Of a stretch of DNA of 64,000 nt, positions 1-64,000 are shown piece by piece. This DNA comes from Gynurincola endophyticus (GTDB lineage: Bacteria; Bacteroidota; Bacteroidia; Chitinophagales; Chitinophagaceae): the NCBI RefSeq assembly GCF_003991195.1, contig NZ_RCWL01000010.1, positions 1-64,000 on the forward strand. The letters are read 5' to 3'. The first letter of the stretch is position 1, and each line of letters begins with the position of its first letter. A program made the position numbers and the translations under genes. Under the pieces are notes generated by a model, which was given only the letters and a program-made list of their open reading frames with translations, did not search any database and was not told the origin of the DNA.

Positions 1-24
1 ATGAAGGAAGTCCCACACACTCTT

Positions 25-78
25 AATGAAGAATTAAAAAGGCACCCACTCTTAATTAATAATTAATAATTCTTCATT
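25..78. repeat. AT-rich inverted repeat, possible terminator of an upstream gene
   Basis: The 12-base arms AATGAAGAATTA (25-36) and TAATTCTTCATT (67-78) are exact reverse complements separated by 30 bases. The right arm is followed by TTATTTTATC. It could end transcription of a gene lying before the window, or belong to the AT-rich TTAAGAATTAAG-type sequences seen in several gaps of this window. Function is inferred only. Confidence 0.5.
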
Positions 79-90
79 TATTTTATCTTC

Positions 91-1926
91 GTGTGCATGC
101 AGACATCTGGCAAAAATTGGAGCAACTCCATTTTGTGGCTCAGAAGAGCTTTCTATCAGTTTAATTCATTTGCTACCAAATGGACAACTATACTGATTCC
201 ATTATTCTGGTCTATTGCTTTTATATGGGCCATGTATGATCTCGGGTTTAATAGCTTTGAGTCGAATGACCCTCTTGTAAATTCATGGCTCACTTTATTG
301 TTACGGTCGCTTACATTCCTACACCTGTTCCGCTGGTTACTCGAATTATATGTTAGCAGAAGCCTTAAATCAAGGTTGATTAACCTGGGACTATTTATTG
401 TTATATTAATACTATACAATCACGTTCTGTTTGCAAAGATTTTAAGCATACACTATGATTCTGTGCGTTATCTTATCTATAAAGTAGTGTTGTACGGAAC
501 TATTATTTTCTTCTTTTTTTCAGAACTTTCTTATGTTACCAGATCCGTTTTTAATAAGAAACTAAATCCATCCTTATTATTTGTTTCCAGTTTTATACTC
601 TTAATCATCTTTGGAGCATTAATGCTGCATTTGCCAAATGCTACTAAAAACGGACTTGGTTTTCTGGATGCTTTGTTTACTGCTACCAGTGCTGTTTGTG
701 TAAGCGGATTAAGTGTAACAAATATTGCACAGGAGTTCACACAATTCGGACAGATCATTATCTTATTATTGATGCAGATAGGCGGATTGGGAATTATGAC
801 TTTTGCCGGTATGCTGAGTTATGCAATGGCAGGGTCACTGTCGCTGAAACACCAATTTGCTTTCAGGGATATGTTTCAGGGAAATGCCAACAATGTTGGA
901 AAATTGGTTTCCAGAATCGTATGGGTTAGCCTGTTCTTCGAAATAAGTGGTGCGGTAATGATTTACTTTACACTTGATAAAGTAAATTTTGAAAGAGTTA
1001 TTGATAAAATATTCTTTTCTGTATTTCACAGCATATCAGCTTATTGTAATGCCGGTATTTCTACATTTGACGGAGGCTTGTATCACCCGGCTTTACGCTT
1101 TAATTATTCAATGCACTTCATTATTGCACTATTGATTATTTTAGGTGGAATCGGATTCCCGATAGTATTCAATCTTTTTACTCTGCTGAGAATAAAAGCA
1201 AAAAACCTTGTCTGGAAATTACAACATAATGCGCAACGAATTTATCGCCCACGGGTAGTTACTGCAACCGCTATTTTAAGCCTCGTAACTACCGCTATTT
1301 TACTGATCATCGGATTCGTTGCATTCATTACACTGGAACAAAACGGATCATTAGCAGAACATCCGACCTGGACAGGAAAAATCGTTACTTCCTTTTTTAG
1401 TGCGGTTACTCCAAGAACTGCCGGATTCAATACCGTTGACATCAATCACTTTACGCTCCCGATGTTGATGTTATATATATTACTAATGTGGATAGGTGCT
1501 TCGCCCGGATCTACAGGAGGCGGTATTAAAACAACTACCGCCGCAATTGCATTTCTGAATTTGTGGAGTTTTATTAAAGGAAGGGATCGGGTGGAATTCT
1601 ATAAAACTGAAATTTCTCATCAGTCGATCAGACATGTATTAGCAAGCATCGTATTATCTCTATTGATTATAGGGGCCTGCATTTTTCTATTAAACATACA
1701 GGATAGTCAATTCGGATTGGTAAAAATTACTTTTGAAGCGTTTGCTGCTTTCAGCACTACCGGGCTTACCATGGGAATTACCCATGAGTTAAGTGATTTC
1801 GGCAAATGGGTCATCTTAATTACCATGTTTGTAGGGAGGGTTGGGGCAATTACCGTATTAATTGCTGTAGTAAAACAAAGTAGTCAATTACTATACAGAT
1901 ATCCGAAAGAGGATATTTTATGTTAA
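91..1926 (+). CDS. ktrB: TrkH/KtrB-family potassium uptake membrane subunit
   Basis: This is the ion-conducting subunit of a Ktr/Trk potassium uptake system in the inner membrane. The 611-residue protein is hydrophobic throughout. The four pore-loop glycine motifs of the family are visible: VCVSGLS near residue 203, YCNAGIS near 319, RTAGFNT near 442 and STTGLTMG near 555. An extra hydrophobic N-terminal region of about 140 residues precedes the core, as in longer TrkH proteins. The frame opens with GTG at 91, and an ATG two codons later (97) is an equally possible start. The regulatory subunit ktrA follows after 10 bases, so the two are probably one operon. Whether the ion is K+ with Na+ coupling is known for the family but cannot be read here. 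Confidence 0.92.
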   Translation: MCMQTSGKNWSNSILWLRRAFYQFNSFATKWTTILIPLFWSIAFIWAMYDLGFNSFESNDPLVNSWLTLLLRSLTFLHLFRWLLELYVSRSLKSRLINLGLFIVILILYNHVLFAKILSIHYDSVRYLIYKVVLYGTIIFFFFSELSYVTRSVFNKKLNPSLLFVSSFILLIIFGALMLHLPNATKNGLGFLDALFTATSAVCVSGLSVTNIAQEFTQFGQIIILLLMQIGGLGIMTFAGMLSYAMAGSLSLKHQFAFRDMFQGNANNVGKLVSRIVWVSLFFEISGAVMIYFTLDKVNFERVIDKIFFSVFHSISAYCNAGISTFDGGLYHPALRFNYSMHFIIALLIILGGIGFPIVFNLFTLLRIKAKNLVWKLQHNAQRIYRPRVVTATAILSLVTTAILLIIGFVAFITLEQNGSLAEHPTWTGKIVTSFFSAVTPRTAGFNTVDINHFTLPMLMLYILLMWIGASPGSTGGGIKTTTAAIAFLNLWSFIKGRDRVEFYKTEISHQSIRHVLASIVLSLLIIGACIFLLNIQDSQFGLVKITFEAFAAFSTTGLTMGITHELSDFGKWVILITMFVGRVGAITVLIAVVKQSSQLLYRYPKEDILC

Positions 1927-1936
1927 AACTCTAGTT

Positions 1937-2617
1937 ATGAAATTTATTGTATTTGGATTGGGAAGTTTTGGTTCGTCTTTATCTGTTCAACTCGTAAATC
2001 TTGGACATGAAGTGATAGGAGTTGATCATAAAGTAGAACTTGTAGAAAAATATCAAAAAACAATTACGCATACAATTGCTTTAGACGCTACAAATGCAGA
2101 AGCAATTAAGCAGTTGCCGCTAAATGAAGTAGATGCTGCCATTATCGGTATCGGTGAAAATGAAGGCATCTCTATAATGGTAACGGCATTACTGATTCAA
2201 CACAATGTGAAACGTATTATATGCAGGGTTACCTCGCCTTTACAACAGGTAGTGTATGAAGCAATGAATATTGAAGAGTTTGTATACCCTGAAGCCTCTT
2301 CTGCCGAACGACTAGCAATGCGTTTAGATATGCCCGGTATATTGAATTCTTTCAGATTCAGAAACGATTATCGGATGATTGAAGTGAAAGTTCCTGAAAG
2401 GTATGTTGGTAAAACAGTAGAATCAATGAAACTGAATGAAAAATATAAACTGATTCTGATTACTATCGTTCGGGATACCGTTCGCAAAAATATATTCGGA
2501 AAAGAAACACTTTATCATGATGTACTCGGATACATAGATCCGCAAACACAAGTATTGCCCGGAGATAACTTATTGTTATTTGGTACCCAGAACGATATTA
2601 AATCATTTATTGATTAA
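1937..2617 (+). CDS. ktrA: TrkA/KtrA-family nucleotide-binding regulatory subunit
   Basis: This is the cytoplasmic ring-forming subunit that gates the KtrB channel in response to bound nucleotide. The 226-residue length suits a single KtrA unit. A Rossmann RCK-N domain begins with FGLGSFGSSL (residues 4-13) followed by an acidic residue in GVDH, and an RCK-C (TrkA_C) domain covers roughly residues 140-226. It lies directly behind ktrB. Its last 15 bases overlap the end of the converging trehalose-6-phosphate synthase gene, so no intrinsic terminator fits between them. Confidence 0.92.
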   Translation: MKFIVFGLGSFGSSLSVQLVNLGHEVIGVDHKVELVEKYQKTITHTIALDATNAEAIKQLPLNEVDAAIIGIGENEGISIMVTALLIQHNVKRIICRVTSPLQQVVYEAMNIEEFVYPEASSAERLAMRLDMPGILNSFRFRNDYRMIEVKVPERYVGKTVESMKLNEKYKLILITIVRDTVRKNIFGKETLYHDVLGYIDPQTQVLPGDNLLLFGTQNDIKSFID

Positions 2618-4729
2618 TTGCTTTAATAAGATGGTTATTTGTTCCATAATGGAATGACTATCTTTTTTTATAGAGTACATTTTCATGCTTTTCCATATAT
2701 TTTCCTGCAAATAAGCTATATGTTCGTTGGGCAATCCGACCATTAAAAAAAACTCTTTTTCTAATTGTAATATATATTCCAGTAATTGATATCTGATTGA
2801 AGAATTATTTGATTCAATAATTATTTCATTAAACTGAATACTACTGCTAAGATTGTTCAGTTGAAGTAATTTCTGTACTGACTTAAACAAAACTTTAGCC
2901 TGATGAACAGCCATTTCTGAAAATCTCCATATTAACTTATTTTCCCTGATTTCCAGCTGAGAATGATCTTCAACAAATTCCTGAAACCAGACCTTAACCT
3001 CTTCCAGACTTCTTGGTAATTTGTTGCGTTTACTTTCTTTATCGGAATTGAGATAATGAACAATAAAATTTGAATGTGAAATATTTAACTGATCTGTATT
3101 TTCGCCATTGTTAAGAACCAGGTGTATTTGAATATATTCATTGTGTTCAACAAGTTGTTGAATAGAACGAAATGTATGCTGAATATCGTCTTTATCTCTC
3201 TTACTATCCATATATATTAATATAGGAATTGTTTTGCTATTTAATAATTCTTTTGGAAGATAAAAACGATTTTCTGACGATTCGATACCTATATTCAGTT
3301 GATCATTCAACTGATGAGTTTCCGTCAGCTTACACAAAAAACTGCTTGCCCATTTTTTTATATCAAATCTTTTAATCCGCTCCTGCATCTTTGAAATATC
3401 TTTTGTCTGTGTTTCAGGAGAAATTTGTAATGAGTGATAAATTTTATCACATAGATCATGCGTGTCATTGGGATTTATAATAACTGACTCATGTAATTCT
3501 TTTGCTGAACCGGCCAGTTCACTTAATATTAATACACCTTTCTTATCGGCCCTGCTGGCAATAAATTCTTTAGCCACAAGGTTCATTCCATCTCTGATCG
3601 GAGTGATAAGAGCAACATCGGCAGCCGTATATAACGTCAGTAATTCATCAAAATTCAGTGACCGGTAACGGTAAATAATCGGTTGCCAGTCTATTGTTCC
3701 TATAGAACTGTTGACTCTTGAAATGGATTCATCAATCATTTTTTTCCGTTCTTCATATTTATCGATTTTATCTCTCGAAGGGATTATGACTAATATGAAA
3801 ACTACATTTGCCTGGTATTCAGGATACTTTTTTAAAAACTCTTCAAAAGCAGTAATTCTGTTTGAAATACCTTTGGTATAATCTAACCGGTCAATGGAGA
3901 ATATAATTTTTTTGTGATTGAAAAACTCTTTTAATTTTTTTCTACCTTTTCTTACAATCGATTTATCATAAGCACTATTGAATTGCTCGTAATGAATACT
4001 TATAGGAAAATGATCAATTAATACCAATCTGTTTTCATAGGGTAACAATACTCCCTGATGTGTAATACCAAGTATAGATTGTACGGTTTCCACAAAATGA
4101 GCAACATATTCTGTGGTGTGAAATCCAACTAAATCAGCACCCAACAGGCCTTTTATAATTGTATCCTGCCACTGATTGGGTAATAATCTAATCAGTTCAT
4201 AAGTAGGGAATGGAATATGTAAAAAGAATCCAATAGTCAATTTTGGAAACGATTTTCTTAATAATACAGGTAGCAACATTAAATGATAGTCCTGCACCCA
4301 AACCACATCATTTTCGGTGATTTCTTTCTGCAACACTTCATGAAATTTCTCATTCACTTTCTTATATGCATTCCAATGTGTATCATTATATTTTGTGTAA
4401 GATGGAAAGTAATGAAACAGCGGCCATAAAGTACTATTAGCAAAACCATTATAAAAGTCATTATAAACCTTATTGGGTGTGAATACGGGCAAATAATTAA
4501 ACAAATCATCACTCGGAAATTCGATCGTTTTCCAGGTTTTTGATTTGCAACCCGGATTTCCACACCAGATTATTTCATCAAAAGTAACATCATCTTTACT
4601 GCATTCGATAAAACCGCGAATAGCAGATACCAGACCTCCGCTGGAAGGCTTTAGAATAGCAGTTTCGCCCTCATTTTCAATAGAAAATGGAAGTCTGTTA
4701 GATACTATAATAAGTCTTTTGAGTGCCAT
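2603..4729 (-). CDS. otsA: trehalose-6-phosphate synthase (GT20) fused to a degenerate phosphatase-like domain
   Basis: The GT20 domain (about residues 1-470) makes trehalose 6-phosphate from UDP-glucose and glucose 6-phosphate. Family motifs are visible: SNRLP near the N terminus, SSGGLVSA, WVQDYHLMLLP, FFLHIPFP, RLDYTKGI and DGMNLVAKEF. The C-terminal 200 or so residues sit where two-domain Bacteroidota proteins carry a HAD-type trehalose-6-phosphate phosphatase. Here the expected DxDGT nucleophile motif is replaced by YMDSKRD (M507, D508, S509), and later HAD motifs are not recognisable. The tail is therefore probably non-catalytic, and phosphate removal would need another enzyme. The gene converges on ktrA with a 15-base overlap. 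Synthase function is well supported; the state of the C-terminal domain is inferred from missing motifs. Confidence 0.9.
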   Translation of the reverse strand: MALKRLIIVSNRLPFSIENEGETAILKPSSGGLVSAIRGFIECSKDDVTFDEIIWCGNPGCKSKTWKTIEFPSDDLFNYLPVFTPNKVYNDFYNGFANSTLWPLFHYFPSYTKYNDTHWNAYKKVNEKFHEVLQKEITENDVVWVQDYHLMLLPVLLRKSFPKLTIGFFLHIPFPTYELIRLLPNQWQDTIIKGLLGADLVGFHTTEYVAHFVETVQSILGITHQGVLLPYENRLVLIDHFPISIHYEQFNSAYDKSIVRKGRKKLKEFFNHKKIIFSIDRLDYTKGISNRITAFEEFLKKYPEYQANVVFILVIIPSRDKIDKYEERKKMIDESISRVNSSIGTIDWQPIIYRYRSLNFDELLTLYTAADVALITPIRDGMNLVAKEFIASRADKKGVLILSELAGSAKELHESVIINPNDTHDLCDKIYHSLQISPETQTKDISKMQERIKRFDIKKWASSFLCKLTETHQLNDQLNIGIESSENRFYLPKELLNSKTIPILIYMDSKRDKDDIQHTFRSIQQLVEHNEYIQIHLVLNNGENTDQLNISHSNFIVHYLNSDKESKRNKLPRSLEEVKVWFQEFVEDHSQLEIRENKLIWRFSEMAVHQAKVLFKSVQKLLQLNNLSSSIQFNEIIIESNNSSIRYQLLEYILQLEKEFFLMVGLPNEHIAYLQENIWKSMKMYSIKKDSHSIMEQITILLKQLINK

Positions 4730-4813
4730 AGATTAATTTATTCATAAAATCTTGTGCCTTCCCATTCTCAGCTGAATGAATTAAATTTGTAATTACAGCA
4801 AATTATAGAGATA

Positions 4814-5890
4814 ATGACGAATTTTTGGGACATTGAATTTTGGAATAACTCACTTTCTAAATGGTTGTTTTTCATTTGTATAATACTTGGTGCATCAGGT
4901 TTGATAAAATTGCTGAGTAAAATTTTTATAAATGATAAAAACCCTGAAGAAGTAAACACTGAGGTGAAGTTTAAAGGGGTTATTAAAGTTTTATTCAAAA
5001 ACTGTATTATTCCCATTGCTTATACAGCGTGCTTGTATTACGCATTTCAAGCCCTCACTGTTCCGGAAAAATTGTCAAATGCGATTAATTACGGAATGCT
5101 GATCGCGATTACTTTCTGGGTTTCATACGGATTAGGAGCCATTGTCAGTTATATCGTTAGAAAGTTTGTTCAGGCTAAGTATGGAATTGATACCGAAGCC
5201 CGTCAGTCGAACGGTATCATCATGGTCGTAAAGCTCATCATCTGGCTGGGTGCCTTTATCTTTATTATTGGAAATTTCGGCTACGATATCAGAGCGATTA
5301 TTACTGGTTTGGGTGTCGGTGGTGTGGCAATCGCTTTGGCAGCACAAACTATTCTGAGTGACTTATTTTCTTACTTCGGAATATTTTTCGATAAACCCTT
5401 TGCAGTAGGTGACTTTCTCATTGTTGACGACAAACTCGGATCGGTAGAGCATATCGGTATCAGAACTACGCGGTTGAGGTCTATTAACGGAGAGCAACTG
5501 GTATTTTCTAATTCAAATTTAACGAACTCACGTATTCATAACTATCAGAAGTTAGAGCGACGAAGAGTTTTGTTCCGCTTTAAAGTAGACCTGAGTACGC
5601 CTTCTGATAAACTGGCAACTATTCCTGATCGGTTAAAACAAATTGTAGAAAGCCAACCTGATACCTCTTTCGACAGAGCGCATCTCGCAGCGATCGGCGA
5701 TTATTCATACGAATTTGAAATTGTGTTTCAGTCACTCAGCCCCGAATACATGCATTTTATGGACAAGAAACAAGCAGTGAAAATCGAAATCGTAAAATTG
5801 CTTGAAGAACTCGATGTAAAGCTGGCAATTCCTACTTATAAAATTTTAAATCACGATCAGACAAAAAGTTTTGAAGAAGACGAATTGTAA
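4814..5890 (+). CDS. MscS-family mechanosensitive ion channel
   Basis: A small-conductance mechanosensitive channel that releases solutes when turgor rises. The 358-residue protein has an N-terminal membrane anchor near residues 15-35, further helices around 60-150, and the glycine/alanine-rich pore helix GLGVGGVAIALAAQTI at about residues 166-181. The MscS beta domain follows (FDKPFAVGDFLIV ... GIRTTRLRS), then the alpha/beta cytoplasmic cage. A TAAATTTG motif at 4782-4789 could be its -7 promoter element. It diverges from the trehalose gene and lies close to ktrBA. A shared bidirectional terminator follows. Confidence 0.92.
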   Translation: MTNFWDIEFWNNSLSKWLFFICIILGASGLIKLLSKIFINDKNPEEVNTEVKFKGVIKVLFKNCIIPIAYTACLYYAFQALTVPEKLSNAINYGMLIAITFWVSYGLGAIVSYIVRKFVQAKYGIDTEARQSNGIIMVVKLIIWLGAFIFIIGNFGYDIRAIITGLGVGGVAIALAAQTILSDLFSYFGIFFDKPFAVGDFLIVDDKLGSVEHIGIRTTRLRSINGEQLVFSNSNLTNSRIHNYQKLERRRVLFRFKVDLSTPSDKLATIPDRLKQIVESQPDTSFDRAHLAAIGDYSYEFEIVFQSLSPEYMHFMDKKQAVKIEIVKLLEELDVKLAIPTYKILNHDQTKSFEEDEL

Positions 5891-5920
5891 TCACAATATA
5901 AATATCAAACTGATAAAAGA

Positions 5921-5948
5921 AGAGGCTGTTTCTTATGAAACAGCCTCT
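5921..5948. terminator. bidirectional terminator between mscS-type gene and PepSY gene
   Basis: AGAGGCTGTTTC (5921-5932) and GAAACAGCCTCT (5937-5948) are exact reverse complements with the loop TTAT. T-rich sequence follows on the plus strand and A/T-rich sequence on the minus strand. The loop contains the TAA stop codon of the minus-strand PepSY gene (5933-5935). Confidence 0.8.
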
Positions 5949-7111
5949 TTCGGTTGCTGACTAGTATAGGTCTTTGTCTGGCTCTTACTAGTAGTCCTTT
6001 TTTTTCTACCCCACCAGATATAAAAACCTGTAATGGGCAAACTTGCAATAATGAAACTTGCAAAAAATGCAAGAATTTTTGTGGGTAGTCCACCCACTGC
6101 ACCCACGTGCAGATCATAATTCATTCGTTGTAATTTATCAGCTACAGAAGCGTCACTGTATCTGCCATATAAATGATTTACTTTGATTTCTTGTAAATTG
6201 TGTTGGTCATAATGCCGGTAATCTGCTTTCCAATAAGTATTTTCAGAGGGGTTCGCACTCACCGCAATCGCTTCTTCCGTATTCGAGGGAAAATGAATAT
6301 CAAATTTCGCGGCATCAGGATATTCTTTTTTTAAGGTTAACCATATTTTATCCAGTTGAGTATAGTTTACCTGATCACTACTACTTAACGAATCATAACC
6401 GGGAGAAACTGCTTCGTAATATTCAGTAAGCTTTTTTCCACCCGAACTTACCCAGTAATAAGTTTTCTGAAACCATACAAATCCCCAAACCAGGCCCGTT
6501 ATTGCAAAACATATTCCCACCAAAAAAGCGTAAAAACCTAATACATTATGTAAATCATAATTCAGTCTTTTAAATTTTGCACTCCACTTAATCGAAAACC
6601 TTTGTTTACGTGCTGCTTTGTTACGAGGCCACCATAAAACCAACCCTGTAATTAATAAAACTAAGAACAATAATGTTGCAGTGGCTGCAATCGGTTGTCC
6701 TATACCGGGAGGCATGAATAAATAAAAATGCCCGTTTAATATAATCCGAAAGAAGTCTTTCGACATGTCTTTAGTCTTTAACAAATCTCCTGTATACGGA
6801 TTGAAGAAGAGAAGATAATAATAGTCTTCCCCCTCTTTATAAAAAGAAACAATAGCTGATTTATTTCCCGACAAATAAGTGAGGTTATGAGCAAATTTAT
6901 CGGGTAATATTGTTGAAGCTTTTTTCTGAAAATAACTTGGGGGTAAATATGCCTGCGCTTTTGGTTGCACCGACCGGTAGGGTTGAGTTAAATTCTCAAT
7001 TTCTACCTGAAAGGTTAAAATACATCCGGTGATTCCCAGAAAACACACGATAACACCAGCGGTTAATCCTAACCACAGATGAATTCTCCCTATTGTTTTT
7101 TTCATCTTCAT
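5933..7111 (-). CDS. PepSY-associated transmembrane (PepSY_TM) protein
   Basis: A 392-residue inner-membrane protein of the PepSY-TM family, often linked to siderophore or iron reduction and transport in Bacteroidota. The N terminus reads KKTIGRIHLWLGLTAG, the hallmark first helix, followed by a PepSY-like periplasmic region, helices including ATLLFLVLLITGLVLWWP, a DLHNVLGFYAF segment and a last helix ending GFYIWWGRKKR. Conserved His residues in RIHLWLG, YDLHNVLG and NYDLHVGAVGG could bind haem or metal. An in-frame ATG exists at 7159, but a TCAGTTTTGC promoter-like element (7140-7131 on the minus strand) lies inside that extension, so the ATG at 7111 is preferred. No TonB receptor is adjacent, so the substrate is unknown. 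Confidence 0.82.
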   Translation of the reverse strand: MKMKKTIGRIHLWLGLTAGVIVCFLGITGCILTFQVEIENLTQPYRSVQPKAQAYLPPSYFQKKASTILPDKFAHNLTYLSGNKSAIVSFYKEGEDYYYLLFFNPYTGDLLKTKDMSKDFFRIILNGHFYLFMPPGIGQPIAATATLLFLVLLITGLVLWWPRNKAARKQRFSIKWSAKFKRLNYDLHNVLGFYAFLVGICFAITGLVWGFVWFQKTYYWVSSGGKKLTEYYEAVSPGYDSLSSSDQVNYTQLDKIWLTLKKEYPDAAKFDIHFPSNTEEAIAVSANPSENTYWKADYRHYDQHNLQEIKVNHLYGRYSDASVADKLQRMNYDLHVGAVGGLPTKILAFFASFIIASLPITGFYIWWGRKKRTTSKSQTKTYTSQQPKEAVS

Positions 7112-7251
7112 ACGTACGGTCAACGATGTTGCAAAACTGAGACAACTTAGTAGAATCACCTTTAAACAACAGGAAAAACGGTTTTCGAAATGCGGAACTC
7201 TTATTTATCGACATTCAAACATTAATGTTGTTGGGAATAGTTTCTGCTTGT

Positions 7252-7291
7252 AGTAAAAAGAAAAGAGGCCACTTCACCAGAAGCAGCCCCT
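7252..7291 (-). terminator. intrinsic terminator of the outer-membrane protein operon
   Basis: On the minus strand a 12-pair stem with three G-U pairs (arms 7291-7280 and 7275-7264, loop TGGT) is followed by TTTTCTTTTT. It lies downstream of the gene at 7362-8606. Confidence 0.7.
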
Positions 7292-7361
7292 TATTCATGC
7301 ACATAAGAGAGAAATTGATAAGTATGAAACACAACTCTTATTGTTACTATGAAACTTATTT

Positions 7362-8606
7362 TTAATCGTACAATCTACCTTTACTGAATAAATACTCCCG
7401 TAGCGAGAAACTGAATTTGAGTCTTACATAATTTTCTTTTATCAGGTTGCCTTCATTTTTTCCTCTCTTGCCTGCATCCAGACTTACAAATCCATATACC
7501 GAAGAACTTAACATCTTACCATATCCGATAGTAATACCCATCTCTTTAATTCTTTGATTGTTGATGCTCAGGTAACCGTTACCCGAGTAGACTCCGGCCT
7601 GAAAAGTAGATTTTTCAAATGCCTGCCCCCAGGCCATTGCCTGATTTTTTTGCTGAAATCCGATAGATATTTTTTCCATATCCCGGTACGACCAACCGTT
7701 TCCTCTATATTTTAATGCTGTCCATTGCTCGGTATCATAGTCAATACTATATACTCTTTTACCTTTATGTTCTAAAGCAATACCGGCTCCATAATTTTTG
7801 GGTAATTCAAATCGCCCACGTGTTGTAATAGATTCATCGATAATTGTTGTTGCATCCTGCTCTACTTTAAAACTGCTTTCGCGGCGAAGACTTGTTTTTG
7901 CACCGAATTTACCTCCTAATGATAACACCCATTGGTCTCCGATCTTTCCACGATATAAAGCACCGTATTCGAGTTTAAACCGGTTGTAATAGTCTATGGT
8001 TGACGAAGTGATTTCTATGCCGTCTTTTTCAATAATCTCATGTGTATTCAATGAACCGAATAAGAATGATGATTTTACACCAAATGCAAAATGTTTCCCA
8101 ACTGAAAATGCATTTTGCCAGTAAATATCATGTATCCCACCATCACCATCATAAATGCTGTTGTAAGTAGCGTTACTGCCTTCTACCTGTTTGGTTCCAC
8201 TGAATTGATAGTTGGTGGTGGTGTAAGGTTGAAAACCCAGTCCGCTTGCCCAATGATCATTTAACTTTACAAAGAAACTTAGATTTTTTACAGCGAAGTC
8301 TTTACCGGAATTATCCGTTTCTGAAATATTGCTTCCAACATAAGTGACCTTAGTAGCTTCTAATGAAAGATTGGCATATAAATTACTTCTCGATAACCCG
8401 GCTATTGATGCCGGGTTTTTCAAATATACCTGTTGAGCACTACTGAATAATCCGTTTGCCGCATTGGCAAATCCCATCGACCGGTCATGATACTGATCGT
8501 TTCGCGTACCTATTCCATATATTGAATAAGGACTGTTCAGGTTTTGAGCATAGGTTAGTCCTTTTACGATACAGATGTTTAACAGTATTAAAGTTATTCT
8601 TTTCAT
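7362..8606 (-). CDS. predicted outer-membrane beta-barrel protein
   Basis: A 414-residue secreted protein with a signal peptide (MKRITLILLNICIVKGLTYAQ, cleavage after AQ likely). The mature start NLNSPYSIYGIGT and the segment FANAANGLF...KNPASIAGL resemble the N-terminal plug region of FadL/OMPP1-like barrels in Bacteroidota. The rest shows alternating amphipathic strands ending in aromatic residues (VRLKFSFSLREYLF near the C terminus). It begins 10 bases after the DUF4270-like lipoprotein gene on the same strand, so the two are probably co-transcribed. No substrate can be inferred. Confidence 0.65.
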   Translation of the reverse strand: MKRITLILLNICIVKGLTYAQNLNSPYSIYGIGTRNDQYHDRSMGFANAANGLFSSAQQVYLKNPASIAGLSRSNLYANLSLEATKVTYVGSNISETDNSGKDFAVKNLSFFVKLNDHWASGLGFQPYTTTNYQFSGTKQVEGSNATYNSIYDGDGGIHDIYWQNAFSVGKHFAFGVKSSFLFGSLNTHEIIEKDGIEITSSTIDYYNRFKLEYGALYRGKIGDQWVLSLGGKFGAKTSLRRESSFKVEQDATTIIDESITTRGRFELPKNYGAGIALEHKGKRVYSIDYDTEQWTALKYRGNGWSYRDMEKISIGFQQKNQAMAWGQAFEKSTFQAGVYSGNGYLSINNQRIKEMGITIGYGKMLSSSVYGFVSLDAGKRGKNEGNLIKENYVRLKFSFSLREYLFSKGRLYD

Positions 8607-8616
8607 CTAAAAAGTT

Positions 8617-9948
8617 TTAATGAACGACCAGCGCATTAATGGTTAATTTTACCTGATGGTTTTTGTTGAGCGAAGAGGCAATGACTGCTCTGTTCAGGTT
8701 AGTCGAAAAACCGGTAGAGTTCTGCATAATGAATAATCCCTGATCTGCTGCATTTGATAACTTTAATAATACCTGTATGTAATTTGTGATATTTACTGAA
8801 TAGTTTGTTTGAAACTTATCCATGTAATCAGCATTTAAATTGAAAAGAAGATAGTCATCACCTGTTTGTAAAGGCGATCCGATACTATTTGTAGCATCAG
8901 TTGTTACAAGGAAAAAATTCGCAGGCAAAATGAATTTGCTTTTTTCGTAAGAATCAAATACCGGTTCTATTTTCAGCGACGCATCTATGATAACAATATC
9001 CGGATGTATTTTCAGTAACTCTCTGATAGTTGGAAAGTTTATTTTCAAAAGATAACCGATACCCGATTGTGAAATTCCAAAAGGATAGGTTTCGTTTGAT
9101 ACTACTACACTTACTCCATGACCTGCATTTTGAGTGGATTCGAATAATGTACCTGTTTTATTATTAATGATACGATTGTATTGATATGCATTCCTCCCAA
9201 TAGGAAATGATATTACTTTCGCTTCATGATCAGGAATGGTATGGTGATAGTGTAATTCTAATGATAAGGTAGAGTCCAGGCCATCACTCGCATAAATTCC
9301 GGAATGATCATTGTCGGATACACCCAGTTTAAACCCTTTCAGATAACTCATAAATGCATCCTCAGTTACTACCTGATCAGTATAGTTCTTTACATGATTG
9401 AATAAATCTGTTCCTTTTGAAACATCGAATCTGAATAACAAAGAATCAGATGCATTAGGCCTGAGTATTCTTGTTACGGTTGATACAGGAGACGGCTCAT
9501 AAGGAGTATAGGACGTATTATAAAGTTGGTTAGCATATTCAAACTGTGGCTGTTCGGTTAATGCATGTAATGTATATGTTTGCTGAACGGCAGTGTCGCC
9601 ATAGTAATTGGCTGATAGATGAACTTTTAGTACCAAAGAATCAAAAATTGCGTCAGATGGAATCATATTCGCAGTAATTGAATTTACAGTAGGTAAACCA
9701 AACTGGAAATATGCATCAGCAGTTACCTCACCGGCATATACATCTTTTGTTCGGCCGAACAACGCAATGTTGGACGCCGCCGTCTGAAACGAATCAATAA
9801 CTACCGTACTTAATAAAGGGGTAAGCGTGTCAATAAGAATTAATTTAGTAGCACTACTGACTAATGATTCTCCAAAATCAATCTGCTTTTTTTCACAACT
9901 GCTGCTGAGTATTGCAACAGTTGAGGCTGTAATAAATATTCTTCGCAT
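8617..9948 (-). CDS. DUF4270-like lipoprotein
   Basis: A 443-residue predicted lipoprotein. The N terminus has a hydrophobic run ending at a lipobox LSSSC (Cys near residue 18), followed by EKKQIDFGE. The early part, with VVIDSFQTAASNIALFGRTKD and FGLPTVNS, matches my memory of the Bacteroidota DUF4270 family: conserved Thr/Ser-rich strands, then a statement of several solute-like beta domains. The gene precedes the barrel protein at 7362-8606 by 10 bases, so the products may act together at the outer membrane. No enzymatic motif is visible and no function is assigned. Confidence 0.65.
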   Translation of the reverse strand: MRRIFITASTVAILSSSCEKKQIDFGESLVSSATKLILIDTLTPLLSTVVIDSFQTAASNIALFGRTKDVYAGEVTADAYFQFGLPTVNSITANMIPSDAIFDSLVLKVHLSANYYGDTAVQQTYTLHALTEQPQFEYANQLYNTSYTPYEPSPVSTVTRILRPNASDSLLFRFDVSKGTDLFNHVKNYTDQVVTEDAFMSYLKGFKLGVSDNDHSGIYASDGLDSTLSLELHYHHTIPDHEAKVISFPIGRNAYQYNRIINNKTGTLFESTQNAGHGVSVVVSNETYPFGISQSGIGYLLKINFPTIRELLKIHPDIVIIDASLKIEPVFDSYEKSKFILPANFFLVTTDATNSIGSPLQTGDDYLLFNLNADYMDKFQTNYSVNITNYIQVLLKLSNAADQGLFIMQNSTGFSTNLNRAVIASSLNKNHQVKLTINALVVH

Positions 9949-10212
9949 GAGCTTCTATAATAAAGCGCAATTTATCAGACACTACTTGAAGGATTTTGTT
10001 ATTATATATCGAAGCCTCATTAAAATCGACCACCTCAGGTAATTTATCTCTTATACCCTGATTTCGGTTTTTTTCTTGTAAATGACAATTGTTTCTAAGA
10101 AAACGAACTTAAAGAAACTTTTAACGCATTGGTCGATTCAACAGCCCGATTGGTCTATTTTAAGAAAAATCTTGAAGTAGTGATAGATACTTTTACAAAA
10201 ACAAGTATATCG

Positions 10213-11226
10213 ATGAAATCTATTTATTCCGGGCTTATAATAGCAGTCAGCTCTTTAACACTTTTAAGCGGTTGTACCAAAGACACAGACGCTGATGATG
10301 ATTTAATAGGTAACTGGGCAAGAAGTTATGATTTTGATGGTAATGCAAGAAGTGAAGCAGTGAGTTTTACAATTGGCGACAAAGTTTATATAGCTACCGG
10401 TTATAATGAACGTGAAAGATTTGCCGATGTATGGGAATTTGACCTGAATAAAAAATATTGGAAGCAAGTGGCCGCCTTTCCGGGAACAGCAAGAAATTCA
10501 GCAGTAGCCTTCACTGTAAACGGTAAAGGTTATATCGCTACCGGATACGACGGACAATTCAGATTAAACGATGTATGGGAATATGATCCGGCTGGTGACA
10601 GTTGGACGAAAAAAGCTGACTTCCCCGGTGGTGGAAGATATGACGCGGTAGGATTTGCAATCAATGGTAAAGGATATATCTCTTCAGGATATGATGGTAA
10701 TTATCTGAAAGACTTATGGGAGTATGACCCGGCAAGTGACAACTGGACGCAAAAGGCTTCGCTCGGTGGTACCAAAAGAACTGCTGCCGTAGCATTTGTG
10801 GTAAACAATAAAGCCTATATTTGTTCAGGTAATAATAATGGATCCGTATTGAATGACCTTTGGATATATGATCCTGCTACAGATGACTGGACAGAGAAGA
10901 GAAAACTTACCAATAGTTCTGATGATAGTTACGATGATGATTATGCTAATATCGCCCGCTATAACGCCAGTGTGTTTCAAATTGATAACCTGATTTATCT
11001 GGTAGGAGGCGAAAGCGGTTCGCTGATCAGCGCTGTTTGGGCTTACAATCCTGAAACCGATTTATGGATTCAGAAAACAAGTTTCGAAGGAACATCCAGA
11101 GTCGGTGCAATCGGGTTTAATGTAAATAACAGAGGATTTTTAATCACCGGCCGAAACGGAACACTGCACTTCGATAATGGATATGAATTCTTCCCTTACG
11201 ACGAAGTAAATGAAAATGACAATTAA
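10213..11226 (+). CDS. Kelch-repeat lipoprotein
   Basis: A 337-residue predicted lipoprotein made of Kelch repeats. After a signal peptide with lipobox LLSGC, about six repeats of 45-50 residues recur, each with a form of SVxFxIxxKxYIxxGY...DVWEYDP....W. Such proteins fold as beta propellers. An acidic insert (SSDDSYDDDYANIARY) interrupts the fifth blade. The frame is open from a TTG at 10129, but the ATG at 10213 places the signal peptide at the N terminus and is preferred. Ligand unknown. A strong terminator follows, so it is likely monocistronic. Confidence 0.8.
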   Translation: MKSIYSGLIIAVSSLTLLSGCTKDTDADDDLIGNWARSYDFDGNARSEAVSFTIGDKVYIATGYNERERFADVWEFDLNKKYWKQVAAFPGTARNSAVAFTVNGKGYIATGYDGQFRLNDVWEYDPAGDSWTKKADFPGGGRYDAVGFAINGKGYISSGYDGNYLKDLWEYDPASDNWTQKASLGGTKRTAAVAFVVNNKAYICSGNNNGSVLNDLWIYDPATDDWTEKRKLTNSSDDSYDDDYANIARYNASVFQIDNLIYLVGGESGSLISAVWAYNPETDLWIQKTSFEGTSRVGAIGFNVNNRGFLITGRNGTLHFDNGYEFFPYDEVNENDN

Positions 11227-11247
11227 CCAGGGAGAAATATAAAAAAT

Positions 11248-11276
11248 AAAAGCTGTCTTATACTAAGACAGCTTTT
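11248..11276. terminator. strong intrinsic terminator after the Kelch gene
   Basis: AAAAGCTGTCTTA (11248-11260) and TAAGACAGCTTTT (11264-11276) form a 13-pair perfect stem with a three-base loop. Its A and T runs would serve either strand. Confidence 0.85.
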
Positions 11277-11307
11277 GCCGTATTCTCCATTGACGAATTA
11301 ATAAAAT

Positions 11308-12627
11308 ATGCGTACGAAAATTATCAGCTTCTTTTCGTTGATATTGGGATTTACTCCCATTCAATCGTGGAAACAACGTTTGGTTGTAGTACTGGCTCAT
11401 GTGGTAGTGTGGATAATGCTGTTATTTTTTCCGCTCTTTATTATGCGTGTTCAGATTCTGGATGTGAGGTTTTTTTACAGAGAAATATTGGTTAAATCAT
11501 CTTTGATTCTGATTTTCTATATACATTACTACTTTCTGCTACCCCGTTTTTTTGCAAAAAAGCAATTCGGAAAATATATTTTCTTTATTGTGATTGCAAT
11601 ATCGTCTTATCTGGTAATCGATGTGGTTGCGCAAAATTTATTACGCCCGTTTTTCAGATCGATGCCAGGTCAACCTGCGTTTTTCAAAGCGGGTGAAAAG
11701 TTGACATATGATTCAGTAAGGTTCGATCAACGGCGCCCGTTTTTTCCTCCTGAGCAGAATGATTCTATGCGCCCTCAACGAAATTTTCCTCCGGCGAACA
11801 ATGAATCAATGCCTCCACCACCTGATTTTTCACGCAGGAACAGAGTAGACCCAATGCCGCCGATGTTAAGACCTAACAGAGATGCCGAGTGGATTATTTT
11901 CGGAAAACCGTTTTATATAACGCCTTTCCAGATTATGAATGCCTTAACAAGTGTAATCGTAATTTTATTGGTAAGTGCTATCATTCGCCTGGGTCACTCG
12001 CTTTACCTTTCACAAAAAAGAAGTAAACAATTAGAAACGGAAAAACTGAATGCAGAATTAAACTGGTTGAAATTACAGATTAATCCACACTTTCTGTTTA
12101 ATACGCTGAATAGTATTTATTCTCAGGCGCACTTAAAGTCGTCAGAAACAGAATCTTCGATTCTTAAATTCTCCGGTATTATGCGTTATGTGATTTATGA
12201 TTCACATGCCGATAAAGTACCGTTAGAAAAAGATCTTACTTACATTAAGAATTATATAGACCTCCAGAAAATCAGATTGTCGAAGCAATGTACTGTAGAA
12301 TATCAGGAGGAGGGAAATGCTGCTCAATTATTAATAGCTCCTTTGCTGTTAATCACATTTATTGAAAATGCATTTAAGCACGGAATCAGTTATAATAAAT
12401 ATTCTTTCATAAATATTAACATATCTATACATAACCAATTGTTGACTTTGACTGTTAAGAATAGCATTGTTGAATCAGGCAAAATTGAAACAGAGTCAGG
12501 AATCGGAATAGAGAATGCATTAAAACGGTTGAAAGCTATCTATAAAGATCGTTTTCAATTAGATATATCCACAGTCAATGAAGTTTATGTTGTAAATCTT
12601 AAAATTGAACTTGATGATGACGCTTAA
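11308..12627 (+). CDS. LytS/YehU-type sensor histidine kinase
   Basis: A 439-residue membrane sensor kinase of the His_kinase (PF06580) type that signals to LytTR regulators. Four hydrophobic segments lie near residues 22-44, 59-78, 88-110 and 207-228. Between the third and fourth is an extracytoplasmic loop of about 90 residues rich in Pro, Met and Arg (MPPPPDF, DPMPPMLRP). The phospho-acceptor motif LQINPHFLFNTLNSI contains His261, and the ATPase region includes IENAFKHGI and GIGIENALKRL. It overlaps the start of the response regulator gene, so the two are translationally coupled. The signal is unknown. Confidence 0.9.
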   Translation: MRTKIISFFSLILGFTPIQSWKQRLVVVLAHVVVWIMLLFFPLFIMRVQILDVRFFYREILVKSSLILIFYIHYYFLLPRFFAKKQFGKYIFFIVIAISSYLVIDVVAQNLLRPFFRSMPGQPAFFKAGEKLTYDSVRFDQRRPFFPPEQNDSMRPQRNFPPANNESMPPPPDFSRRNRVDPMPPMLRPNRDAEWIIFGKPFYITPFQIMNALTSVIVILLVSAIIRLGHSLYLSQKRSKQLETEKLNAELNWLKLQINPHFLFNTLNSIYSQAHLKSSETESSILKFSGIMRYVIYDSHADKVPLEKDLTYIKNYIDLQKIRLSKQCTVEYQEEGNAAQLLIAPLLLITFIENAFKHGISYNKYSFININISIHNQLLTLTVKNSIVESGKIETESGIGIENALKRLKAIYKDRFQLDISTVNEVYVVNLKIELDDDA

Positions 12628-13321
12628 TTGTTTAATTATCGACGATGAACCCCTGGCAATTGAATTGTTAAAGGAATACACCAAAAAAATTCCTGCGTTG
12701 AACCTCGTAGCTACTTGTGAAGGTGCCCTGGCTGCTACAGAGCATCTGAACAAAGGAAATATCGATCTGATCTTTTTAGACATCAATATGCCTGATATCA
12801 CAGGTATTCAATTCCTGAAGTCGTTAAAACATAAACCCGCCGTTATTTTTGTAACTGCTTATCAGGAATACGCAGTGGAAAGTTACGAGCTCGATGCAAT
12901 CGATTATTTGTTAAAACCGATTCCATTCGACCGTTTTTTTGCCGCTGTTAACAAAGCATTGGAATATCTGCAGTCTAAAAAAGGCAAGAAAGAAGCCGGG
13001 GACGATTTCTTTTTTGTTAAAACGGCTCATAAGATATTGAAAATTGCCTATGATGACATCTTATATTTTGAAGGACTGAAGGATTATACAAAAATTCACC
13101 TGGCCAGTCAGAAAGCTCCGGTCGTAACGCTACAAAGTTTGAAGTATTTTGAAACGAGAATGCCTCAGAATCAGTTTTTAAGGATTCACCGGTCATATAT
13201 TGTAGCCATACGTAAGATTCAGACAATCAGCCGGAAAACAATACATATAGGCGACCTGGAATTACCTTGTAGTGAACATTATAAGGACCAGCTTACCCAA
13301 ATGGTGGATGCTCACCTCTAG
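12614..13321 (+). CDS. LytTR-family response regulator
   Basis: A 235-residue DNA-binding response regulator. The receiver domain (about 1-120) has DDEPLAIELL, the phospho-acceptor Asp56 in LIFLDINMPD, and the conserved Lys in LLKPIPFDRF. The LytTR DNA-binding domain (about 135-235) has YFEGLKDYTKIHL and FLRIHRSYIVAI. Two adjacent ATGs (12614, 12617) lie inside the last codons of the kinase gene, whose stop is at 12625-12627, so the genes overlap by 11-14 bases. Targets are not evident; LytTR regulators of this kind in Bacteroidota often control nearby envelope genes. Confidence 0.93.
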   Translation: MMTLNCLIIDDEPLAIELLKEYTKKIPALNLVATCEGALAATEHLNKGNIDLIFLDINMPDITGIQFLKSLKHKPAVIFVTAYQEYAVESYELDAIDYLLKPIPFDRFFAAVNKALEYLQSKKGKKEAGDDFFFVKTAHKILKIAYDDILYFEGLKDYTKIHLASQKAPVVTLQSLKYFETRMPQNQFLRIHRSYIVAIRKIQTISRKTIHIGDLELPCSEHYKDQLTQMVDAHL

Positions 13322-13505
13322 ATCGGGTAAAATGACAAAAATGGCAGGATATTGGTGCAAAATGGGCGGAAAGGGAAAAAAAATGGGCAGAAAAGAAGAA
13401 AAATTGTAAATTCCGAATTCTTATTCCAAAAATGTTAATGAAAATACAATAACCCCCAGATCGCTTTCGTTATTAAAATAAGCGGTATAAAGAAATTAGT
13501 GTAAA

Positions 13506-14297
13506 ATGAAGTTGCAAGCTTATCCAATAATTAAAACTATGAAAACTGCCGGCATGCTCTGTATTATAGGAGTAGTGGCCGCGTCGTTTGTTATTTCCCC
13601 TTTACATTCCAACCCAGCCATTCCGGTTGCGGAAGAAAATAATATTACTATCAATAATGATTCATTGCTTCTGACAAACAATCTGAAGGATGCAACTATT
13701 TCAATGGAAAATTATGGACACGTGTATACCGGCCTCGGTTTAAAAGAACTGGGCTTATCACAAAAAGTGTTCGAATATGCCTTGAAAGGAATGGATCAGC
13801 TTGATAAAAATGGTAAACTGAAACATCGTATTATCAGTATTGTAGATTTCAGCCAGTCTTCTGATAAAAAACGTTTATATGTAATAGACCTCGACCAGGA
13901 GTCTCTTTTATACAATACCTACGTTTCTCACGGAAAAAATACCGGCACAAAAGAAGCTCAGTCTTTCAGCAATAAAGCAGGAACACACAAAAGTTCGCTC
14001 GGATTTTATGTTACGGCCAATACCTATAATGGTTCTAACGGCTATTCACTTCGCTTACACGGTATGGAAAAAGGGTTTAACGACCAGGCATTCCGCCGCG
14101 CCATTGTAGTGCACGGTGCTAACTATGTAAGTGAGTCTTATATCGATCGTCAGGGGTATTTAGGCAGGTCGCAAGGATGCCCGGCTGTTCCTTCAGAAAT
14201 TGCTCCCGATCTGATTAATGATATTAAAGACGGTACCTGTTTATTCATCTACCATTCATCTCAACAATATCCTTATCGTTCCAGTTTCTTGAAATAA
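13506..14297 (+). CDS. murein L,D-transpeptidase catalytic domain (YkuD_2-like) protein
   Basis: A 263-residue secreted protein of the YkuD_2 (PF13645) family, related to L,D-transpeptidases that cross-link peptidoglycan. An N-terminal hydrophobic segment (about residues 12-33) is followed by a low-complexity linker. The catalytic region has a HG motif in IVVHGANYV and the Cys motif SQGCPAVP with Cys225. The first ATG (13506) gives an eleven-residue lead before the signal peptide; the ATG at 13539 is an alternative start. It is a single gene. Catalysis is inferred from the conserved Ser-x-Gly-Cys motif. Confidence 0.85.
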   Translation: MKLQAYPIIKTMKTAGMLCIIGVVAASFVISPLHSNPAIPVAEENNITINNDSLLLTNNLKDATISMENYGHVYTGLGLKELGLSQKVFEYALKGMDQLDKNGKLKHRIISIVDFSQSSDKKRLYVIDLDQESLLYNTYVSHGKNTGTKEAQSFSNKAGTHKSSLGFYVTANTYNGSNGYSLRLHGMEKGFNDQAFRRAIVVHGANYVSESYIDRQGYLGRSQGCPAVPSEIAPDLINDIKDGTCLFIYHSSQQYPYRSSFLK

Positions 14298-14320
14298 TAC
14301 GAAGAAGTCATTTATCTTTG
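14289..14320 (+). promoter_or_regulatory. Bacteroidota-type promoter of the oxidoreductase gene
   Basis: TTG (14289-14291) and TATCTTTG (14313-14320) are spaced by 21 bases, which fits the sigma-A consensus of this phylum. The start codon is 22 bases further on. The -33 element overlaps the last codons of the preceding gene. Confidence 0.65.
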
Positions 14321-14341
14321 CATCATTCAAATTAATAATGT

Positions 14342-15316
14342 ATGTTAAAGGTTGGCATATTTGGTGTTGGACATTTAGGGAAATTTCACCTCAATAACTG
14401 GAAAGAAATCAGAGATGTGGAAGTAGTCGGATTTTATGATCCGAACGATGCCGCTGCTCAGGAAGTATCCGAAAAATATCAAATTCCGCGTTTTTTAGAT
14501 CCTAACAGATTAATGGAAATTGTAGATGCCGTTGATATCGTTGCACCTACTAATTACCATCATCAACTCTGTATAAATGCTATCAGAAAAGGAAAACATG
14601 TATTTGTAGAGAAACCACTCGCAAATACCATGGACGAAGCCCGTGAACTCGTTAAGCTCGCTAAAGAATCAAATATTAAATTTCAGGTTGGTCACGTTGA
14701 ACGTTTCAATCCCGCATTTATCGCTACACAGAATTTAGACATTAAGCCAATGTTTATTGAGGTGCATCGCCTTGCTGAATTCAATCCGAGAGGAACTGAA
14801 GTGAGTGTGATTCTTGACCTCATGATACATGATATCGATATTATCTTGAGTTTGGTTAAGAGTGAAGTAAAAGCAATCTCAGCCAGCGGTGTTGCAGTAA
14901 TGACCGATACTCCTGACATAGCAAATGTGCGTATAGAATTTAATAACGGTTGTGTAGCAAATCTCACATCCAGCCGTATTTCTATGAAAAAAATGCGCAA
15001 AATGAGGTTGTTCCAGAAAGATGCGTATATTGGAATAGATTTTTTAGCAAAAAGAACAGAAGTGATCAAATTGAAAACAGACCAGGATACTGAGGTACTG
15101 TCATTTGATGTAGAAACGACACACGGTAAAAAAACGATTGCCGTAGTAAATCCTCCGGTTCCGGAAATCAATGCCATTAAAAAAGAACTGGAAGCTTTCG
15201 TACATGCAATCACTACTAATTCTCCAACTGTTGTTTCAGAAGTAGATGGTTTCAGGGCAATGGAAGTAGCACATCTGATTCTACAAAAAATTAAAAATAA
15301 TACGATAGTTGGTTAA
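14342..15316 (+). CDS. Gfo/Idh/MocA-family oxidoreductase
   Basis: A 324-residue NAD(P)-dependent sugar-type dehydrogenase. The N-terminal Rossmann domain has VGIFGVGHLGKFHL (residues 3-16) and the family EKP motif in VFVEKPLANTMDEA. The C-terminal alpha/beta domain includes HDIDIILSL. Its stop codon overlaps the first codons of the sugar transferase gene, which suggests a joint role in preparing a nucleotide sugar for surface polysaccharide. The substrate cannot be read from the sequence. Confidence 0.88.
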   Translation: MLKVGIFGVGHLGKFHLNNWKEIRDVEVVGFYDPNDAAAQEVSEKYQIPRFLDPNRLMEIVDAVDIVAPTNYHHQLCINAIRKGKHVFVEKPLANTMDEARELVKLAKESNIKFQVGHVERFNPAFIATQNLDIKPMFIEVHRLAEFNPRGTEVSVILDLMIHDIDIILSLVKSEVKAISASGVAVMTDTPDIANVRIEFNNGCVANLTSSRISMKKMRKMRLFQKDAYIGIDFLAKRTEVIKLKTDQDTEVLSFDVETTHGKKTIAVVNPPVPEINAIKKELEAFVHAITTNSPTVVSEVDGFRAMEVAHLILQKIKNNTIVG

Positions 15317-16736
15317 TCCAAACAAGTCTCGGCCTCTGTTTCACCTCATTTCCTTTATTCTGATCGATGCACTCGCTGCAATGATTGGTTGGATATTGAT
15401 GTGGAACTTCCGTGTCTACTTGCTCTACGATCAATTATTCGAAAACTTCGGTCATCAGCTGAATAAAAACTTCTGGATCGGATTATTACTCATACCCGCA
15501 CTCTGGTTGATTTTTTATTCACTCGTTGGTGTTTATACCCAACTGTATTATAAATCACGGCTAACAGAATTTTTGTCAACATTATGGCAATCTTTAGTAG
15601 GTTGCCTCCTTATCTTTTTTACAATCATCCTCGACGATCCGCAAGACGATATCAGTTATTTCTATAATATTTTACTCTTCTACTTTATTGTTCATTTCTC
15701 ACTCACTGTTATCGGTAGAATATCGCTGCTGAGCATTATCAAAAAATTAATCAGGTCAGGACGTATCCGGTTTAACGCTTTACTGCTCGGTAATAACGGA
15801 CTGGCATTAAAAACTTATCTGCAAACCAAAGATTTACTTCGTTTAAAAGGAAATGTTTACAAAGGGTTTATTCCTACGAAATCTAATGCAACCGACTTGT
15901 CAAAATATATACCACAGTTGGGAACACTTGATACCTTAAAAACTGTGGTAATTGACGAACAGATCAGCACGATTGTTATTGCAATTGAAAAAAATGAACG
16001 CAGCCAGATATTGCATTTGCTTGAATTACTTTCACAGGTGGATGTGCGTGTAACGATTCAGGCCGATCTGATGGATATTTTATCAGGATCAGTTAGAACT
16101 AACGATGTACATGACGAAGCGTTGATTGAAATTGACAACAATCTGATGTCGCCTTTTCAGGTAAACCTGAAAAGATTAATGGATGTTTCAGCCGCTATCT
16201 TCGGCATGCTTCTGTTATCGCCACTCATGCTTTTTATCGCATTAAAAGTGAAATTCGGTTCGGAAGGCCCTGTTATTTACAGACAAAAAAGAATTGGAAA
16301 AGGCGGTACTCCATTTACCATTTATAAATTTCGCTCGATGTACTACCCCGCTGAAACAGCCACCCCGTTGCTCAGCTCAAAGAATGATCCGCGTATTACA
16401 CCATGGGGAGCTACTATGCGAAAATGGCGTTTAGATGAACTGCCTCAGCTATGGAATATCTTCAAAGGTGATATGAGCCTTGTAGGGCCACGCCCGGAAC
16501 GTGCGTACTTCGTTGAATTGATTAAGAAACAAAACCCGCTTTATTTACATATTCATAAAGTAAAACCAGGCCTCACTTCATGGGGAATGGTAAAATTCGG
16601 TTATGCCGAGAATGTTGATGAAATGGTTGAAAGAATGAAGTATGACCTGATGTACATTGAAAATGTATCTATAAGTTTAGATTTACAAATTATCATTCGT
16701 ACATTTAAAATTATTATTTCAGGAAAAGGAAAGTAA
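15309..16736 (+). CDS. polyprenyl-phosphate sugar-1-phosphate transferase (WcaJ/PssY-like)
   Basis: A 475-residue inner-membrane enzyme expected to move a sugar phosphate from a nucleotide sugar onto undecaprenyl phosphate, the first step of exopolysaccharide or O-antigen assembly. Four N-terminal helices (about residues 10-125) precede a CoA-binding-like Rossmann region, and the bacterial sugar transferase domain starts near residue 285: LKRLMDVSAAIFGMLLLSP, PVIYRQKRIGKGG, FTIYKFRSMY, RKWRLDELPQLWN and DMSLVGPRPER. The frame opens at a TTG (15309) that overlaps the stop of the upstream oxidoreductase, and no ATG precedes the first helix, so coupled TTG initiation is the best guess. Confidence 0.92.
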   Translation: MVNPNKSRPLFHLISFILIDALAAMIGWILMWNFRVYLLYDQLFENFGHQLNKNFWIGLLLIPALWLIFYSLVGVYTQLYYKSRLTEFLSTLWQSLVGCLLIFFTIILDDPQDDISYFYNILLFYFIVHFSLTVIGRISLLSIIKKLIRSGRIRFNALLLGNNGLALKTYLQTKDLLRLKGNVYKGFIPTKSNATDLSKYIPQLGTLDTLKTVVIDEQISTIVIAIEKNERSQILHLLELLSQVDVRVTIQADLMDILSGSVRTNDVHDEALIEIDNNLMSPFQVNLKRLMDVSAAIFGMLLLSPLMLFIALKVKFGSEGPVIYRQKRIGKGGTPFTIYKFRSMYYPAETATPLLSSKNDPRITPWGATMRKWRLDELPQLWNIFKGDMSLVGPRPERAYFVELIKKQNPLYLHIHKVKPGLTSWGMVKFGYAENVDEMVERMKYDLMYIENVSISLDLQIIIRTFKIIISGKGK

Positions 16737-16761
16737 TCCACTAGTTCCATATTAACTTATC

Positions 16762-19482
16762 ATGTTTATGAAATGTCTGTTAGCACTAATTTTTTGTGTT
16801 TTTTTACTCAATATTTCCAGTGCTCAAACAAACTGGCAACAACAAACCAATTATACGATTCAGGTAAAACTGGATGATTCCGCTAAAATACTCACCGGTA
16901 ACGTATCACTCGAGTACATTAACCGCTCTCCGGATACACTGAATTATATCTGGATGCATATCTGGCCAAATGCTTTCGCAAACGACCGTACCGCTTTTGC
17001 CCACCAGACTGTTCAGAATGGGAAAACGGATTTTTACTTTGCCGACTCTGCTAAAAAAGGGTATATCACTAATCTGCATTTCAGTCAGCACTCCGGCGAT
17101 CTGCATTACGAATTTCATCCTCAGCATATAGATATTATTAAAGTATTTTTACGCGAACCGATATTGCCTGGCCAAAAAACAACCATCAGTACACCGTTCA
17201 CAGTGAAACTTCCTTATAACTTCTCAAGAGGTGGATATGGTGGAAACGCTTTTCAGGTTACACAATGGTACCCCAAAGCAGCCATGTACGATAAAAACGG
17301 ATGGCACTTGTATCCTTACCTCGAAATCGGTGAATTCTTTAATAATTTCGGGGCATATGATGTTACCATTGAAATTCCCCGACATTATGTAGTTGCTGCT
17401 ACAGGCCGGTTACAGAATGAAAAAGAAAAAGAATGGCTTAAACAAAGAATTAATACCACCGATCAGCAAAACCCTGCTCCAAACACTTTTAAACAACTCA
17501 GATACCTTCAGGATAGTATTGTTGATTTTGCATGGTTTGCCGATCCTGACTGGTTGGTACGCTACGATACTGCTCAGATCAATGGAAAACCTGTGGAAAC
17601 CTGGGCTTTCTTCAGAGACAAAAATAAAGCTACATGGGACTCTGCTGTAAGTATCATCAAATCAACACTACATTTTAAATCGAATGTTTTGGGCAACTAC
17701 CCTTATCCGGTAGTTTCTGTAGTTGAATCACCACTCGGTTTTGCCGGTGGAATGGAATATCCTACCATTACCAATATTTCTGAAACGAATAGTATGTCAT
17801 CACTCAGAATGTTGATCAAACACGAAGTAGGCCATAACTGGTTTCAGGCAATTCTCGCTTCAAATGAGCGAAAATATCCATGGATGGATGAAGGGTTAAA
17901 CTCTTATTACGATAAACGTTACCTCCAGCAGTTCGGCGAAGGTGATGAATCTTTGGAAGAAGCCGTTTATAAAGGACTCATAAAAGTAAAACAGGATCAA
18001 CCGATCAATACTCCTTCGGAAGAATTTACAGAAATCAATTTCAGTCTCTTTGCTTATACCAAAGCTGCCCAATGGATGGCATTGATAGAAAAAAAAATAG
18101 GTCAGCAGAAGTTTGATAGTATTATGCAGCAATATTATCAGGACTGGAAATTCAGACACCCGCAACCTGACGATTTTAAAGCGTATTTCGATCGGTTAGC
18201 AGATTTTGACAGCGACTACTATTTCGGGCTATTAGATAAAACAACACCCCTTGAAGTAAAAAATAGAAAAGGCTTACGTACTAAGTTTTTTTATTCAGGT
18301 GAATATGAACAGCACCACAACGTCTATATTACACCGGTAATCGGATTTAATAATTACGATAAAACAATGTTCGGGGTTGGTATTCATAATTATCAGGTAC
18401 CGAACAATAATTTTAATTTCCTGCTGATGCCAATGTTTGGTACTTCCAGTAAAGAATTAAACGGATTGGCGCGTATCTCTTATAGTGCCCGCACAAAACA
18501 TTTCGGTGGTAAATTGATAGAGTCGATAGATTTTGCAAAGTTTTCTGACAGACGGGGAATAGACAGTAATCAGAATAAAATATCTGGCGCATTCTATAAA
18601 ATAGCTCCAGCAATCCGGTACGTATTTCCTGAAAAAACGGCACTCAGCAACTTTAAAAAGTGGATTGAGTGGAAAACCTTTTTCATTGGTGAAAAAGAAT
18701 TTCAGTATGCTGCGAATGTTAATGGAGAATACCATCCGGCTACTACCGACTGGAAAAAAAGGTATATCAATCGGTTAACTTTTCACTGGGAAAACAACCA
18801 TGCTGTAAAACCATCACAAATAGAATTACAGGGAATGCAGGGCAAAGAGTTCATTCGCTGGCAGGCCACTCATAAAGGAAGTTTCAATTATGCGGATAAA
18901 GGCTATTTTGCCTACAGAATGACTGTAGCAGGATTCAATTATATCGGTGGATTTACCAATCAGAAATATTATGATACCAGAATATTTCAGCCTAAACTGA
19001 CTGCTGCAAGAGGTTGGGAGGATATTACTTATAGTAATTACTATTTTGGAAGAAATGAAAACGACGGACTTTGGTCTAAACAGATTTTTGAAAGAGACGG
19101 TTTCATGAAGTTGAGAACAGATATCTTTTCAGATCTGCAGGGCAGGAGTGATGAATGGATTGCAGCGATCAACCTGAGCACCAGTTTGCCTAAAAAAGTA
19201 TTTCCATTGAGATTTGTAAGACTGTTTCTCGATATCGGTACTTATTCCGAAACATGGAGAACTGAAAATAGTCAGCCGAATATTCTGTACGTGGGCGGAT
19301 TACAACTCAATATCTGGCGCGACGTTGTAGAAGTGTATATGCCATTGGTGTATAGCAAAGTATTTAGAGATAATTTGAAAACCGTACCCGATACTAAAGG
19401 GGCATTGAAAAACATATCATTCAATATTAACCTGATTCAGGTTAATACTAAAAAGCTAATCAAACTTCCATCATTGCTTTAA
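16762..19482 (+). CDS. M1-family zinc metallopeptidase, secreted
   Basis: A 906-residue secreted aminopeptidase-like protein. A signal peptide (MFMKCLLALIFC...SSAQ) precedes the M1 N-terminal beta domain, and the catalytic domain has GGMEYPTI (in place of GAMEN), the zinc motif HEVGHNW (His354, His358) and the third ligand Glu377 in MDEGLN. The C-terminal 400 residues are beta-rich and lack recognisable motifs; they could be an outer-membrane or sorting-related barrel-like region. The gene for a FemAB/GNAT-like protein begins 4 bases after its stop, so the pair is likely an operon. Confidence 0.88.
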   Translation: MFMKCLLALIFCVFLLNISSAQTNWQQQTNYTIQVKLDDSAKILTGNVSLEYINRSPDTLNYIWMHIWPNAFANDRTAFAHQTVQNGKTDFYFADSAKKGYITNLHFSQHSGDLHYEFHPQHIDIIKVFLREPILPGQKTTISTPFTVKLPYNFSRGGYGGNAFQVTQWYPKAAMYDKNGWHLYPYLEIGEFFNNFGAYDVTIEIPRHYVVAATGRLQNEKEKEWLKQRINTTDQQNPAPNTFKQLRYLQDSIVDFAWFADPDWLVRYDTAQINGKPVETWAFFRDKNKATWDSAVSIIKSTLHFKSNVLGNYPYPVVSVVESPLGFAGGMEYPTITNISETNSMSSLRMLIKHEVGHNWFQAILASNERKYPWMDEGLNSYYDKRYLQQFGEGDESLEEAVYKGLIKVKQDQPINTPSEEFTEINFSLFAYTKAAQWMALIEKKIGQQKFDSIMQQYYQDWKFRHPQPDDFKAYFDRLADFDSDYYFGLLDKTTPLEVKNRKGLRTKFFYSGEYEQHHNVYITPVIGFNNYDKTMFGVGIHNYQVPNNNFNFLLMPMFGTSSKELNGLARISYSARTKHFGGKLIESIDFAKFSDRRGIDSNQNKISGAFYKIAPAIRYVFPEKTALSNFKKWIEWKTFFIGEKEFQYAANVNGEYHPATTDWKKRYINRLTFHWENNHAVKPSQIELQGMQGKEFIRWQATHKGSFNYADKGYFAYRMTVAGFNYIGGFTNQKYYDTRIFQPKLTAARGWEDITYSNYYFGRNENDGLWSKQIFERDGFMKLRTDIFSDLQGRSDEWIAAINLSTSLPKKVFPLRFVRLFLDIGTYSETWRTENSQPNILYVGGLQLNIWRDVVEVYMPLVYSKVFRDNLKTVPDTKGALKNISFNINLIQVNTKKLIKLPSLL

Positions 19483-19486
19483 ACAG

Positions 19487-20389
19487 ATGAACGAGGTACG
19501 TATCATATCATCCGGTGAAATAGATACCGTTCAATGGAACGGGCTGGTAGATAGATCTGTCAATGGTCTTATTTACGCTTATTCATGGTATTTAGATAGG
19601 ATGTGTGAGCGGTGGGTGGGGATGGTATATGGCGATTATGAAGCAGTGATGCCCTTGCCTACTAATTCAAAACTGGGATTAAAATATGCTTATCAGCCAG
19701 CTTTTGTACAACAATTAGGCGTTATTTGCAGCAATAATACGGCGGCGGATAAATATCTGAACGCATTCATGCCTTTTTTGAAAAAGCATTATTCGTATAT
19801 TGATATTAAGCTCAACTTTTTACATACACCACATCCCCGTTATAACAATTATATTCTTTCTTTGGATACAACATTCAATCAGATTCAGTCGGGTTTTAAC
19901 AGAAGTTTCAAAGAAGCTTTTAAGCAAAGTAAAAAAACACCCGGTAAACTGTATTTTTCCAATGACCTGAAAGAGGCGCTTGCTTTCAATTCGGCTTTGT
20001 ATGACTTCCGGTCGGTAAAATTGAAAGAGGGAATCTATGACAGGTTTGGGGAATTATGTACCTATTTGCAAAAAAATCAACAGTGTTTGATTCCCACCTG
20101 GATGATAGACGGCAAAGTAGTAGCTCAGGCAATTGTGTTGAAGGATCGTAAAAGATATTATCTGATGACATCTGCCTGTTTGGAAGAAGGACGTGCATTA
20201 AGAGCAAATCATGCATTAATGTACTATTTGCTGGAGGCATTAAGCGGGCAGGAAATGTTTTTCGATTTCGAAGGGAGCAATATTCCCGGAGTAGCAAAAT
20301 TTTATGAAAGCATGGGCGGACAGCTGGAAACATACCCGCCGTTGCAATGTAATTTTTTACCGAAATGGTTGCGCTGGATCAAGCAATAA
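19487..20389 (+). CDS. FemAB/GNAT-like acyltransferase, function unknown
   Basis: A 300-residue cytoplasmic protein. The C-terminal half resembles the BioF2/FemAB branch of the GNAT fold: a strand and helix around VVAQAIVLKDRKRYYLM, then LRANHALMYYLLEAL and FDFEGSNIPGVAKFYESMGG, the last being a common signature in such proteins. FemAB-type enzymes transfer aminoacyl or acyl groups during cell-wall or polysaccharide synthesis. It follows the M1 peptidase by 4 bases and converges on ispD. Substrate unknown. Confidence 0.65.
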   Translation: MNEVRIISSGEIDTVQWNGLVDRSVNGLIYAYSWYLDRMCERWVGMVYGDYEAVMPLPTNSKLGLKYAYQPAFVQQLGVICSNNTAADKYLNAFMPFLKKHYSYIDIKLNFLHTPHPRYNNYILSLDTTFNQIQSGFNRSFKEAFKQSKKTPGKLYFSNDLKEALAFNSALYDFRSVKLKEGIYDRFGELCTYLQKNQQCLIPTWMIDGKVVAQAIVLKDRKRYYLMTSACLEEGRALRANHALMYYLLEALSGQEMFFDFEGSNIPGVAKFYESMGGQLETYPPLQCNFLPKWLRWIKQ

Positions 20390-20418
20390 CCCAATATTCA
20401 ATTATCAATTCCCCATTT

Positions 20419-21093
20419 TCAAAAGTTTCTTTCTTCCAGAATCTTCTCTGCAATCAATATATCAATCGGTTGTGTAATTTTGATATTAGTATTTTCGCCT
20501 TCTATCAGATTGATTTTTACGCCTAATTTTTCTACAACCGACGCTTCGTCAGTAAAGCGTTCATCAAATTCCTGTTCGAATGCAGCTTTCAGAATGTCGC
20601 TGTAAAATGTTTGTGGTGTTTGGATAATTCTGATTTTATTTCTGTCAACCGGAACAGATCCGTCAATGGTGCTCATGCGGATCGTATCAACTGCTCCGAT
20701 AGAAGGAATGGCGTTTCCTCTTTCAATTGCTGAAGCATAGCATCTGCGTATGAGCTCGGGAGTGAGTAAACATCTGACGCCGTCGTGCACAAAAACGATA
20801 GAATGCTGATGAATATGCTGTAAACCGTTGCGAACCGAGTGAAAACGGGTTTCTCCACCTACTGTCATCCATACTCTGTCAGGATCAATGGTAGAACGAA
20901 GAATTTCCTGACCGGTCATCAGATGGGCTTCCGGTAAAACCAGTATGATGTAGAGATCATTAAAGGCTTCCAGAAATGCCTGCAGTGTATACCACAAAAC
21001 TGGCTTATCCTGTAGAGGTAAAAACTGTTTGGGAATCTGAGTACCCATTCTCAAGCCGGACCCTCCAGCCACAATTACCGCATATTTTTTCAT
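20419..21093 (-). CDS. ispD: 2-C-methyl-D-erythritol 4-phosphate cytidylyltransferase
   Basis: IspD joins CTP and methylerythritol phosphate in the non-mevalonate isoprenoid pathway. The 224-residue length is typical. Visible motifs are VAGGSGLRMG with the downstream Lys in PKQFLPL, VHDGVRCLLTPELI, and TDEASVVEKLG with GENTNIKIT near the C terminus. The gene stands alone and ends about 30 bases from the converging acyltransferase-like gene. Other pathway genes are not in this window. Confidence 0.95.
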   Translation of the reverse strand: MKKYAVIVAGGSGLRMGTQIPKQFLPLQDKPVLWYTLQAFLEAFNDLYIILVLPEAHLMTGQEILRSTIDPDRVWMTVGGETRFHSVRNGLQHIHQHSIVFVHDGVRCLLTPELIRRCYASAIERGNAIPSIGAVDTIRMSTIDGSVPVDRNKIRIIQTPQTFYSDILKAAFEQEFDERFTDEASVVEKLGVKINLIEGENTNIKITQPIDILIAEKILEERNF

Positions 21094-21165
21094 ATAACTA
21101 TAATGTCCTTTGTCTATTTAAACGTAGGGAAATTCTTTTTGGTATTTTCAGAAAAAAATCGTAGC

Positions 21166-21537
21166 TTAATAAGAGGAATCATCATTAAAGAGTTCTCTTT
21201 CAATCTCTTCCATTTGAACTATGTCCCATGCTTCACTTTCTGTCGGAGTAGCGTTTAATTGTTCAGCTAACTCATTTTTACGTACCGTTTCCGGTAACTC
21301 GCACACCACAAAGGAAGCAGATTGTTCGTAGAATAATTGATGCAATGAGGTCAATTCCTCCAGAATTTCATGGTCAATCAGCTCAGTTTCTTTGAAGTTT
21401 AAAATTAGATTTTTAGGATCCTTATCTAAAAATTGTGTCGCTAAATCTCTTAGCGATGCTGTCATATTAGCAGTAATTGCCGCTTCTTCGAAGCTTATGA
21501 CATGAAATTTCTCTCTGGTATCAATTTTGACTTTCAT
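21166..21537 (-). CDS. STAS-domain protein (anti-sigma antagonist-like)
   Basis: A 123-residue protein with a STAS-like fold: an initial strand (KVKIDTREKFHVISF), then LILNFKETELIDHEILEEL, where anti-sigma antagonists normally have a conserved Asp-Ser phosphorylation site. Here the site reads ELIDHE, so phosphorylation by a kinase of the SpoIIAB type is doubtful. The acidic C-terminal tail (EIERELFNDDSS) is unusual. The frame is open upstream to 21585; the ATG at 21537 fits the domain. It diverges from clpC. Confidence 0.62.
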   Translation of the reverse strand: MKVKIDTREKFHVISFEEAAITANMTASLRDLATQFLDKDPKNLILNFKETELIDHEILEELTSLHQLFYEQSASFVVCELPETVRKNELAEQLNATPTESEAWDIVQMEEIERELFNDDSSY

Positions 21538-21635
21538 AATAAAATTTAAAGAATTATTATGGTTAATGCCGGTAAGGGGCACCATAAAATTCCAAATTTA
21601 TTCGTTATTATTGTATAACACAACAAATTATAAAA

Positions 21636-24164
21636 ATGGATAACAATTTCTCAAACCAAGTTAAAGAAATCATGTCATACAGTCGCGAGGAAGCGCTCAG
21701 GCTGGGCAACGATTTCATCGGAACTGAGCATTTGTTGCTAGGGATGATCAGAGAGGGTGAGAATACCGCTATTCGTATTCTAAAGTCGTTTAAAGTAGAC
21801 TTGGTCAGCTTGAGAAAGGAAATCGAGATGGCAGTTAAGGATAAATCAGGTAGAAATATCGCACATATCAATAGTTTGCCTTTAACTCGTCAAGCTGAAA
21901 AAGTGATGCGAGTAACGGTGTTAGAAGCAAAAGCTTTAAAAAGCCCAACCGTAGAAACCGAGCATTTAATGCTTTCTATTTTAAAGAATAAAGATAATAT
22001 AGCTACTCAGATTCTAAACAATTTTGACGTAGACTATGATTTGTTCAGAAATGAATTAGGTGTAGTGAAAAGCAATGATAATGTACGCAGTGAATATACT
22101 GACGAAAACGAAGACGAATTTGATGAAGAAAAAAGATTCTCCTCTGCCAGATCTAAAACAACAGCTGCTACCAAAAGTAAAACGCCGGTTTTAGATAACT
22201 TCGGCCGCGATATTACCCGGTTAGCAGAAAGCGGGGCGCTCGATCCGATTGTGGGTAGAGAAGAAGAAATTGAACGTGTATCTCAGATTCTTTCGCGCCG
22301 TAAAAAGAATAATCCTATTCTGATCGGTGAACCGGGTGTTGGTAAAACAGCTATCGTGGAAGGATTGGCTTTGCGTATCGTTCAAAGAAAAGTATCCAGA
22401 GTTCTTTTCGATAAAAGAGTGATCTCTTTAGACCTGGCTGCTCTGGTAGCCGGTACTAAATACCGCGGTCAGTTCGAAGAAAGAATGAAAGCTATCATGA
22501 ATGAATTGGAAAAAAACAGAGATGTTATCCTTTTCATCGATGAAATTCATACGATCGTAGGTGCCGGTGGTGCCAGCGGATCTCTGGATGCCTCAAACAT
22601 CTTTAAACCTGCATTGGCAAGAGGTGAATTACAATGTATCGGAGCTTCTACACTCGACGAATACAGAATGTATATCGAGAAAGATGGTGCCCTTGATCGT
22701 CGTTTCCAAAAAGTAATCGTAGAACCGCCAAGTGTTGAAGAAACAATTCAGATTCTGAATAATATCAAATCTAAATACGAAGATTATCATAACGTATTAT
22801 ACGATGATGAAGCAATTGACGCCTGTGTTAAACTTTCAGATCGTTATATTACCGACCGTTTATTACCCGATAAAGCCATCGATGTAATGGACGAAGTAGG
22901 TGCGCGTGTTCACCTGAAAAATATCAATGTTCCAAAAGAAATTCTGGATCTTGAAAAACGTATCGAAGATGTAAAAGTTGAAAAGAATAAAGTGGTAAAA
23001 TCACAGAAATTCGAAGAAGCTGCCAATCTTAGAGATACTGAGAAAAAATTACAGGAAGAACTCGAAAAAGCAAAAGCTACCTGGGAAGAAGAAAGTAAAC
23101 ATAAACGTTACCCGATCAACGAAGAAGCAATCGCTGAAGTAGTAAGCATGATGACCGGTATTCCGGTGAAAAGAATGGTGCAGGCTGAAAGCGATAAGCT
23201 GAAACGTATGGCTGACGAAATGAAAGGAAAAGTAATCGGCCAGGACGAAGCGATCAAAAAAGTGGTGAAAGCTATTCAACGTAACCGAGTAGGATTGAAA
23301 GATCCTAAGAAACCAATCGGAACCTTTATATTTCTAGGGCCGACAGGGGTTGGTAAAACCGAACTGGCTAAATCTCTCGCTAAATATATGTTTGACTCAG
23401 AAGAAGCGCTGATACGCGTTGATATGAGTGAATACATGGAGAAATTTACCGTAAGCCGTTTAATCGGTGCACCTCCGGGATATGTGGGTTATGAAGAAGG
23501 AGGACAGCTAACCGAGCGCGTTAGAAGAAAACCTTACTCTGTAATTCTGTTAGATGAAATCGAAAAAGCACACCCTGATATCTATAATATACTGTTACAG
23601 GTATTAGACGATGGACAATTAACAGATGGGTTAGGGCGTAAAGTAGACTTCAAAAATACGACTATCATTATGACCTCTAACATAGGGGTACGTGAATTAA
23701 AAGATTTCGGCGATGGAGTAGGTTTTGCTACTGCGGCACGAACGCAAAATCTGGAAGAAAACAATAAAGCAGTTATTGAAAAAGCTTTAAAACGTACTTT
23801 CGCACCAGAGTTCCTGAACCGTATCGATGATGTAATTATCTTTAACTCTTTAACTAAAGATGATATCTTCCAGATTATTGACATCATTATGGAAGGAGTA
23901 TTAAAGCGTTTACAAAATCTCGGATTTACGTTAGAGCTGACAGAAGATGCTAAAAACTTTATAGCAGAAAAAGGGTATGATGTACAATTCGGTGCACGTC
24001 CTTTACACAGAGCTATTCAAAAGCATTTGGAAGATCCTCTGGCAGAAGAAATACTGAATATGAATATTAAAGCCGGAGATGTAATGATAGCTGACCTGGA
24101 TAAAGAAAGCTCTACTATCAAGTTTACATTAAAAGCGCCTAGTGTAGAGAAATCTGCTACTTAG
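21636..24164 (+). CDS. clpC: ClpC-type ATP-dependent protease ATPase subunit
   Basis: An AAA+ unfoldase that feeds proteins to ClpP. The 842-residue protein has two Clp_N repeats (about residues 1-145), a first AAA domain with Walker [10 protein letters not shown] and Walker [11 protein letters not shown], a UVR-type coiled segment ([19 protein letters not shown], near 450) and a second AAA domain with GPTGVGKTE and [13 protein letters not shown]. The UVR motif separates ClpC from ClpA and ClpB. It is monocistronic and followed by a strong terminator. clpP is not in the window. Confidence 0.96.
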
Positions 24165-24188
24165 GTTTCTATAAATAAATTCTATAGT

Positions 24189-24220
24189 AAAAAGCTGTTT
24201 CCACACGGAAACAGCTTTTT
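24189..24220 (+). terminator. clpC terminator
   Basis: AAAAAGCTGTTTCC (24189-24202) pairs perfectly with GGAAACAGCTTTTT (24207-24220) around an ACAC loop. Confidence 0.88.
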
Positions 24221-24340
24221 TAGTGGATTGTGGAGAAGGGAGAGTGCAAAGTTGGCTACACAGTCGTAGAAACCATTCAGAAATTAAGAAAGTTAAGCCC
24301 TGATTCTCTTAATCCTTCCTATGTTTGAAATTGTAATGGG

Positions 24341-24426
24341 AAACATGAAGAGAATGAAGTTGAAAAGCGAATGAAGTACTGTCGTCCGCGCTACTTTACC
24401 TTCATACCTTTATTCTCTTCATGTTT
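24341..24426. repeat. dispersed inverted-repeat element, copy A
   Basis: Arms AAACATGAAGAGAATGAAG (24341-24359) and CTTTATTCTCTTCATGTTT (24408-24426) are reverse complements except at one position, with about 48 bases between. The same arm occurs at 29113-29137 and at 37813-37905. It lies in the 390-base gap between clpC and cmk, which holds no gene I can support. Confidence 0.7.
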
Positions 24427-24557
24427 TATATGGTGATCATCAGATAGAATAAGCCAAAGCGCAGCAGCAGGTTTAGCACAGAATCTTAATGGTTCAATAC
24501 TCCCTCACCACAAAAAATTTCAAACTTGATCAAATTTTCTGCAATTTTGCAGAGATT

Positions 24558-25238
24558 ATGCTGAAGAATATCATTATTTCAATAGATGGTTGGTCCTCTT
24601 GCGGTAAAAGTACACTGGCTAAACAAATGGCCCGGGCTTTAGGATATGTTTATATTGACAGTGGAGCTATGTACAGGGCCATTACCTTATATTTTATTCG
24701 CCATCAGGTGAATATTAATGATTTGTCGGCTGTAGAACAAGCGTTGAATAAGGTTGAACTGTCTTTTTCTCCGAATCATAAATCGGGGCATAGTGAAATC
24801 TACCTCAACGGTGAAAACGTAGAATATGTGATCAGAGACCTTGTTATAGCCGAAAAAGTGAGCGAAGTGGCTGCCATCGGAATCGTACGATCGTTTGCAG
24901 TTGCTCAGCAGCAGGCCATGGGAAAGCAGAAAGGAATTGTAATGGATGGCCGCGATATCGGTACCGTCGTTTTTCCGGATGCCGAGCTGAAGATTTTTAT
25001 GACCGCTGATATGGATATCAGAGTACAAAGACGTTATCAGGAACTTTACGAAAAAAATCCCAATATCACGATAGAAGAGGTGCGTAAGAATCTGGCACAT
25101 CGAGATCATATCGACTCAACCCGTGAAATATCTCCTCTTCGACAAGCCGCTGATGCATTAGTTTTAGATAATTCTCATTTAACCATGCAGGAACAATTGC
25201 AGATTGCCCTCAACTGGGTAAAAGAACGTTGTTTGTAA
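24558..25238 (+). CDS. cmk: cytidylate kinase
   Basis: Phosphorylates CMP and dCMP with ATP. The 226-residue protein has the P-loop SIDGWSSCGKST near the N terminus, MDGRDIGTVVFPDAELK in the middle and LAHRDHIDSTR plus PLRQAADALVLD near the C terminus, all typical. The frame is open from an ATG at 24489, but a TTTGC-type promoter element (CAATTTTG, 24542-24549) lies within that extension and the family begins just before the P-loop, so the ATG at 24558 is chosen. Confidence 0.95.
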   Translation: MLKNIIISIDGWSSCGKSTLAKQMARALGYVYIDSGAMYRAITLYFIRHQVNINDLSAVEQALNKVELSFSPNHKSGHSEIYLNGENVEYVIRDLVIAEKVSEVAAIGIVRSFAVAQQQAMGKQKGIVMDGRDIGTVVFPDAELKIFMTADMDIRVQRRYQELYEKNPNITIEEVRKNLAHRDHIDSTREISPLRQAADALVLDNSHLTMQEQLQIALNWVKERCL

Positions 25239-25389
25239 AAAACAGGGTTTAGCCTTTGTTCTGTCAGGTATGAGATTTGACAAGAAAGCCTTTTAATAAT
25301 AGTTTAATATTTTTTACGTTATTAAAGTGTGGTCCGCAGTGCCTCAATCTGCTTACTCAAATAAATTTAAACGTTAAGCTGAAACCCAA

Positions 25390-26832
25390 ATGGTATTCAA
25401 CAGTATTCCGTTTCTTGTATTCGCAGGAATCTTTTTTCCCGTATACTTCCTTTTAAAAGGACGACCCCGATTGTACTGGAGCTTGCTGGCAAGCTACTTT
25501 TTTTATGCATGGTGGGACTGGCGCTTTGTGCCGCTGATTCTATTCTCCACTTATTTTGATTATGAGTTTGGTAGAATTATTCATAACTCAAACGAACCTA
25601 AGAGACGAAAAACCATGCTCATTCTGAGTATGATCATGAACCTTGGTTTTCTGGGCTTCTTCAAGTACTTCAACTTCTTTATAGACAGCTACATCGCCAT
25701 GATGCAAGGTTTTGGCCTGCAGCCGTCCGTCTCTTCACTCAATATCATCTTACCGGTCGGTATTTCGTTTTACACCTTCCAATCAATGTCATATACCATT
25801 GACGTGTATAGAAGGGAAATACCCATGGAAAAAGACTTCCTCAAATTTGCCACCTTTATCGCGCTCTTCCCACAGCTGGTTGCTGGTCCGATCGTACGTG
25901 CGAAAGACCTCTTATTCCAGATGGGAGAAGATAAAAAGTTCAGCTGGACCAATCTGAACAGTGGTTTAGGGCGTATACTGTGGGGTTTCTTTAAAAAAGT
26001 AGCCATCGCAGATTCCATTGCACCTTTTGTGGATCAGTGTTTTCAAGACCCGATGCGTTTCGGAAGTATGCACCTCCTGATCGGAGTTGTGTTCTACGCC
26101 TTCCAGATATATTGCGATTTCTCAGGATATAGCGACATGGCAATCGGTTTGGCCAGAATTATGGGCTACCATTTCCCTGAAAACTTTAAAACACCCTATT
26201 TCTCTAAATCGTTCTCCGAATTCTGGACCCGCTGGCATATCTCTCTGTCATCATGGTTAAGAGACTATTTATATATACCATTAGGAGGTAACAGAAAAGG
26301 TAAAGTGCATACCTATAAAAATAATATGATTACCATGTTATTAGGCGGATTATGGCACGGAGCTAACTGGGCATTTGTATTCTGGGGATTCCTGCACGGC
26401 GTATATCTCATCGTGCAAAGAATCGTAACACCCGTCTGGCGGAAATTTGTTGCGCTGGTACGATTACCGAAATTCCTCGACGACGGTATTGCGATGCTCG
26501 TTGTATTCGCACTCACCTGTATAGCCTGGGTATACTTCAGGGCCGGAAGTATGGGGCTTGATAGCTTCCATATAGCCAATCAGATTCTTAAAATCATTGC
26601 ATCCGGTGAAGATTTTAACTGGCACAGTACCTTCAATAAGTATCAGATCATAAAGGGCTTCCTGGTAATTGGTGTATTACTGATAGTGGAAGTAACAAAT
26701 GTCAGATTCCAATGGAACCACCTGCAATTACAAAAACCTGCGGTACGGGTAATTCTATTTGCCGGAGCACTGTGGTTAATTGCATTGTTCGGAACCTTTT
26801 CTTCTAACGCATTTATTTACTTCCAATTCTAG
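25390..26832 (+). CDS. MBOAT-family O-acyltransferase (AlgI-like)
   Basis: A 480-residue membrane protein with about 10-12 helices. Family marks are PYFSKSFSEFWTRWHISLS followed by WLRDYLYIPLGGNRKG, and the catalytic His323 in GGLWHGANW. In alginate and cellulose acetylation systems such proteins move acetyl groups across the membrane. The gene at 26838-27704, an SGNH-like secreted partner, starts 6 bases after its stop codon, so the two form a probable O-acetylation operon. The polymer is unknown. Confidence 0.93.
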   Translation: MVFNSIPFLVFAGIFFPVYFLLKGRPRLYWSLLASYFFYAWWDWRFVPLILFSTYFDYEFGRIIHNSNEPKRRKTMLILSMIMNLGFLGFFKYFNFFIDSYIAMMQGFGLQPSVSSLNIILPVGISFYTFQSMSYTIDVYRREIPMEKDFLKFATFIALFPQLVAGPIVRAKDLLFQMGEDKKFSWTNLNSGLGRILWGFFKKVAIADSIAPFVDQCFQDPMRFGSMHLLIGVVFYAFQIYCDFSGYSDMAIGLARIMGYHFPENFKTPYFSKSFSEFWTRWHISLSSWLRDYLYIPLGGNRKGKVHTYKNNMITMLLGGLWHGANWAFVFWGFLHGVYLIVQRIVTPVWRKFVALVRLPKFLDDGIAMLVVFALTCIAWVYFRAGSMGLDSFHIANQILKIIASGEDFNWHSTFNKYQIIKGFLVIGVLLIVEVTNVRFQWNHLQLQKPAVRVILFAGALWLIALFGTFSSNAFIYFQF

Positions 26833-26837
26833 AAGTC

Positions 26838-27704
26838 ATGAAAAAACTATATTGGATTTTAGGCCTTATTGCTTTGTATTTTATAGGTGACCGCCTGGTC
26901 GGTTACTTCTTTCAGCAACAGATTGAGAAAAGCCAGTTCCGCTACTCCAGAATGTATGCAGGAAATGGTGAAGCAGATATCCTCATTGTTGGTAATTCAA
27001 GAGGATTGAACTTTTATCAACCCTATATGGATTCGGTTACTAACCAAAATACTTTCTCATTGTGTTATTATTCAATGCCTCCTGAAATGGCTATTGTAAT
27101 GACAAAGGATTATATCGATCAGTATCCGAAAGTGAAAAAAATTCTGGTAGAACTGACGCTGATTGAAATGTCAGATGATAAACTATTACCCGGCTTTGCT
27201 ACATACATGAATTTTTCACCGAGAGTAGATTCGGTGATTAAAGTAAAAGATAAACAAAGCTGGAACGCATCACAGTTGTCACATCTTTTCAGATACAATA
27301 ATGAAGTGTTTCAACGTGCGATGTACTATCGTAATAAGTTGGATGATGATTGGTACTTTGACAGAACCATCACTGAAGCTTTTATTCAGGATGCACCCAA
27401 CAGAAGTGTAACCTTTAAAGTCAATGATACTTTGATTCGTCAATTGGCAGAAATCGGCGCATATGCTAAAACAAAAGGTATAGAAGTGTATTATATCATG
27501 GGGCCGTTTTTTCCAACTTATCCTGTTCATAACCTGGATAAACTATTGGCGCGATTCACTGAATTAACCGGTTATCCGGTTATCAATTACAGTAGAAGTA
27601 TTCAGGATCCGTATTCATTTACAGACTATCTGCATGCAAATTTAAAAGGAGGACGGGCAACGGTTGATCTGATGATAAAAGATGGTATTCTGAATGTTCA
27701 ATAA
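26838..27704 (+). CDS. SGNH-hydrolase-like partner of the MBOAT protein
   Basis: A 288-residue protein with one N-terminal signal-anchor helix (about residues 4-22), then a periplasmic SGNH-like domain. The nucleophile motif is ILIVGNSRG with Ser54, and the DxxH motif is DYLHANLKGG with Asp263 and His266. In AlgJ/AlgX-type systems, the SGNH protein transfers the acetyl group delivered by MBOAT to the polysaccharide. A terminator follows at 27748-27780. Confidence 0.8.
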   Translation: MKKLYWILGLIALYFIGDRLVGYFFQQQIEKSQFRYSRMYAGNGEADILIVGNSRGLNFYQPYMDSVTNQNTFSLCYYSMPPEMAIVMTKDYIDQYPKVKKILVELTLIEMSDDKLLPGFATYMNFSPRVDSVIKVKDKQSWNASQLSHLFRYNNEVFQRAMYYRNKLDDDWYFDRTITEAFIQDAPNRSVTFKVNDTLIRQLAEIGAYAKTKGIEVYYIMGPFFPTYPVHNLDKLLARFTELTGYPVINYSRSIQDPYSFTDYLHANLKGGRATVDLMIKDGILNVQ

Positions 27705-27747
27705 AACGATATATTAATTGTACAGAAAGATTACTGAATAAATAAGT

Positions 27748-27780
27748 AAGCTGTTTACGTTGAGTGAGCAGCTTTTTTTT
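27748..27780 (+). terminator. terminator of the MBOAT-SGNH operon
   Basis: AAGCTGTTTAC (27748-27758) pairs with GTGAGCAGCTT (27764-27774) using two G-U pairs, then eight T residues follow. Confidence 0.85.
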
Positions 27781-27839
27781 GTATGAGCCCATTCTTATAA
27801 GATACTAAAAAAATGCGGACTTTCCAAATATACCATTGG

Positions 27840-28320
27840 GGTATCCTTCTAACGGTGACTAATACTTTATATTCATATTTCATTTTGGGAAAATAACTCC
27901 GTATTTGGGAATCTCTTATCTGTAATCTTCACCTTAAAATAACGGGTTCGAAAAAAAATATTTTATTTATCCGCCGAAAGTAAAGCCTGTAGCCGGTTAT
28001 AACGAAGTATTTCGTTATAATGCGATGAATTTAAGTGTTTTGGCACAGCGTTCGTTAATATGAGTTCAACTGCACCGTCATAGGTTGTGATGCAGGGCAC
28101 AGTTTCGTTTGTTTGACGATAATCGGCAACTGTGGGGAAAATGAGCGATGCATCAGTTACAAATTATGAAAAGAGGCTTTAGGCTCAATTGAAACTATTT
28201 GCTTTTTTGAATGAAATGTAACTTGTGCAATTACTCTAATTTTTTCGAGATATAGTTTAGTTGGATTTGAAAATGGGACCTGAGGCCGCCTCAATTTTTT
28301 GAGTGCGGCCTCGCTTTTTT
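27840..28320 (+). ncRNA. candidate structured non-coding RNA region with orphan terminator
   Basis: A 750-base gap (27705-28453) holds no credible protein gene. It contains three successive inverted repeats: TTATAACGAA/TTCGTTATAA (27997-28020, perfect), CTGCA/TGCAG with inner TCAT/GTGA (28070-28095), and CAGTT/AACTG (28100-28132). It ends in a perfect terminator stem GAGGCCGC/GCGGCCTC (28282-28312) followed by T6. Because the upstream operon already ends at 27780, something else must be transcribed into this terminator. The 5' end is not defined; the boundary given is approximate. I do not recognise tmRNA, RNase P RNA or SRP RNA motifs. It could also be decayed sequence. Confidence 0.35.
28282..28320 (+). 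terminator. strong orphan terminator
   Basis: GAGGCCGC (28282-28289) and GCGGCCTC (28305-28312) pair perfectly, with inner TCA/TGA pairing around a T-rich loop, then GCTTTTTT. No coding region ends upstream within 500 bases. Confidence 0.85.
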
Positions 28321-28453
28321 ATGGAAAGTGGCACTGCAAAATGAATTAAGAATTAAGAATTGAGAAGGTGATATTCCGAAAAATAGCGCGGCACTTCGTT
28401 TTTAATTTTCAACTTTCCTTTATCAATTATTATTACTAGTTTGTGAATAAAAA

Positions 28454-28957
28454 CTGAACTTCGAATCTTACATATCTCACCGCATCACCCTCAAAAGAAA
28501 TGAGTTGTTATTGTCTGAACAGGCAATAGATGACAATGCATATATTGTATTAAATGGTACAGTAAGGGTGTATGTAATGATTGGAGAAAAAGAACAGAAT
28601 ATCCGTTTCGCCTATTCGGGTGAAATATTCACACATATGGATTCATTTTTTCAAGATATACCTTCACAGTATTATATAGAAGCTATTAAAGCCTGTGAAA
28701 TAGGAGTGATTCCAAAAGCGGCGGTGATGGATTGGGTAGCGGCATCGGTTGAAAATCTGCAATTCTGGAATAAACTGTTAACGGCTCATTTGCTGGGTTC
28801 ACTGGAGCGGGAGATGGACCTGTTGATTGAAAAACCGGAGGAAAGAGTTGCCCGTGTATTATTAAGATCACCGCGCCTCTTTCAGGAAATTCCTTTACGG
28901 CATATTGCTAATTATCTGCGAATGACACCGGAAACCTTGTCGAGAATCAGGAAGTAG
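28454..28957 (+). CDS. Crp/Fnr-family regulator with non-standard or lost start codon
   Basis: A regulator with an N-terminal cyclic-nucleotide-binding-like domain (NAYIVLNGTVRVYVMI ... GEIFTHMDSFF) and a C-terminal helix-turn-helix ending LRMTPETLSRIRK, as in short Bacteroidota Crp/Fnr proteins. The first ordinary start is a TTG at 28505 (150 residues), but family-like sequence continues upstream in frame (YISHRITLKRNELLLSEQ) to a stop at 28448-28450. The only plausible initiation there is CTG at 28454, giving 167 residues. No ATG or GTG exists in that stretch. It may use CTG or TTG, or be a 5'-decayed gene. Target genes are unknown. Confidence 0.6.
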   Translation: MNFESYISHRITLKRNELLLSEQAIDDNAYIVLNGTVRVYVMIGEKEQNIRFAYSGEIFTHMDSFFQDIPSQYYIEAIKACEIGVIPKAAVMDWVAASVENLQFWNKLLTAHLLGSLEREMDLLIEKPEERVARVLLRSPRLFQEIPLRHIANYLRMTPETLSRIRK

Positions 28958-29055
28958 TCTGATATACTCATATTTTGAAATTTCAGCTTTTTTTTGTATC
29001 TTAATAGATAGGGCTTAGCTTTCTTAATTCCCTAATGTTGAAAAGAGTATTTTAA

Positions 29056-29137
29056 CCATTAAGAAATTAATGGCATTAAGAATGCCGGCGGGTTACGCCT
29101 TTATTTTTTGACCTCTTCATTCCCTTCATGTTTCCCA
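29056..29137. repeat. hairpin cluster plus half copy of the dispersed repeat (copy B)
   Basis: CCATTAA-GAAA-TTAATGG (29056-29073) and GGCATT-AAG-AATGCC (29072-29086) are perfect hairpins sharing two bases, followed by GGCG-GGTTA-CGCC and TTTATTTTTT, which may terminate the Crp/Fnr gene. At 29113-29137 lies one arm of the dispersed element found near clpC, matching 24 of 25 bases (CTTCATTCCCTTCATG then TTTCCCATT). The opposite arm is absent. The remaining gap to 29312 holds no gene I can support. Confidence 0.55.
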
Positions 29138-29312
29138 TTGAGATTACTAATCAGATAAATCATGAACCTTAGAAATTAATTCAACTTAACTTCCTCAATG
29201 GTTCGGTTTTTCTTTTCACTATTCAAAGATGAGAAGGATTAAGAATAATAATCTTGATTTCAATCAATGCTTATAAAGCCGGAATGGAAGAATTTTACAG
29301 AAAATAGTTAAT

Positions 29313-29855
29313 ATGATTGTTTCTAAAAGCGAATTCATCAGCGAACTGCAGCAATATACGCAATCACATATCCTGGCTGTACAAAAACTGGAAACCGCAT
29401 CTGACGAAGCTTTACAGGCACGACCGCAATTGAATGCCTGGAATGCCCTTGAATGCATCGAACACCTCAATCAGTACGGCCGATACTATATTCCTGAAAT
29501 GAGTACTGCGATTGCTAATTACAAAGGCAAGGCAAGTGATGAATTTAAACCGGGATTACTAGGGAATTACTTTGCTCAGATGATGTTGCCGTCTCATACA
29601 AAAAAAATAAAATCTATGAAATCATATAACCCGATTGGAAAACAGTTGGGAAGGGAAGTACTGGTAGAGTTTTTACGTCAGCAACAGGAATTATTAGTGA
29701 TCTTACAAAAATGCGAGCAGGTAAATCTTACAAAAGTAAAATGTAATATATCTCTTACTAAATTATTAAAACTAAGGTTGGGCGACACTTTAAGAGTAGT
29801 GATTTATCATAATGCGCGTCACATGCTGCAGGCGCAGAAAGCATTGGAAGGTTGA
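29313..29855 (+). CDS. DinB-like four-helix metal-binding protein
   Basis: A 180-residue protein of the DinB/YfiT superfamily. The three metal-binding histidines fit WNALECIEHLNQYG (first His) and VIYHNARHMLQAQ (second and third) near the C terminus. Members include thiol-dependent transferases, but the substrate of this branch is not known. A convergent inverted repeat separates it from glnN. Confidence 0.75.
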   Translation: MIVSKSEFISELQQYTQSHILAVQKLETASDEALQARPQLNAWNALECIEHLNQYGRYYIPEMSTAIANYKGKASDEFKPGLLGNYFAQMMLPSHTKKIKSMKSYNPIGKQLGREVLVEFLRQQQELLVILQKCEQVNLTKVKCNISLTKLLKLRLGDTLRVVIYHNARHMLQAQKALEG

Positions 29856-29880
29856 GAAACTCACAGGGTTGTTAAAAAAT

Positions 29881-29927
29881 AAGGCATTAAGAATATTAAG
29901 GTGTATTCTTAATGCTCTTAATGCCTT
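29881..29927. terminator. convergent inverted repeat between DinB-like gene and glnN
   Basis: AAGGCATTAAGA (29881-29892) and TCTTAATGCCTT (29916-29927) are perfect reverse complements with AT-rich sequence between. Position between two converging genes suggests a bidirectional terminator, although there is no long T run. Confidence 0.55.
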
Positions 29928-29946
29928 AATGGTAAAAGTAATTCTC

Positions 29947-32139
29947 TTATCTCAGGAACAACATTTCACGATATTTTGGTAACACCCAGTATTGATCAGC
30001 TACTAATAATTCTAACTTATCAACGTGATAACGGATACTGTCAAAGTATTGGTCTTTAACAGTGGTTTGATAAGCAATAGCTTTGTCGCGTGAATGTTCA
30101 ATTTTATTAGCAACTTTACGTGCATCGATCATTTTTTCAACCAGATCGCTTACTTTATTAATATGTTCAGAGATTTTAACAAGAATTTGTTTTTGGTTTG
30201 CATAAGAATCTTCTGCGATACCGATTTCTTTTAAACCTTTGATATTATTGATTAAAGTGTTTTGATAGTTGATAGCAGCTGGTAGAATGTGACTGGTACA
30301 AAGTTCGCCCATGATACGAGCTTCTATCTGAACACGTTTGATATACTTTTCCAGTTCAATTTCGTGACGGGCTTCAATTTCTTTATGACTCATTACATTG
30401 TTTGATTCATAAAGGTGAATTGCTTTCTCAGTGATCATTGCATCTAAAGCAACCGGAGTGGTAGGTAAATTAGGTAATCCTCTTTTTGCTGCTTCGTTAT
30501 GCCATTCTTGTGAATAACCGTCGCCTTCAAATAAGATTTTTTCAGAACTCACGATATATTCGCGAATTACCTGCATAATAGCAATTTCTTTCTTATCGCC
30601 TTTTTCAATTAAACTATCCACATCTTTTTTGAATTGCTTCAAAGTAGCAGCCATGATCGTATTTAAAGAAGTCATCGGGCTGGCACAGTTTGCAGTAGAA
30701 CCCACTGCACGGAATTCGAACTTATTACCGGTAAATGCAAACGGAGACGTACGGTTACGATCTGTGTTATCCAGTAATAATTCAGGAATACTTCTGTGTA
30801 AATCTAATTTTAAGATAGCTTCGTCTTGCTCGTCAAAACTATCGCCTACACGCGCTTTCACATCATTCAGTACTTTAGTCAGATATTGACCGATAAATAC
30901 AGAAATAATAGCAGGAGGGGCTTCATTCGCACCTAAGCGGTGATCGTTACCGGCAGAAGCGATTGCTGCACGCAGAATATCGGCATAGTCATGTACCGCT
31001 TTAATCGTATTTACGAAGAAAGTCAGGAACATTAAGTTGGTTTTCGGTGTTTTGCCCGGAGCCAGTAAGTTCACTCCTGTGTCAGTAGCTAAACTCCAGT
31101 TATTGTGTTTTCCAGATCCGTTTACACCAGCGAAAGGTTTTTCGTGGAATAACACTCTTAACTTATGGCGACGTGCTACTCTGTCCATCACATCCATTAA
31201 TAAGGTATTGTGGTCAACAGCAATACTTACTTCTTCATAAATCGGCGCACACTCAAACTGTGCAGGGGCTACCTCATTGTGACGGGTTCTTAAAGGAATA
31301 CCTAATTTATAAGATTCTGCTTCGAAATCTCTCATGAATCCGTAGAAACGTTCAGGAATAGAACCGAAATAGTGGTCTTCTAATTGCTGGCCTTTGGCAG
31401 GAGCATGTCCGAAAACAGTACGGCCACTTAAAATTAAGTCAGGGCGTGCATTGAACATGGCCTCATCAATCAGAAAATATTCCTGTTCCCAACCTAAAGT
31501 AGCAGTAACCTTTGAAATATTTTTATCGAAATAATTACAAACATCAACAGCTGCTTTATTCAAAGTTTCAAGAGACTTTAATAAAGGAGCTTTATAATCT
31601 AAAGTTTCACCTGTATATGAAACGAAAATGGTAGGAATACATAAAGTTTTACCATTGCCGATTTCCATAATGAAGGCAGGAGAAGAAGGATCCCATGCCG
31701 TATAACCGCGCGCTTCAAAAGTAGCACGGATACCACCGTTAGGGAAAGAAGAAGCATCTGGCTCTTGTTGAATTAAAGCATCCCCCTCAAAAGTTTCAAT
31801 GGGAGTACCGTCACCCTTAATTGTGAAAAATGAGTCGTGCTTTTCAGCAGTGGTGCCTGTTAAAGGCTGAAACCAGTGCGTGTAGTGTGTTACTCCTCTG
31901 CTTTCAGCCCACTGACGAACACCGGCAGCAATCTGATTGGCCATTACACGGTCAATTTTTTTATTGCCTTTAATTGAGTTTACCAGGCTTTTGTAAGCTT
32001 CGTCGCTCAAAAATTCACGTGCAGTAGCAAGGGTAAATACATTTGCACCGAAAATACCGGTGATTTTAGCACATTTCTCCACATCTACGGGAGGTTGACT
32101 TGATAAGTTGTTGATCGCTTTAAAACGTAAAGACTCCAT
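29947..32139 (-). CDS. glnN: glutamine synthetase type III
   Basis: Makes glutamine from glutamate, ammonia and ATP. The 730-residue length is that of GSIII, the form common in Bacteroidota, rather than the 470 residues of GSI. Visible motifs are LGWEQEYFLID (metal-binding Glu), PLRTRHNEVAPAQFE, NGSGKHNNWSL, HRLGANEAPP and ENVRSP-like FEFRAVGSTANCASP. It is monocistronic, converging on the DinB-like gene. No PII gene or ammonium transporter is near. Confidence 0.96.
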   Translation of the reverse strand: MESLRFKAINNLSSQPPVDVEKCAKITGIFGANVFTLATAREFLSDEAYKSLVNSIKGNKKIDRVMANQIAAGVRQWAESRGVTHYTHWFQPLTGTTAEKHDSFFTIKGDGTPIETFEGDALIQQEPDASSFPNGGIRATFEARGYTAWDPSSPAFIMEIGNGKTLCIPTIFVSYTGETLDYKAPLLKSLETLNKAAVDVCNYFDKNISKVTATLGWEQEYFLIDEAMFNARPDLILSGRTVFGHAPAKGQQLEDHYFGSIPERFYGFMRDFEAESYKLGIPLRTRHNEVAPAQFECAPIYEEVSIAVDHNTLLMDVMDRVARRHKLRVLFHEKPFAGVNGSGKHNNWSLATDTGVNLLAPGKTPKTNLMFLTFFVNTIKAVHDYADILRAAIASAGNDHRLGANEAPPAIISVFIGQYLTKVLNDVKARVGDSFDEQDEAILKLDLHRSIPELLLDNTDRNRTSPFAFTGNKFEFRAVGSTANCASPMTSLNTIMAATLKQFKKDVDSLIEKGDKKEIAIMQVIREYIVSSEKILFEGDGYSQEWHNEAAKRGLPNLPTTPVALDAMITEKAIHLYESNNVMSHKEIEARHEIELEKYIKRVQIEARIMGELCTSHILPAAINYQNTLINNIKGLKEIGIAEDSYANQKQILVKISEHINKVSDLVEKMIDARKVANKIEHSRDKAIAYQTTVKDQYFDSIRYHVDKLELLVADQYWVLPKYREMLFLR

Positions 32140-32289
32140 TGATTTTTATTTTGCTTATGCAAAACAAAGAATAAAAATCGTTTTTTGAAATTTTTTTTTG
32201 ATTTTTTATGAGTCTTAATGCAGAAATGTGAAGAAAAACTTGATAAATGGGTGAAAAAACAGGACAAGACTATTTAGAAATGATATATA

Positions 32290-33543
32290 TTATTTTTTAT
32301 AATATGTTTTGATCTGGGGAGAAATACGTGATTTCCAGCTTACTGCCACACAACAGATCAGCATCAGCTCGCCGATAATTTTATATCGGATGATTGCTCC
32401 CGGAAAGGGTACTATTAACCCGACTATCAGGTACAATGTAATACTCCAGATCACCAGATGGTACAACCAGGCCCGGGCTTTCAAATCATATGGAGGGCAG
32501 ATAGAAGGCTTTCTGTACATGAACAGATACATGACTGCTGCACCTGCAACCAGCAGTTGTGATAAACTCATGCTCAATTGAAAAACACCTTCCGCTTCGT
32601 TCAGAAAAGGTTTCAGGTAAGTGTTCACCAATGCCTGTGGAAATGCCTTGAGCCAATAAGGAAATTCGGCCGACAATGGAGTTAATGACACGCTCGAACC
32701 GGTCAGTTTAAAAAATGCTGCTTGCTTCTGTACTATGAATTGCCAGGGGTAGCCACCCGGTAATATCAGGCTCAGAAGAGTAATTGCACTGATAAATACA
32801 GCATAGGTGATCAGCAGCTTTCTCTTTAACTGACGTTGATCACGTAGCCACCATACCCACGAGTACCATAGAGGTATCAAAACAAATGCAAAATCAGCTC
32901 GGAATATTGCAATAACCAACCATGCAGCAGCGGCACTCCAATACTTCTTTTTGTTTTGTACTAACTTTAAGAATAAACCGAAAAAGAAAATTAAAAAAGC
33001 TTCGCTTCTTAAACCGCTTAACCAGAATGCAGTAGTAGGTAAAAAGAAAATAATACCCAATAGAATTTTACCGGAGTTTGGAAAGTTTTGGATGAATAGC
33101 TGATAAATCCAGAATAACCCCCAGAAGCTAAGGAAGTTGATATAGGTTAAGTTTACGTAGTAGTTTCCACCGGTAAAGAAATTCAGTATTCCTAACGGCT
33201 TACGTAATAGGTTCCATTCCATATCACTGAGCCATCGCGGAAAAAAATCTTTGAGGCTGTTACCGGCCTTTTCCCAGGAGTATGAAGGTGTCAGCTGATA
33301 CAAAAAATGTTTTAGATCATTCTTGATCAAATGGGTCTGTTCCAAGCCACCGTTATGTATGAACCAGGTATCGTCATGACCAAAATATTTCGAAAACACA
33401 TACCCGTATAAACTGCCAATCGCCAGTTTATATAAAAAAATAGCACTGATTTTTCCAATCGAAAGCTTATACTTCTGCTTCTTCATCAAAAGATGAATGG
33501 CAGCAATTGAAAGTATGGTGAATACAATTAATGGAAAAATCAT
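32290..33543 (-). CDS. polytopic membrane protein, possibly polysaccharide-related
   Basis: A 417-residue hydrophobic protein with roughly ten predicted helices and a soluble loop near residues 50-100 (FGHDDTWFIHNGGLE). The DD and overall layout resemble EpsG/ArnT-like membrane proteins of surface polysaccharide clusters, but no motif settles this. It is divergent from the glycosyltransferase at 33617, with overlapping 5' regions, which supports a role in envelope glycan synthesis. Function not assigned. Confidence 0.6.
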   Translation of the reverse strand: MIFPLIVFTILSIAAIHLLMKKQKYKLSIGKISAIFLYKLAIGSLYGYVFSKYFGHDDTWFIHNGGLEQTHLIKNDLKHFLYQLTPSYSWEKAGNSLKDFFPRWLSDMEWNLLRKPLGILNFFTGGNYYVNLTYINFLSFWGLFWIYQLFIQNFPNSGKILLGIIFFLPTTAFWLSGLRSEAFLIFFFGLFLKLVQNKKKYWSAAAAWLVIAIFRADFAFVLIPLWYSWVWWLRDQRQLKRKLLITYAVFISAITLLSLILPGGYPWQFIVQKQAAFFKLTGSSVSLTPLSAEFPYWLKAFPQALVNTYLKPFLNEAEGVFQLSMSLSQLLVAGAAVMYLFMYRKPSICPPYDLKARAWLYHLVIWSITLYLIVGLIVPFPGAIIRYKIIGELMLICCVAVSWKSRISPQIKTYYKK

Positions 33544-33616
33544 TCTATATTTATTTTACTTTTTTATAAGTATTGCTTTCAAAGCCATAAATTTGAACCA
33601 ATATTCAAATATATTG

Positions 33617-34741
33617 ATGACGGATTTGTTGAATAAAAAGATTGTATTTGTAGCTAATAATGCCTGGTCAATTCTTAATTTCAGAAAAGAAGTGATTCTG
33701 AAATTTTTAGAATTGAAAGCCGAAGTACATGTAGTCTCTCCGTATGATGATAAAGTCGTTCAATTAATTCAATTGGGCTGTCAGCATCATGTGGTGGAGT
33801 TTGACAATCGCTCTACTAATCTGGTCAAAGATATACGATTATATTATCAACTCAAGCGTTTATATCAACGCATAGCACCTGATTTTATTTTCCATTATGT
33901 AGCAAAACCGAATATCTACGGCTCACTTGCCGCTCATCGTTTGAATATTCCTTCTATTGCAGTGGTTACCGGGCTGGGGTATGCATTTGCACAGAAAAAC
34001 TGGTTATATCGAATGATCAGTGCATTGTATAAAACAGCTTTTAAGTTTCCTGAAGAAATCTGGTTTTTAAATCAGGATGATGCAGACCTCTTTATCAGAA
34101 ATGGCTTAGTTAATAAAAAACTGGTAAGAGTGATTAGTGGAGAAGGGGTGGATGTGGATTATTTCAAAGCAAATAACCTTACGAAAAAGACGGTATTTAC
34201 GTTTCTCATGACCGGCAGATTGATTAAATCAAAAGGCGTACTCCTGTTTGCCGAAGCGATCGAAAGAATGCAGGCTCAGGGGTATGAATGTAAAGGTGTT
34301 CTGGTAGGCACATATGATCCCACACACCCGGATACCATTCAGGAGTCCTTTGTTCAGAAGTGGAAAAATAATGATTCATTCCTGTATATGGGTTATCAGA
34401 ATGATGTCAGGTCTATATTGGAAACAGCGCATTGTTTTGTATTCCCGTCTTATTACCCCGAAGGTGTTCCCCGTAGTCTGATGGAAGCAGCTTCAATGAA
34501 ATTACCTATCATCACCACACTTCATACCGGTTGTAAAGAAGTGGTCGTTCAGGGCCGCAATGGTTATCTCGTACGTCCGCAATCAGTCAATGACCTGGTG
34601 GATGCTATGAAAGCTATTATGCAGCTTACACCGGAACAATTAAAAGAAATGGGAGAAGCAGGCCGCGAACACATGATTCTGCACTTCGATGTTCAACAAA
34701 CTATTCAGAACTATAAAAGAGCTATACAAGCTTATCTTTAA
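33617..34741 (+). CDS. glycosyltransferase family 4 (GT-B fold)
   Basis: A 374-residue retaining glycosyltransferase. The N-terminal domain has VFVANNAWSILNFRK and the acceptor region HYVAKPNIYGSLAA; the C-terminal domain has the GT4 signatures GEGVDVDYF, MTGRLIKSKGV and the EX7E motif in EGVPRSLMEAASMKLP. The frame is open upstream to 33497 through the divergent membrane protein, but the ATG at 33617 starts at the first Rossmann strand and is preferred. Its last 20 bases overlap the converging gene at 34722. It is likely a surface-glycan enzyme; sugar specificity unknown. Confidence 0.88.
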   Translation: MTDLLNKKIVFVANNAWSILNFRKEVILKFLELKAEVHVVSPYDDKVVQLIQLGCQHHVVEFDNRSTNLVKDIRLYYQLKRLYQRIAPDFIFHYVAKPNIYGSLAAHRLNIPSIAVVTGLGYAFAQKNWLYRMISALYKTAFKFPEEIWFLNQDDADLFIRNGLVNKKLVRVISGEGVDVDYFKANNLTKKTVFTFLMTGRLIKSKGVLLFAEAIERMQAQGYECKGVLVGTYDPTHPDTIQESFVQKWKNNDSFLYMGYQNDVRSILETAHCFVFPSYYPEGVPRSLMEAASMKLPIITTLHTGCKEVVVQGRNGYLVRPQSVNDLVDAMKAIMQLTPEQLKEMGEAGREHMILHFDVQQTIQNYKRAIQAYL

Positions 34742-35690
34742 TTGTACAATCTTTAAATAAATCAGGAAACCTTCTGTACAGATCTTGTAAAATGCCAGAC
34801 GCTAAAATCAATAACTCCCAGTCTAACTGAATCAGATCAGGAAAGCTAAAATTAAAGCGGGCAAGATCATCCGGATGAAAATAGGGTTGTTTGTCGTTGA
34901 AGTAATAATAGTTTCCCCCCAGCTCACGCTCAAATTTTCTGATCCAGCTGCCATTGGTGGTTAATATAGGAACTTTACAGGCCGCATATTCCAATAGCTT
35001 GGTAGATGCCTGCATTTCATATGGGTAGATTTCCGGTATATAATTGATGGCATACTTTGAAGAACGGATTCGTTCGGCTACTTCAGTAACCGGTAAAGGA
35101 CCTTCAAAGCGTATATGACGTTGATTTTTATATTTTTTCTCCAGCTGATCATACTCTTTTGATACAACCAGTACTGAATATTGAGTCATATGCTTACTGG
35201 TGAAATAATCAAGCATTCTTGTAATTTCACGGCTGGAATCTACTGTACCAACATATATAAAGTCATTTTTCTTCTCCGTTTGATGATCTGAAGGGTGAAA
35301 TATCTGTGTATCAACTCCCACTTCACGGATAAACGACGGTATACCGTCCTGAAAGTTGAACTCCTCTCTGATTTGTGCGTTACTGAATATTCTTACATCG
35401 GGGCGAAGATTTTTTACCTTCTTCCAGATGTTTTTTGCTTTCGCAAAAGGCGGAATCGATAAGGAACAATACTCGTGTATAATGAATCGGTCTGCAGGAC
35501 GGGTAGCTCTGAAGTCTTTACCCATAAAATGCCATTCAATGGCTGTCTTATAAGTGGCTGCTTCCTCACTTCCAATGATCTCAAACGGAACATTGATTTT
35601 AGATAAAAAACGTTCATATGCCTGAAGGCCAGGAAGAAATGATTTGTTTGGTTGGATAAAAGTGATCAAAGTCCGCAAATTTGGCATCAA
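34722..35690 (-). CDS. GT-B glycosyltransferase-like protein
   Basis: A 322-residue cytoplasmic protein resembling family 1/4 glycosyltransferases. A divergent N-terminal half (IEWHFMGKDFRATRPADRFI) is followed by a C-terminal Rossmann half with IYVGTVDSSREITRMLDYF, IRFEGPLPVTEVAERI and STKLLEYAACKVPILTT, where the EX7E-type region is weaker than in the neighbour. It probably adds a sugar to an envelope glycan. It converges on the GT4 gene with a 20-base overlap. Confidence 0.7.
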   Translation of the reverse strand: MMPNLRTLITFIQPNKSFLPGLQAYERFLSKINVPFEIIGSEEAATYKTAIEWHFMGKDFRATRPADRFIIHEYCSLSIPPFAKAKNIWKKVKNLRPDVRIFSNAQIREEFNFQDGIPSFIREVGVDTQIFHPSDHQTEKKNDFIYVGTVDSSREITRMLDYFTSKHMTQYSVLVVSKEYDQLEKKYKNQRHIRFEGPLPVTEVAERIRSSKYAINYIPEIYPYEMQASTKLLEYAACKVPILTTNGSWIRKFERELGGNYYYFNDKQPYFHPDDLARFNFSFPDLIQLDWELLILASGILQDLYRRFPDLFKDCTIKDKLV

Positions 35691-35985
35691 ATCTACTAAA
35701 ATACCCAGTGATGAAAAACTTTTAAATTGCTATCGAAGCTACCTTGCCACTCTTTACAAACATTTTTGCTTTTAATCTGATCTTAGCTGATCATAAAATG
35801 AACAGATGCCCTGCATTATTGAAAGGATATAGTGATTGGCAAAAAGGATCATGAACCCGGAATTAGTCTTTTGCCCCCTGAAATGGAATATCTACATTAA
35901 AAGACATTCGCCCGGAATGATTAATTTCTAAGAAATTGCCGGTATCTTTACCGGTATTAGTTGTTTTACAGATAATTTTTAAAAG

Positions 35986-36984
35986 ATGGACAAAAATTCC
36001 AATATTGTTGTTACCGGAGCTGCCGGTTTTATCGGTAGTGCATTAGTACAATACTTAAATGAGAAAGGTTTCGAAAATATTATTATTGTGGATGATTTTT
36101 CGAGAGAGGATAAACAAGCCAATTGGGTGAATAAACAATATATCGATTTAATTGAGCGGGATGGATTTTTTGAGTGGTTATCGGAAACTTCAACTAAAAT
36201 CGATTTTATTTTTCATATCGGTGCCCGAACAGATACTACCGAGTTTGATTACTCCATTCATGAAAAACTGAATGTTGAATACACACAAAAGATATGGCAT
36301 TATTGTACCGATAAACAAATTCCGTTAGTATACGCATCCTCTGCTGCTACTTACGGAGACGGAGAACTGGGATATAAAGACGATCATACTATTGTCAACG
36401 ATCTCAAACCTTTGAACCCATATGGCGTTTCAAAAAATGAGTTTGACAAATGGGCGTTACAACAAACAAAAACACCTCCGTTCTGGGCCGGATTGAAATT
36501 CTTCAATGTTTACGGTCCGAATGAATATCATAAAGCACGTATGGCAAGTGTGATTTTTCATGCATTCCATCAGATTAAAAAGACGGGAATGATGAAGTTA
36601 TTCAGAAGCCATCGCCCGGATTTTAAAGATGGTCAGCAATTACGTGACTTTGTATATGTAAAGGATGTAATTAAAGTTTGTTACTGGCTATTTGAAACAG
36701 CAGGCCAGCCTACCGGAAAATGGCAGAATGGCCTTTATAATTTAGGTACAGGCCAGGCCAGAAGCTTCGAAGATTTAGTCAAAAATACTTTTACTGCATT
36801 AGACTTAGCAGCAAATATTGAATTTATTGATATGCCTGAAGATATCCGTGATAAATATCAGTATTTTACAGAAGCAGATATGAATAAACTAAAGAACGCA
36901 GGTTATTCCGACAAGTTTTATTCGTTGGAAGAAGGCGTTTCTGATTATGTAAGAAACTATCTTTCACAAGAGCGTTTTTACTAA
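35986..36984 (+). CDS. hldD: ADP-L-glycero-D-manno-heptose 6-epimerase
   Basis: Epimerises ADP-D-glycero-manno-heptose for the LPS inner core. The 332-residue short-chain dehydrogenase has the NADP motif TGAAGFIGSALV, DDFSREDKQANW after the second strand, the YxxxK active site in PYGVSKNEFDKW and the family sequence FFNVYGPNEYHKARMASV. proC begins 13 bases downstream, so they may share a transcript. A palindrome CCGGTA/TACCGG (35940-35955) lies before the start. Confidence 0.92.
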   Translation: MDKNSNIVVTGAAGFIGSALVQYLNEKGFENIIIVDDFSREDKQANWVNKQYIDLIERDGFFEWLSETSTKIDFIFHIGARTDTTEFDYSIHEKLNVEYTQKIWHYCTDKQIPLVYASSAATYGDGELGYKDDHTIVNDLKPLNPYGVSKNEFDKWALQQTKTPPFWAGLKFFNVYGPNEYHKARMASVIFHAFHQIKKTGMMKLFRSHRPDFKDGQQLRDFVYVKDVIKVCYWLFETAGQPTGKWQNGLYNLGTGQARSFEDLVKNTFTALDLAANIEFIDMPEDIRDKYQYFTEADMNKLKNAGYSDKFYSLEEGVSDYVRNYLSQERFY

Positions 36985-36997
36985 ACCTAACCAAAAG

Positions 36998-37792
36998 ATG
37001 AATCAGAATATAGCTATCATCGGAGGTGGAAACCTGGGAGCTTCAATTGCAGAAGGTCTGATTGAAAGTGCCTATGTACAACCTCAACAACTCATGGTTA
37101 CCAAACGTAACCTCAATACTTTAAAAGCACTTGCAGATAAAGGTGTTAAAGTAAGCATTAATAATCAGGATGCGCTGGCATTCGCCCATATTATTATTGT
37201 TGCAATTAAGCCCTTTCAGATGCAGGAAGTGCTGGGAGGATTGAAAGAGTTGTTTACACCGCAACACGTAGTGGTTTCAGTGGTAACCGGTTATAGTATA
37301 CCACAGATCAAAACACTGGTAGGAACCGTACCTGCAGTAGTGAGGGCTATGCCAAATACAGCTATTGCCATTCAGGAAAGCATGACCTGTCTTGCAGCAG
37401 CCGGCGTTGATGAAACCAATAAAACCTTTATAGAAGGCATGTTTCAGCAACTGGGTGAAGTGGTGTGGATTGATGAACAACTGATGGATGCAGCTACCGT
37501 ATTAGCTGCCTGCGCTACCGCTTATGCCATGCGTTATATCAGAGCAAATATTCAGGGAGGCATTCAGATCGGATTTGATGCAAAAACTGCCAGCCAGATC
37601 GCTGCACAAACGGTAAAAGGAGCAGCAGAACTGCTATTGCAAAAAAATACACACCCTGAAGCGGAGATAGATAAAGTAACTACTCCTAAAGGCTGTACGA
37701 TTGCCGGGCTGAATGAAATGGAGCATCAGGGGTTCAGTTCCAGCCTGATTAAAGGCATTGTAGCCAGTTACGATAAAATCAGTAAAGGTTAA
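36998..37792 (+). CDS. proC: pyrroline-5-carboxylate reductase
   Basis: Reduces pyrroline-5-carboxylate to proline. The 264-residue protein begins with IAIIGGGNLGASIAEGL, contains VVRAMPNTAIAIQESMT and ends with a helical dimerisation domain that includes TPKGCTIAGLNEMEHQGF, the family signature. No other proline gene is near. A 695-base gap follows. Confidence 0.95.
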   Translation: MNQNIAIIGGGNLGASIAEGLIESAYVQPQQLMVTKRNLNTLKALADKGVKVSINNQDALAFAHIIIVAIKPFQMQEVLGGLKELFTPQHVVVSVVTGYSIPQIKTLVGTVPAVVRAMPNTAIAIQESMTCLAAAGVDETNKTFIEGMFQQLGEVVWIDEQLMDAATVLAACATAYAMRYIRANIQGGIQIGFDAKTASQIAAQTVKGAAELLLQKNTHPEAEIDKVTTPKGCTIAGLNEMEHQGFSSSLIKGIVASYDKISKG

Positions 37793-37812
37793 TCTTCATA
37801 ACAGCTCATTCA

Positions 37813-37905
37813 GGAAACATGAAGAGAATGAAGGCATCAAAAGCGTAAAAGCAATGCATACCTGTTTTATCTTTTAAGCCAGCACTTCACTTCCTTCATG
37901 TTTTT
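37813..37905. repeat. dispersed inverted-repeat element, copy C
   Basis: GGAAACATGAAGAGAATGAAG (first 20 bases from 37813) matches copy A exactly over the shared arm. The opposite arm CTTCACTTCCTTCATGTTTT (37885-37904) is an imperfect reverse complement. Spacing between arms is close to that of copy A. Confidence 0.65.
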
Positions 37906-37917
37906 CAATTTTAAAAC

Positions 37918-37960
37918 AAGCTCCCCCCATTATCCTCATTTCTTCTGCACCGGGGAGCTT
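37918..37960. other. hairpin in the proC-pyrG gap
   Basis: AAGCTCCCC (37918-37926) and GGGGAGCTT (37952-37960) are exact reverse complements around a 25-base pyrimidine-rich loop. No T run follows. The rest of the gap to 38487 shows no gene; it ends in the pyrG promoter. Confidence 0.45.
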
Positions 37961-38341
37961 ATCGTTCTTACTAACCAACATTTTTTCGTATCACCTTCGT
38001 CTGTCAACTGGAATTGAAATAATTTGTTTTCATTTTTAGTATTGTTAAAATCAGCAAAAAGGTTTTCACAGGATCCTGCCAGCTGCTTTCGCCTGTTTAA
38101 CCGTTCATCCCCTTACGAACAACTAAACCTTTTGATATTGGATTGTCTGAGTCCTGACACAATTATATACGTAGAAAGAAAGCAGGGTGGATGACGGTAG
38201 GATAAAAAAGATTGTTTTTTGAAGAAGGGTGCAGCAATTAGTTGCCAGATGATATTTTTTCGGGGGAAGGGATGGCCCGGGGGGATTAACAAAAAAAAAC
38301 ATAAAAATATAGACCGCTATTTTTTAGTAGGTAAAAAATTG

Positions 38342-38349
38342 TAACTTTG
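38342..38349 (+). promoter_or_regulatory. probable pyrG promoter -7 element
   Basis: TAACTTTG is a full match to TAnnTTTG and is the last such motif before pyrG. It lies 138 bases before the start codon, so the mRNA would have a leader of about 130 bases with repeated A/T runs. No clear TTG lies 19-21 bases upstream. Confidence 0.5.
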
Positions 38350-38487
38350 CATGACCTCACAGGATGGTCAATTTCTCATAATCTCAAGACGGTCATATAA
38401 TTATCCAAACTTCCGCTAAAAGTGGCAGTAGGGAATTTTTTTTGTATGATTTTTTGAGACCATCAAAAAGTTTAATAAAATATTCTC

Positions 38488-40134
38488 ATGTCAAAGTTCA
38501 TTTTTGTTACAGGTGGCGTTACTTCTTCATTAGGAAAGGGGATTATTGCAGCATCATTAGCTAAACTATTACAAGCCCGGGGGCTACGTGTAACAATCCA
38601 AAAATTTGACCCGTATATTAACGTAGATCCAGGTACCTTAAATCCTTACGAGCACGGGGAGTGTTATGTAACTGAAGACGGCGCAGAAACTGACTTAGAT
38701 CTTGGTCACTACGAGCGTTTCCTGAATATTCATACCACTCAGGCCAATAACGTAACAACCGGACGAGTGTACCAGACGGTAATTAACAAAGAACGTGAAG
38801 GGGCTTATTTAGGTAAAACAGTTCAGGTGGTTCCGCATATCACCGACGAAATCAAGCGTCGTATGTTATTGTTGGGAAAAAGCGAAGACTATGATATCAT
38901 TATTACTGAAATCGGTGGAACTGTAGGTGATATCGAAAGTTTACCGTTTATAGAAGCTTTACGTCAGTTACAGTGGGAACTTCCTGATGAGGATACCGTA
39001 GTGGTGCACCTTACATTGATTCCTTACCTGCGTGCTGCAAAAGAGTTGAAAACCAAGCCTACACAACACTCTGTAAGAATGTTGAGCCAGGAAGGCGTAC
39101 ATCCGGATATTATTGTTTGCAGAACGGAAAGACCTTTATCCCCCGAATTACGCCGGAAAATTGCTTTATTCTGTAATGTAAAGCAGGAGGCTGTGATTGA
39201 ATCGGCAGATGCTCCGACTATTTATGAAGTTCCTTTAACCATGATGCGTGAGCAGTTGGACGTGATTGTAATGAAAAAAATGAATATCACTCCGAAACAA
39301 GAACCTGAGCTAGGTAAATGGAAAGAGTTTTTAGATAAATTAAAATACCCGAAAAGTCAGGTAACTATCGGACTGATCGGTAAATATATAGAGTTACAGG
39401 ATGCATATAAATCTATTTTAGAAGCATTCGTACATGCCGGTGCATTGAATGAGTGTAAAGTACAGGTGGTAAACTTCCATTCGGAGTTTATTACAGAAGA
39501 TAATGTAAAAGAGAAGCTCAATGGTATCGACGGTTTATTAGTGGCTCCCGGCTTTGGTTTGAGAGGAGTAGAAGGAAAAATTATTGCCGTAAAATATGCC
39601 AGAGAAAACCAATTGCCTTTCTTCGGAATCTGTTTGGGAATGCAAATGGCTGTTATTGAATACGCCAGAAACGTTTTGGGGTGGAAAGATGCGCATTCTA
39701 CTGAGATGAATAAAGAAACTCCTTACCCGGTTATCGACCTGATGGAAGCACAAAAAGATGTTACCATGATGGGTGGAACCATGCGTTTAGGTGCTTATCA
39801 ATGCGAAATTGAAAAAGATACCCTCGCTTATAAAATTTATGAGAATACACAGATTTCTGAACGTCACCGCCATCGTTGGGAGTTTAACAACCAGTACCTG
39901 GCAGACTTTCAAAAAGCCGGGATGAAGGCAAGTGGTAAAAACCCGGATACAGGTCTGGTAGAAATTGTTGAACTGCCCGCACATCCTTTCTTTATCGGAG
40001 TACAATATCACCCTGAACTGAAAAGTACGGTAGAATCTCCTGCTCCGATTTTTGTAGGGTTTATTAAAGCTGCGAAAGAATATAATCAGAAAAATGGCCA
40101 GAATTCAGCTGCTACCGCAAAAACTACTATTTAG
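38488..40134 (+). CDS. pyrG: CTP synthase
   Basis: Converts UTP to CTP with glutamine as nitrogen donor. The 548-residue protein has the synthase domain ([11 protein letters not shown] at residues 8-18, [25 protein letters not shown]) and the class I glutaminase domain with nucleophile Cys382 in FFGICLGMQ and the His508/Glu510 pair in YHPEL. It is monocistronic between its own promoter and a terminator. A long leader might carry control, but I see no known element. Confidence 0.97.
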
Positions 40135-40155
40135 AACTTAGATAATCAGATATTT

Positions 40156-40183
40156 ACGCCGGGAAACTTTCCCGGCGTTTTTG
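40156..40183 (+). terminator. pyrG terminator
   Basis: ACGCCGGG (40156-40163) pairs with CCCGGCGT (40171-40178), with AA/TT pairs inside, followed by TTTTTGTTTT. Confidence 0.88.
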
Positions 40184-40311
40184 TTTTCCATACGCCAAAC
40201 TAAGGTTACGGATAAAAACCTGTTCAACCGTTATCGCCCCGCCAGGAATAAATATTGTTAAAAAATGAATATTACACTCTTATACAGACCTTTTTAATTT
40301 CGTGAATACTC

Positions 40312-40340
40312 TTGAGAACGGCGAAAACATACTATATTTG
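40312..40340 (+). promoter_or_regulatory. yidC promoter
   Basis: TTG (40312-40314) and TATATTTG (40333-40340) are separated by 18 bases, matching the phylum consensus. It lies 22 bases before the ATG at 40362 and downstream of the longer reading frame's first ATG, so it decides the start. Confidence 0.7.
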
Positions 40341-40361
40341 CCACTAAAATTTTTTTCAAAA

Positions 40362-42200
40362 ATGAAGATGGATCGCAATCAGGTGATTGGCTTTGTGTTA
40401 CTTGCCTTACTGTTATTTGGATATTTCTACATTAATTCAAAAAATCAACGTGAATATCAGGTAGCGAAAGGTCAATACGAAGACTCTGTAGCTCGTGTAC
40501 AATATATTCGTGATTCAATTGTCAATGCTGAAGAGCTGGCTAAGAATCCGGTAGCAAATAATGATTCATTAGGCATCAACGGCGATTCTACTCAGATAGC
40601 AACCCCTGCCGTCACCCAGGAAGAATTTATTGATATCGAAAACGAATTTTTAAGTATTCGTTTTACTAATAAAGGCGGACAACCCGCTACCGTAACACTG
40701 AAGAACTATAAAAAAACAGATAGTTCATTAGTTACTTTAAATGCACAGGCATTTGATAAAATCTCTTATACGATTAACGGATTAAACAACAGATCTACTG
40801 CTATAGGCACACAATTGTTCAATACGCCTGTTATCGAAAGAAATGCAGACGGTGCTTCTGTGGTAACTTACAAATTACCGGTAGGTGAAAATGTAATTAC
40901 ACACCAGTTTACTGTTCCCGCTACTGGTTACCTGATTGACTGGAATGTACAGTTCAACGGCGCTGATCAGTTATTGTCGCAAGGGGCATTTAATATCGTA
41001 TGGCAGCAACAACCGCGTCAGCTTGAAAGTGATGTGAAATATGAAAGAAGAAATGCTACTATCTGTTTTTATGAGAATAATGACTTCGATTATATCATGA
41101 CAAAAACTGATAAAACTTTCGAAGGAAATGTTACATGGGTGGGAGTGAATCAACAATTCTTTAATACGACCTTGATCGCTCAAACACCTTTCCAGTCAGG
41201 TAATGTGGTTTGGAATAAAAATTTACAGGATACCGGTAGCAGAATAGCTGATGTTACCACTTCTTTACAGGCAAAATTACCCATCGGCCAGGTAGCTGCA
41301 TTTCCCATGCAATTGTATTTCGGGCCAACTGATTATAATATCTTAAAGCAATACCCGAACGAATTAGATAAAATGGTGAACCTGGGCCGTGATATTTATG
41401 CCTTTGTTCGTCCGATTAACAAATACATCGTAATGCCGGTATTTAACTTCTTTGGAAGTTTTATCGGAAGTATGGGGCTGGTGGTAGCGTTCTTAACGAT
41501 CTTCATTCGTTTGCTGACTTCTCCTTTGATTTATACCAGTTATCTGAGCAGTGCAAAAATGAAAGCATTACGCCCGGAAATCGAAAAACTGAAAGAAAAA
41601 TATGGAGCTGACCAACAAACAATCGGAGTAGAGCAAATGAAATTATTCCGTGAAGCCGGTGTAAATCCGCTGGGTGGATGTATTCCTGCTTTATTGCAGA
41701 TTCCTATCTTCTTCGCTTTATATAGCTTCTTTAACTCGAATATTGCGCTGCGATTTGAAAGCTTCCTGTGGTCAGATAACCTGGCTTCTTATGATGCGAT
41801 TATTCACTTCCCGGTAAATATTCCTTTGTTAGGAGATCACTTAAGCTTATTTACAGTGCTGGCAGTAGTGACCAGTTTACTGATTTCTGTTTATAGTATG
41901 AGTATGACGCCTGATACAGGTAACCCCATGATGAAATATATGCCGTATATATTCCCGATCGTGCTGTTATTTGTATTCAATGAATTACCTTCTGCATTAA
42001 CCTGGTACTATACCGTGTCTAACTTAATTACACTGATTTTACAATTTATCATTAATAACTATATCATTGACCATGATAAGATATTAGCGAAGATTGAAAC
42101 GAACCGGTCGAAACCGAAAACCAAATCAAAATGGCAGGAGAGGCTGGAGCAGATGCAGGAACAACAACGCCAGATGCAGCAGCAACAGAAAAAGAAATAG
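40362..42200 (+). CDS. yidC: membrane protein insertase YidC
   Basis: Inserts proteins into the inner membrane, alone or with SecYEG. The 612-residue protein has an N-terminal helix (VIGFVLLALLLFGYFYI), a large periplasmic beta domain (about residues 80-345) typical of Gram-negative YidC, then the conserved core: GLVVAFLTIFIRLLTSPL, MKALRPEIEKLKEKYG, REAGVNPLGGCIPALLQIP and three further helices. The tail is Gln/Lys-rich (QEQQRQMQQQQKKK). The ATG at 40362 is chosen over 40302 because a promoter lies between them. Confidence 0.95.
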   Translation: MKMDRNQVIGFVLLALLLFGYFYINSKNQREYQVAKGQYEDSVARVQYIRDSIVNAEELAKNPVANNDSLGINGDSTQIATPAVTQEEFIDIENEFLSIRFTNKGGQPATVTLKNYKKTDSSLVTLNAQAFDKISYTINGLNNRSTAIGTQLFNTPVIERNADGASVVTYKLPVGENVITHQFTVPATGYLIDWNVQFNGADQLLSQGAFNIVWQQQPRQLESDVKYERRNATICFYENNDFDYIMTKTDKTFEGNVTWVGVNQQFFNTTLIAQTPFQSGNVVWNKNLQDTGSRIADVTTSLQAKLPIGQVAAFPMQLYFGPTDYNILKQYPNELDKMVNLGRDIYAFVRPINKYIVMPVFNFFGSFIGSMGLVVAFLTIFIRLLTSPLIYTSYLSSAKMKALRPEIEKLKEKYGADQQTIGVEQMKLFREAGVNPLGGCIPALLQIPIFFALYSFFNSNIALRFESFLWSDNLASYDAIIHFPVNIPLLGDHLSLFTVLAVVTSLLISVYSMSMTPDTGNPMMKYMPYIFPIVLLFVFNELPSALTWYYTVSNLITLILQFIINNYIIDHDKILAKIETNRSKPKTKSKWQERLEQMQEQQRQMQQQQKKK

Positions 42201-42223
42201 TGAAATTTTAGGCTAATAATAGC

Positions 42224-42262
42224 AGACCCGTTAAATTTTGCGTAATTTAACGGGTCTTTTTA
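42224..42262 (+). terminator. yidC terminator
   Basis: AGACCCGTTAAATT (42224-42237) pairs perfectly with AATTTAACGGGTCT (42244-42257), followed by TTTTATTTTT. Confidence 0.88.
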
Positions 42263-42321
42263 TTTTTAGGGCAACTTTACCCCCTCATTTGTCGTCTTAT
42301 ATAAAAGGGAATTTCTAGAGA

Positions 42322-42978
42322 ATGAAGATAATATTGAATATAGCTCTGATGGTTAGCGCAATGGTATTCTGCCTGGAAGGAATATCTCAGAAACGTGTAT
42401 CTGAAATTACCATCGTTTATGACAACTTTGTAAGCTCCGGTAAAACTACTCCGGATATCGCCGATTCTTTTGACGGTGCTACTACTACGGTTTACATAAA
42501 AGGTAATATGAGCCGCCAGGATATGGTGAGTGCGCTTTATTCTTCGTCCACTATCCATAATGCCAAAAATAATACGGCTGTATTATTGAAGGAAGTCAGC
42601 GGTCAGAAAATACTCATCCGGTTAGATTCAAATAACCTTAAAGAAAAGAATAAACACTTACAGGGAATTCGTTTTGAGTACATCAATGAAAGTAAAGTAA
42701 TAGCAGGATATCAATGTAAAAAAGCCACTGCTACGCTGGCCGACGGATCAAGTTTTACTGTTTTTTACACGAATGAAATCGTTCCGGATAATAAAGAATA
42801 CGATCAGTATTTTACTCAGTTGAATGGACTTCCCCTCGAATATGAATTAGTGAAAGGAACTTTGAAAATCAAGTTTGTAGTATCCAGTATTAATCTGAGT
42901 CCGATTCCGGCTTCAAAGTTTGAAATACCTTCTTCCGGTTACAGAGAAATGCAATACGAAGAGAGCAGAAGAAATTAA
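42322..42978 (+). CDS. GLPGLI-family-like secreted protein
   Basis: A 218-residue secreted protein with a signal peptide ending near CLEGISQ. It resembles the Bacteroidota GLPGLI family: a conserved Cys-Lys in AGYQCKKATA, FTVFYTNEIVPD, and near the end NGLPLEYEL, the counterpart of the GLPG motif. The function of the family is unknown. Monocistronic; it converges on the gene at 43008. Confidence 0.6.
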   Translation: MKIILNIALMVSAMVFCLEGISQKRVSEITIVYDNFVSSGKTTPDIADSFDGATTTVYIKGNMSRQDMVSALYSSSTIHNAKNNTAVLLKEVSGQKILIRLDSNNLKEKNKHLQGIRFEYINESKVIAGYQCKKATATLADGSSFTVFYTNEIVPDNKEYDQYFTQLNGLPLEYELVKGTLKIKFVVSSINLSPIPASKFEIPSSGYREMQYEESRRN

Positions 42979-43007
42979 TTAAGATTGGATAAATAATATA
43001 GGCAGTA

Positions 43008-43400
43008 TTAGAAACCTATTTTGAAATCAACTACATTCAGATTGTTTTTCACCTGAACATTGTAGCTGGTTTTCTTCGGAACAAGATAAATTGTATTCCC
43101 CACTTTGTACTTTAATACTGTGGTTTGAGAAATCACTACACCGTTGTGAGATGAATTAACCAATACATTGGTAGGTTGATTCAATTTCAGATTCCCGATA
43201 AACTTCAGATCTTTAGAATTCTTTAAAGAAAAAGTCATATCAGTTGCACGAAAAGGAGCAATCGCTTTAGGAGAATTTAATAAAGACAACGTTTTTTTGC
43301 TATCGTCGGCTGGTTTTTTCTTATCTCCGCCGCCGGTGCTTGCATACACAAACATCACTGACAAAAATAAGCCAGTTAGCAGCAAAGTACATTTGCTCAT
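43008..43400 (-). CDS. small secreted protein of unknown function
   Basis: A 130-residue protein with a signal peptide (CTLLLTGLFLSVMFVYAS) and a Lys-rich mature start GGGDKKKPADDSKK. The rest is beta-rich with several TTVLKYKVGNTIYLVPK-like strands, which could fold as a small beta sandwich. An upstream ATG at 43430 is in frame, but a TAACTTTG promoter element (43442-43435, minus strand) would start RNA at about that codon, so 43400 is preferred. I do not recognise the family. Confidence 0.55.
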   Translation of the reverse strand: MSKCTLLLTGLFLSVMFVYASTGGGDKKKPADDSKKTLSLLNSPKAIAPFRATDMTFSLKNSKDLKFIGNLKLNQPTNVLVNSSHNGVVISQTTVLKYKVGNTIYLVPKKTSYNVQVKNNLNVVDFKIGF

Positions 43401-43670
43401 GAATGTAGAAGATCGTTGTTGTGTATGCATAATGCAAAGTTATAATTTGTTTTTCAAAAAATGGCTATAAGTGTTAAAATAACTATAATATATAATACGC
43501 TTGAAACGCCATTTTGTTACAGAATAATTCAAATATTTGACCAAAAATGTTAAAGCAATGTTGCATTTGGAGTCAAAAAAAAGTTAAATCATTGATTTTC
43601 AACTATATTAATAATTTGGGGATAATTTAAAATAATTCCCTGGTATTAGATTTATTATATTAGCTATACG

Positions 43671-45083
43671 ATGAGTGAACATTCAGAAATGCATAATGAA
43701 CTGATGCAGCAGCTGGTTTTGAAGTATGAAAACCTGAAGGAGGGGAAGGCTAACAGCTTTTTGGACGAACAGGAGTTTGAACAGCTGATTGATCATTTTG
43801 ATCAGTTAGAAAAGTGGAGTGATGCTTTGGAGGCTGCAGAAATGGGTGCAACACAGTACCCATACTCTTCTGCTATCAAACTTCGCTGGGCAGATATGCT
43901 CATTGGAAATCGATCTTTTCACCAGGCCCTTACGATCCTGCATGAAGTAGAATTGCTTGACCCTCAAGAACTTGATTTATATATTCTTAAAACTGATGTC
44001 TACCTGGCATTAGATCAGCCCGAAAAAGCGCTGGAATTATTAGAAACGGTAAAAGATCAGTTTACCGGTGAGTCTCGTATTGAACTGCTTTACGAACTGG
44101 CAGACGTTTACGAAGATTATGAAGCATTCGATGAGGTATGGAACTGTCTGAAACTCATTTTAGAGCAGGATCCTACCCAGGATGAGGCATTGTATAAAAT
44201 CTGCTTCTGGACAGATTTTACAGGAAAGAACGAAGAATCTATCCAGCTACATCAGAATATTATTAATGAAGAACCTTATTCTGAGGTGGCCTGGTTTAAC
44301 CTTGGTGCAGCTTATCAGGGGCTTAAATTATACGAAAAAGCAATCGATGCTTATCAATATGTAATTGCAATTGATGATAAGTTTGAGTTTGCTTATAGAA
44401 ATATGGGCGAAGCTTATATCCGCCTGCGACGTTATAAAGATGCTATTGAAGTACTGGAACGTTGTTTGGAAATTTCCATGCCCGAAGATATTATCTATGA
44501 AGCTATAGGTACCTGTTATGAGAAACTCAAACAGAATACCCTGGCCCGTTTATATTACAGAAAAGCAATTCATCTCGATAATTCATTACACAAAGTACAT
44601 TATAAAATTGCCTATACTTACCTGCTCGAAAAAAAGTGGGATATGGCCCAACGTGTATTGGAAACCTGTCTGAAGTTTGATCGTTTTAATCCCGATTACA
44701 ACCTCGCAATGGGTGAGTGTTATATGCAGTTATCCGAAATAGAAGAAGCTATCAAGTACCTGGCTATTGCAGTAAGAGAGCGTCCGCGTAATACAAAAAT
44801 GTGGGAAGCTTATCTGAGAAGCCTGTACTACGGTGAACATTATGAAGAAGCATTATTCCATCTTGATAAAGTTCAACAAACTCTCGGACGGAAAGCTATC
44901 TGGAAATATATTTCCAGCGCTATTCAGCTGGCTATGGGTTATCAGAAAGAAGGATTGCTGACTTTAGAACAGGCATTACAGGAAGCCCCTAAGCTTGTAA
45001 AACGATTTATAATGTTTGATCCGGCCTTGTTACAGTTCAAAAAAGTAGCGAACCTGATCACCCAATATAAAAAATCTACTTAG
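43671..45083 (+). CDS. tetratricopeptide-repeat protein
   Basis: A 470-residue protein almost wholly made of TPR helices, about ten to twelve repeats, several close to consensus (AWFNLGAAYQGLKLYEKAIDA; AYRNMGEAYIRLRRYKDAIE). There is no signal peptide or membrane segment, so it is probably cytoplasmic and serves as a scaffold. Partner unknown. It stands alone between two divergently arranged regions. Confidence 0.88.
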   Translation: MSEHSEMHNELMQQLVLKYENLKEGKANSFLDEQEFEQLIDHFDQLEKWSDALEAAEMGATQYPYSSAIKLRWADMLIGNRSFHQALTILHEVELLDPQELDLYILKTDVYLALDQPEKALELLETVKDQFTGESRIELLYELADVYEDYEAFDEVWNCLKLILEQDPTQDEALYKICFWTDFTGKNEESIQLHQNIINEEPYSEVAWFNLGAAYQGLKLYEKAIDAYQYVIAIDDKFEFAYRNMGEAYIRLRRYKDAIEVLERCLEISMPEDIIYEAIGTCYEKLKQNTLARLYYRKAIHLDNSLHKVHYKIAYTYLLEKKWDMAQRVLETCLKFDRFNPDYNLAMGECYMQLSEIEEAIKYLAIAVRERPRNTKMWEAYLRSLYYGEHYEEALFHLDKVQQTLGRKAIWKYISSAIQLAMGYQKEGLLTLEQALQEAPKLVKRFIMFDPALLQFKKVANLITQYKKST

Positions 45084-45229
45084 ATTCAAACAATTAATTT
45101 AATTTTACTGCCCTAAACTCGACGATTAAAGAATTTAATTGATCGCTAAATATTGCTATTCTGTCTATAGTTCTCTAATTGCTTGCCCTTATGTAGACAA
45201 ATATCATAGCGTAATAATAGATTCTTTTC

Positions 45230-45237
45230 TATTTTTG
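45230..45237 (+). promoter_or_regulatory. probable comA -7 promoter element
   Basis: TATTTTTG matches TAnnTTTG and lies 37 bases before the comA-like start codon. No clear -33 element at 19 bases. Confidence 0.45.
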
Positions 45238-45273
45238 CGCCGGTTTAGTTCTCTTCCAGCAAAAAAGTAAAGA

Positions 45274-46041
45274 ATGAATTTTAATCTTACTCACATTCCT
45301 GACAGGAAAAAGAAACCACGTAACAGTGGAATAACAATGGTGATGGACAAAGGGCTAAGTATTACTGAAGCTCAAAACATGTTGAGCGTTGGTGGTCCTC
45401 ACATTGATATCGTAAAATTAGGCTTTGGAACTTCTTTTGTTACTCCGAATCTTCGAGAAAAAATTGAAGTATATCAGTCATATGGTATCCCTGTTTATTT
45501 TGGAGGTACTTTATTTGAAGCTTTTTTAATTCGTAATCAGTTCGACGACTATATCAATGTTTGTAAAGATTACAACATTAAGTATATGGAAGTAAGTGAC
45601 GGTTCTATCACTATTCCGCACGCTGAAAAGTGTGGTTATATTGAGAAATTAACGAAACATGGAACTGTATTAAGCGAAGTAGGTAGCAAAGATGCCGCAC
45701 ATATTATTCCTCCATACAAATGGATCGAATTAATGCGTGCTGAACTGGATGCAGGTTCTACCTATGTAATTGCAGAAGCAAGAGAAGCTGGAAACGTGGG
45801 TATTTACCGCGGTTCCGGTGAAGTAAGGGAAGGCCTTGTTCAGGAAATTCTTACACAGATACCTGGCGATAAAGTAATCTGGGAAGCTCCTCAAAAAGCA
45901 CAACAGTTATATTTTATTGAATTGTTAGGTGCGAATGTAAACCTGGGTAATATTGCTCCTACTGAAATTATTTCATTAGAAGCAATGCGTGTGGGTTTAC
46001 GCGGTGATACTTTCCACCTGTTTTTAAATCAAGAAGCTTAA
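45274..46041 (+). CDS. comA: ComA-like phosphosulfolactate synthase
   Basis: The 255-residue protein matches the ComA family, a TIM barrel that adds sulfite to phosphoenolpyruvate to give phosphosulfolactate. Visible are the early strand ITMVMDKGLS, HIDIVKLGFGTS, PVYFGGTLFEAF and MEVSDGSITIPHAEKCGYI. In methanogens this opens coenzyme M synthesis. Bacteroidota do not make coenzyme M, so here the product could feed sulfolactate or cysteate, for example for sulfonolipids, but no other gene of such a path is adjacent. aroE begins 2 bases after its stop. Confidence 0.8.
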   Translation: MNFNLTHIPDRKKKPRNSGITMVMDKGLSITEAQNMLSVGGPHIDIVKLGFGTSFVTPNLREKIEVYQSYGIPVYFGGTLFEAFLIRNQFDDYINVCKDYNIKYMEVSDGSITIPHAEKCGYIEKLTKHGTVLSEVGSKDAAHIIPPYKWIELMRAELDAGSTYVIAEAREAGNVGIYRGSGEVREGLVQEILTQIPGDKVIWEAPQKAQQLYFIELLGANVNLGNIAPTEIISLEAMRVGLRGDTFHLFLNQEA

Positions 46042-46043
46042 TC

Positions 46044-46775
46044 ATGCGTCAATTCGGACTCATTGGTTATCCTTTAGGGCATTCCTTTTCCAAGAAATAT
46101 TTTTCTGAGAAATTTATAAAAGAGGGAATTGCGAATACCGGCTATGAGAATTATCCCATCGCTGATATTTCGGAATTCCCTTCCGTTTTAGCCACTCCCG
46201 GTTTAGAAGGGCTGAACGTTACCATTCCTTACAAAGAACAGGTAATGGCCTTTTTAGATGAACAGAGCGAAGGTGTAAAAGCTATTGGTGCCTGTAATTG
46301 CATTCATATTACAGACGGTAAAAAAATCGGTTACAACACCGACGCTTTTGGTTTTCGTCAATCATTTCAGCCATTGTTACAGCCGCATCATCGCCAGGCA
46401 CTCGTATTAGGAACCGGTGGCGCCGCTAAAGCTGTACAATATGTACTAACGCAGTTGAATATCGGTTATAAAATCGTATCCAGAAATGCTGTAGCAAACG
46501 GGTTCACTTACGATGAATTAACGCCCGCGCTCCTGCAGCAATACACAATAATTATTAATACGACTCCATTAGGAACATTTCCTCATACGGAAACAGCTCC
46601 CGATATTCCTTATCAGGCTCTTTCCGAACAACATTATTTATACGACCTCGTCTATAATCCTCCGCTTACCAGGTTTCTGGCGCTCGGAAAAGAACAAGGC
46701 GCTGCCACTAAAAACGGCGCTGATATGCTGGTGCTGCAAGCTGAAGAAAGCTGGCGGATATGGAACAGAAAATAG
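46044..46775 (+). CDS. aroE: shikimate dehydrogenase
   Basis: Reduces 3-dehydroshikimate with NADPH in aromatic amino acid synthesis. The 243-residue protein has GYPLGHSFSKKYF, the catalytic Lys in VTIPYKEQV, ACNCIHI, the Asp in NTDAFGFRQSF and the nucleotide loop LGTGGAAKAV. The adenine-phosphate-binding loop (VSRNAVANG) is short, as in several Bacteroidota. It is tightly linked to the ComA-like gene and converges on the thioesterase. Confidence 0.93.
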   Translation: MRQFGLIGYPLGHSFSKKYFSEKFIKEGIANTGYENYPIADISEFPSVLATPGLEGLNVTIPYKEQVMAFLDEQSEGVKAIGACNCIHITDGKKIGYNTDAFGFRQSFQPLLQPHHRQALVLGTGGAAKAVQYVLTQLNIGYKIVSRNAVANGFTYDELTPALLQQYTIIINTTPLGTFPHTETAPDIPYQALSEQHYLYDLVYNPPLTRFLALGKEQGAATKNGADMLVLQAEESWRIWNRK

Positions 46776-46782
46776 CGATTCA

Positions 46783-46802
46783 TTAAGAAGAACAATTCTT
46801 AA
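46783..46802. terminator. convergent inverted repeat between aroE and thioesterase
   Basis: TTAAGAA (46783-46789) and TTCTTAA (46796-46802) are exact reverse complements. The thioesterase stop codon (46799-46801) lies within the right arm. Confidence 0.45.
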
Positions 46803-47236
46803 TTCTTAACTTTTAATTTCCCCAACGCTTCTTCCGGAATCGCCGTTACTTTTCTTGCAGTATAATCGAAACAAATCATTCCTGTTTTGATCAGGGCAGC
46901 TACTTCCACTTTTTCTTCACCATGAATCAGTATTTTATAATACAAATCAAAAGAGATTTTACTGATATTGTCGGCCGTAACCTGTACTTCTATTTTTTGT
47001 CCGTACAATAACTCTTTCTTAAACTCAATACCGGCATCGCCCATAATCAAACTGGTACCGGCCAGATTCATTTCTGAATAACCCATTGACGCAAGGTATT
47101 GCATCCGGGCTTCATGCACGAGTGTCAGAACAGCATCATTACCTACATGGCCGCCATAGTTAATGTCTGTAATACGGATGGGAATAAAGGTGGAAAACGA
47201 AAACGTTTCTGGAACAGTTAGTTTAATTCTTGACAT
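46799..47236 (-). CDS. acyl-CoA thioesterase (4-hydroxybenzoyl-CoA thioesterase family)
   Basis: A 145-residue hot-dog-fold protein. The active-site region RITDINYGGHVGNDAVLTLVHEARM contains the usual Asp and the Gly-Gly-His substitution for the DxxGHV motif, and the tetramer strands follow (IEFKKELLYGQKIEV). It probably hydrolyses an acyl-CoA; the chain is unknown. Confidence 0.82.
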   Translation of the reverse strand: MSRIKLTVPETFSFSTFIPIRITDINYGGHVGNDAVLTLVHEARMQYLASMGYSEMNLAGTSLIMGDAGIEFKKELLYGQKIEVQVTADNISKISFDLYYKILIHGEEKVEVAALIKTGMICFDYTARKVTAIPEEALGKLKVKN

Positions 47237-47415
47237 GTAGCAAAATATTGAACTACAAAGTTATTGAATTTAGAATAAGTGGGGGAGTTTGCCTGCAAAC
47301 GTTAATGTTAAATGCTAACAGTTGTTCATTAAATAATTTTTATTAAGGTGCAACGATTTAGCAGCAGGGCTGGTCAGAAAGGAGATAGATGTATAATATT
47401 AATCTGGATACTATA

Positions 47416-47862
47416 ATGAAAAAATCATTCTTCGCTTCTCTTATCGGAGTTTTTTCTTTAACAGCTTGTATTAAGCCTATAGATGTTCCGGCGCCGATTA
47501 TCGACCCGGTAACATACGGCAGCGCAGCAGTTTGGCAGGAAATCAGCAAAGGTGCTGACCCGCTCGGATATGAAATGATCGCAGATGGCAGGTTATTGCA
47601 TATGTGGTGGAATACCCAGATACTGGAAGGGGTAGGTATATCGCTGGGGGCTTATTATTATGAGAGCCCGAACTTCTTATCAATGAATAAAGAAGGGATG
47701 TTTAAAATAGAAAACGGATTAATCAGCTTTTATAATTTCCCGGCAGAGAATATAATTGATACGGTAGCTGTATTGAAGTTCTGGCATGAAGGAAATTTGA
47801 TGTATATGAAAGATACTACGGTTACGCCTGCATTACAGTGGGTGTATCAGAAAAGTCAATAA
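47416..47862 (+). CDS. small predicted lipoprotein
   Basis: A 148-residue protein with a signal peptide and lipobox SLTAC, followed by IKPIDVPAPIIDP. No known domain is evident. The frame runs upstream to 47389, but the ATG at 47416 puts the signal peptide first. A shared bidirectional terminator separates it from the converging anti-sigma-like gene. Confidence 0.6.
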   Translation: MKKSFFASLIGVFSLTACIKPIDVPAPIIDPVTYGSAAVWQEISKGADPLGYEMIADGRLLHMWWNTQILEGVGISLGAYYYESPNFLSMNKEGMFKIENGLISFYNFPAENIIDTVAVLKFWHEGNLMYMKDTTVTPALQWVYQKSQ

Positions 47863-47893
47863 AGTTAGTGTTACGTGGGTAAGTTTGATTGTT

Positions 47894-47922
47894 AAAAAAG
47901 CTCGACGATTGTCGAGCTTTTT
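47894..47922. terminator. bidirectional terminator
   Basis: AAAAAAGCTCGAC (47894-47906) pairs with GTCGAGCTTTTT (47911-47922) around GATT. A and T runs on both sides serve the two converging genes. Confidence 0.82.
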
Positions 47923-47924
47923 CT

Positions 47925-48764
47925 TTATTTAGGATCTTCTCCGTTTGTATTTTTATTGATGATTTCAATCAGATTAGTAGCTGGTATTTTGCTCGAATCT
48001 TGTTGAATCAGTTTTTTCCGCCAGTCTGAAAATCGTTCTCTCCAGTTTTCACTTTCAGGAATGGGATAGTTTTTATAGAAACCTCTTTGATTTTTGGTAG
48101 CGTTGATTTCAGTAATCATCGGTAAAAACTTAGAAGAGATTCTGGTTTGCTGGCCATTCGGACCGGTGATCGTTAAGTAATTACTATTCGGATCTACCAC
48201 CAGGCTCGGATTGAAAACTATATTTCCTTCAGGATCGGTAAATGACCTCAGTTCTACGTGGATATTGTCTTTCGAATGCTGGGTTTTTTCAGGAAGAATA
48301 TTCGATGCGTAATAAACTTTGTCAACCGGAACGATAACTTTCTTTACCGGTTTCTTTTCTTCCACCACAACCACAGGTTGTTTTTTCTTTGTAAAGCTGT
48401 TTTCAGCTTCATTAGTGAAAAGGGTTACAGGTGATTGGTCCGAATTTGCTGTAGCGGCCAGGTGGTTGGCGTCGTTGATTTGTTGTTGCTGAATGTAATG
48501 CTGAAACATGTAATTACCAACAAATGCCAAACCTGTAATAACTGCTGCTGCTGCAACGTATCTGAAAATTGAAATAGAAGTTTTTTGTGGATACAGGCTT
48601 CTTTCAATTTTCTTCCAGATATTGGATGGAGGAACCACCTCTGCTTGAAGCACTTTTTGTGCAATATGATGATGGTCTAACTCTGATGAAATATGATTCC
48701 ATAAGTTCACCGGAGGAGTAACTTCCATATCATATAAGCTTTCGTATGGTGTTTTCTCTTTCAT
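47925..48764 (-). CDS. probable anti-sigma factor, single-pass membrane protein
   Basis: A 279-residue protein directly downstream of an ECF sigma gene (2-base gap). The N-terminal cytoplasmic part carries two copies of a short motif, VTPPVNLWNHI (about residues 15-25) and VVPPSNIWKKI (about 41-51). One transmembrane helix follows (RYVAAAAVITGLAFVGNYMF, about 73-92), then a periplasmic region of unknown fold. Anti-sigma factors of Bacteroidota often have this layout, but no zinc-binding or FecR motif is visible, so the role rests mainly on gene order. Confidence 0.6.
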   Translation of the reverse strand: MKEKTPYESLYDMEVTPPVNLWNHISSELDHHHIAQKVLQAEVVPPSNIWKKIERSLYPQKTSISIFRYVAAAAVITGLAFVGNYMFQHYIQQQQINDANHLAATANSDQSPVTLFTNEAENSFTKKKQPVVVVEEKKPVKKVIVPVDKVYYASNILPEKTQHSKDNIHVELRSFTDPEGNIVFNPSLVVDPNSNYLTITGPNGQQTRISSKFLPMITEINATKNQRGFYKNYPIPESENWRERFSDWRKKLIQQDSSKIPATNLIEIINKNTNGEDPK

Positions 48765-48766
48765 AT

Positions 48767-49345
48767 TTAACGTGAATAGGACTTTTGAGTATCGCTGAGA
48801 TACTGTTTTATTTTCTTTTGTAAGATCGTTTTGGCGCGGGCTAACTGTGATTTACTGGTACCCTCACTAATGCCTAAAAGATCTCCGATTTCTTTATGTG
48901 AATACCCTTCTACAACGTACAAATTAAATACTTGTTTGTATCCGGGTGATAACTCCTGAATTATTTTTATAATATCTTTTGCCGCCAGATGATCAATCGC
49001 GTTGATATTAAAGTCTTCAATAGTATTTTCCTCTTTATCGCTTACACTCGTCAGATGTGCAGATTTTTTTCTGAAATGTTCAATAGCAGTGTTCACAAAC
49101 ACTCTTCTCATCCAGCCTTCAAAAGAGCCTTCTCCTCTGAAACGGTGCAGATTGTTGAATACTTTAATAAATCCTTCCTGAAGTAAATCCTGGGCATCGC
49201 TATCCTGTTGCGAATAGCGTAAGCAAACTGCATACATTTTGGCAGCAAAACGATTATACAAAACCTCCTGCATCTTACGGTCTCCCGCAAGGCATCCCTG
49301 TATTAAGTCGTTTTCTGGTATTATATAGTTGCTTTCAGAATTCAA
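48767..49345 (-). CDS. ECF-type RNA polymerase sigma factor
   Basis: A 192-residue sigma-70 family protein. Region 2 spans LIQGCLAGDRKMQEVLYNRFAA and YSQQDSDAQDLLQEGFIKVF; region 4 spans LSPGYKQVFNLYVVEGYS and HKEIGDLLGISEGTSKSQLARAK with the helix-turn-helix. It is followed by a probable anti-sigma gene 2 bases later. Recognition sequences are unknown; no matching tandem of TTTG-type promoter was found at its own start. Confidence 0.92.
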   Translation of the reverse strand: MNSESNYIIPENDLIQGCLAGDRKMQEVLYNRFAAKMYAVCLRYSQQDSDAQDLLQEGFIKVFNNLHRFRGEGSFEGWMRRVFVNTAIEHFRKKSAHLTSVSDKEENTIEDFNINAIDHLAAKDIIKIIQELSPGYKQVFNLYVVEGYSHKEIGDLLGISEGTSKSQLARAKTILQKKIKQYLSDTQKSYSR

Positions 49346-49883
49346 TTTTCTGTAATTTTTTCAAAAAAAATATAAGAAAGTTTAAAAATGACTTAAAATG
49401 AACACTTTAGAAAAACGGAAAACTGTGATAGAACGTTTTTACCTTGCTTTACATTGCGTTTACCGATCGTTCATTTCTGATAAAATATTATTATACAAAT
49501 CTACCAAAAAAAGATCAGTAGATAATCTCCTGAATGTTTTTTATTCTATTGCATAAATTGCCAACAATCTATTGTTTTTCAATTTATTACAAAAGTGTTT
49601 TAAATCAATTCAGGTTTTGAGAACAAAAATGTCTGAATAAGGTGTTCCTGATAAGTTTGCAGGTGAATAAATAAAATAATACCACCCGCTTTTATAACCT
49701 GTAGTAAACAGTACATATTACATACCAAAATCAATCCAGCCTGAGTGTATTGACTTTTGGAACTCAAAGTATTGTAAAACCATCTGGTGGAAATAACAGC
49801 TGCTGATCTGTAAATAACAAATCAGCTGCCGGATGGTTGATTGCGTCAACAATATTCAGGTAATGAAGGGTTGTTGGGGTGGA
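49346..49883. other. 538-base intergenic region before rdgB
   Basis: AT-rich, with no reading frame I can support. The only clear structure is the hairpin at 49780-49836, which probably terminates the rdgB transcript. Confidence 0.6.
49780..49836 (-). terminator. probable terminator downstream of rdgB
   Basis: CCATCTGG (49780-49787) pairs with CCGGATGG (49829-49836) with one T-G pair, and CAGCTG repeats inside. On the minus strand the arm is followed by TTTTAC. Confidence 0.55.
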
Positions 49884-50462
49884 TTACTGAAGCTGACTCA
49901 GAAATTCAATCAGCTGCTGAACTGCTTTTTTTCGGTGGCTAAACTCATTTTTCTGTTCCATTGTCATATTGGCAAAACTTGTTTCGCCGCCATCGGGTAC
50001 AAAAACCGGATCGTATCCAAATCCGTTGGAACCGCTTCTTTGTTCAAGAATTTTTCCTTCACAAATTCCTTCAAACTGATATTCACGATCGTCCCAGATG
50101 AGGGAGATAACCGTACGGAATCTGGCTGAACGGTCTGCTTTGCCCTGCATTTGTTGTAGAACAAGGTCTATATTGGCGTCGAACGAACGGTCTTCGCCGG
50201 CATAGCGGGCACTTTTGACACCCGGTGCGCCATTGAGTGCGGTAATTTCTAAGCCGGTGTCTTCGCTAAAGCAGTTTTTACCGGTTAAACGGTGGATAAC
50301 GGTTGATTTTTCGGTAGCATTCGCCTCTAATGTATCGTGTGGTTCCGGTATATCAATTAAAATTCCGGCATCTTTCAGCGGAATAACTTTTAAACTTTCG
50401 CCGATAGCCGCTTGAATTTCGGCTACTTTGTTCGCATTATTTGTCGCAAAAATAATTTCCAT
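49884..50462 (-). CDS. rdgB: non-canonical purine NTP pyrophosphatase (RdgB/HAM1 family)
   Basis: Removes dITP, XTP and similar nucleotides from the pool. The 192-residue protein has FATNNANKVAEI at the start, ENCFSEDTGLEITALNGAPG, the Arg-Tyr-Ala-Gly block in GVKSARYAGE, and GFGYDPVFVPDGGETSFA near the middle, with SHRKKAVQQLIEFL at the end, all family marks. It lies 9 bases after the unknown gene at 50472. Confidence 0.93.
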   Translation of the reverse strand: MEIIFATNNANKVAEIQAAIGESLKVIPLKDAGILIDIPEPHDTLEANATEKSTVIHRLTGKNCFSEDTGLEITALNGAPGVKSARYAGEDRSFDANIDLVLQQMQGKADRSARFRTVISLIWDDREYQFEGICEGKILEQRSGSNGFGYDPVFVPDGGETSFANMTMEQKNEFSHRKKAVQQLIEFLSQLQ

Positions 50463-50471
50463 CCTAGCTGA

Positions 50472-51104
50472 TTATAAGTTGAATATACGTTTGAAAGCAC
50501 TCCATAAAGAGGTTTTAGAAATTTTACTCTCGTTTGTGTTCGGTAGCATAACGTCTAAGGCTTCTGATTGTAAGTAGACGGCATTGGCAAATGCCTGGTC
50601 TTTATAAAGCGGGAATTGCATTGGCAAGGCAATTGCCCCGGCAGTAATTCCGAATAAAATAACGGTTTTCGACTGTAACTGCTCTTCCAGTAACTGATAA
50701 GTTACTTTTTGAGTAGCTGTATTGATAATAGCTACTCCGCCCAGGTTGAGTTGGCAGGCTGTCAGCATTTTACTGAGCAGGTCTAATGGCGCTTCGGCGA
50801 TATGTTTATCATTCGGATAGTATACAAGAATAGCAATATTGCGTTGATTATTGCCGAGAAAAACCAACGGTGCCGTAGTGGCGGCAGTTTCCATGGCTAC
50901 TGTTCGCTGCTGCGGAGCTGTTGTAATAACAGCTGCAGGTGCTGGTGTTGCCTGTGTAACCGGTATTGAAACAGGCTCTGGTACCGGAGGAGCTTCAACA
51001 GATTGTTGAACAGGTAACGAATGTAATTCAGGGGGAGCAACCACCACCTCTTTATATAATTTTCCCAGTACTGAATTGGGTATATGTAATCCTGATAAAC
51101 TCAT
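50472..51104 (-). CDS. protein of unknown function with Pro/Val-rich linker
   Basis: A 210-residue protein. The N-terminal SLSGLHIPNSVLGKLYKE is followed by a linker rich in Pro, Val, Ala and Gln (about residues 20-65), then a compact alpha/beta domain (IAILVYYPNDKHIAEAPLDL ... VAIINTATQKVTYQLLEEQL ... TVILFGITAGAIALP) and a C-terminal tail ending LWSAFKRIFNL. The domain end vaguely recalls the DNA polymerase III psi subunit, but this is a guess. It probably shares a transcript with rdgB. Confidence 0.55.
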   Translation of the reverse strand: MSLSGLHIPNSVLGKLYKEVVVAPPELHSLPVQQSVEAPPVPEPVSIPVTQATPAPAAVITTAPQQRTVAMETAATTAPLVFLGNNQRNIAILVYYPNDKHIAEAPLDLLSKMLTACQLNLGGVAIINTATQKVTYQLLEEQLQSKTVILFGITAGAIALPMQFPLYKDQAFANAVYLQSEALDVMLPNTNESKISKTSLWSAFKRIFNL

Positions 51105-51340
51105 TGATTCAAAATTAGTTCAAAAAACGGAGAGTGGGAGGAATAATTGGGAATTGAGAGTTAAGAATTAAGAATGGAGAATTAGAGTAGGGATGGATGA
51201 TTTTTGGGTTGTCAGGCTCATTATTCGGTGCAGAGACCGGCTGTATAAAAAAAAGCTAACGATTGTTAGTAAAAACTGCCTTCATAATTTTGTCAGGCTA
51301 AACTTTGTTCGTTTCTTTGCAGCTCTAAATTTCATGGACT

Positions 51341-52405
51341 ATGACCGAGACATATACAATACCGGTAACCAAAGCTGAGAAAACCCGGTTAGGTGACGTT
51401 GACTTTACCAAATTACCTTTTGGAAAAGTATTTACCGACCACATGTTGGTAGCTGATTATATTGATGGGAAATGGCAGAATGTATCTATTCAGCCGTATG
51501 GAAATATTTCTATCAGTCCAGCATTAGCTTCATTACACTACGGACAGGCGATTTTTGAAGGAATTAAAGCGTATAAAGGGGTGGATGGTAATGGTTATAT
51601 ATTCCGTCCGTTCGACAATTTCAAGCGTTTTAATCAATCGGCAGTGCGTATGGATATGCCGGAGGTTCCTGAGGATATTTTCATTGAGGGAATGCGTCAG
51701 TTGATTGCATTGGATATAGAGTGGATTCCTGCAAAAGCGGATCATGCATTATATATTCGTCCTTTTATGTTTTCAACCGACGAAGTGATTGGTGTGAAAA
51801 CTTCTGAACATTATAAATTCATGATTTTGTTATGTCCGACTGGTCCTTATTTCAGTGAGCCGGCAAAAATCAAGGTAGAAGATACCTATACAAGAGCTGC
51901 GCAGGGTGGGGTTGGATATGTGAAGTGTGCAGGTAACTATGGTGCGAGTATGTTTGTAACGGCTGAAGCAAAACGCCAGGGTTATCACCAGGTGTTATGG
52001 ATGGATGCTGTGGAGCACAAATATGTACAGGAAATCGGAACAATGAATGTATTCTTTGTGATTGATAATAAAGTATATACACCTTCATTAGAAGGCAGTA
52101 CCATTTTAGCGGGTGTTACCCGTAACAGTGCCATTCAGGTAATCAGAGATATGGGTTATGAGGTGATTGAAGAGCCGATTCATATAGATAATGTGGTGAA
52201 AGCGTATAAAGAAGGTCGATTAACAGAAGTATTCGGAACCGGAACAGCTGCTACCATTTCTCCAATTAGATTGTTGAATTACAATGGTTTAGATATGGAG
52301 TTCGACGTTTCTTCATGGGTGATTGCGCCGGGAATGAAAAAAATCCTGGATGAAATCAAAGAAAGAAAACGTGAAGATGTTCATAATTGGCTATTTAAAG
52401 TGTAA
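51341..52405 (+). CDS. ilvE: branched-chain amino acid aminotransferase
   Basis: Last step in leucine, isoleucine and valine synthesis. The 354-residue class IV aminotransferase has GQAIFEGIKAYKG, RMDMPEVPEDIFIEGM, the active-site Lys in GGVGYVKCAGNYGASM, EIGTMNVFFVIDNKVYTP and EVFGTGTAATISPI. A promoter-like pair TTTTG (51288-51292) and TTTCTTTG (51312-51319) at 19-base spacing precedes the ATG. A CTAAC/GTTAG hairpin lies upstream. Confidence 0.95.
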   Translation: MTETYTIPVTKAEKTRLGDVDFTKLPFGKVFTDHMLVADYIDGKWQNVSIQPYGNISISPALASLHYGQAIFEGIKAYKGVDGNGYIFRPFDNFKRFNQSAVRMDMPEVPEDIFIEGMRQLIALDIEWIPAKADHALYIRPFMFSTDEVIGVKTSEHYKFMILLCPTGPYFSEPAKIKVEDTYTRAAQGGVGYVKCAGNYGASMFVTAEAKRQGYHQVLWMDAVEHKYVQEIGTMNVFFVIDNKVYTPSLEGSTILAGVTRNSAIQVIRDMGYEVIEEPIHIDNVVKAYKEGRLTEVFGTGTAATISPIRLLNYNGLDMEFDVSSWVIAPGMKKILDEIKERKREDVHNWLFKV

Positions 52406-52538
52406 CTTTGCAAAAAATAAAACAATTATTTAAAAAGTAGGGGAGTTCGAAGAGTAGAGAAAAGTACCGACATAGTAGTGGTATCCAATTTATTAGATAC
52501 CCGAAATGCTACAAATCCATAAAAAAAATATTTTTTTA

Positions 52539-52570
52539 TTTGGATTTTAGAATGTGTACAATTACCTTTG
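52539..52570 (+). promoter_or_regulatory. rpsL promoter
   Basis: TTTGG (52539-52543) and TACCTTTG (52563-52570) are spaced by 19 bases, an excellent match to the Bacteroidota promoter. The rpsL ATG is 26 bases downstream. Confidence 0.75.
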
Positions 52571-52595
52571 CCCTCCCAAAATTAAAAGGTTAGAA

Positions 52596-52976
52596 ATGCC
52601 TACAATTCAACAACTGGTAAGAAAAGGAAGAGAAATTATCAAAGCTAAGAGTAAGTCCAGAGCTTTAGATGCTTGTCCGTTCCGTCGCGGCGTTTGTACG
52701 CGTGTGTACACTACAACTCCAAAAAAACCGAACTCAGCTTTACGTAAAGTAGCGAAAGTACGTTTGACCAATAAAGTGGAGGTTATCGCTTATATTCCTG
52801 GTGAAGGTCACAACCTTCAGGAGCACTCTATCGTGTTAGTTCGCGGTGGTCGTGTGAAAGATTTACCGGGTGTACGTTATCATATCGTAAGAGGTAGCTT
52901 GGATACCGCAGGTGTGAAAGACAGAAAACAATCTCGCTCTAAATATGGTACTAAACGCGAGAAAGCGAAAAAATAA
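52596..52976 (+). CDS. rpsL: 30S ribosomal protein S12
   Basis: The 126-residue decoding-centre protein S12. The start [12 protein letters not shown], the loop [13 protein letters not shown] (site of streptomycin-resistance changes in other bacteria) and [14 protein letters not shown] are diagnostic. The frame is open upstream to 52554, where it would overlap the promoter, so 52596 is the start. rpsG follows after 35 bases. Confidence 0.97.
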
Positions 52977-53011
52977 CAACAATTATTGACAAACGTTACA
53001 AATCATTATAA

Positions 53012-53479
53012 ATGAGGAAGTCAAAAGCGAAAAAAATTGCTCCCGCTCCTGATGCGAGATATAACGACGTACAGGTTACACGTTTTGTGAACAACTTAAT
53101 GTGGGGAGGTAAAAAGAATACTGCTTTCACCATCTTCTACGATGCAGTGGATAAAGTATCTCAAATTACTGGAGAAAACGGATATGAAGTTTGGAGAAAA
53201 GCATTAGCAAACGTTACTCCTGCTGTTGAAGTACGTAGCCGTCGTATCGGTGGTGCTACATTTCAAATTCCTGCTGAAGTTCGTCCAGACAGAAAAATTT
53301 CATTGTCTATCAAATGGTTAATTCGTTACAGCCGCGATCGTAATGGTCGTTCTATGGCCGACAAGTTAGCGAACGAAATCGTTGCAGCTTCAAAAGGTGA
53401 AGGTGCTGCTTTCAAAAAGAAAGAAGATACTCACCGTATGGCTGAAGCGAACAAAGCTTTCGCTCACTTCAGAGTGTAA
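53012..53479 (+). CDS. rpsG: 30S ribosomal protein S7
   Basis: The 155-residue primary 16S rRNA-binding protein of the small-subunit head. Recognised by [21 protein letters not shown], the RNA-binding [16 protein letters not shown] and the late helix [17 protein letters not shown]. It is cotranscribed with rpsL, and a strong terminator follows. Confidence 0.97.
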
Positions 53480-53505
53480 TCAGATGATACCATTTCATCA
53501 TATTG

Positions 53506-53534
53506 AAGCCCCCAACACTGTTGGGGGCTTTTTA
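53506..53534 (+). terminator. rpsL-rpsG terminator
   Basis: AGCCCCCAAC (53507-53516) pairs with GTTGGGGGCT (53520-53529) around ACT, followed by TTTTTATT. It separates the rpsL-rpsG transcript from fusA. Confidence 0.9.
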
Positions 53535-53580
53535 TTGTAAAAATAATTTACAGATATGAAAAAAATTAGTAACAATTCTG

Positions 53581-53588
53581 TACCTTTG
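53581..53588 (+). promoter_or_regulatory. fusA promoter -7 element
   Basis: TACCTTTG is identical to the -7 elements of rpsL and rpsJ, and lies 57 bases before fusA and downstream of the rpsG terminator. No TTG at the usual distance. Confidence 0.6.
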
Positions 53589-53645
53589 CGCTCCTAAATT
53601 AGGCAGATTTCTGTATAATAAAAACTAAAGAAAATACACAAAGTC

Positions 53646-55796
53646 ATGGCAGACTTACGATTACAAAGAAACTTTGGTATTGCGGCACACATCGATGCCG
53701 GTAAAACCACTACAACGGAGCGTATCTTACGCTATACCGGTATGATCCATAAAACAGGTGAAGTTCACGATGGTGGTGCAACTACCGACTGGATGGAACA
53801 AGAGAAGGAAAGAGGTATTACCATTACTTCTGCTGCAGTAAGCTGTCAGTGGAACTTTCCTACTATTCAAGGTAAACCTGGTCCTGATACTAAAAAATAT
53901 TCATTTAACATCATCGATACTCCCGGGCACGTTGACTTCACTGTTGAAGTAGAACGTTCTATGCGTGTATTAGATGGTCTGATCGCTTTATTTTCTGCGG
54001 TTGACGGTGTTGAACCTCAGTCAGAAACTGTTTGGCGTCAGGCGAACCGTTACAAAGTTCCACGTATCGGTTTCGTAAACAAAATGGACCGTTCCGGTGC
54101 TGATTTCTTGAACGTTGTAAAACAAGTAAAAGAAATGTTAGGCGCTAAAGCTGTTCCTTTACAATTACCTATCGGTGCTGAAGATAACTTCAAAGGCGTG
54201 GTAGACTTAATTCAGAACAAAGGAATCATCTGGGATGCTGCTACCGAAGGTATGACTTTCGAGTATGTTCCGATTCCTGAAGATATGGTGGAAGATGTTC
54301 AGATCTGGAGAGAAAACTTAATCGAAGCAGTTGCTGAATATGATGACTCTTTGATGGAGAAATTCTTCGAAGATCCAAACTCAATTTCTGAAGCTGAAAT
54401 TCATGAAGCAATCCGTAAAGCAACGATTGATTTAAGTATCGTTCCGATGATGTGCGGTTCTTCTTTCAAAAATAAAGGTGTTCAAACTGCTTTAGATGCA
54501 GTTTGTCGTTACCTGCCTTCTCCGATGGATATCGAAGATACAGTAGGTATCAATCCGGAAACCGGAAACGAAGAAACTCGTAAAGCTGATGCAAAAGCTC
54601 CTTTCGCAGCTTTGGCATTCAAAATTATGACCGATCCTTTCGTAGGTCGTTTAGCATTCTTCCGTTGTTATAGCGGACATTTAGATGCGGGTTCTTATGT
54701 TAAGAATATGCGTTCAGGTAAAAACGAGCGTATCAGCCGTATCATGAAAATGTTCGCCAACAAACAAAACCCGATCGATTTTATCGAAGCTGGTGATATC
54801 GGAGCGGCAGTAGGTTTCAAAGAAATCAAAACCGGAGATACCCTTTGTGACGAAAACCATCCGATCGTTTTAGAAAACATGTTCATTCCTGAACCGGTAA
54901 TTGCTATCGCAGTTGAACCTAAAACTCAGGCTGACGTTGATAAAATGGGTATGGCTATCGCTAAATTAGTAGAGGAAGATCCTACCTTACGTGTAAATAC
55001 TGACGAAGATACCGGTCAAACCATCTTACGCGGTATGGGTGAGCTTCACCTTGAAATCATCGTTGACCGTCTGCGTCGCGAGTTCAAAGTTGAAGTAAAC
55101 CAGGGTGCTCCTCAGGTAGCTTACAAAGAAGCATTCAAGAAAACTATTGAACATAGAGAAACACTGAAAAAACAAACCGGTGGTCGTGGTAAATTCGCGG
55201 ATATCGTGTTTGAAATCGGACCTGCTGATGAACAATGGATGACTGAAAATCCAAAAGGTAACATGCAGTTCGTAAACGATATCTTCGGAGGTTCTATTCC
55301 TCGTGAATTTATCCCTTCTATTCAGAAAGGTTTCCAAAATGCAATGGATCAGGGTGTGTTGGCCGCTTATCCGGTTGAAAACATGAAAGTTCGTGTATTC
55401 GACGGTAGCTTCCACCAGGTTGACTCTGATGCAATGTCATTCGAACTTTGTGCAAGACAAGGTTTCCGTGAAGCTGGTAGAAAAGCTCAACCAACTTTAT
55501 TAGAACCAATCATGAAAGTTGAAGTAATCACTCCGGAACAATACATGGGTGACGTAACAGGTGACTTAAACCGTCGTCGTGGTATGTTAGAAGGTATGGA
55601 TACCCGTGCCGGTGCTCAGGTTATTAAAGCTAAAGTTCCATTATCAGAAATGTTCGGTTACGTAACTCAATTACGTTCTCTTTCTTCTGGTCGTGCAACT
55701 TCTACCATGGAATTCTCTCACTACGCTCCGGCTCCGAATAACGTTGCTGAAGAAGTGATCGCGAAATCTAAAGGTAAACTGAAGTCTGATGACTAA
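53646..55796 (+). CDS. fusA: elongation factor G
   Basis: The translocation GTPase. The 716-residue protein has the P-loop [10 protein letters not shown], switch region [24 protein letters not shown] and NKMD GTPase motifs, then domains II to V with [16 protein letters not shown] and the C-terminal [18 protein letters not shown]. Length is normal for EF-G. It has its own promoter and terminator. tuf is not present here. Confidence 0.97.
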
Positions 55797-55818
55797 TATT
55801 ATAGCATTTACTACTATA

Positions 55819-55856
55819 AACAAAAAGCTGTCCCTCGCGGATGGCTTTTTTGTTTA
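55819..55856 (+). terminator. fusA terminator
   Basis: AACAAAAAGC and GCTTTTTTGTT form the outer stem, with TCC/GGA inside around CTCGC. The right arm contains the T run. Confidence 0.75.
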
Positions 55857-55940
55857 TATCCCATTGCCGCTTCTTCCTGACCGGTTCGTTTTGCCATTCA
55901 GAAATTAAGTAATTTAGCTTCCATACATCAACCTTACTAT

Positions 55941-58064
55941 ATGAAATTAATTGCCCGACTATTCAGTCTTTTGCTGTTCGCAAACTTATCAATTCAGCAA
56001 ACAGTATATGCACAGTTTTCATGGGGAAAAGAAGCGTATGTGATTCATGAAGTAGACAGTGGCCGGATCATTTCGTTTAACCTGATCAGTCAGCAACAGA
56101 ACGTAGTGCTTGACCTGAGTAAGTATCCTCATATTCAAATGGATTCTTACTCTTTTGATGAACCTGAAAAAAATATCCTGATTTTCGCTAACACTGCAAA
56201 AGTATGGCGATACAATACCAAAGGAGATTACTTCGTATATAATCGTAACGCACAGAAAATGCATGCACTCGGAAAAGGACTGAAACCTTCCTCCCTGTCA
56301 TTCGCCAAACTCTCACCCGATGCTACCAAAGCTGCTTATGTTTATGATTATAATATTTATGTAGAAGATATTGCTACCGGTAAAATTACCGCACTTACAA
56401 AAGATGGAAACAGAAGAAATATCTTCGGTGGATTTGATTGGGTATACGAAGAAGAATTTGGTTGTCGCGATGGTTTCAGATGGAGCCCCGACGGTAAAAA
56501 AATTGCTTTCTGGTATTTTGATGCGAGTCCTACCAAAGACTATCTCCTGCTCAATACCCTCGATTCTGTTTACCCTTCTGTACAACCTGTTGAATTTCCG
56601 GTAGCGGGTGATCGCCCTTCAAAATTTAAAGTGGGTGTGGTAAGTATTGATAAACCGATTATCCAATGGATTCAATGGAAAGAAGATGAACAACTGGGCT
56701 CGTATCTGCCAAATGTAGAATGGGCTGCAGACAATGAGCTCATTACCGTACACATGAACCGCAAACAACAGCACGTAAATATAGAACTGGTAGATGTGCA
56801 GTCGGCCAAAAAGACCAGTATCTATCAGGAACAATCAGATACCTGGATAGATCCTCAACCTAATAAATCATTCTGGAACTGGATCAATGATAAAGAGTCG
56901 TTTCTGTGGCTTACAGAAAAAGACGGCTGGAGGCATATCTGGAAAATTTCTAAAGATGGCAAAAAACAAACCTTACTCACCGATGTGAAGTTTGACGTGA
57001 TCGCTATGGATCGTATCGACGAGAAAAACGGTTATGTTTATTTTTATGCCTCCCCCCATACAGCCTATCAGAAATATCTGTTCCGAGCAAAACTTGACGG
57101 CAAAGGAGTAGAGCAGGTAACTTCATACGAAACCCCCGGTTTTCATAAGTATATTATCAGTAAGGATGCCGGAATTGCTTATTGGATGCCTATGAACCAG
57201 GAAGGTTATGGTGAAGGTGGGTTTGTCAGAATGGATGAAGAAGTGGTAAAAGCGGCTAAAGGACCAAAACAACCTCCCACTTACAGCAACAGCTCCATCC
57301 GCTTTTTTAAAGTAGAAATAGAACCGGGAATACAAATGGATGGCATGATGCAATTGCCGGCAAATTTTGACAGTACCCGTAAATATCCTGTATTGTTTTA
57401 TGTGTATACAGAACCGGGTGCGCAAACTGTAATGGATGTGCCGGGCGCCATGGGTGACTTTCTGTATAACGGCTCAATGGCAGAAGACGGATACATTGTT
57501 ATCACCATGGACAATCGCGGTACGCCTGCACCCAAAGGAGCTGCCTGGAGAAAAGCTATATATGGTAAAGTAGGACAAATCAATATAGATGATCAGGCGA
57601 AAGCAGCACGAAAAGTATTAGAGTGGAACTTCATCGATAAAAAACGCGTGGGCGTTTGGGGATGGAGCGGTGGCGGTTCTGCAACATTACACCTTCTGTT
57701 CAGATATCCGGATATATATACAATGGGAATTGCCATCGCCGGACTCACTGATCCGCGTCTGTACGACAATATTTATACTGAACGGTATATGGGCCTGCCC
57801 TGGGAAAACAAAGATGCCTATACGAAAGGAGCGGCGCTGCAATATGTGTCGGGCTTAAAAGGTAAGTTACTGTACATACACGGAACAGCTGATGACAATG
57901 TGCATATTAATAATGCAGATTTATTAATAGATGCGTTAGTGCGTGAGAAAAAAGATTTTCAGATGATGTACTATCCGGGCAGGTCTCATTCTATAGACGA
58001 GCGAAGCGGAACGTCTGAACATTTAAGTAATTTGTTTACGAAGTATATAAAAGAAAACCTTTAA
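55941..58064 (+). CDS. dipeptidyl peptidase IV-type S9 serine peptidase
   Basis: A 707-residue secreted exopeptidase that removes X-Pro or X-Ala dipeptides. A signal peptide ending near VYAQ precedes a beta-propeller domain with the characteristic double Glu in DWVYEEEFGCRDGF. The alpha/beta hydrolase domain follows from about 460: Ser576 in WGWSGGGSATL, Asp in GTADDNVHIN and His in PGRSHSIDERSG. It sits between fusA and the repeat block, inside what is normally an uninterrupted ribosomal cluster. Confidence 0.92.
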   Translation: MKLIARLFSLLLFANLSIQQTVYAQFSWGKEAYVIHEVDSGRIISFNLISQQQNVVLDLSKYPHIQMDSYSFDEPEKNILIFANTAKVWRYNTKGDYFVYNRNAQKMHALGKGLKPSSLSFAKLSPDATKAAYVYDYNIYVEDIATGKITALTKDGNRRNIFGGFDWVYEEEFGCRDGFRWSPDGKKIAFWYFDASPTKDYLLLNTLDSVYPSVQPVEFPVAGDRPSKFKVGVVSIDKPIIQWIQWKEDEQLGSYLPNVEWAADNELITVHMNRKQQHVNIELVDVQSAKKTSIYQEQSDTWIDPQPNKSFWNWINDKESFLWLTEKDGWRHIWKISKDGKKQTLLTDVKFDVIAMDRIDEKNGYVYFYASPHTAYQKYLFRAKLDGKGVEQVTSYETPGFHKYIISKDAGIAYWMPMNQEGYGEGGFVRMDEEVVKAAKGPKQPPTYSNSSIRFFKVEIEPGIQMDGMMQLPANFDSTRKYPVLFYVYTEPGAQTVMDVPGAMGDFLYNGSMAEDGYIVITMDNRGTPAPKGAAWRKAIYGKVGQINIDDQAKAARKVLEWNFIDKKRVGVWGWSGGGSATLHLLFRYPDIYTMGIAIAGLTDPRLYDNIYTERYMGLPWENKDAYTKGAALQYVSGLKGKLLYIHGTADDNVHINNADLLIDALVREKKDFQMMYYPGRSHSIDERSGTSEHLSNLFTKYIKENL

Positions 58065-58077
58065 AACATAAATAGGT

Positions 58078-58092
58078 GACCCCGAAGGGGTC
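58078..58092 (+). terminator. terminator-like hairpin after the DPP IV gene
   Basis: GACCCC (58078-58083) and GGGGTC (58087-58092) pair around GAA, followed by GTTTGTTTTT. The same hairpin, GACCCTGAAGGGGTC, recurs at 58267-58281 and 58369-58383 inside the tandem repeat. Confidence 0.7.
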
Positions 58093-58385
58093 GTTTGTTT
58101 TTAAATAAAAATCATCGTTATACTTTAAGCAGGGTGTATTTAAGATTACTTGCATAGCTCAACCGGTTCAGAAGGAGGCACATGTTTTTTGTTTTTGTTT
58201 GCAGTATAAAAATTATAGTTATAAGCTCATTATTTTGCTTGTAAGATCTTTTTGTATAGCTGAATCGACCCTGAAGGGGTCATATGTTTTTTGTTTTTGT
58301 TTGCAGTATAAAAATCATAGTTATAAGCTCATTATTTTGCTTGTAAGATCTTTTTGTATAGCTGAATCGACCCTGAAGGGGTCAT
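58093..58385 (+). repeat. 102-bp tandem repeat, two near-identical units plus a degenerate one
   Basis: Units 58182-58283 and 58284-58385 are 102 bases each and differ at only one position that I can find (ATTATAG versus ATCATAG). Each contains a T-rich start, TTGCTTGTAAGATC, and ends in the hairpin GACCCTGAAGGGGTC then ATATG. A diverged, about 15-base shorter unit precedes them (58093-58181), recognisable by AAAATCATCGTTATA and the end GCATAGCTCAACCGGTTC. The period is a multiple of three, so a reading frame runs through with a 34-residue repeat, but the translation (QYKNYSYKLIILLV...) has no other sign of being a protein. Confidence 0.85.
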
Positions 58386-58437
58386 ATGTAATAAAAACAA
58401 ACTTTTAACGACTAATCATCAAAGCCAAAAAACAAAT

Positions 58438-59763
58438 ATGAAAAAGTTACTTTTTATTTTCTCAATGCTGTTCGCAGGGTTGGGAATGCATGCTCAGACT
58501 CCTGAGCTTGAAAAAATAAAAGCTTACATAGATACACTCTATAAGTATGAACGGTTTATGGGAGCGGTATCCATTTATAAAGACGGCCGTCCGGTAATGG
58601 ATTATGCGGTAGGGTACAGGGATTACCAGCAAAAGGTGCCGATTAATCTGGATACGAAGTTTCGTGTGGGATCTATTTCAAAAACTTTTACCGCTGTATT
58701 GATTATGAAGGCGGTGGAAGATAAAAAATTGAGCTTGAACGATTCGCTGTCGAAATATTTTCCAACGGTGAAGAATTCGGATAAAGTCACTATAAAAAAT
58801 TTGTTACAACACCGTTCGGGTATCTTTAATATAACAAATGATCCGGCATATCGCCAGTATTATCAGCAGCCGGTAACACAGCAACAGTGGGTGGAAAGAA
58901 TCAGCAGTAAAGATCCGGTTTTCACTCCCGGCGAAAAATATCAATATAGTAATTCAAACTACATACTACTCACTTTCATTTTAGAGAAAGTGTATAAAAA
59001 AGATTATGCCTCTTTACTGAATCAGTATATTGTAAAACCAGCCAGGCTGGAGTCAACTTATTACATGCGTAAAACCGATGTGCAACAAAATGAAGCTTAT
59101 TCTTATAGCTGGAATATAGATTCAATCTGGGTGAAGCAAAACGAAACGGATCCGTCAATTCCGGTGGGAGCTGGTGCGATCAGTTCGAATCCGCGTTCGC
59201 TGAATCAGTTTTCGTGGGCTTTATTCAATGGCAAAATAATCAAGCCGGGCTCTTTAAAAGCAATGCAGGAAGTAGTGGATGAAGTAGGCCTGGGGTTATT
59301 CCGTACAAAGCAGGGAGAACAGTATTATTGGGGGCATGGTGGTGCAATTGATGGTTTTTTGTCGGGCTATCAGGTAAATTCAGAAACCGGGTTATCGTTT
59401 TCTATCGCTGCAAACGCTCAATATGGGGGAGTGGATCCGGTATTGGCGGATATCATTAAGATTTACCAGGGGGGTGATTTCAAGATGCCGGATTATAGTA
59501 AAATGTTAAGCAATGAGGAAGAATTGAAAAAGTATGTAGGAGAATATGCTACTGAAGGAGTACCGTTGAAAATCAATCTGATCGTAAAGAAAGGCAGATT
59601 GTTCGGACAGGCGACAGGGCAGGCGCCGTTTGAGTTAAGCGAGTTGTCGGAAGGGGTATATGAGTTCAGGCCGGCGAGTATTAAAGTAAAACTGAACGGA
59701 AAAGCGGATGGGTTTTACTTTGAGCAGGGAGGAAACGGGATTGATTTTAAGCGTGTAAAGTAA
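58438..59763 (+). CDS. serine hydrolase, beta-lactamase/esterase family
   Basis: A 441-residue secreted class C-type serine hydrolase. A signal peptide (MKKLLFIFSMLFAGLGMHAQ) is followed by the catalytic SxxK motif Ser79-Ile-Ser-Lys82 in RVGSISKTFTA, the YxN motif in YQYSNSNYILL and the HxG motif in WGHGGAIDGFL. The C-terminal domain after residue 350 is a lipocalin-like addition found in many such proteins. Substrate could be a peptide or ester. The repeat block lies directly upstream. Confidence 0.88.
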   Translation: MKKLLFIFSMLFAGLGMHAQTPELEKIKAYIDTLYKYERFMGAVSIYKDGRPVMDYAVGYRDYQQKVPINLDTKFRVGSISKTFTAVLIMKAVEDKKLSLNDSLSKYFPTVKNSDKVTIKNLLQHRSGIFNITNDPAYRQYYQQPVTQQQWVERISSKDPVFTPGEKYQYSNSNYILLTFILEKVYKKDYASLLNQYIVKPARLESTYYMRKTDVQQNEAYSYSWNIDSIWVKQNETDPSIPVGAGAISSNPRSLNQFSWALFNGKIIKPGSLKAMQEVVDEVGLGLFRTKQGEQYYWGHGGAIDGFLSGYQVNSETGLSFSIAANAQYGGVDPVLADIIKIYQGGDFKMPDYSKMLSNEEELKKYVGEYATEGVPLKINLIVKKGRLFGQATGQAPFELSELSEGVYEFRPASIKVKLNGKADGFYFEQGGNGIDFKRVK

Positions 59764-59844
59764 AAAAGAACTCTTAAAAGAGCCCAAAATGTACAGTTGA
59801 ATAAAAAAACAGCTGAATATTTTAGAAAATAGCGAGGAAATAAG

Positions 59845-59874
59845 TTGTTAGATTGTGTAGAATGATTATTTTTG
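59845..59874 (+). promoter_or_regulatory. upstream rpsJ promoter P1
   Basis: TTG (59845-59847) and TATTTTTG (59867-59874) are spaced by 19 bases. No gene starts between here and rpsJ, so it would yield a leader of about 250 bases with hairpins at 60021-60040 and 60041-60070. Confidence 0.55.
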
Positions 59875-60020
59875 CAGCTCCAAAAAAATGCACTTTAGGA
59901 AGAAGTTCTTCTATTAAGATAGTAAATTTTTGGTAAAGGAAAAAATAGAATTAAACATACAAACAGGAAAAGGGAACTTGCGAGCTGGAAGGTGAACGAC
60001 GAAATAGGTGATTTTGAAGG

Positions 60021-60070
60021 TTTTATGTGAAAACATAAAATTTGAGATTTTTCGAAAAAAAAGTCTCAAA
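60021..60070 (+). other. two hairpins in the upstream leader of rpsJ
   Basis: TTTTATGT-GAAA-ACATAAAA (60021-60040) is a perfect stem-loop. The next stem pairs TTTGAGA (60041-60047) with TCTCAAA (60064-60070), with TTTTTCGAAAAA inside. No terminator-like T run follows. Confidence 0.55.
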
Positions 60071-60073
60071 AAA

Positions 60074-60105
60074 TTTTGCCTAAACGGAAACATCTCCTAC
60101 CTTTG
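60074..60105 (+). promoter_or_regulatory. proximal rpsJ promoter P2
   Basis: TTTTG (60074-60078) and TACCTTTG (60098-60105) are spaced by 19 bases, nearly identical to the rpsL promoter. RNA from it would begin close to a CCCATT/AATGGG hairpin (60110-60126), just before the rpsJ start. Confidence 0.75.
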
Positions 60106-60134
60106 CATCCCCATTCCAAAAATGGGTTTGCTTT

Positions 60135-60440
60135 ATGTCTCAAAGAATAAGAATCAAATTACAGTCTTACGATCACAATTTAGTTGATAAATCAGCTGAG
60201 AAAATCGTTAAAACTGTTCGTAGCACCGGAGCAGTGGTAACAGGTCCAATTCCTTTACCTACTCGTAAAAAGATATTTACTGTTTTACGTTCGCCGCACG
60301 TGAATAAGAAGAGTCGTGAACAATTCCAGTTATGTACGCACAAGCGTTTATTGGATATTTACACTTCTTCTAGCCGCACTGTAGATGCGTTGTCTAAATT
60401 AGACTTACCGTCAGGTGTTGAGGTAGAGATTAAGGCGTAA
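60135..60440 (+). CDS. rpsJ: 30S ribosomal protein S10
   Basis: The 101-residue small-subunit protein S10, first of the S10 cluster. Recognised by [41 protein letters not shown] and [15 protein letters not shown]. It is separated from rplC by 411 bases that include a terminator-like hairpin, unusual for this cluster. Confidence 0.97.
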
Positions 60441-60445
60441 GAAAG

Positions 60446-60495
60446 TGCTCCGTTGGGTTCTCTTATTAGTTAGGAGGAACGAACGGGGTGTTTTT
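60446..60495 (+). terminator. terminator-like hairpin after rpsJ
   Basis: CTCCGTTGGGTTC (60448-60460) pairs with GAACGAACGGGG (60477-60488) by 11 pairs with a small internal loop, followed by GTGTTTTTCTTT. It could end the rpsJ transcript or attenuate entry into rplC. Confidence 0.6.
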
Positions 60496-60514
60496 CTTTA
60501 TAAGAGTTAATTAA

Positions 60515-60851
60515 GATCTTTGCAAACCTATCTGTAAACTTTGTGATGAATCACAGATAAAGCAGCGCTGGGTATACAAATAAAAACATTTCGCCCGCTT
60601 GCGAAGGCGGGCGAAAGTAGCTAACATTAAACAAAATATGAACTAGCCCTTCGCGGTTAGTTTACTATTGGTACTTCCTAAGTTATGTATCGATTGAGGT
60701 AACGAAGGTTATTTAGATACGAGAAACGCAAACGGAAAAGGTCAATAGCAAACGGGGATTGAAGTTGTCATGGTTGTACAGGCCGCGTATGCGCATAATG
60801 TATTTCTATTGCAATTGTCTCTTAAACCAAGAAGGCAAAAACAGAACAACG
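60515..60851 (+). promoter_or_regulatory. rplC: putative structured rplC leader
   Basis: A GATCTTTG element (60515-60522) could be a weak -7 promoter. Downstream lie TATCTGT/ACAGATA (60529-60559), which competes with TGTGAT/ATCACA (60542-60555); a perfect 10-pair stem TTTCGCCCGC/GCGGGCGAAA (60589-60616); and AACTAGCC/GGTTAGTT (60641-60662) around CTTCGC. The middle one resembles dispersed GC-rich palindromes common in this phylum. The competing pair suggests a switch. No coding region is evident. Confidence 0.45.
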
Positions 60852-61469
60852 ATGAAAGGAATCATTGGCAAAAAAATCGGGATGACCAGCATCTTCAGTC
60901 CTGATGGTAAGCAGACCTCCTGCACCATCATTGAAGCCGGTCCCTGTGTAGTTACTCAGGTAAAGACAAAAGATACTGACGGCTACAACGCAGTACAGAT
61001 TGGGTACGGCGATAAGAAAGATAAGCACACTACTGGTGCTGAAAAAAATCACTTCGCAAAGGCAAATACAGCCGGTAAGAAAGTAGTAAAAGAATTCCGC
61101 GATTTTTCCATCGAAACAAATTTGGGTGATGCACTGACAGTTGAAATCTTCGCTGAAGGCGAGAAAGTAGAAGTTGTTGGTACAACAAAAGGTAAAGGTT
61201 TCCAGGGTGTTGTAAAACGTCATGGATTCTCTGGTGTTGGTGAGCAATCTCACGGACAACACGACCGTCAAAGAGCGCCAGGTTCAATTGGTAACTCTTC
61301 TGACGCTTCTCGCGTTTTCAAAGGTATGCGTATGGCTGGCCGTATGGGTAACGATCGCGTGAAAGTGAAAGGACTGAAAATATTGAAAATATTCCCTGAG
61401 AAAAATTACATCTTAGTGAGTGGTTCAGTACCAGGCCATAACGGTGCTATTGTTTTGATTCAGAAATAA
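60852..61469 (+). CDS. rplC: 50S ribosomal protein L3
   Basis: The 205-residue L3. The start [19 protein letters not shown] and the glutamine-containing motif [20 protein letters not shown] are characteristic. The frame is open upstream to 60759, but the conserved N terminus begins at 60852. rplD begins 68 bases later. Confidence 0.97.
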
Positions 61470-61537
61470 TCATTCTACACGAAAGTGAAACGACAGCGTA
61501 GCCTGCTGTATAAATAAGGCGATTAAAAATTAGTACA

Positions 61538-62173
61538 ATGCAAGTAGATGTTTTAAATATAAAAGGTGGAAAAACAGGTCGTACTGTAGAGTTACCAGAA
61601 GAAATTTTTGGTGCAGAGCCGAACGATCACGTAATCTACCTGTCAGTTAAACAATATTTAGCTGCACAACGTCAGGGTACGCACAAAGTAAAGACCCGTT
61701 TAGAGGTTAAAGGGTCTAGCAAAAAGTTACACCGTCAGAAAGGTACCGGTGGTTCTCGTAAAGGTAACCTTCGTAACCCTTTATACAAAGGTGGTGGTAC
61801 TATTTTCGGACCTAAGCCACGTGATTATAGCTTCAAATTAAACCGTAAGGTGAAAGATTTAGCAAAAATCAGTGCATTAAGTTATAAAGCAAAAGAGCAG
61901 GCGATCGTAATTGTTGAGGACATCAACTTAGATGCACCGAAAACAAAAGATGTAGTTGCGATTTTGAAAGCTTTAAACATTGATAGCAAGAAGTCATTAG
62001 TATTATTACCGGAAGAGAACAGTAACTTATATTTAAGCTTACGCAACATTCCAAGAGTAAATGGTACACACGTAGCTGATATTAATACTTATGACATTAT
62101 CAATGCTGATGTTCTTGTGATTACAGAGGCGGTAGCGAAAATTTTCAGTGAGGAAGAAGAAGCAGCAGCTTAA
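61538..62173 (+). CDS. rplD: 50S ribosomal protein L4
   Basis: The 211-residue L4. A long internal loop contains HRQKGTGGSRKGNLRNPLYKG and GPKPRDYSFKLNRKVKDLA, as expected. In other bacteria L4 represses its own operon by binding the S10 leader, which is relevant to the structured leader before rplC. The C-terminal tail is acidic (EEEEAAA). Confidence 0.97.
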   Translation: MQVDVLNIKGGKTGRTVELPEEIFGAEPNDHVIYLSVKQYLAAQRQGTHKVKTRLEVKGSSKKLHRQKGTGGSRKGNLRNPLYKGGGTIFGPKPRDYSFKLNRKVKDLAKISALSYKAKEQAIVIVEDINLDAPKTKDVVAILKALNIDSKKSLVLLPEENSNLYLSLRNIPRVNGTHVADINTYDIINADVLVITEAVAKIFSEEEEAAA

Positions 62174-62227
62174 TTAGAAAGCTAGAATGCTAGCAATTAT
62201 TTTCAAATTTTTTCAAATCGAGTTAAT

Positions 62228-62527
62228 ATGAAACTCTCAGAAGTGCTGATAAAACCGATTTTAACCGAGAAAAGCAATAAGCTTACTGATAAAGCAGCAA
62301 CTTATGCATTCCGTGTTAATCGTAAGGCGAATAAACTGGAAATTAAAAAAGCGGTAGAGAGCTTTTATGGTGTAAAAATTATAGAAGTAAACACTATCGT
62401 AGTTCCGGGAAAAGCTAAAAGTCGTTTCACTAAAGCTGGTTTTATTTCAGGTGTTAAGCCTGCTTATAAAAAAGCATATGTAAAAGTAGCTGAAGGTGAA
62501 GCAATCGATTTATACGCAAATATTTAA
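62228..62527 (+). CDS. rplW: 50S ribosomal protein L23
   Basis: The 99-residue exit-tunnel protein L23, docking site for trigger factor and SRP. Recognised by VLIKPILTEKSNKL, YAFRVNRKANKLEIKKAVE and KVIEVNTIV-like segments (FYGVKIIEVNTIVVPG). Confidence 0.96.
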   Translation: MKLSEVLIKPILTEKSNKLTDKAATYAFRVNRKANKLEIKKAVESFYGVKIIEVNTIVVPGKAKSRFTKAGFISGVKPAYKKAYVKVAEGEAIDLYANI

Positions 62528-62608
62528 TCGACCTTTTAAATAGTATGGCGAGTCAATCGCCGCGAAGCATTGACAAACGAATTTTAAAAACTGAATAAGC
62601 ACTAAAAA

Positions 62609-63451
62609 ATGGCAGTAAAGAAGTTTAAACCAATGACTGCGGGAACGCGTTGGAGAATCGGCAATGCTTATGCTGAGGTTACTACCAATGTACCTGAAAA
62701 GTCATTAGTTGAGAAAGTAAAGTCTACTGGTGGCCGTAACGCGCAAGGTCGCAGATCTATGCGTTATATCGGTGGTGGAAATAAAAAAATGTATCGTGTA
62801 ATTGATTTCAAACGTAACAAGAGTGAAATTCCTGCTACAGTTGTATCAATCGAATACGATCCGAACCGTACAGCGTTCATCGCATTATTGAATTATGCTG
62901 ATGGTGAGAAAAGATATATTTTGGCACCGCAAGGTTTGCAGGTAGGTACTACTGTAGTGTCTGGTGACGCAGTAGCTCCTGAAATTGGAAACTCATTGCA
63001 AATGAAGAACATGCCATTAGGTACTAACATCCATAACATTGAGATGCAGCCTGGTCAGGGTGGTAAATTAGTACGTAGTGCAGGTACTTCAGCACAGCTT
63101 ACCAACAAAGAAGAGCGTTATGCAGTATTGAAAATGCCTTCTGGTGAACTAAGAAAAGTATTGATCAACTGTTACGCTACAGTAGGTGTAGTATCTAACG
63201 GAGATCATAGCTTGGAAACAATGGGTAAAGCAGGTCGTAACCGTTGGAAAGGCATTCGTCCTAGAACCCGCGGTGTAGCGATGAACCCGGTAGATCACCC
63301 GATGGGTGGTGGTGAAGGTAGAAGCTCTGGTGGTCACCCACGCTCAAGAACCGGTAAATATGCGAAAGGTTTGAAAACCCGTAAGCGCGGTAAAGGCAGT
63401 GACAAACTGATTCTACAGAGAAAAGATGGTAAGAAATTAGCCAAAAAATAA
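62609..63451 (+). CDS. rplB: 50S ribosomal protein L2
   Basis: The 280-residue peptidyl-transferase-centre protein L2. Motifs include [37 protein letters not shown] and the C-terminal [19 protein letters not shown] with the conserved His. Normal length. Confidence 0.97.
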
Positions 63452-63479
63452 CTTTTTAAACATCAACTAAAATCAAGAT

Positions 63480-63746
63480 ATGGCTCGTTCAATTAAAAAA
63501 GGTCCTTATGTAGCCACTAAATTGGAGAAAAAGGTTTTAGCAGTAAACGAAGGCAAAACGAAGAAAGGTGTGATCAAGACTTGGAGCCGTCGTTCAACTA
63601 TTACTCCGGATTTTGTGGGACATACCTTGGCGGTGCACAATGGCAATAAATTCATCCCTGTTTATGTGACAGAATTTATGGTTGGCCACAAATTAGGAGA
63701 GTTTGCACCTACCCGTAATTTCAGAGGACACGCAAATAAAAAGTAA
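63480..63746 (+). CDS. rpsS: 30S ribosomal protein S19
   Basis: The 88-residue S19. Typical are [39 protein letters not shown] and [20 protein letters not shown] at the C terminus. It lies between rplB and rplV, as in the usual S10 order. Confidence 0.97.
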
Positions 63747-63811
63747 TCACTAAGTTTCTGGGTTTTGAAAGCTAAAGTGAGTAGAAACCAGAAATGTTGA
63801 AATAATAAAAA

Positions 63812-64000
63812 ATGGAAGCAGTAGCTAAACTTAAGAATTATCCAACATCACCGCGCAGAATGCGTTTGCTAGCTGATGAGATCCGTGGAATGGAAGTGGA
63901 GAAAGCATTGGCATTACTGGAGTTTCACCCACAGCATTCAGCCACTCCTTTATACAAATTATTGAAGAGTGCTATCAATAACTGGGAGCAGAAGAATGAG
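63812..64000 (+). CDS. rplV: 50S ribosomal protein L22, partial (runs off the window)
   Basis: The first 63 codons of L22 are present. The start reads [20 protein letters not shown], followed by [18 protein letters not shown] and [16 protein letters not shown], all L22 marks. The end lies beyond base 64000. Order rplB-rpsS-rplV is conserved. Confidence 0.95.

Follow-up and report, generated by a model that had tools for sequence, protein, structure and literature searches.

A strong intrinsic terminator on the + strand at 28282-28320, with no gene directly in front of it, raises the question of which transcript it ends. It lies in a window of 64,000 nucleotides (the whole stretch of DNA that was analysed) from a genome of 4.5 Mb in 32 contigs which, judged from the neighbouring genes, appears to belong to the Bacteroidota. 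This terminator is found in an intergenic gap between genes of the + strand: an MBOAT-SGNH operon (25390-27704) ends upstream of it, and a Crp-like gene (28451-28957) follows. The ORF at 25390-26832, upstream of the SGNH ORF, was assigned to the MBOAT family (PF03062, E 5e-32). The last gene of the operon (26838-27704 in the ORF list, + strand) gave no Pfam match and keeps the label SGNH from the original prediction; its closest named relative is found in Chitinophagaceae bacterium PMP191F. The stop codon of this ORF at 27704 is followed by the operon's own weak terminator (27748-27780, + strand, 11 pairs of which 4 are GC), identified in the terminator scan, in agreement with the prediction that the operon ends by 27780.

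The second terminator is much stronger and is one-directional. Both folding and the scan revealed a 13-bp stem (28282-28311) followed by a T run, with a folding energy of -24.6 kcal/mol (z -7.0) that was equalled in none of 300 shuffles, and the nearest same-strand gene end is about 600-610 nt away, hence the predicted strong terminator without a preceding gene is indeed present. When 384 kb of the genome were scanned, 86 terminators were located outside coding sequence, and for 24 of them no ORF on the same strand ended within 300 nt; some of the 24 are the reverse face of terminators of convergent genes. Orphan terminators are not rare in this genome, and the one at 28282-28320 is extreme among them, as the strongest of the 24. 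A near-identical terminator design, GAGGCCGCCTC-loop-GAGGCGGCCTC, was observed in family genomes at loci L071 (1463-1496) and L072 (near 1530-1560).

Folded as a + strand RNA, the region 27990-28325 reaches -105 kcal/mol, compared with -80 kcal/mol for shuffled sequences (z -4.9, 0/100 as good). The excess is also seen when the terminator is excluded, both for 27990-28275 (z -4.05) and for 28058-28275 (z -3.45), with no equally good fold among 150 shuffles in either case. The preceding AT-rich spacer at 27840-27990, a possible promoter region on the + strand, is unstructured (27840-28022, z -0.1), therefore the unit would be about 330 nt long, or longer if transcription includes an extended unstructured 5′ end. 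The interval originally proposed as structured, 27840-28320, is thus to be narrowed to its part from about 27990 onwards.

The predicted fold starts with hairpin A (27992-28024, -11.5 kcal/mol), a perfect 10-bp stem (27997-28006/28011-28020) with the loop GTAT, for which z was -3.5 and a single one of 300 shuffles did as well. It is followed by a multibranch domain (28062-28268) closed by helix P1 (28062-28075/28255-28268; helix probabilities 0.86-0.93) and containing P2 (28076-28092), P3 (28098-28134) and P4 (28135-28246), all on the + strand. P4 is a long rod of 112 nt with 42 pairs and small internal loops, one of them a 2x2 GA/GA loop. Across the fold ensemble the helix probabilities amount to 0.81-0.95. 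Of the three inverted repeats mentioned in the original prediction, the perfect 10-pair stem was recovered as described. For an inverted repeat at 28088-28106/28137-28155 the pair probability is about 0 when 28058-28325 is folded; forcing this repeat as a second fold costs about 9 kcal/mol and it was rejected. In the model the 112-nt rod, and not any of the simple hairpins listed, is the strongest feature apart from the terminator.

The stability of the rod was compared with that of shuffled sequences and of other intergenic DNA. Folded as 28130-28255 it gave z -4.7, equalled in 0 of 200 shuffles, and in the intergenic survey of the 64 kb it was the second lowest of 368 windows with z -5.3, scores that are flattered by the rod boundaries having been picked after the fold was viewed. 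A value of z at or below -4.5 was found for 7 of the 368 windows, several of which we take to be terminators. On a fixed grid of 120-nt windows the terminator alone stands out, because the grid cuts the rod. Stem length alone was dropped as a criterion, since a stem of at least 42 pairs appeared in 37 of 300 shuffles; the rod is remarkable for its stability, not for its length. Another structured gap was noticed in the window at 60441-60840, where more than 300 bases separate an S10-like ORF (60135-60440) from an L3-like ORF (listed from 60759), in what we take to be a ribosomal-protein operon. The lowest z among the windows of this gap is -5.1, and a strong hairpin, TTTCGCCCGCTTGCGAAGGCGGGCGAAA, is present near 60589-60616.

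The structured region also differs between its two strands. The fold of 28058-28275 reaches -61.4 kcal/mol on the + strand versus -37.4 kcal/mol on the - strand, and that of the rod -34.0 versus -19.2 kcal/mol, a gap to which G-U pairing on the + strand contributes (in the rod, 7 of 43 pairs). At 58.6%, the G+T content of 27990-28320 falls within the top 0.8% of 330-nt windows, and the GC skew climbs from about 0 to 0.2-0.3 at around 28000. Fold asymmetry, G+T content and GC skew all point to the + strand, as does the terminator, and the stronger folding of the + strand is as selection on a + strand RNA would give.

These data bear on the possibility that the MBOAT-SGNH operon has a long 3′ UTR comprising the whole region, with a leaky terminator at 27748-27780 and a fail-safe one at 28282-28320; the hairpins would then be 3′ UTR structure, possibly a 3′-UTR-derived sRNA. 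The common strand, the gap without a gene and the weakness of the first terminator with its 4 GC pairs agree with such an arrangement. However, composition and structure shift abruptly at about 28000 instead of being continuous with the gene, and fail-safe terminators usually lie close behind the first one, so we consider this explanation unlikely.

The gap was also searched for coding sequences and known RNAs. The ORF list contains no ORF of at least 100 aa between the two terminators, and neither the three frames of the + strand, translated with stops written as X, nor three short - strand ORFs gave a Pfam match at E 1, so that no coding relic was found in the frames tested. The Rfam search of the window at gathering score gave no match and below it only chance-level ones, e.g. 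to snoRNA and Drosophila models. No riboswitch or aptamer family of Rfam matched and no tRNA or tmRNA was found. Like 6S RNA (6S-Flavo, RF01685), the candidate contains a long rod, but it differs in its multibranched model, in having no large central bubble and in the lack of an Rfam match; the 6S-Flavo model found no match in this genome or the relatives searched, nor did it in the control genomes. Among phages, plasmids and viral contigs there was no match, and the structured part has no further copies in its own genome.

Homologues at the DNA level were found neither in 59 closer relatives nor in 394 family genomes nor in 298 order genomes (overlapping sets; cut-off E 1e-4 at the order level), the best matches in relatives and family being short ones of the kind expected by chance. 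R1, a covariance model built on the fold, gave no homologue in the 394 family genomes and 295 relatives, nor, in a synteny check, a match at the PMP191F locus (L069) that carries the only named relative of the SGNH gene; the few weak R1 matches inspected as possible homologues turned out to be look-alike terminators. Homologues with compensatory base changes were accordingly absent from the DNA and R1 searches of the sampled family and order genomes, among which the genus is represented by one species. R1 was built from one sequence entered twice, and because such a model is insensitive to diverged homologues, the apparent lineage restriction holds for close similarity only.

The lack of homologues in relatives would also be expected of a decayed remnant, an old gene or mobile element outlived by its terminator, with repeats arising by chance or as relics. 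In favour of decay, low-complexity repeats of the AATTAAGAATT type adjoin the region at 28344-28437 and have short copies elsewhere in the genome, and the downstream Crp-like gene has no ordinary start codon. Nevertheless, the Pfam searches were negative even at E 1 for the + frames and the short - strand ORFs, the structured part is single-copy, and strong strand-specific folding is not expected of a relic. We regard a remnant as improbable.

The repeat in question is a low-complexity inverted repeat, AATTAAGAATTAAGAATT ... AATTTTCAACTT, situated just 5′ of the Crp-like gene, and its short copies were seen at loci L002, L003 and L004. The Crp-like gene itself (28451-28957, + strand, counted from the first in-frame codon past the upstream stop) encodes a cNMP-binding domain (PF00027, E 9e-12). 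Its conserved N-terminal part (KLNFESYISHRITLKRNELLL) is preceded by no ATG, GTG or TTG. Past the stop, the earliest in-frame start is TTG at 28505, too far downstream, and the GTG at 28443 belongs to a different frame, closed immediately by a TGA behind an A5 run. Either the start codon is unusual, or the anomaly stems from a frameshift or from an error in the assembly.

The order of a structured domain, a terminator and a same-strand gene suggests another role for the region, that of a 5′ leader controlling the Crp-like gene at 28451 by transcription attenuation. A possible closing helix on the + strand, P0 (28041-28288; 28042-28053 with 28276-28287), was deduced from folds of the nascent RNA, with a pair probability of about 0.9 in folds ending at 28293-28304. 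When the nascent RNA is folded as far as 28300, the terminator's 5′ arm (28280-28287) is paired with 28042-28048, also with a probability of about 0.9, and the inner part of P0 is predicted to compete with this arm. The domain closed by P0 would thus oppose the terminator and, once P0 is stabilised, the polymerase would read on. Terminator-platform riboswitches and attenuators are similarly built, with a structured domain preceding an intrinsic terminator and a helix able to pair with its 5′ arm. The conflict is small, though, since the terminator and the outer part of P0 are both present when the full-length RNA is folded. The candidate is also unlike those systems in the large gap to the gene (130 nt from the terminator), in matching no Rfam riboswitch, and in that the related Crp-like loci tested gave no R1 match and hence have no conserved leader. 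An attenuating leader is therefore, in our judgement, rather doubtful, and its most elaborate form, a new lineage-restricted class of large structured RNA in which the P0-closed multibranch domain controls the terminator as an ON-switch leader of the Crp-like regulator, is very improbable.

The interval is still read most simply as a non-coding RNA. The terminator-independent folding excess, the strand bias and the G+T content speak for it and strengthen the case beyond that of the original prediction, and its length is more likely about 330 nt than the roughly 480 bases originally put forward as the upper limit. In particular, there is about an even chance that 27990-28320 is an independent, lineage-specific small-RNA gene of the + strand. 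The region ends in a Rho-independent terminator away from gene ends and contains no protein-coding gene in the frames tested, two of the features expected of intergenic sRNA genes. Against such a gene, no promoter stands out, no homologue was found, and 7 of the 368 intergenic windows have z-scores of -4.5 or lower. Upstream of the structured part no match above 5/6 was found to TAnnTTTG, the -7 element of Bacteroidota; near-matches of 5/6 are, by our estimate, expected by chance.

As we infer its transcription, boundaries and mode of action, the candidate would have a promoter of its own within 27840-28000, and its RNA would fold into hairpin A, the multibranch domain and the long rod. The transcript would end at the intrinsic terminator near 28320, would measure about 330 nt, or at most about 480, and would probably regulate in trans, via its unpaired linkers or via a protein bound to the rod.

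Such a gene is plausible and would be of an ordinary kind. Within the phylum, sRNAs that are intergenic and end in an intrinsic terminator form a normal class: 49 have been described with high confidence in B. thetaiotaomicron, and northern blotting confirmed nine of the eleven intergenic candidates tested (PMC7366714). Of the 49, 27 are strain-specific (PMC7366714), so that poor conservation is normal for the class. The candidate resembles B. thetaiotaomicron sRNAs such as GibS in its intergenic position, its own intrinsic terminator, the AT-rich genome and the phylum, whereas GibS is a largely unfolded RNA of 145 nt with a conserved seed (PMC7366714) and the candidate is predicted to be heavily folded and about 330 nt long.

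A full-text search of a limited set of papers for small RNAs of Chitinophaga returned a single paper, which was unrelated. If it is transcribed, the region would add one more well-folded sRNA candidate for Chitinophagaceae; the general picture would be unchanged, strain-specific intergenic sRNAs being already known from Bacteroides.
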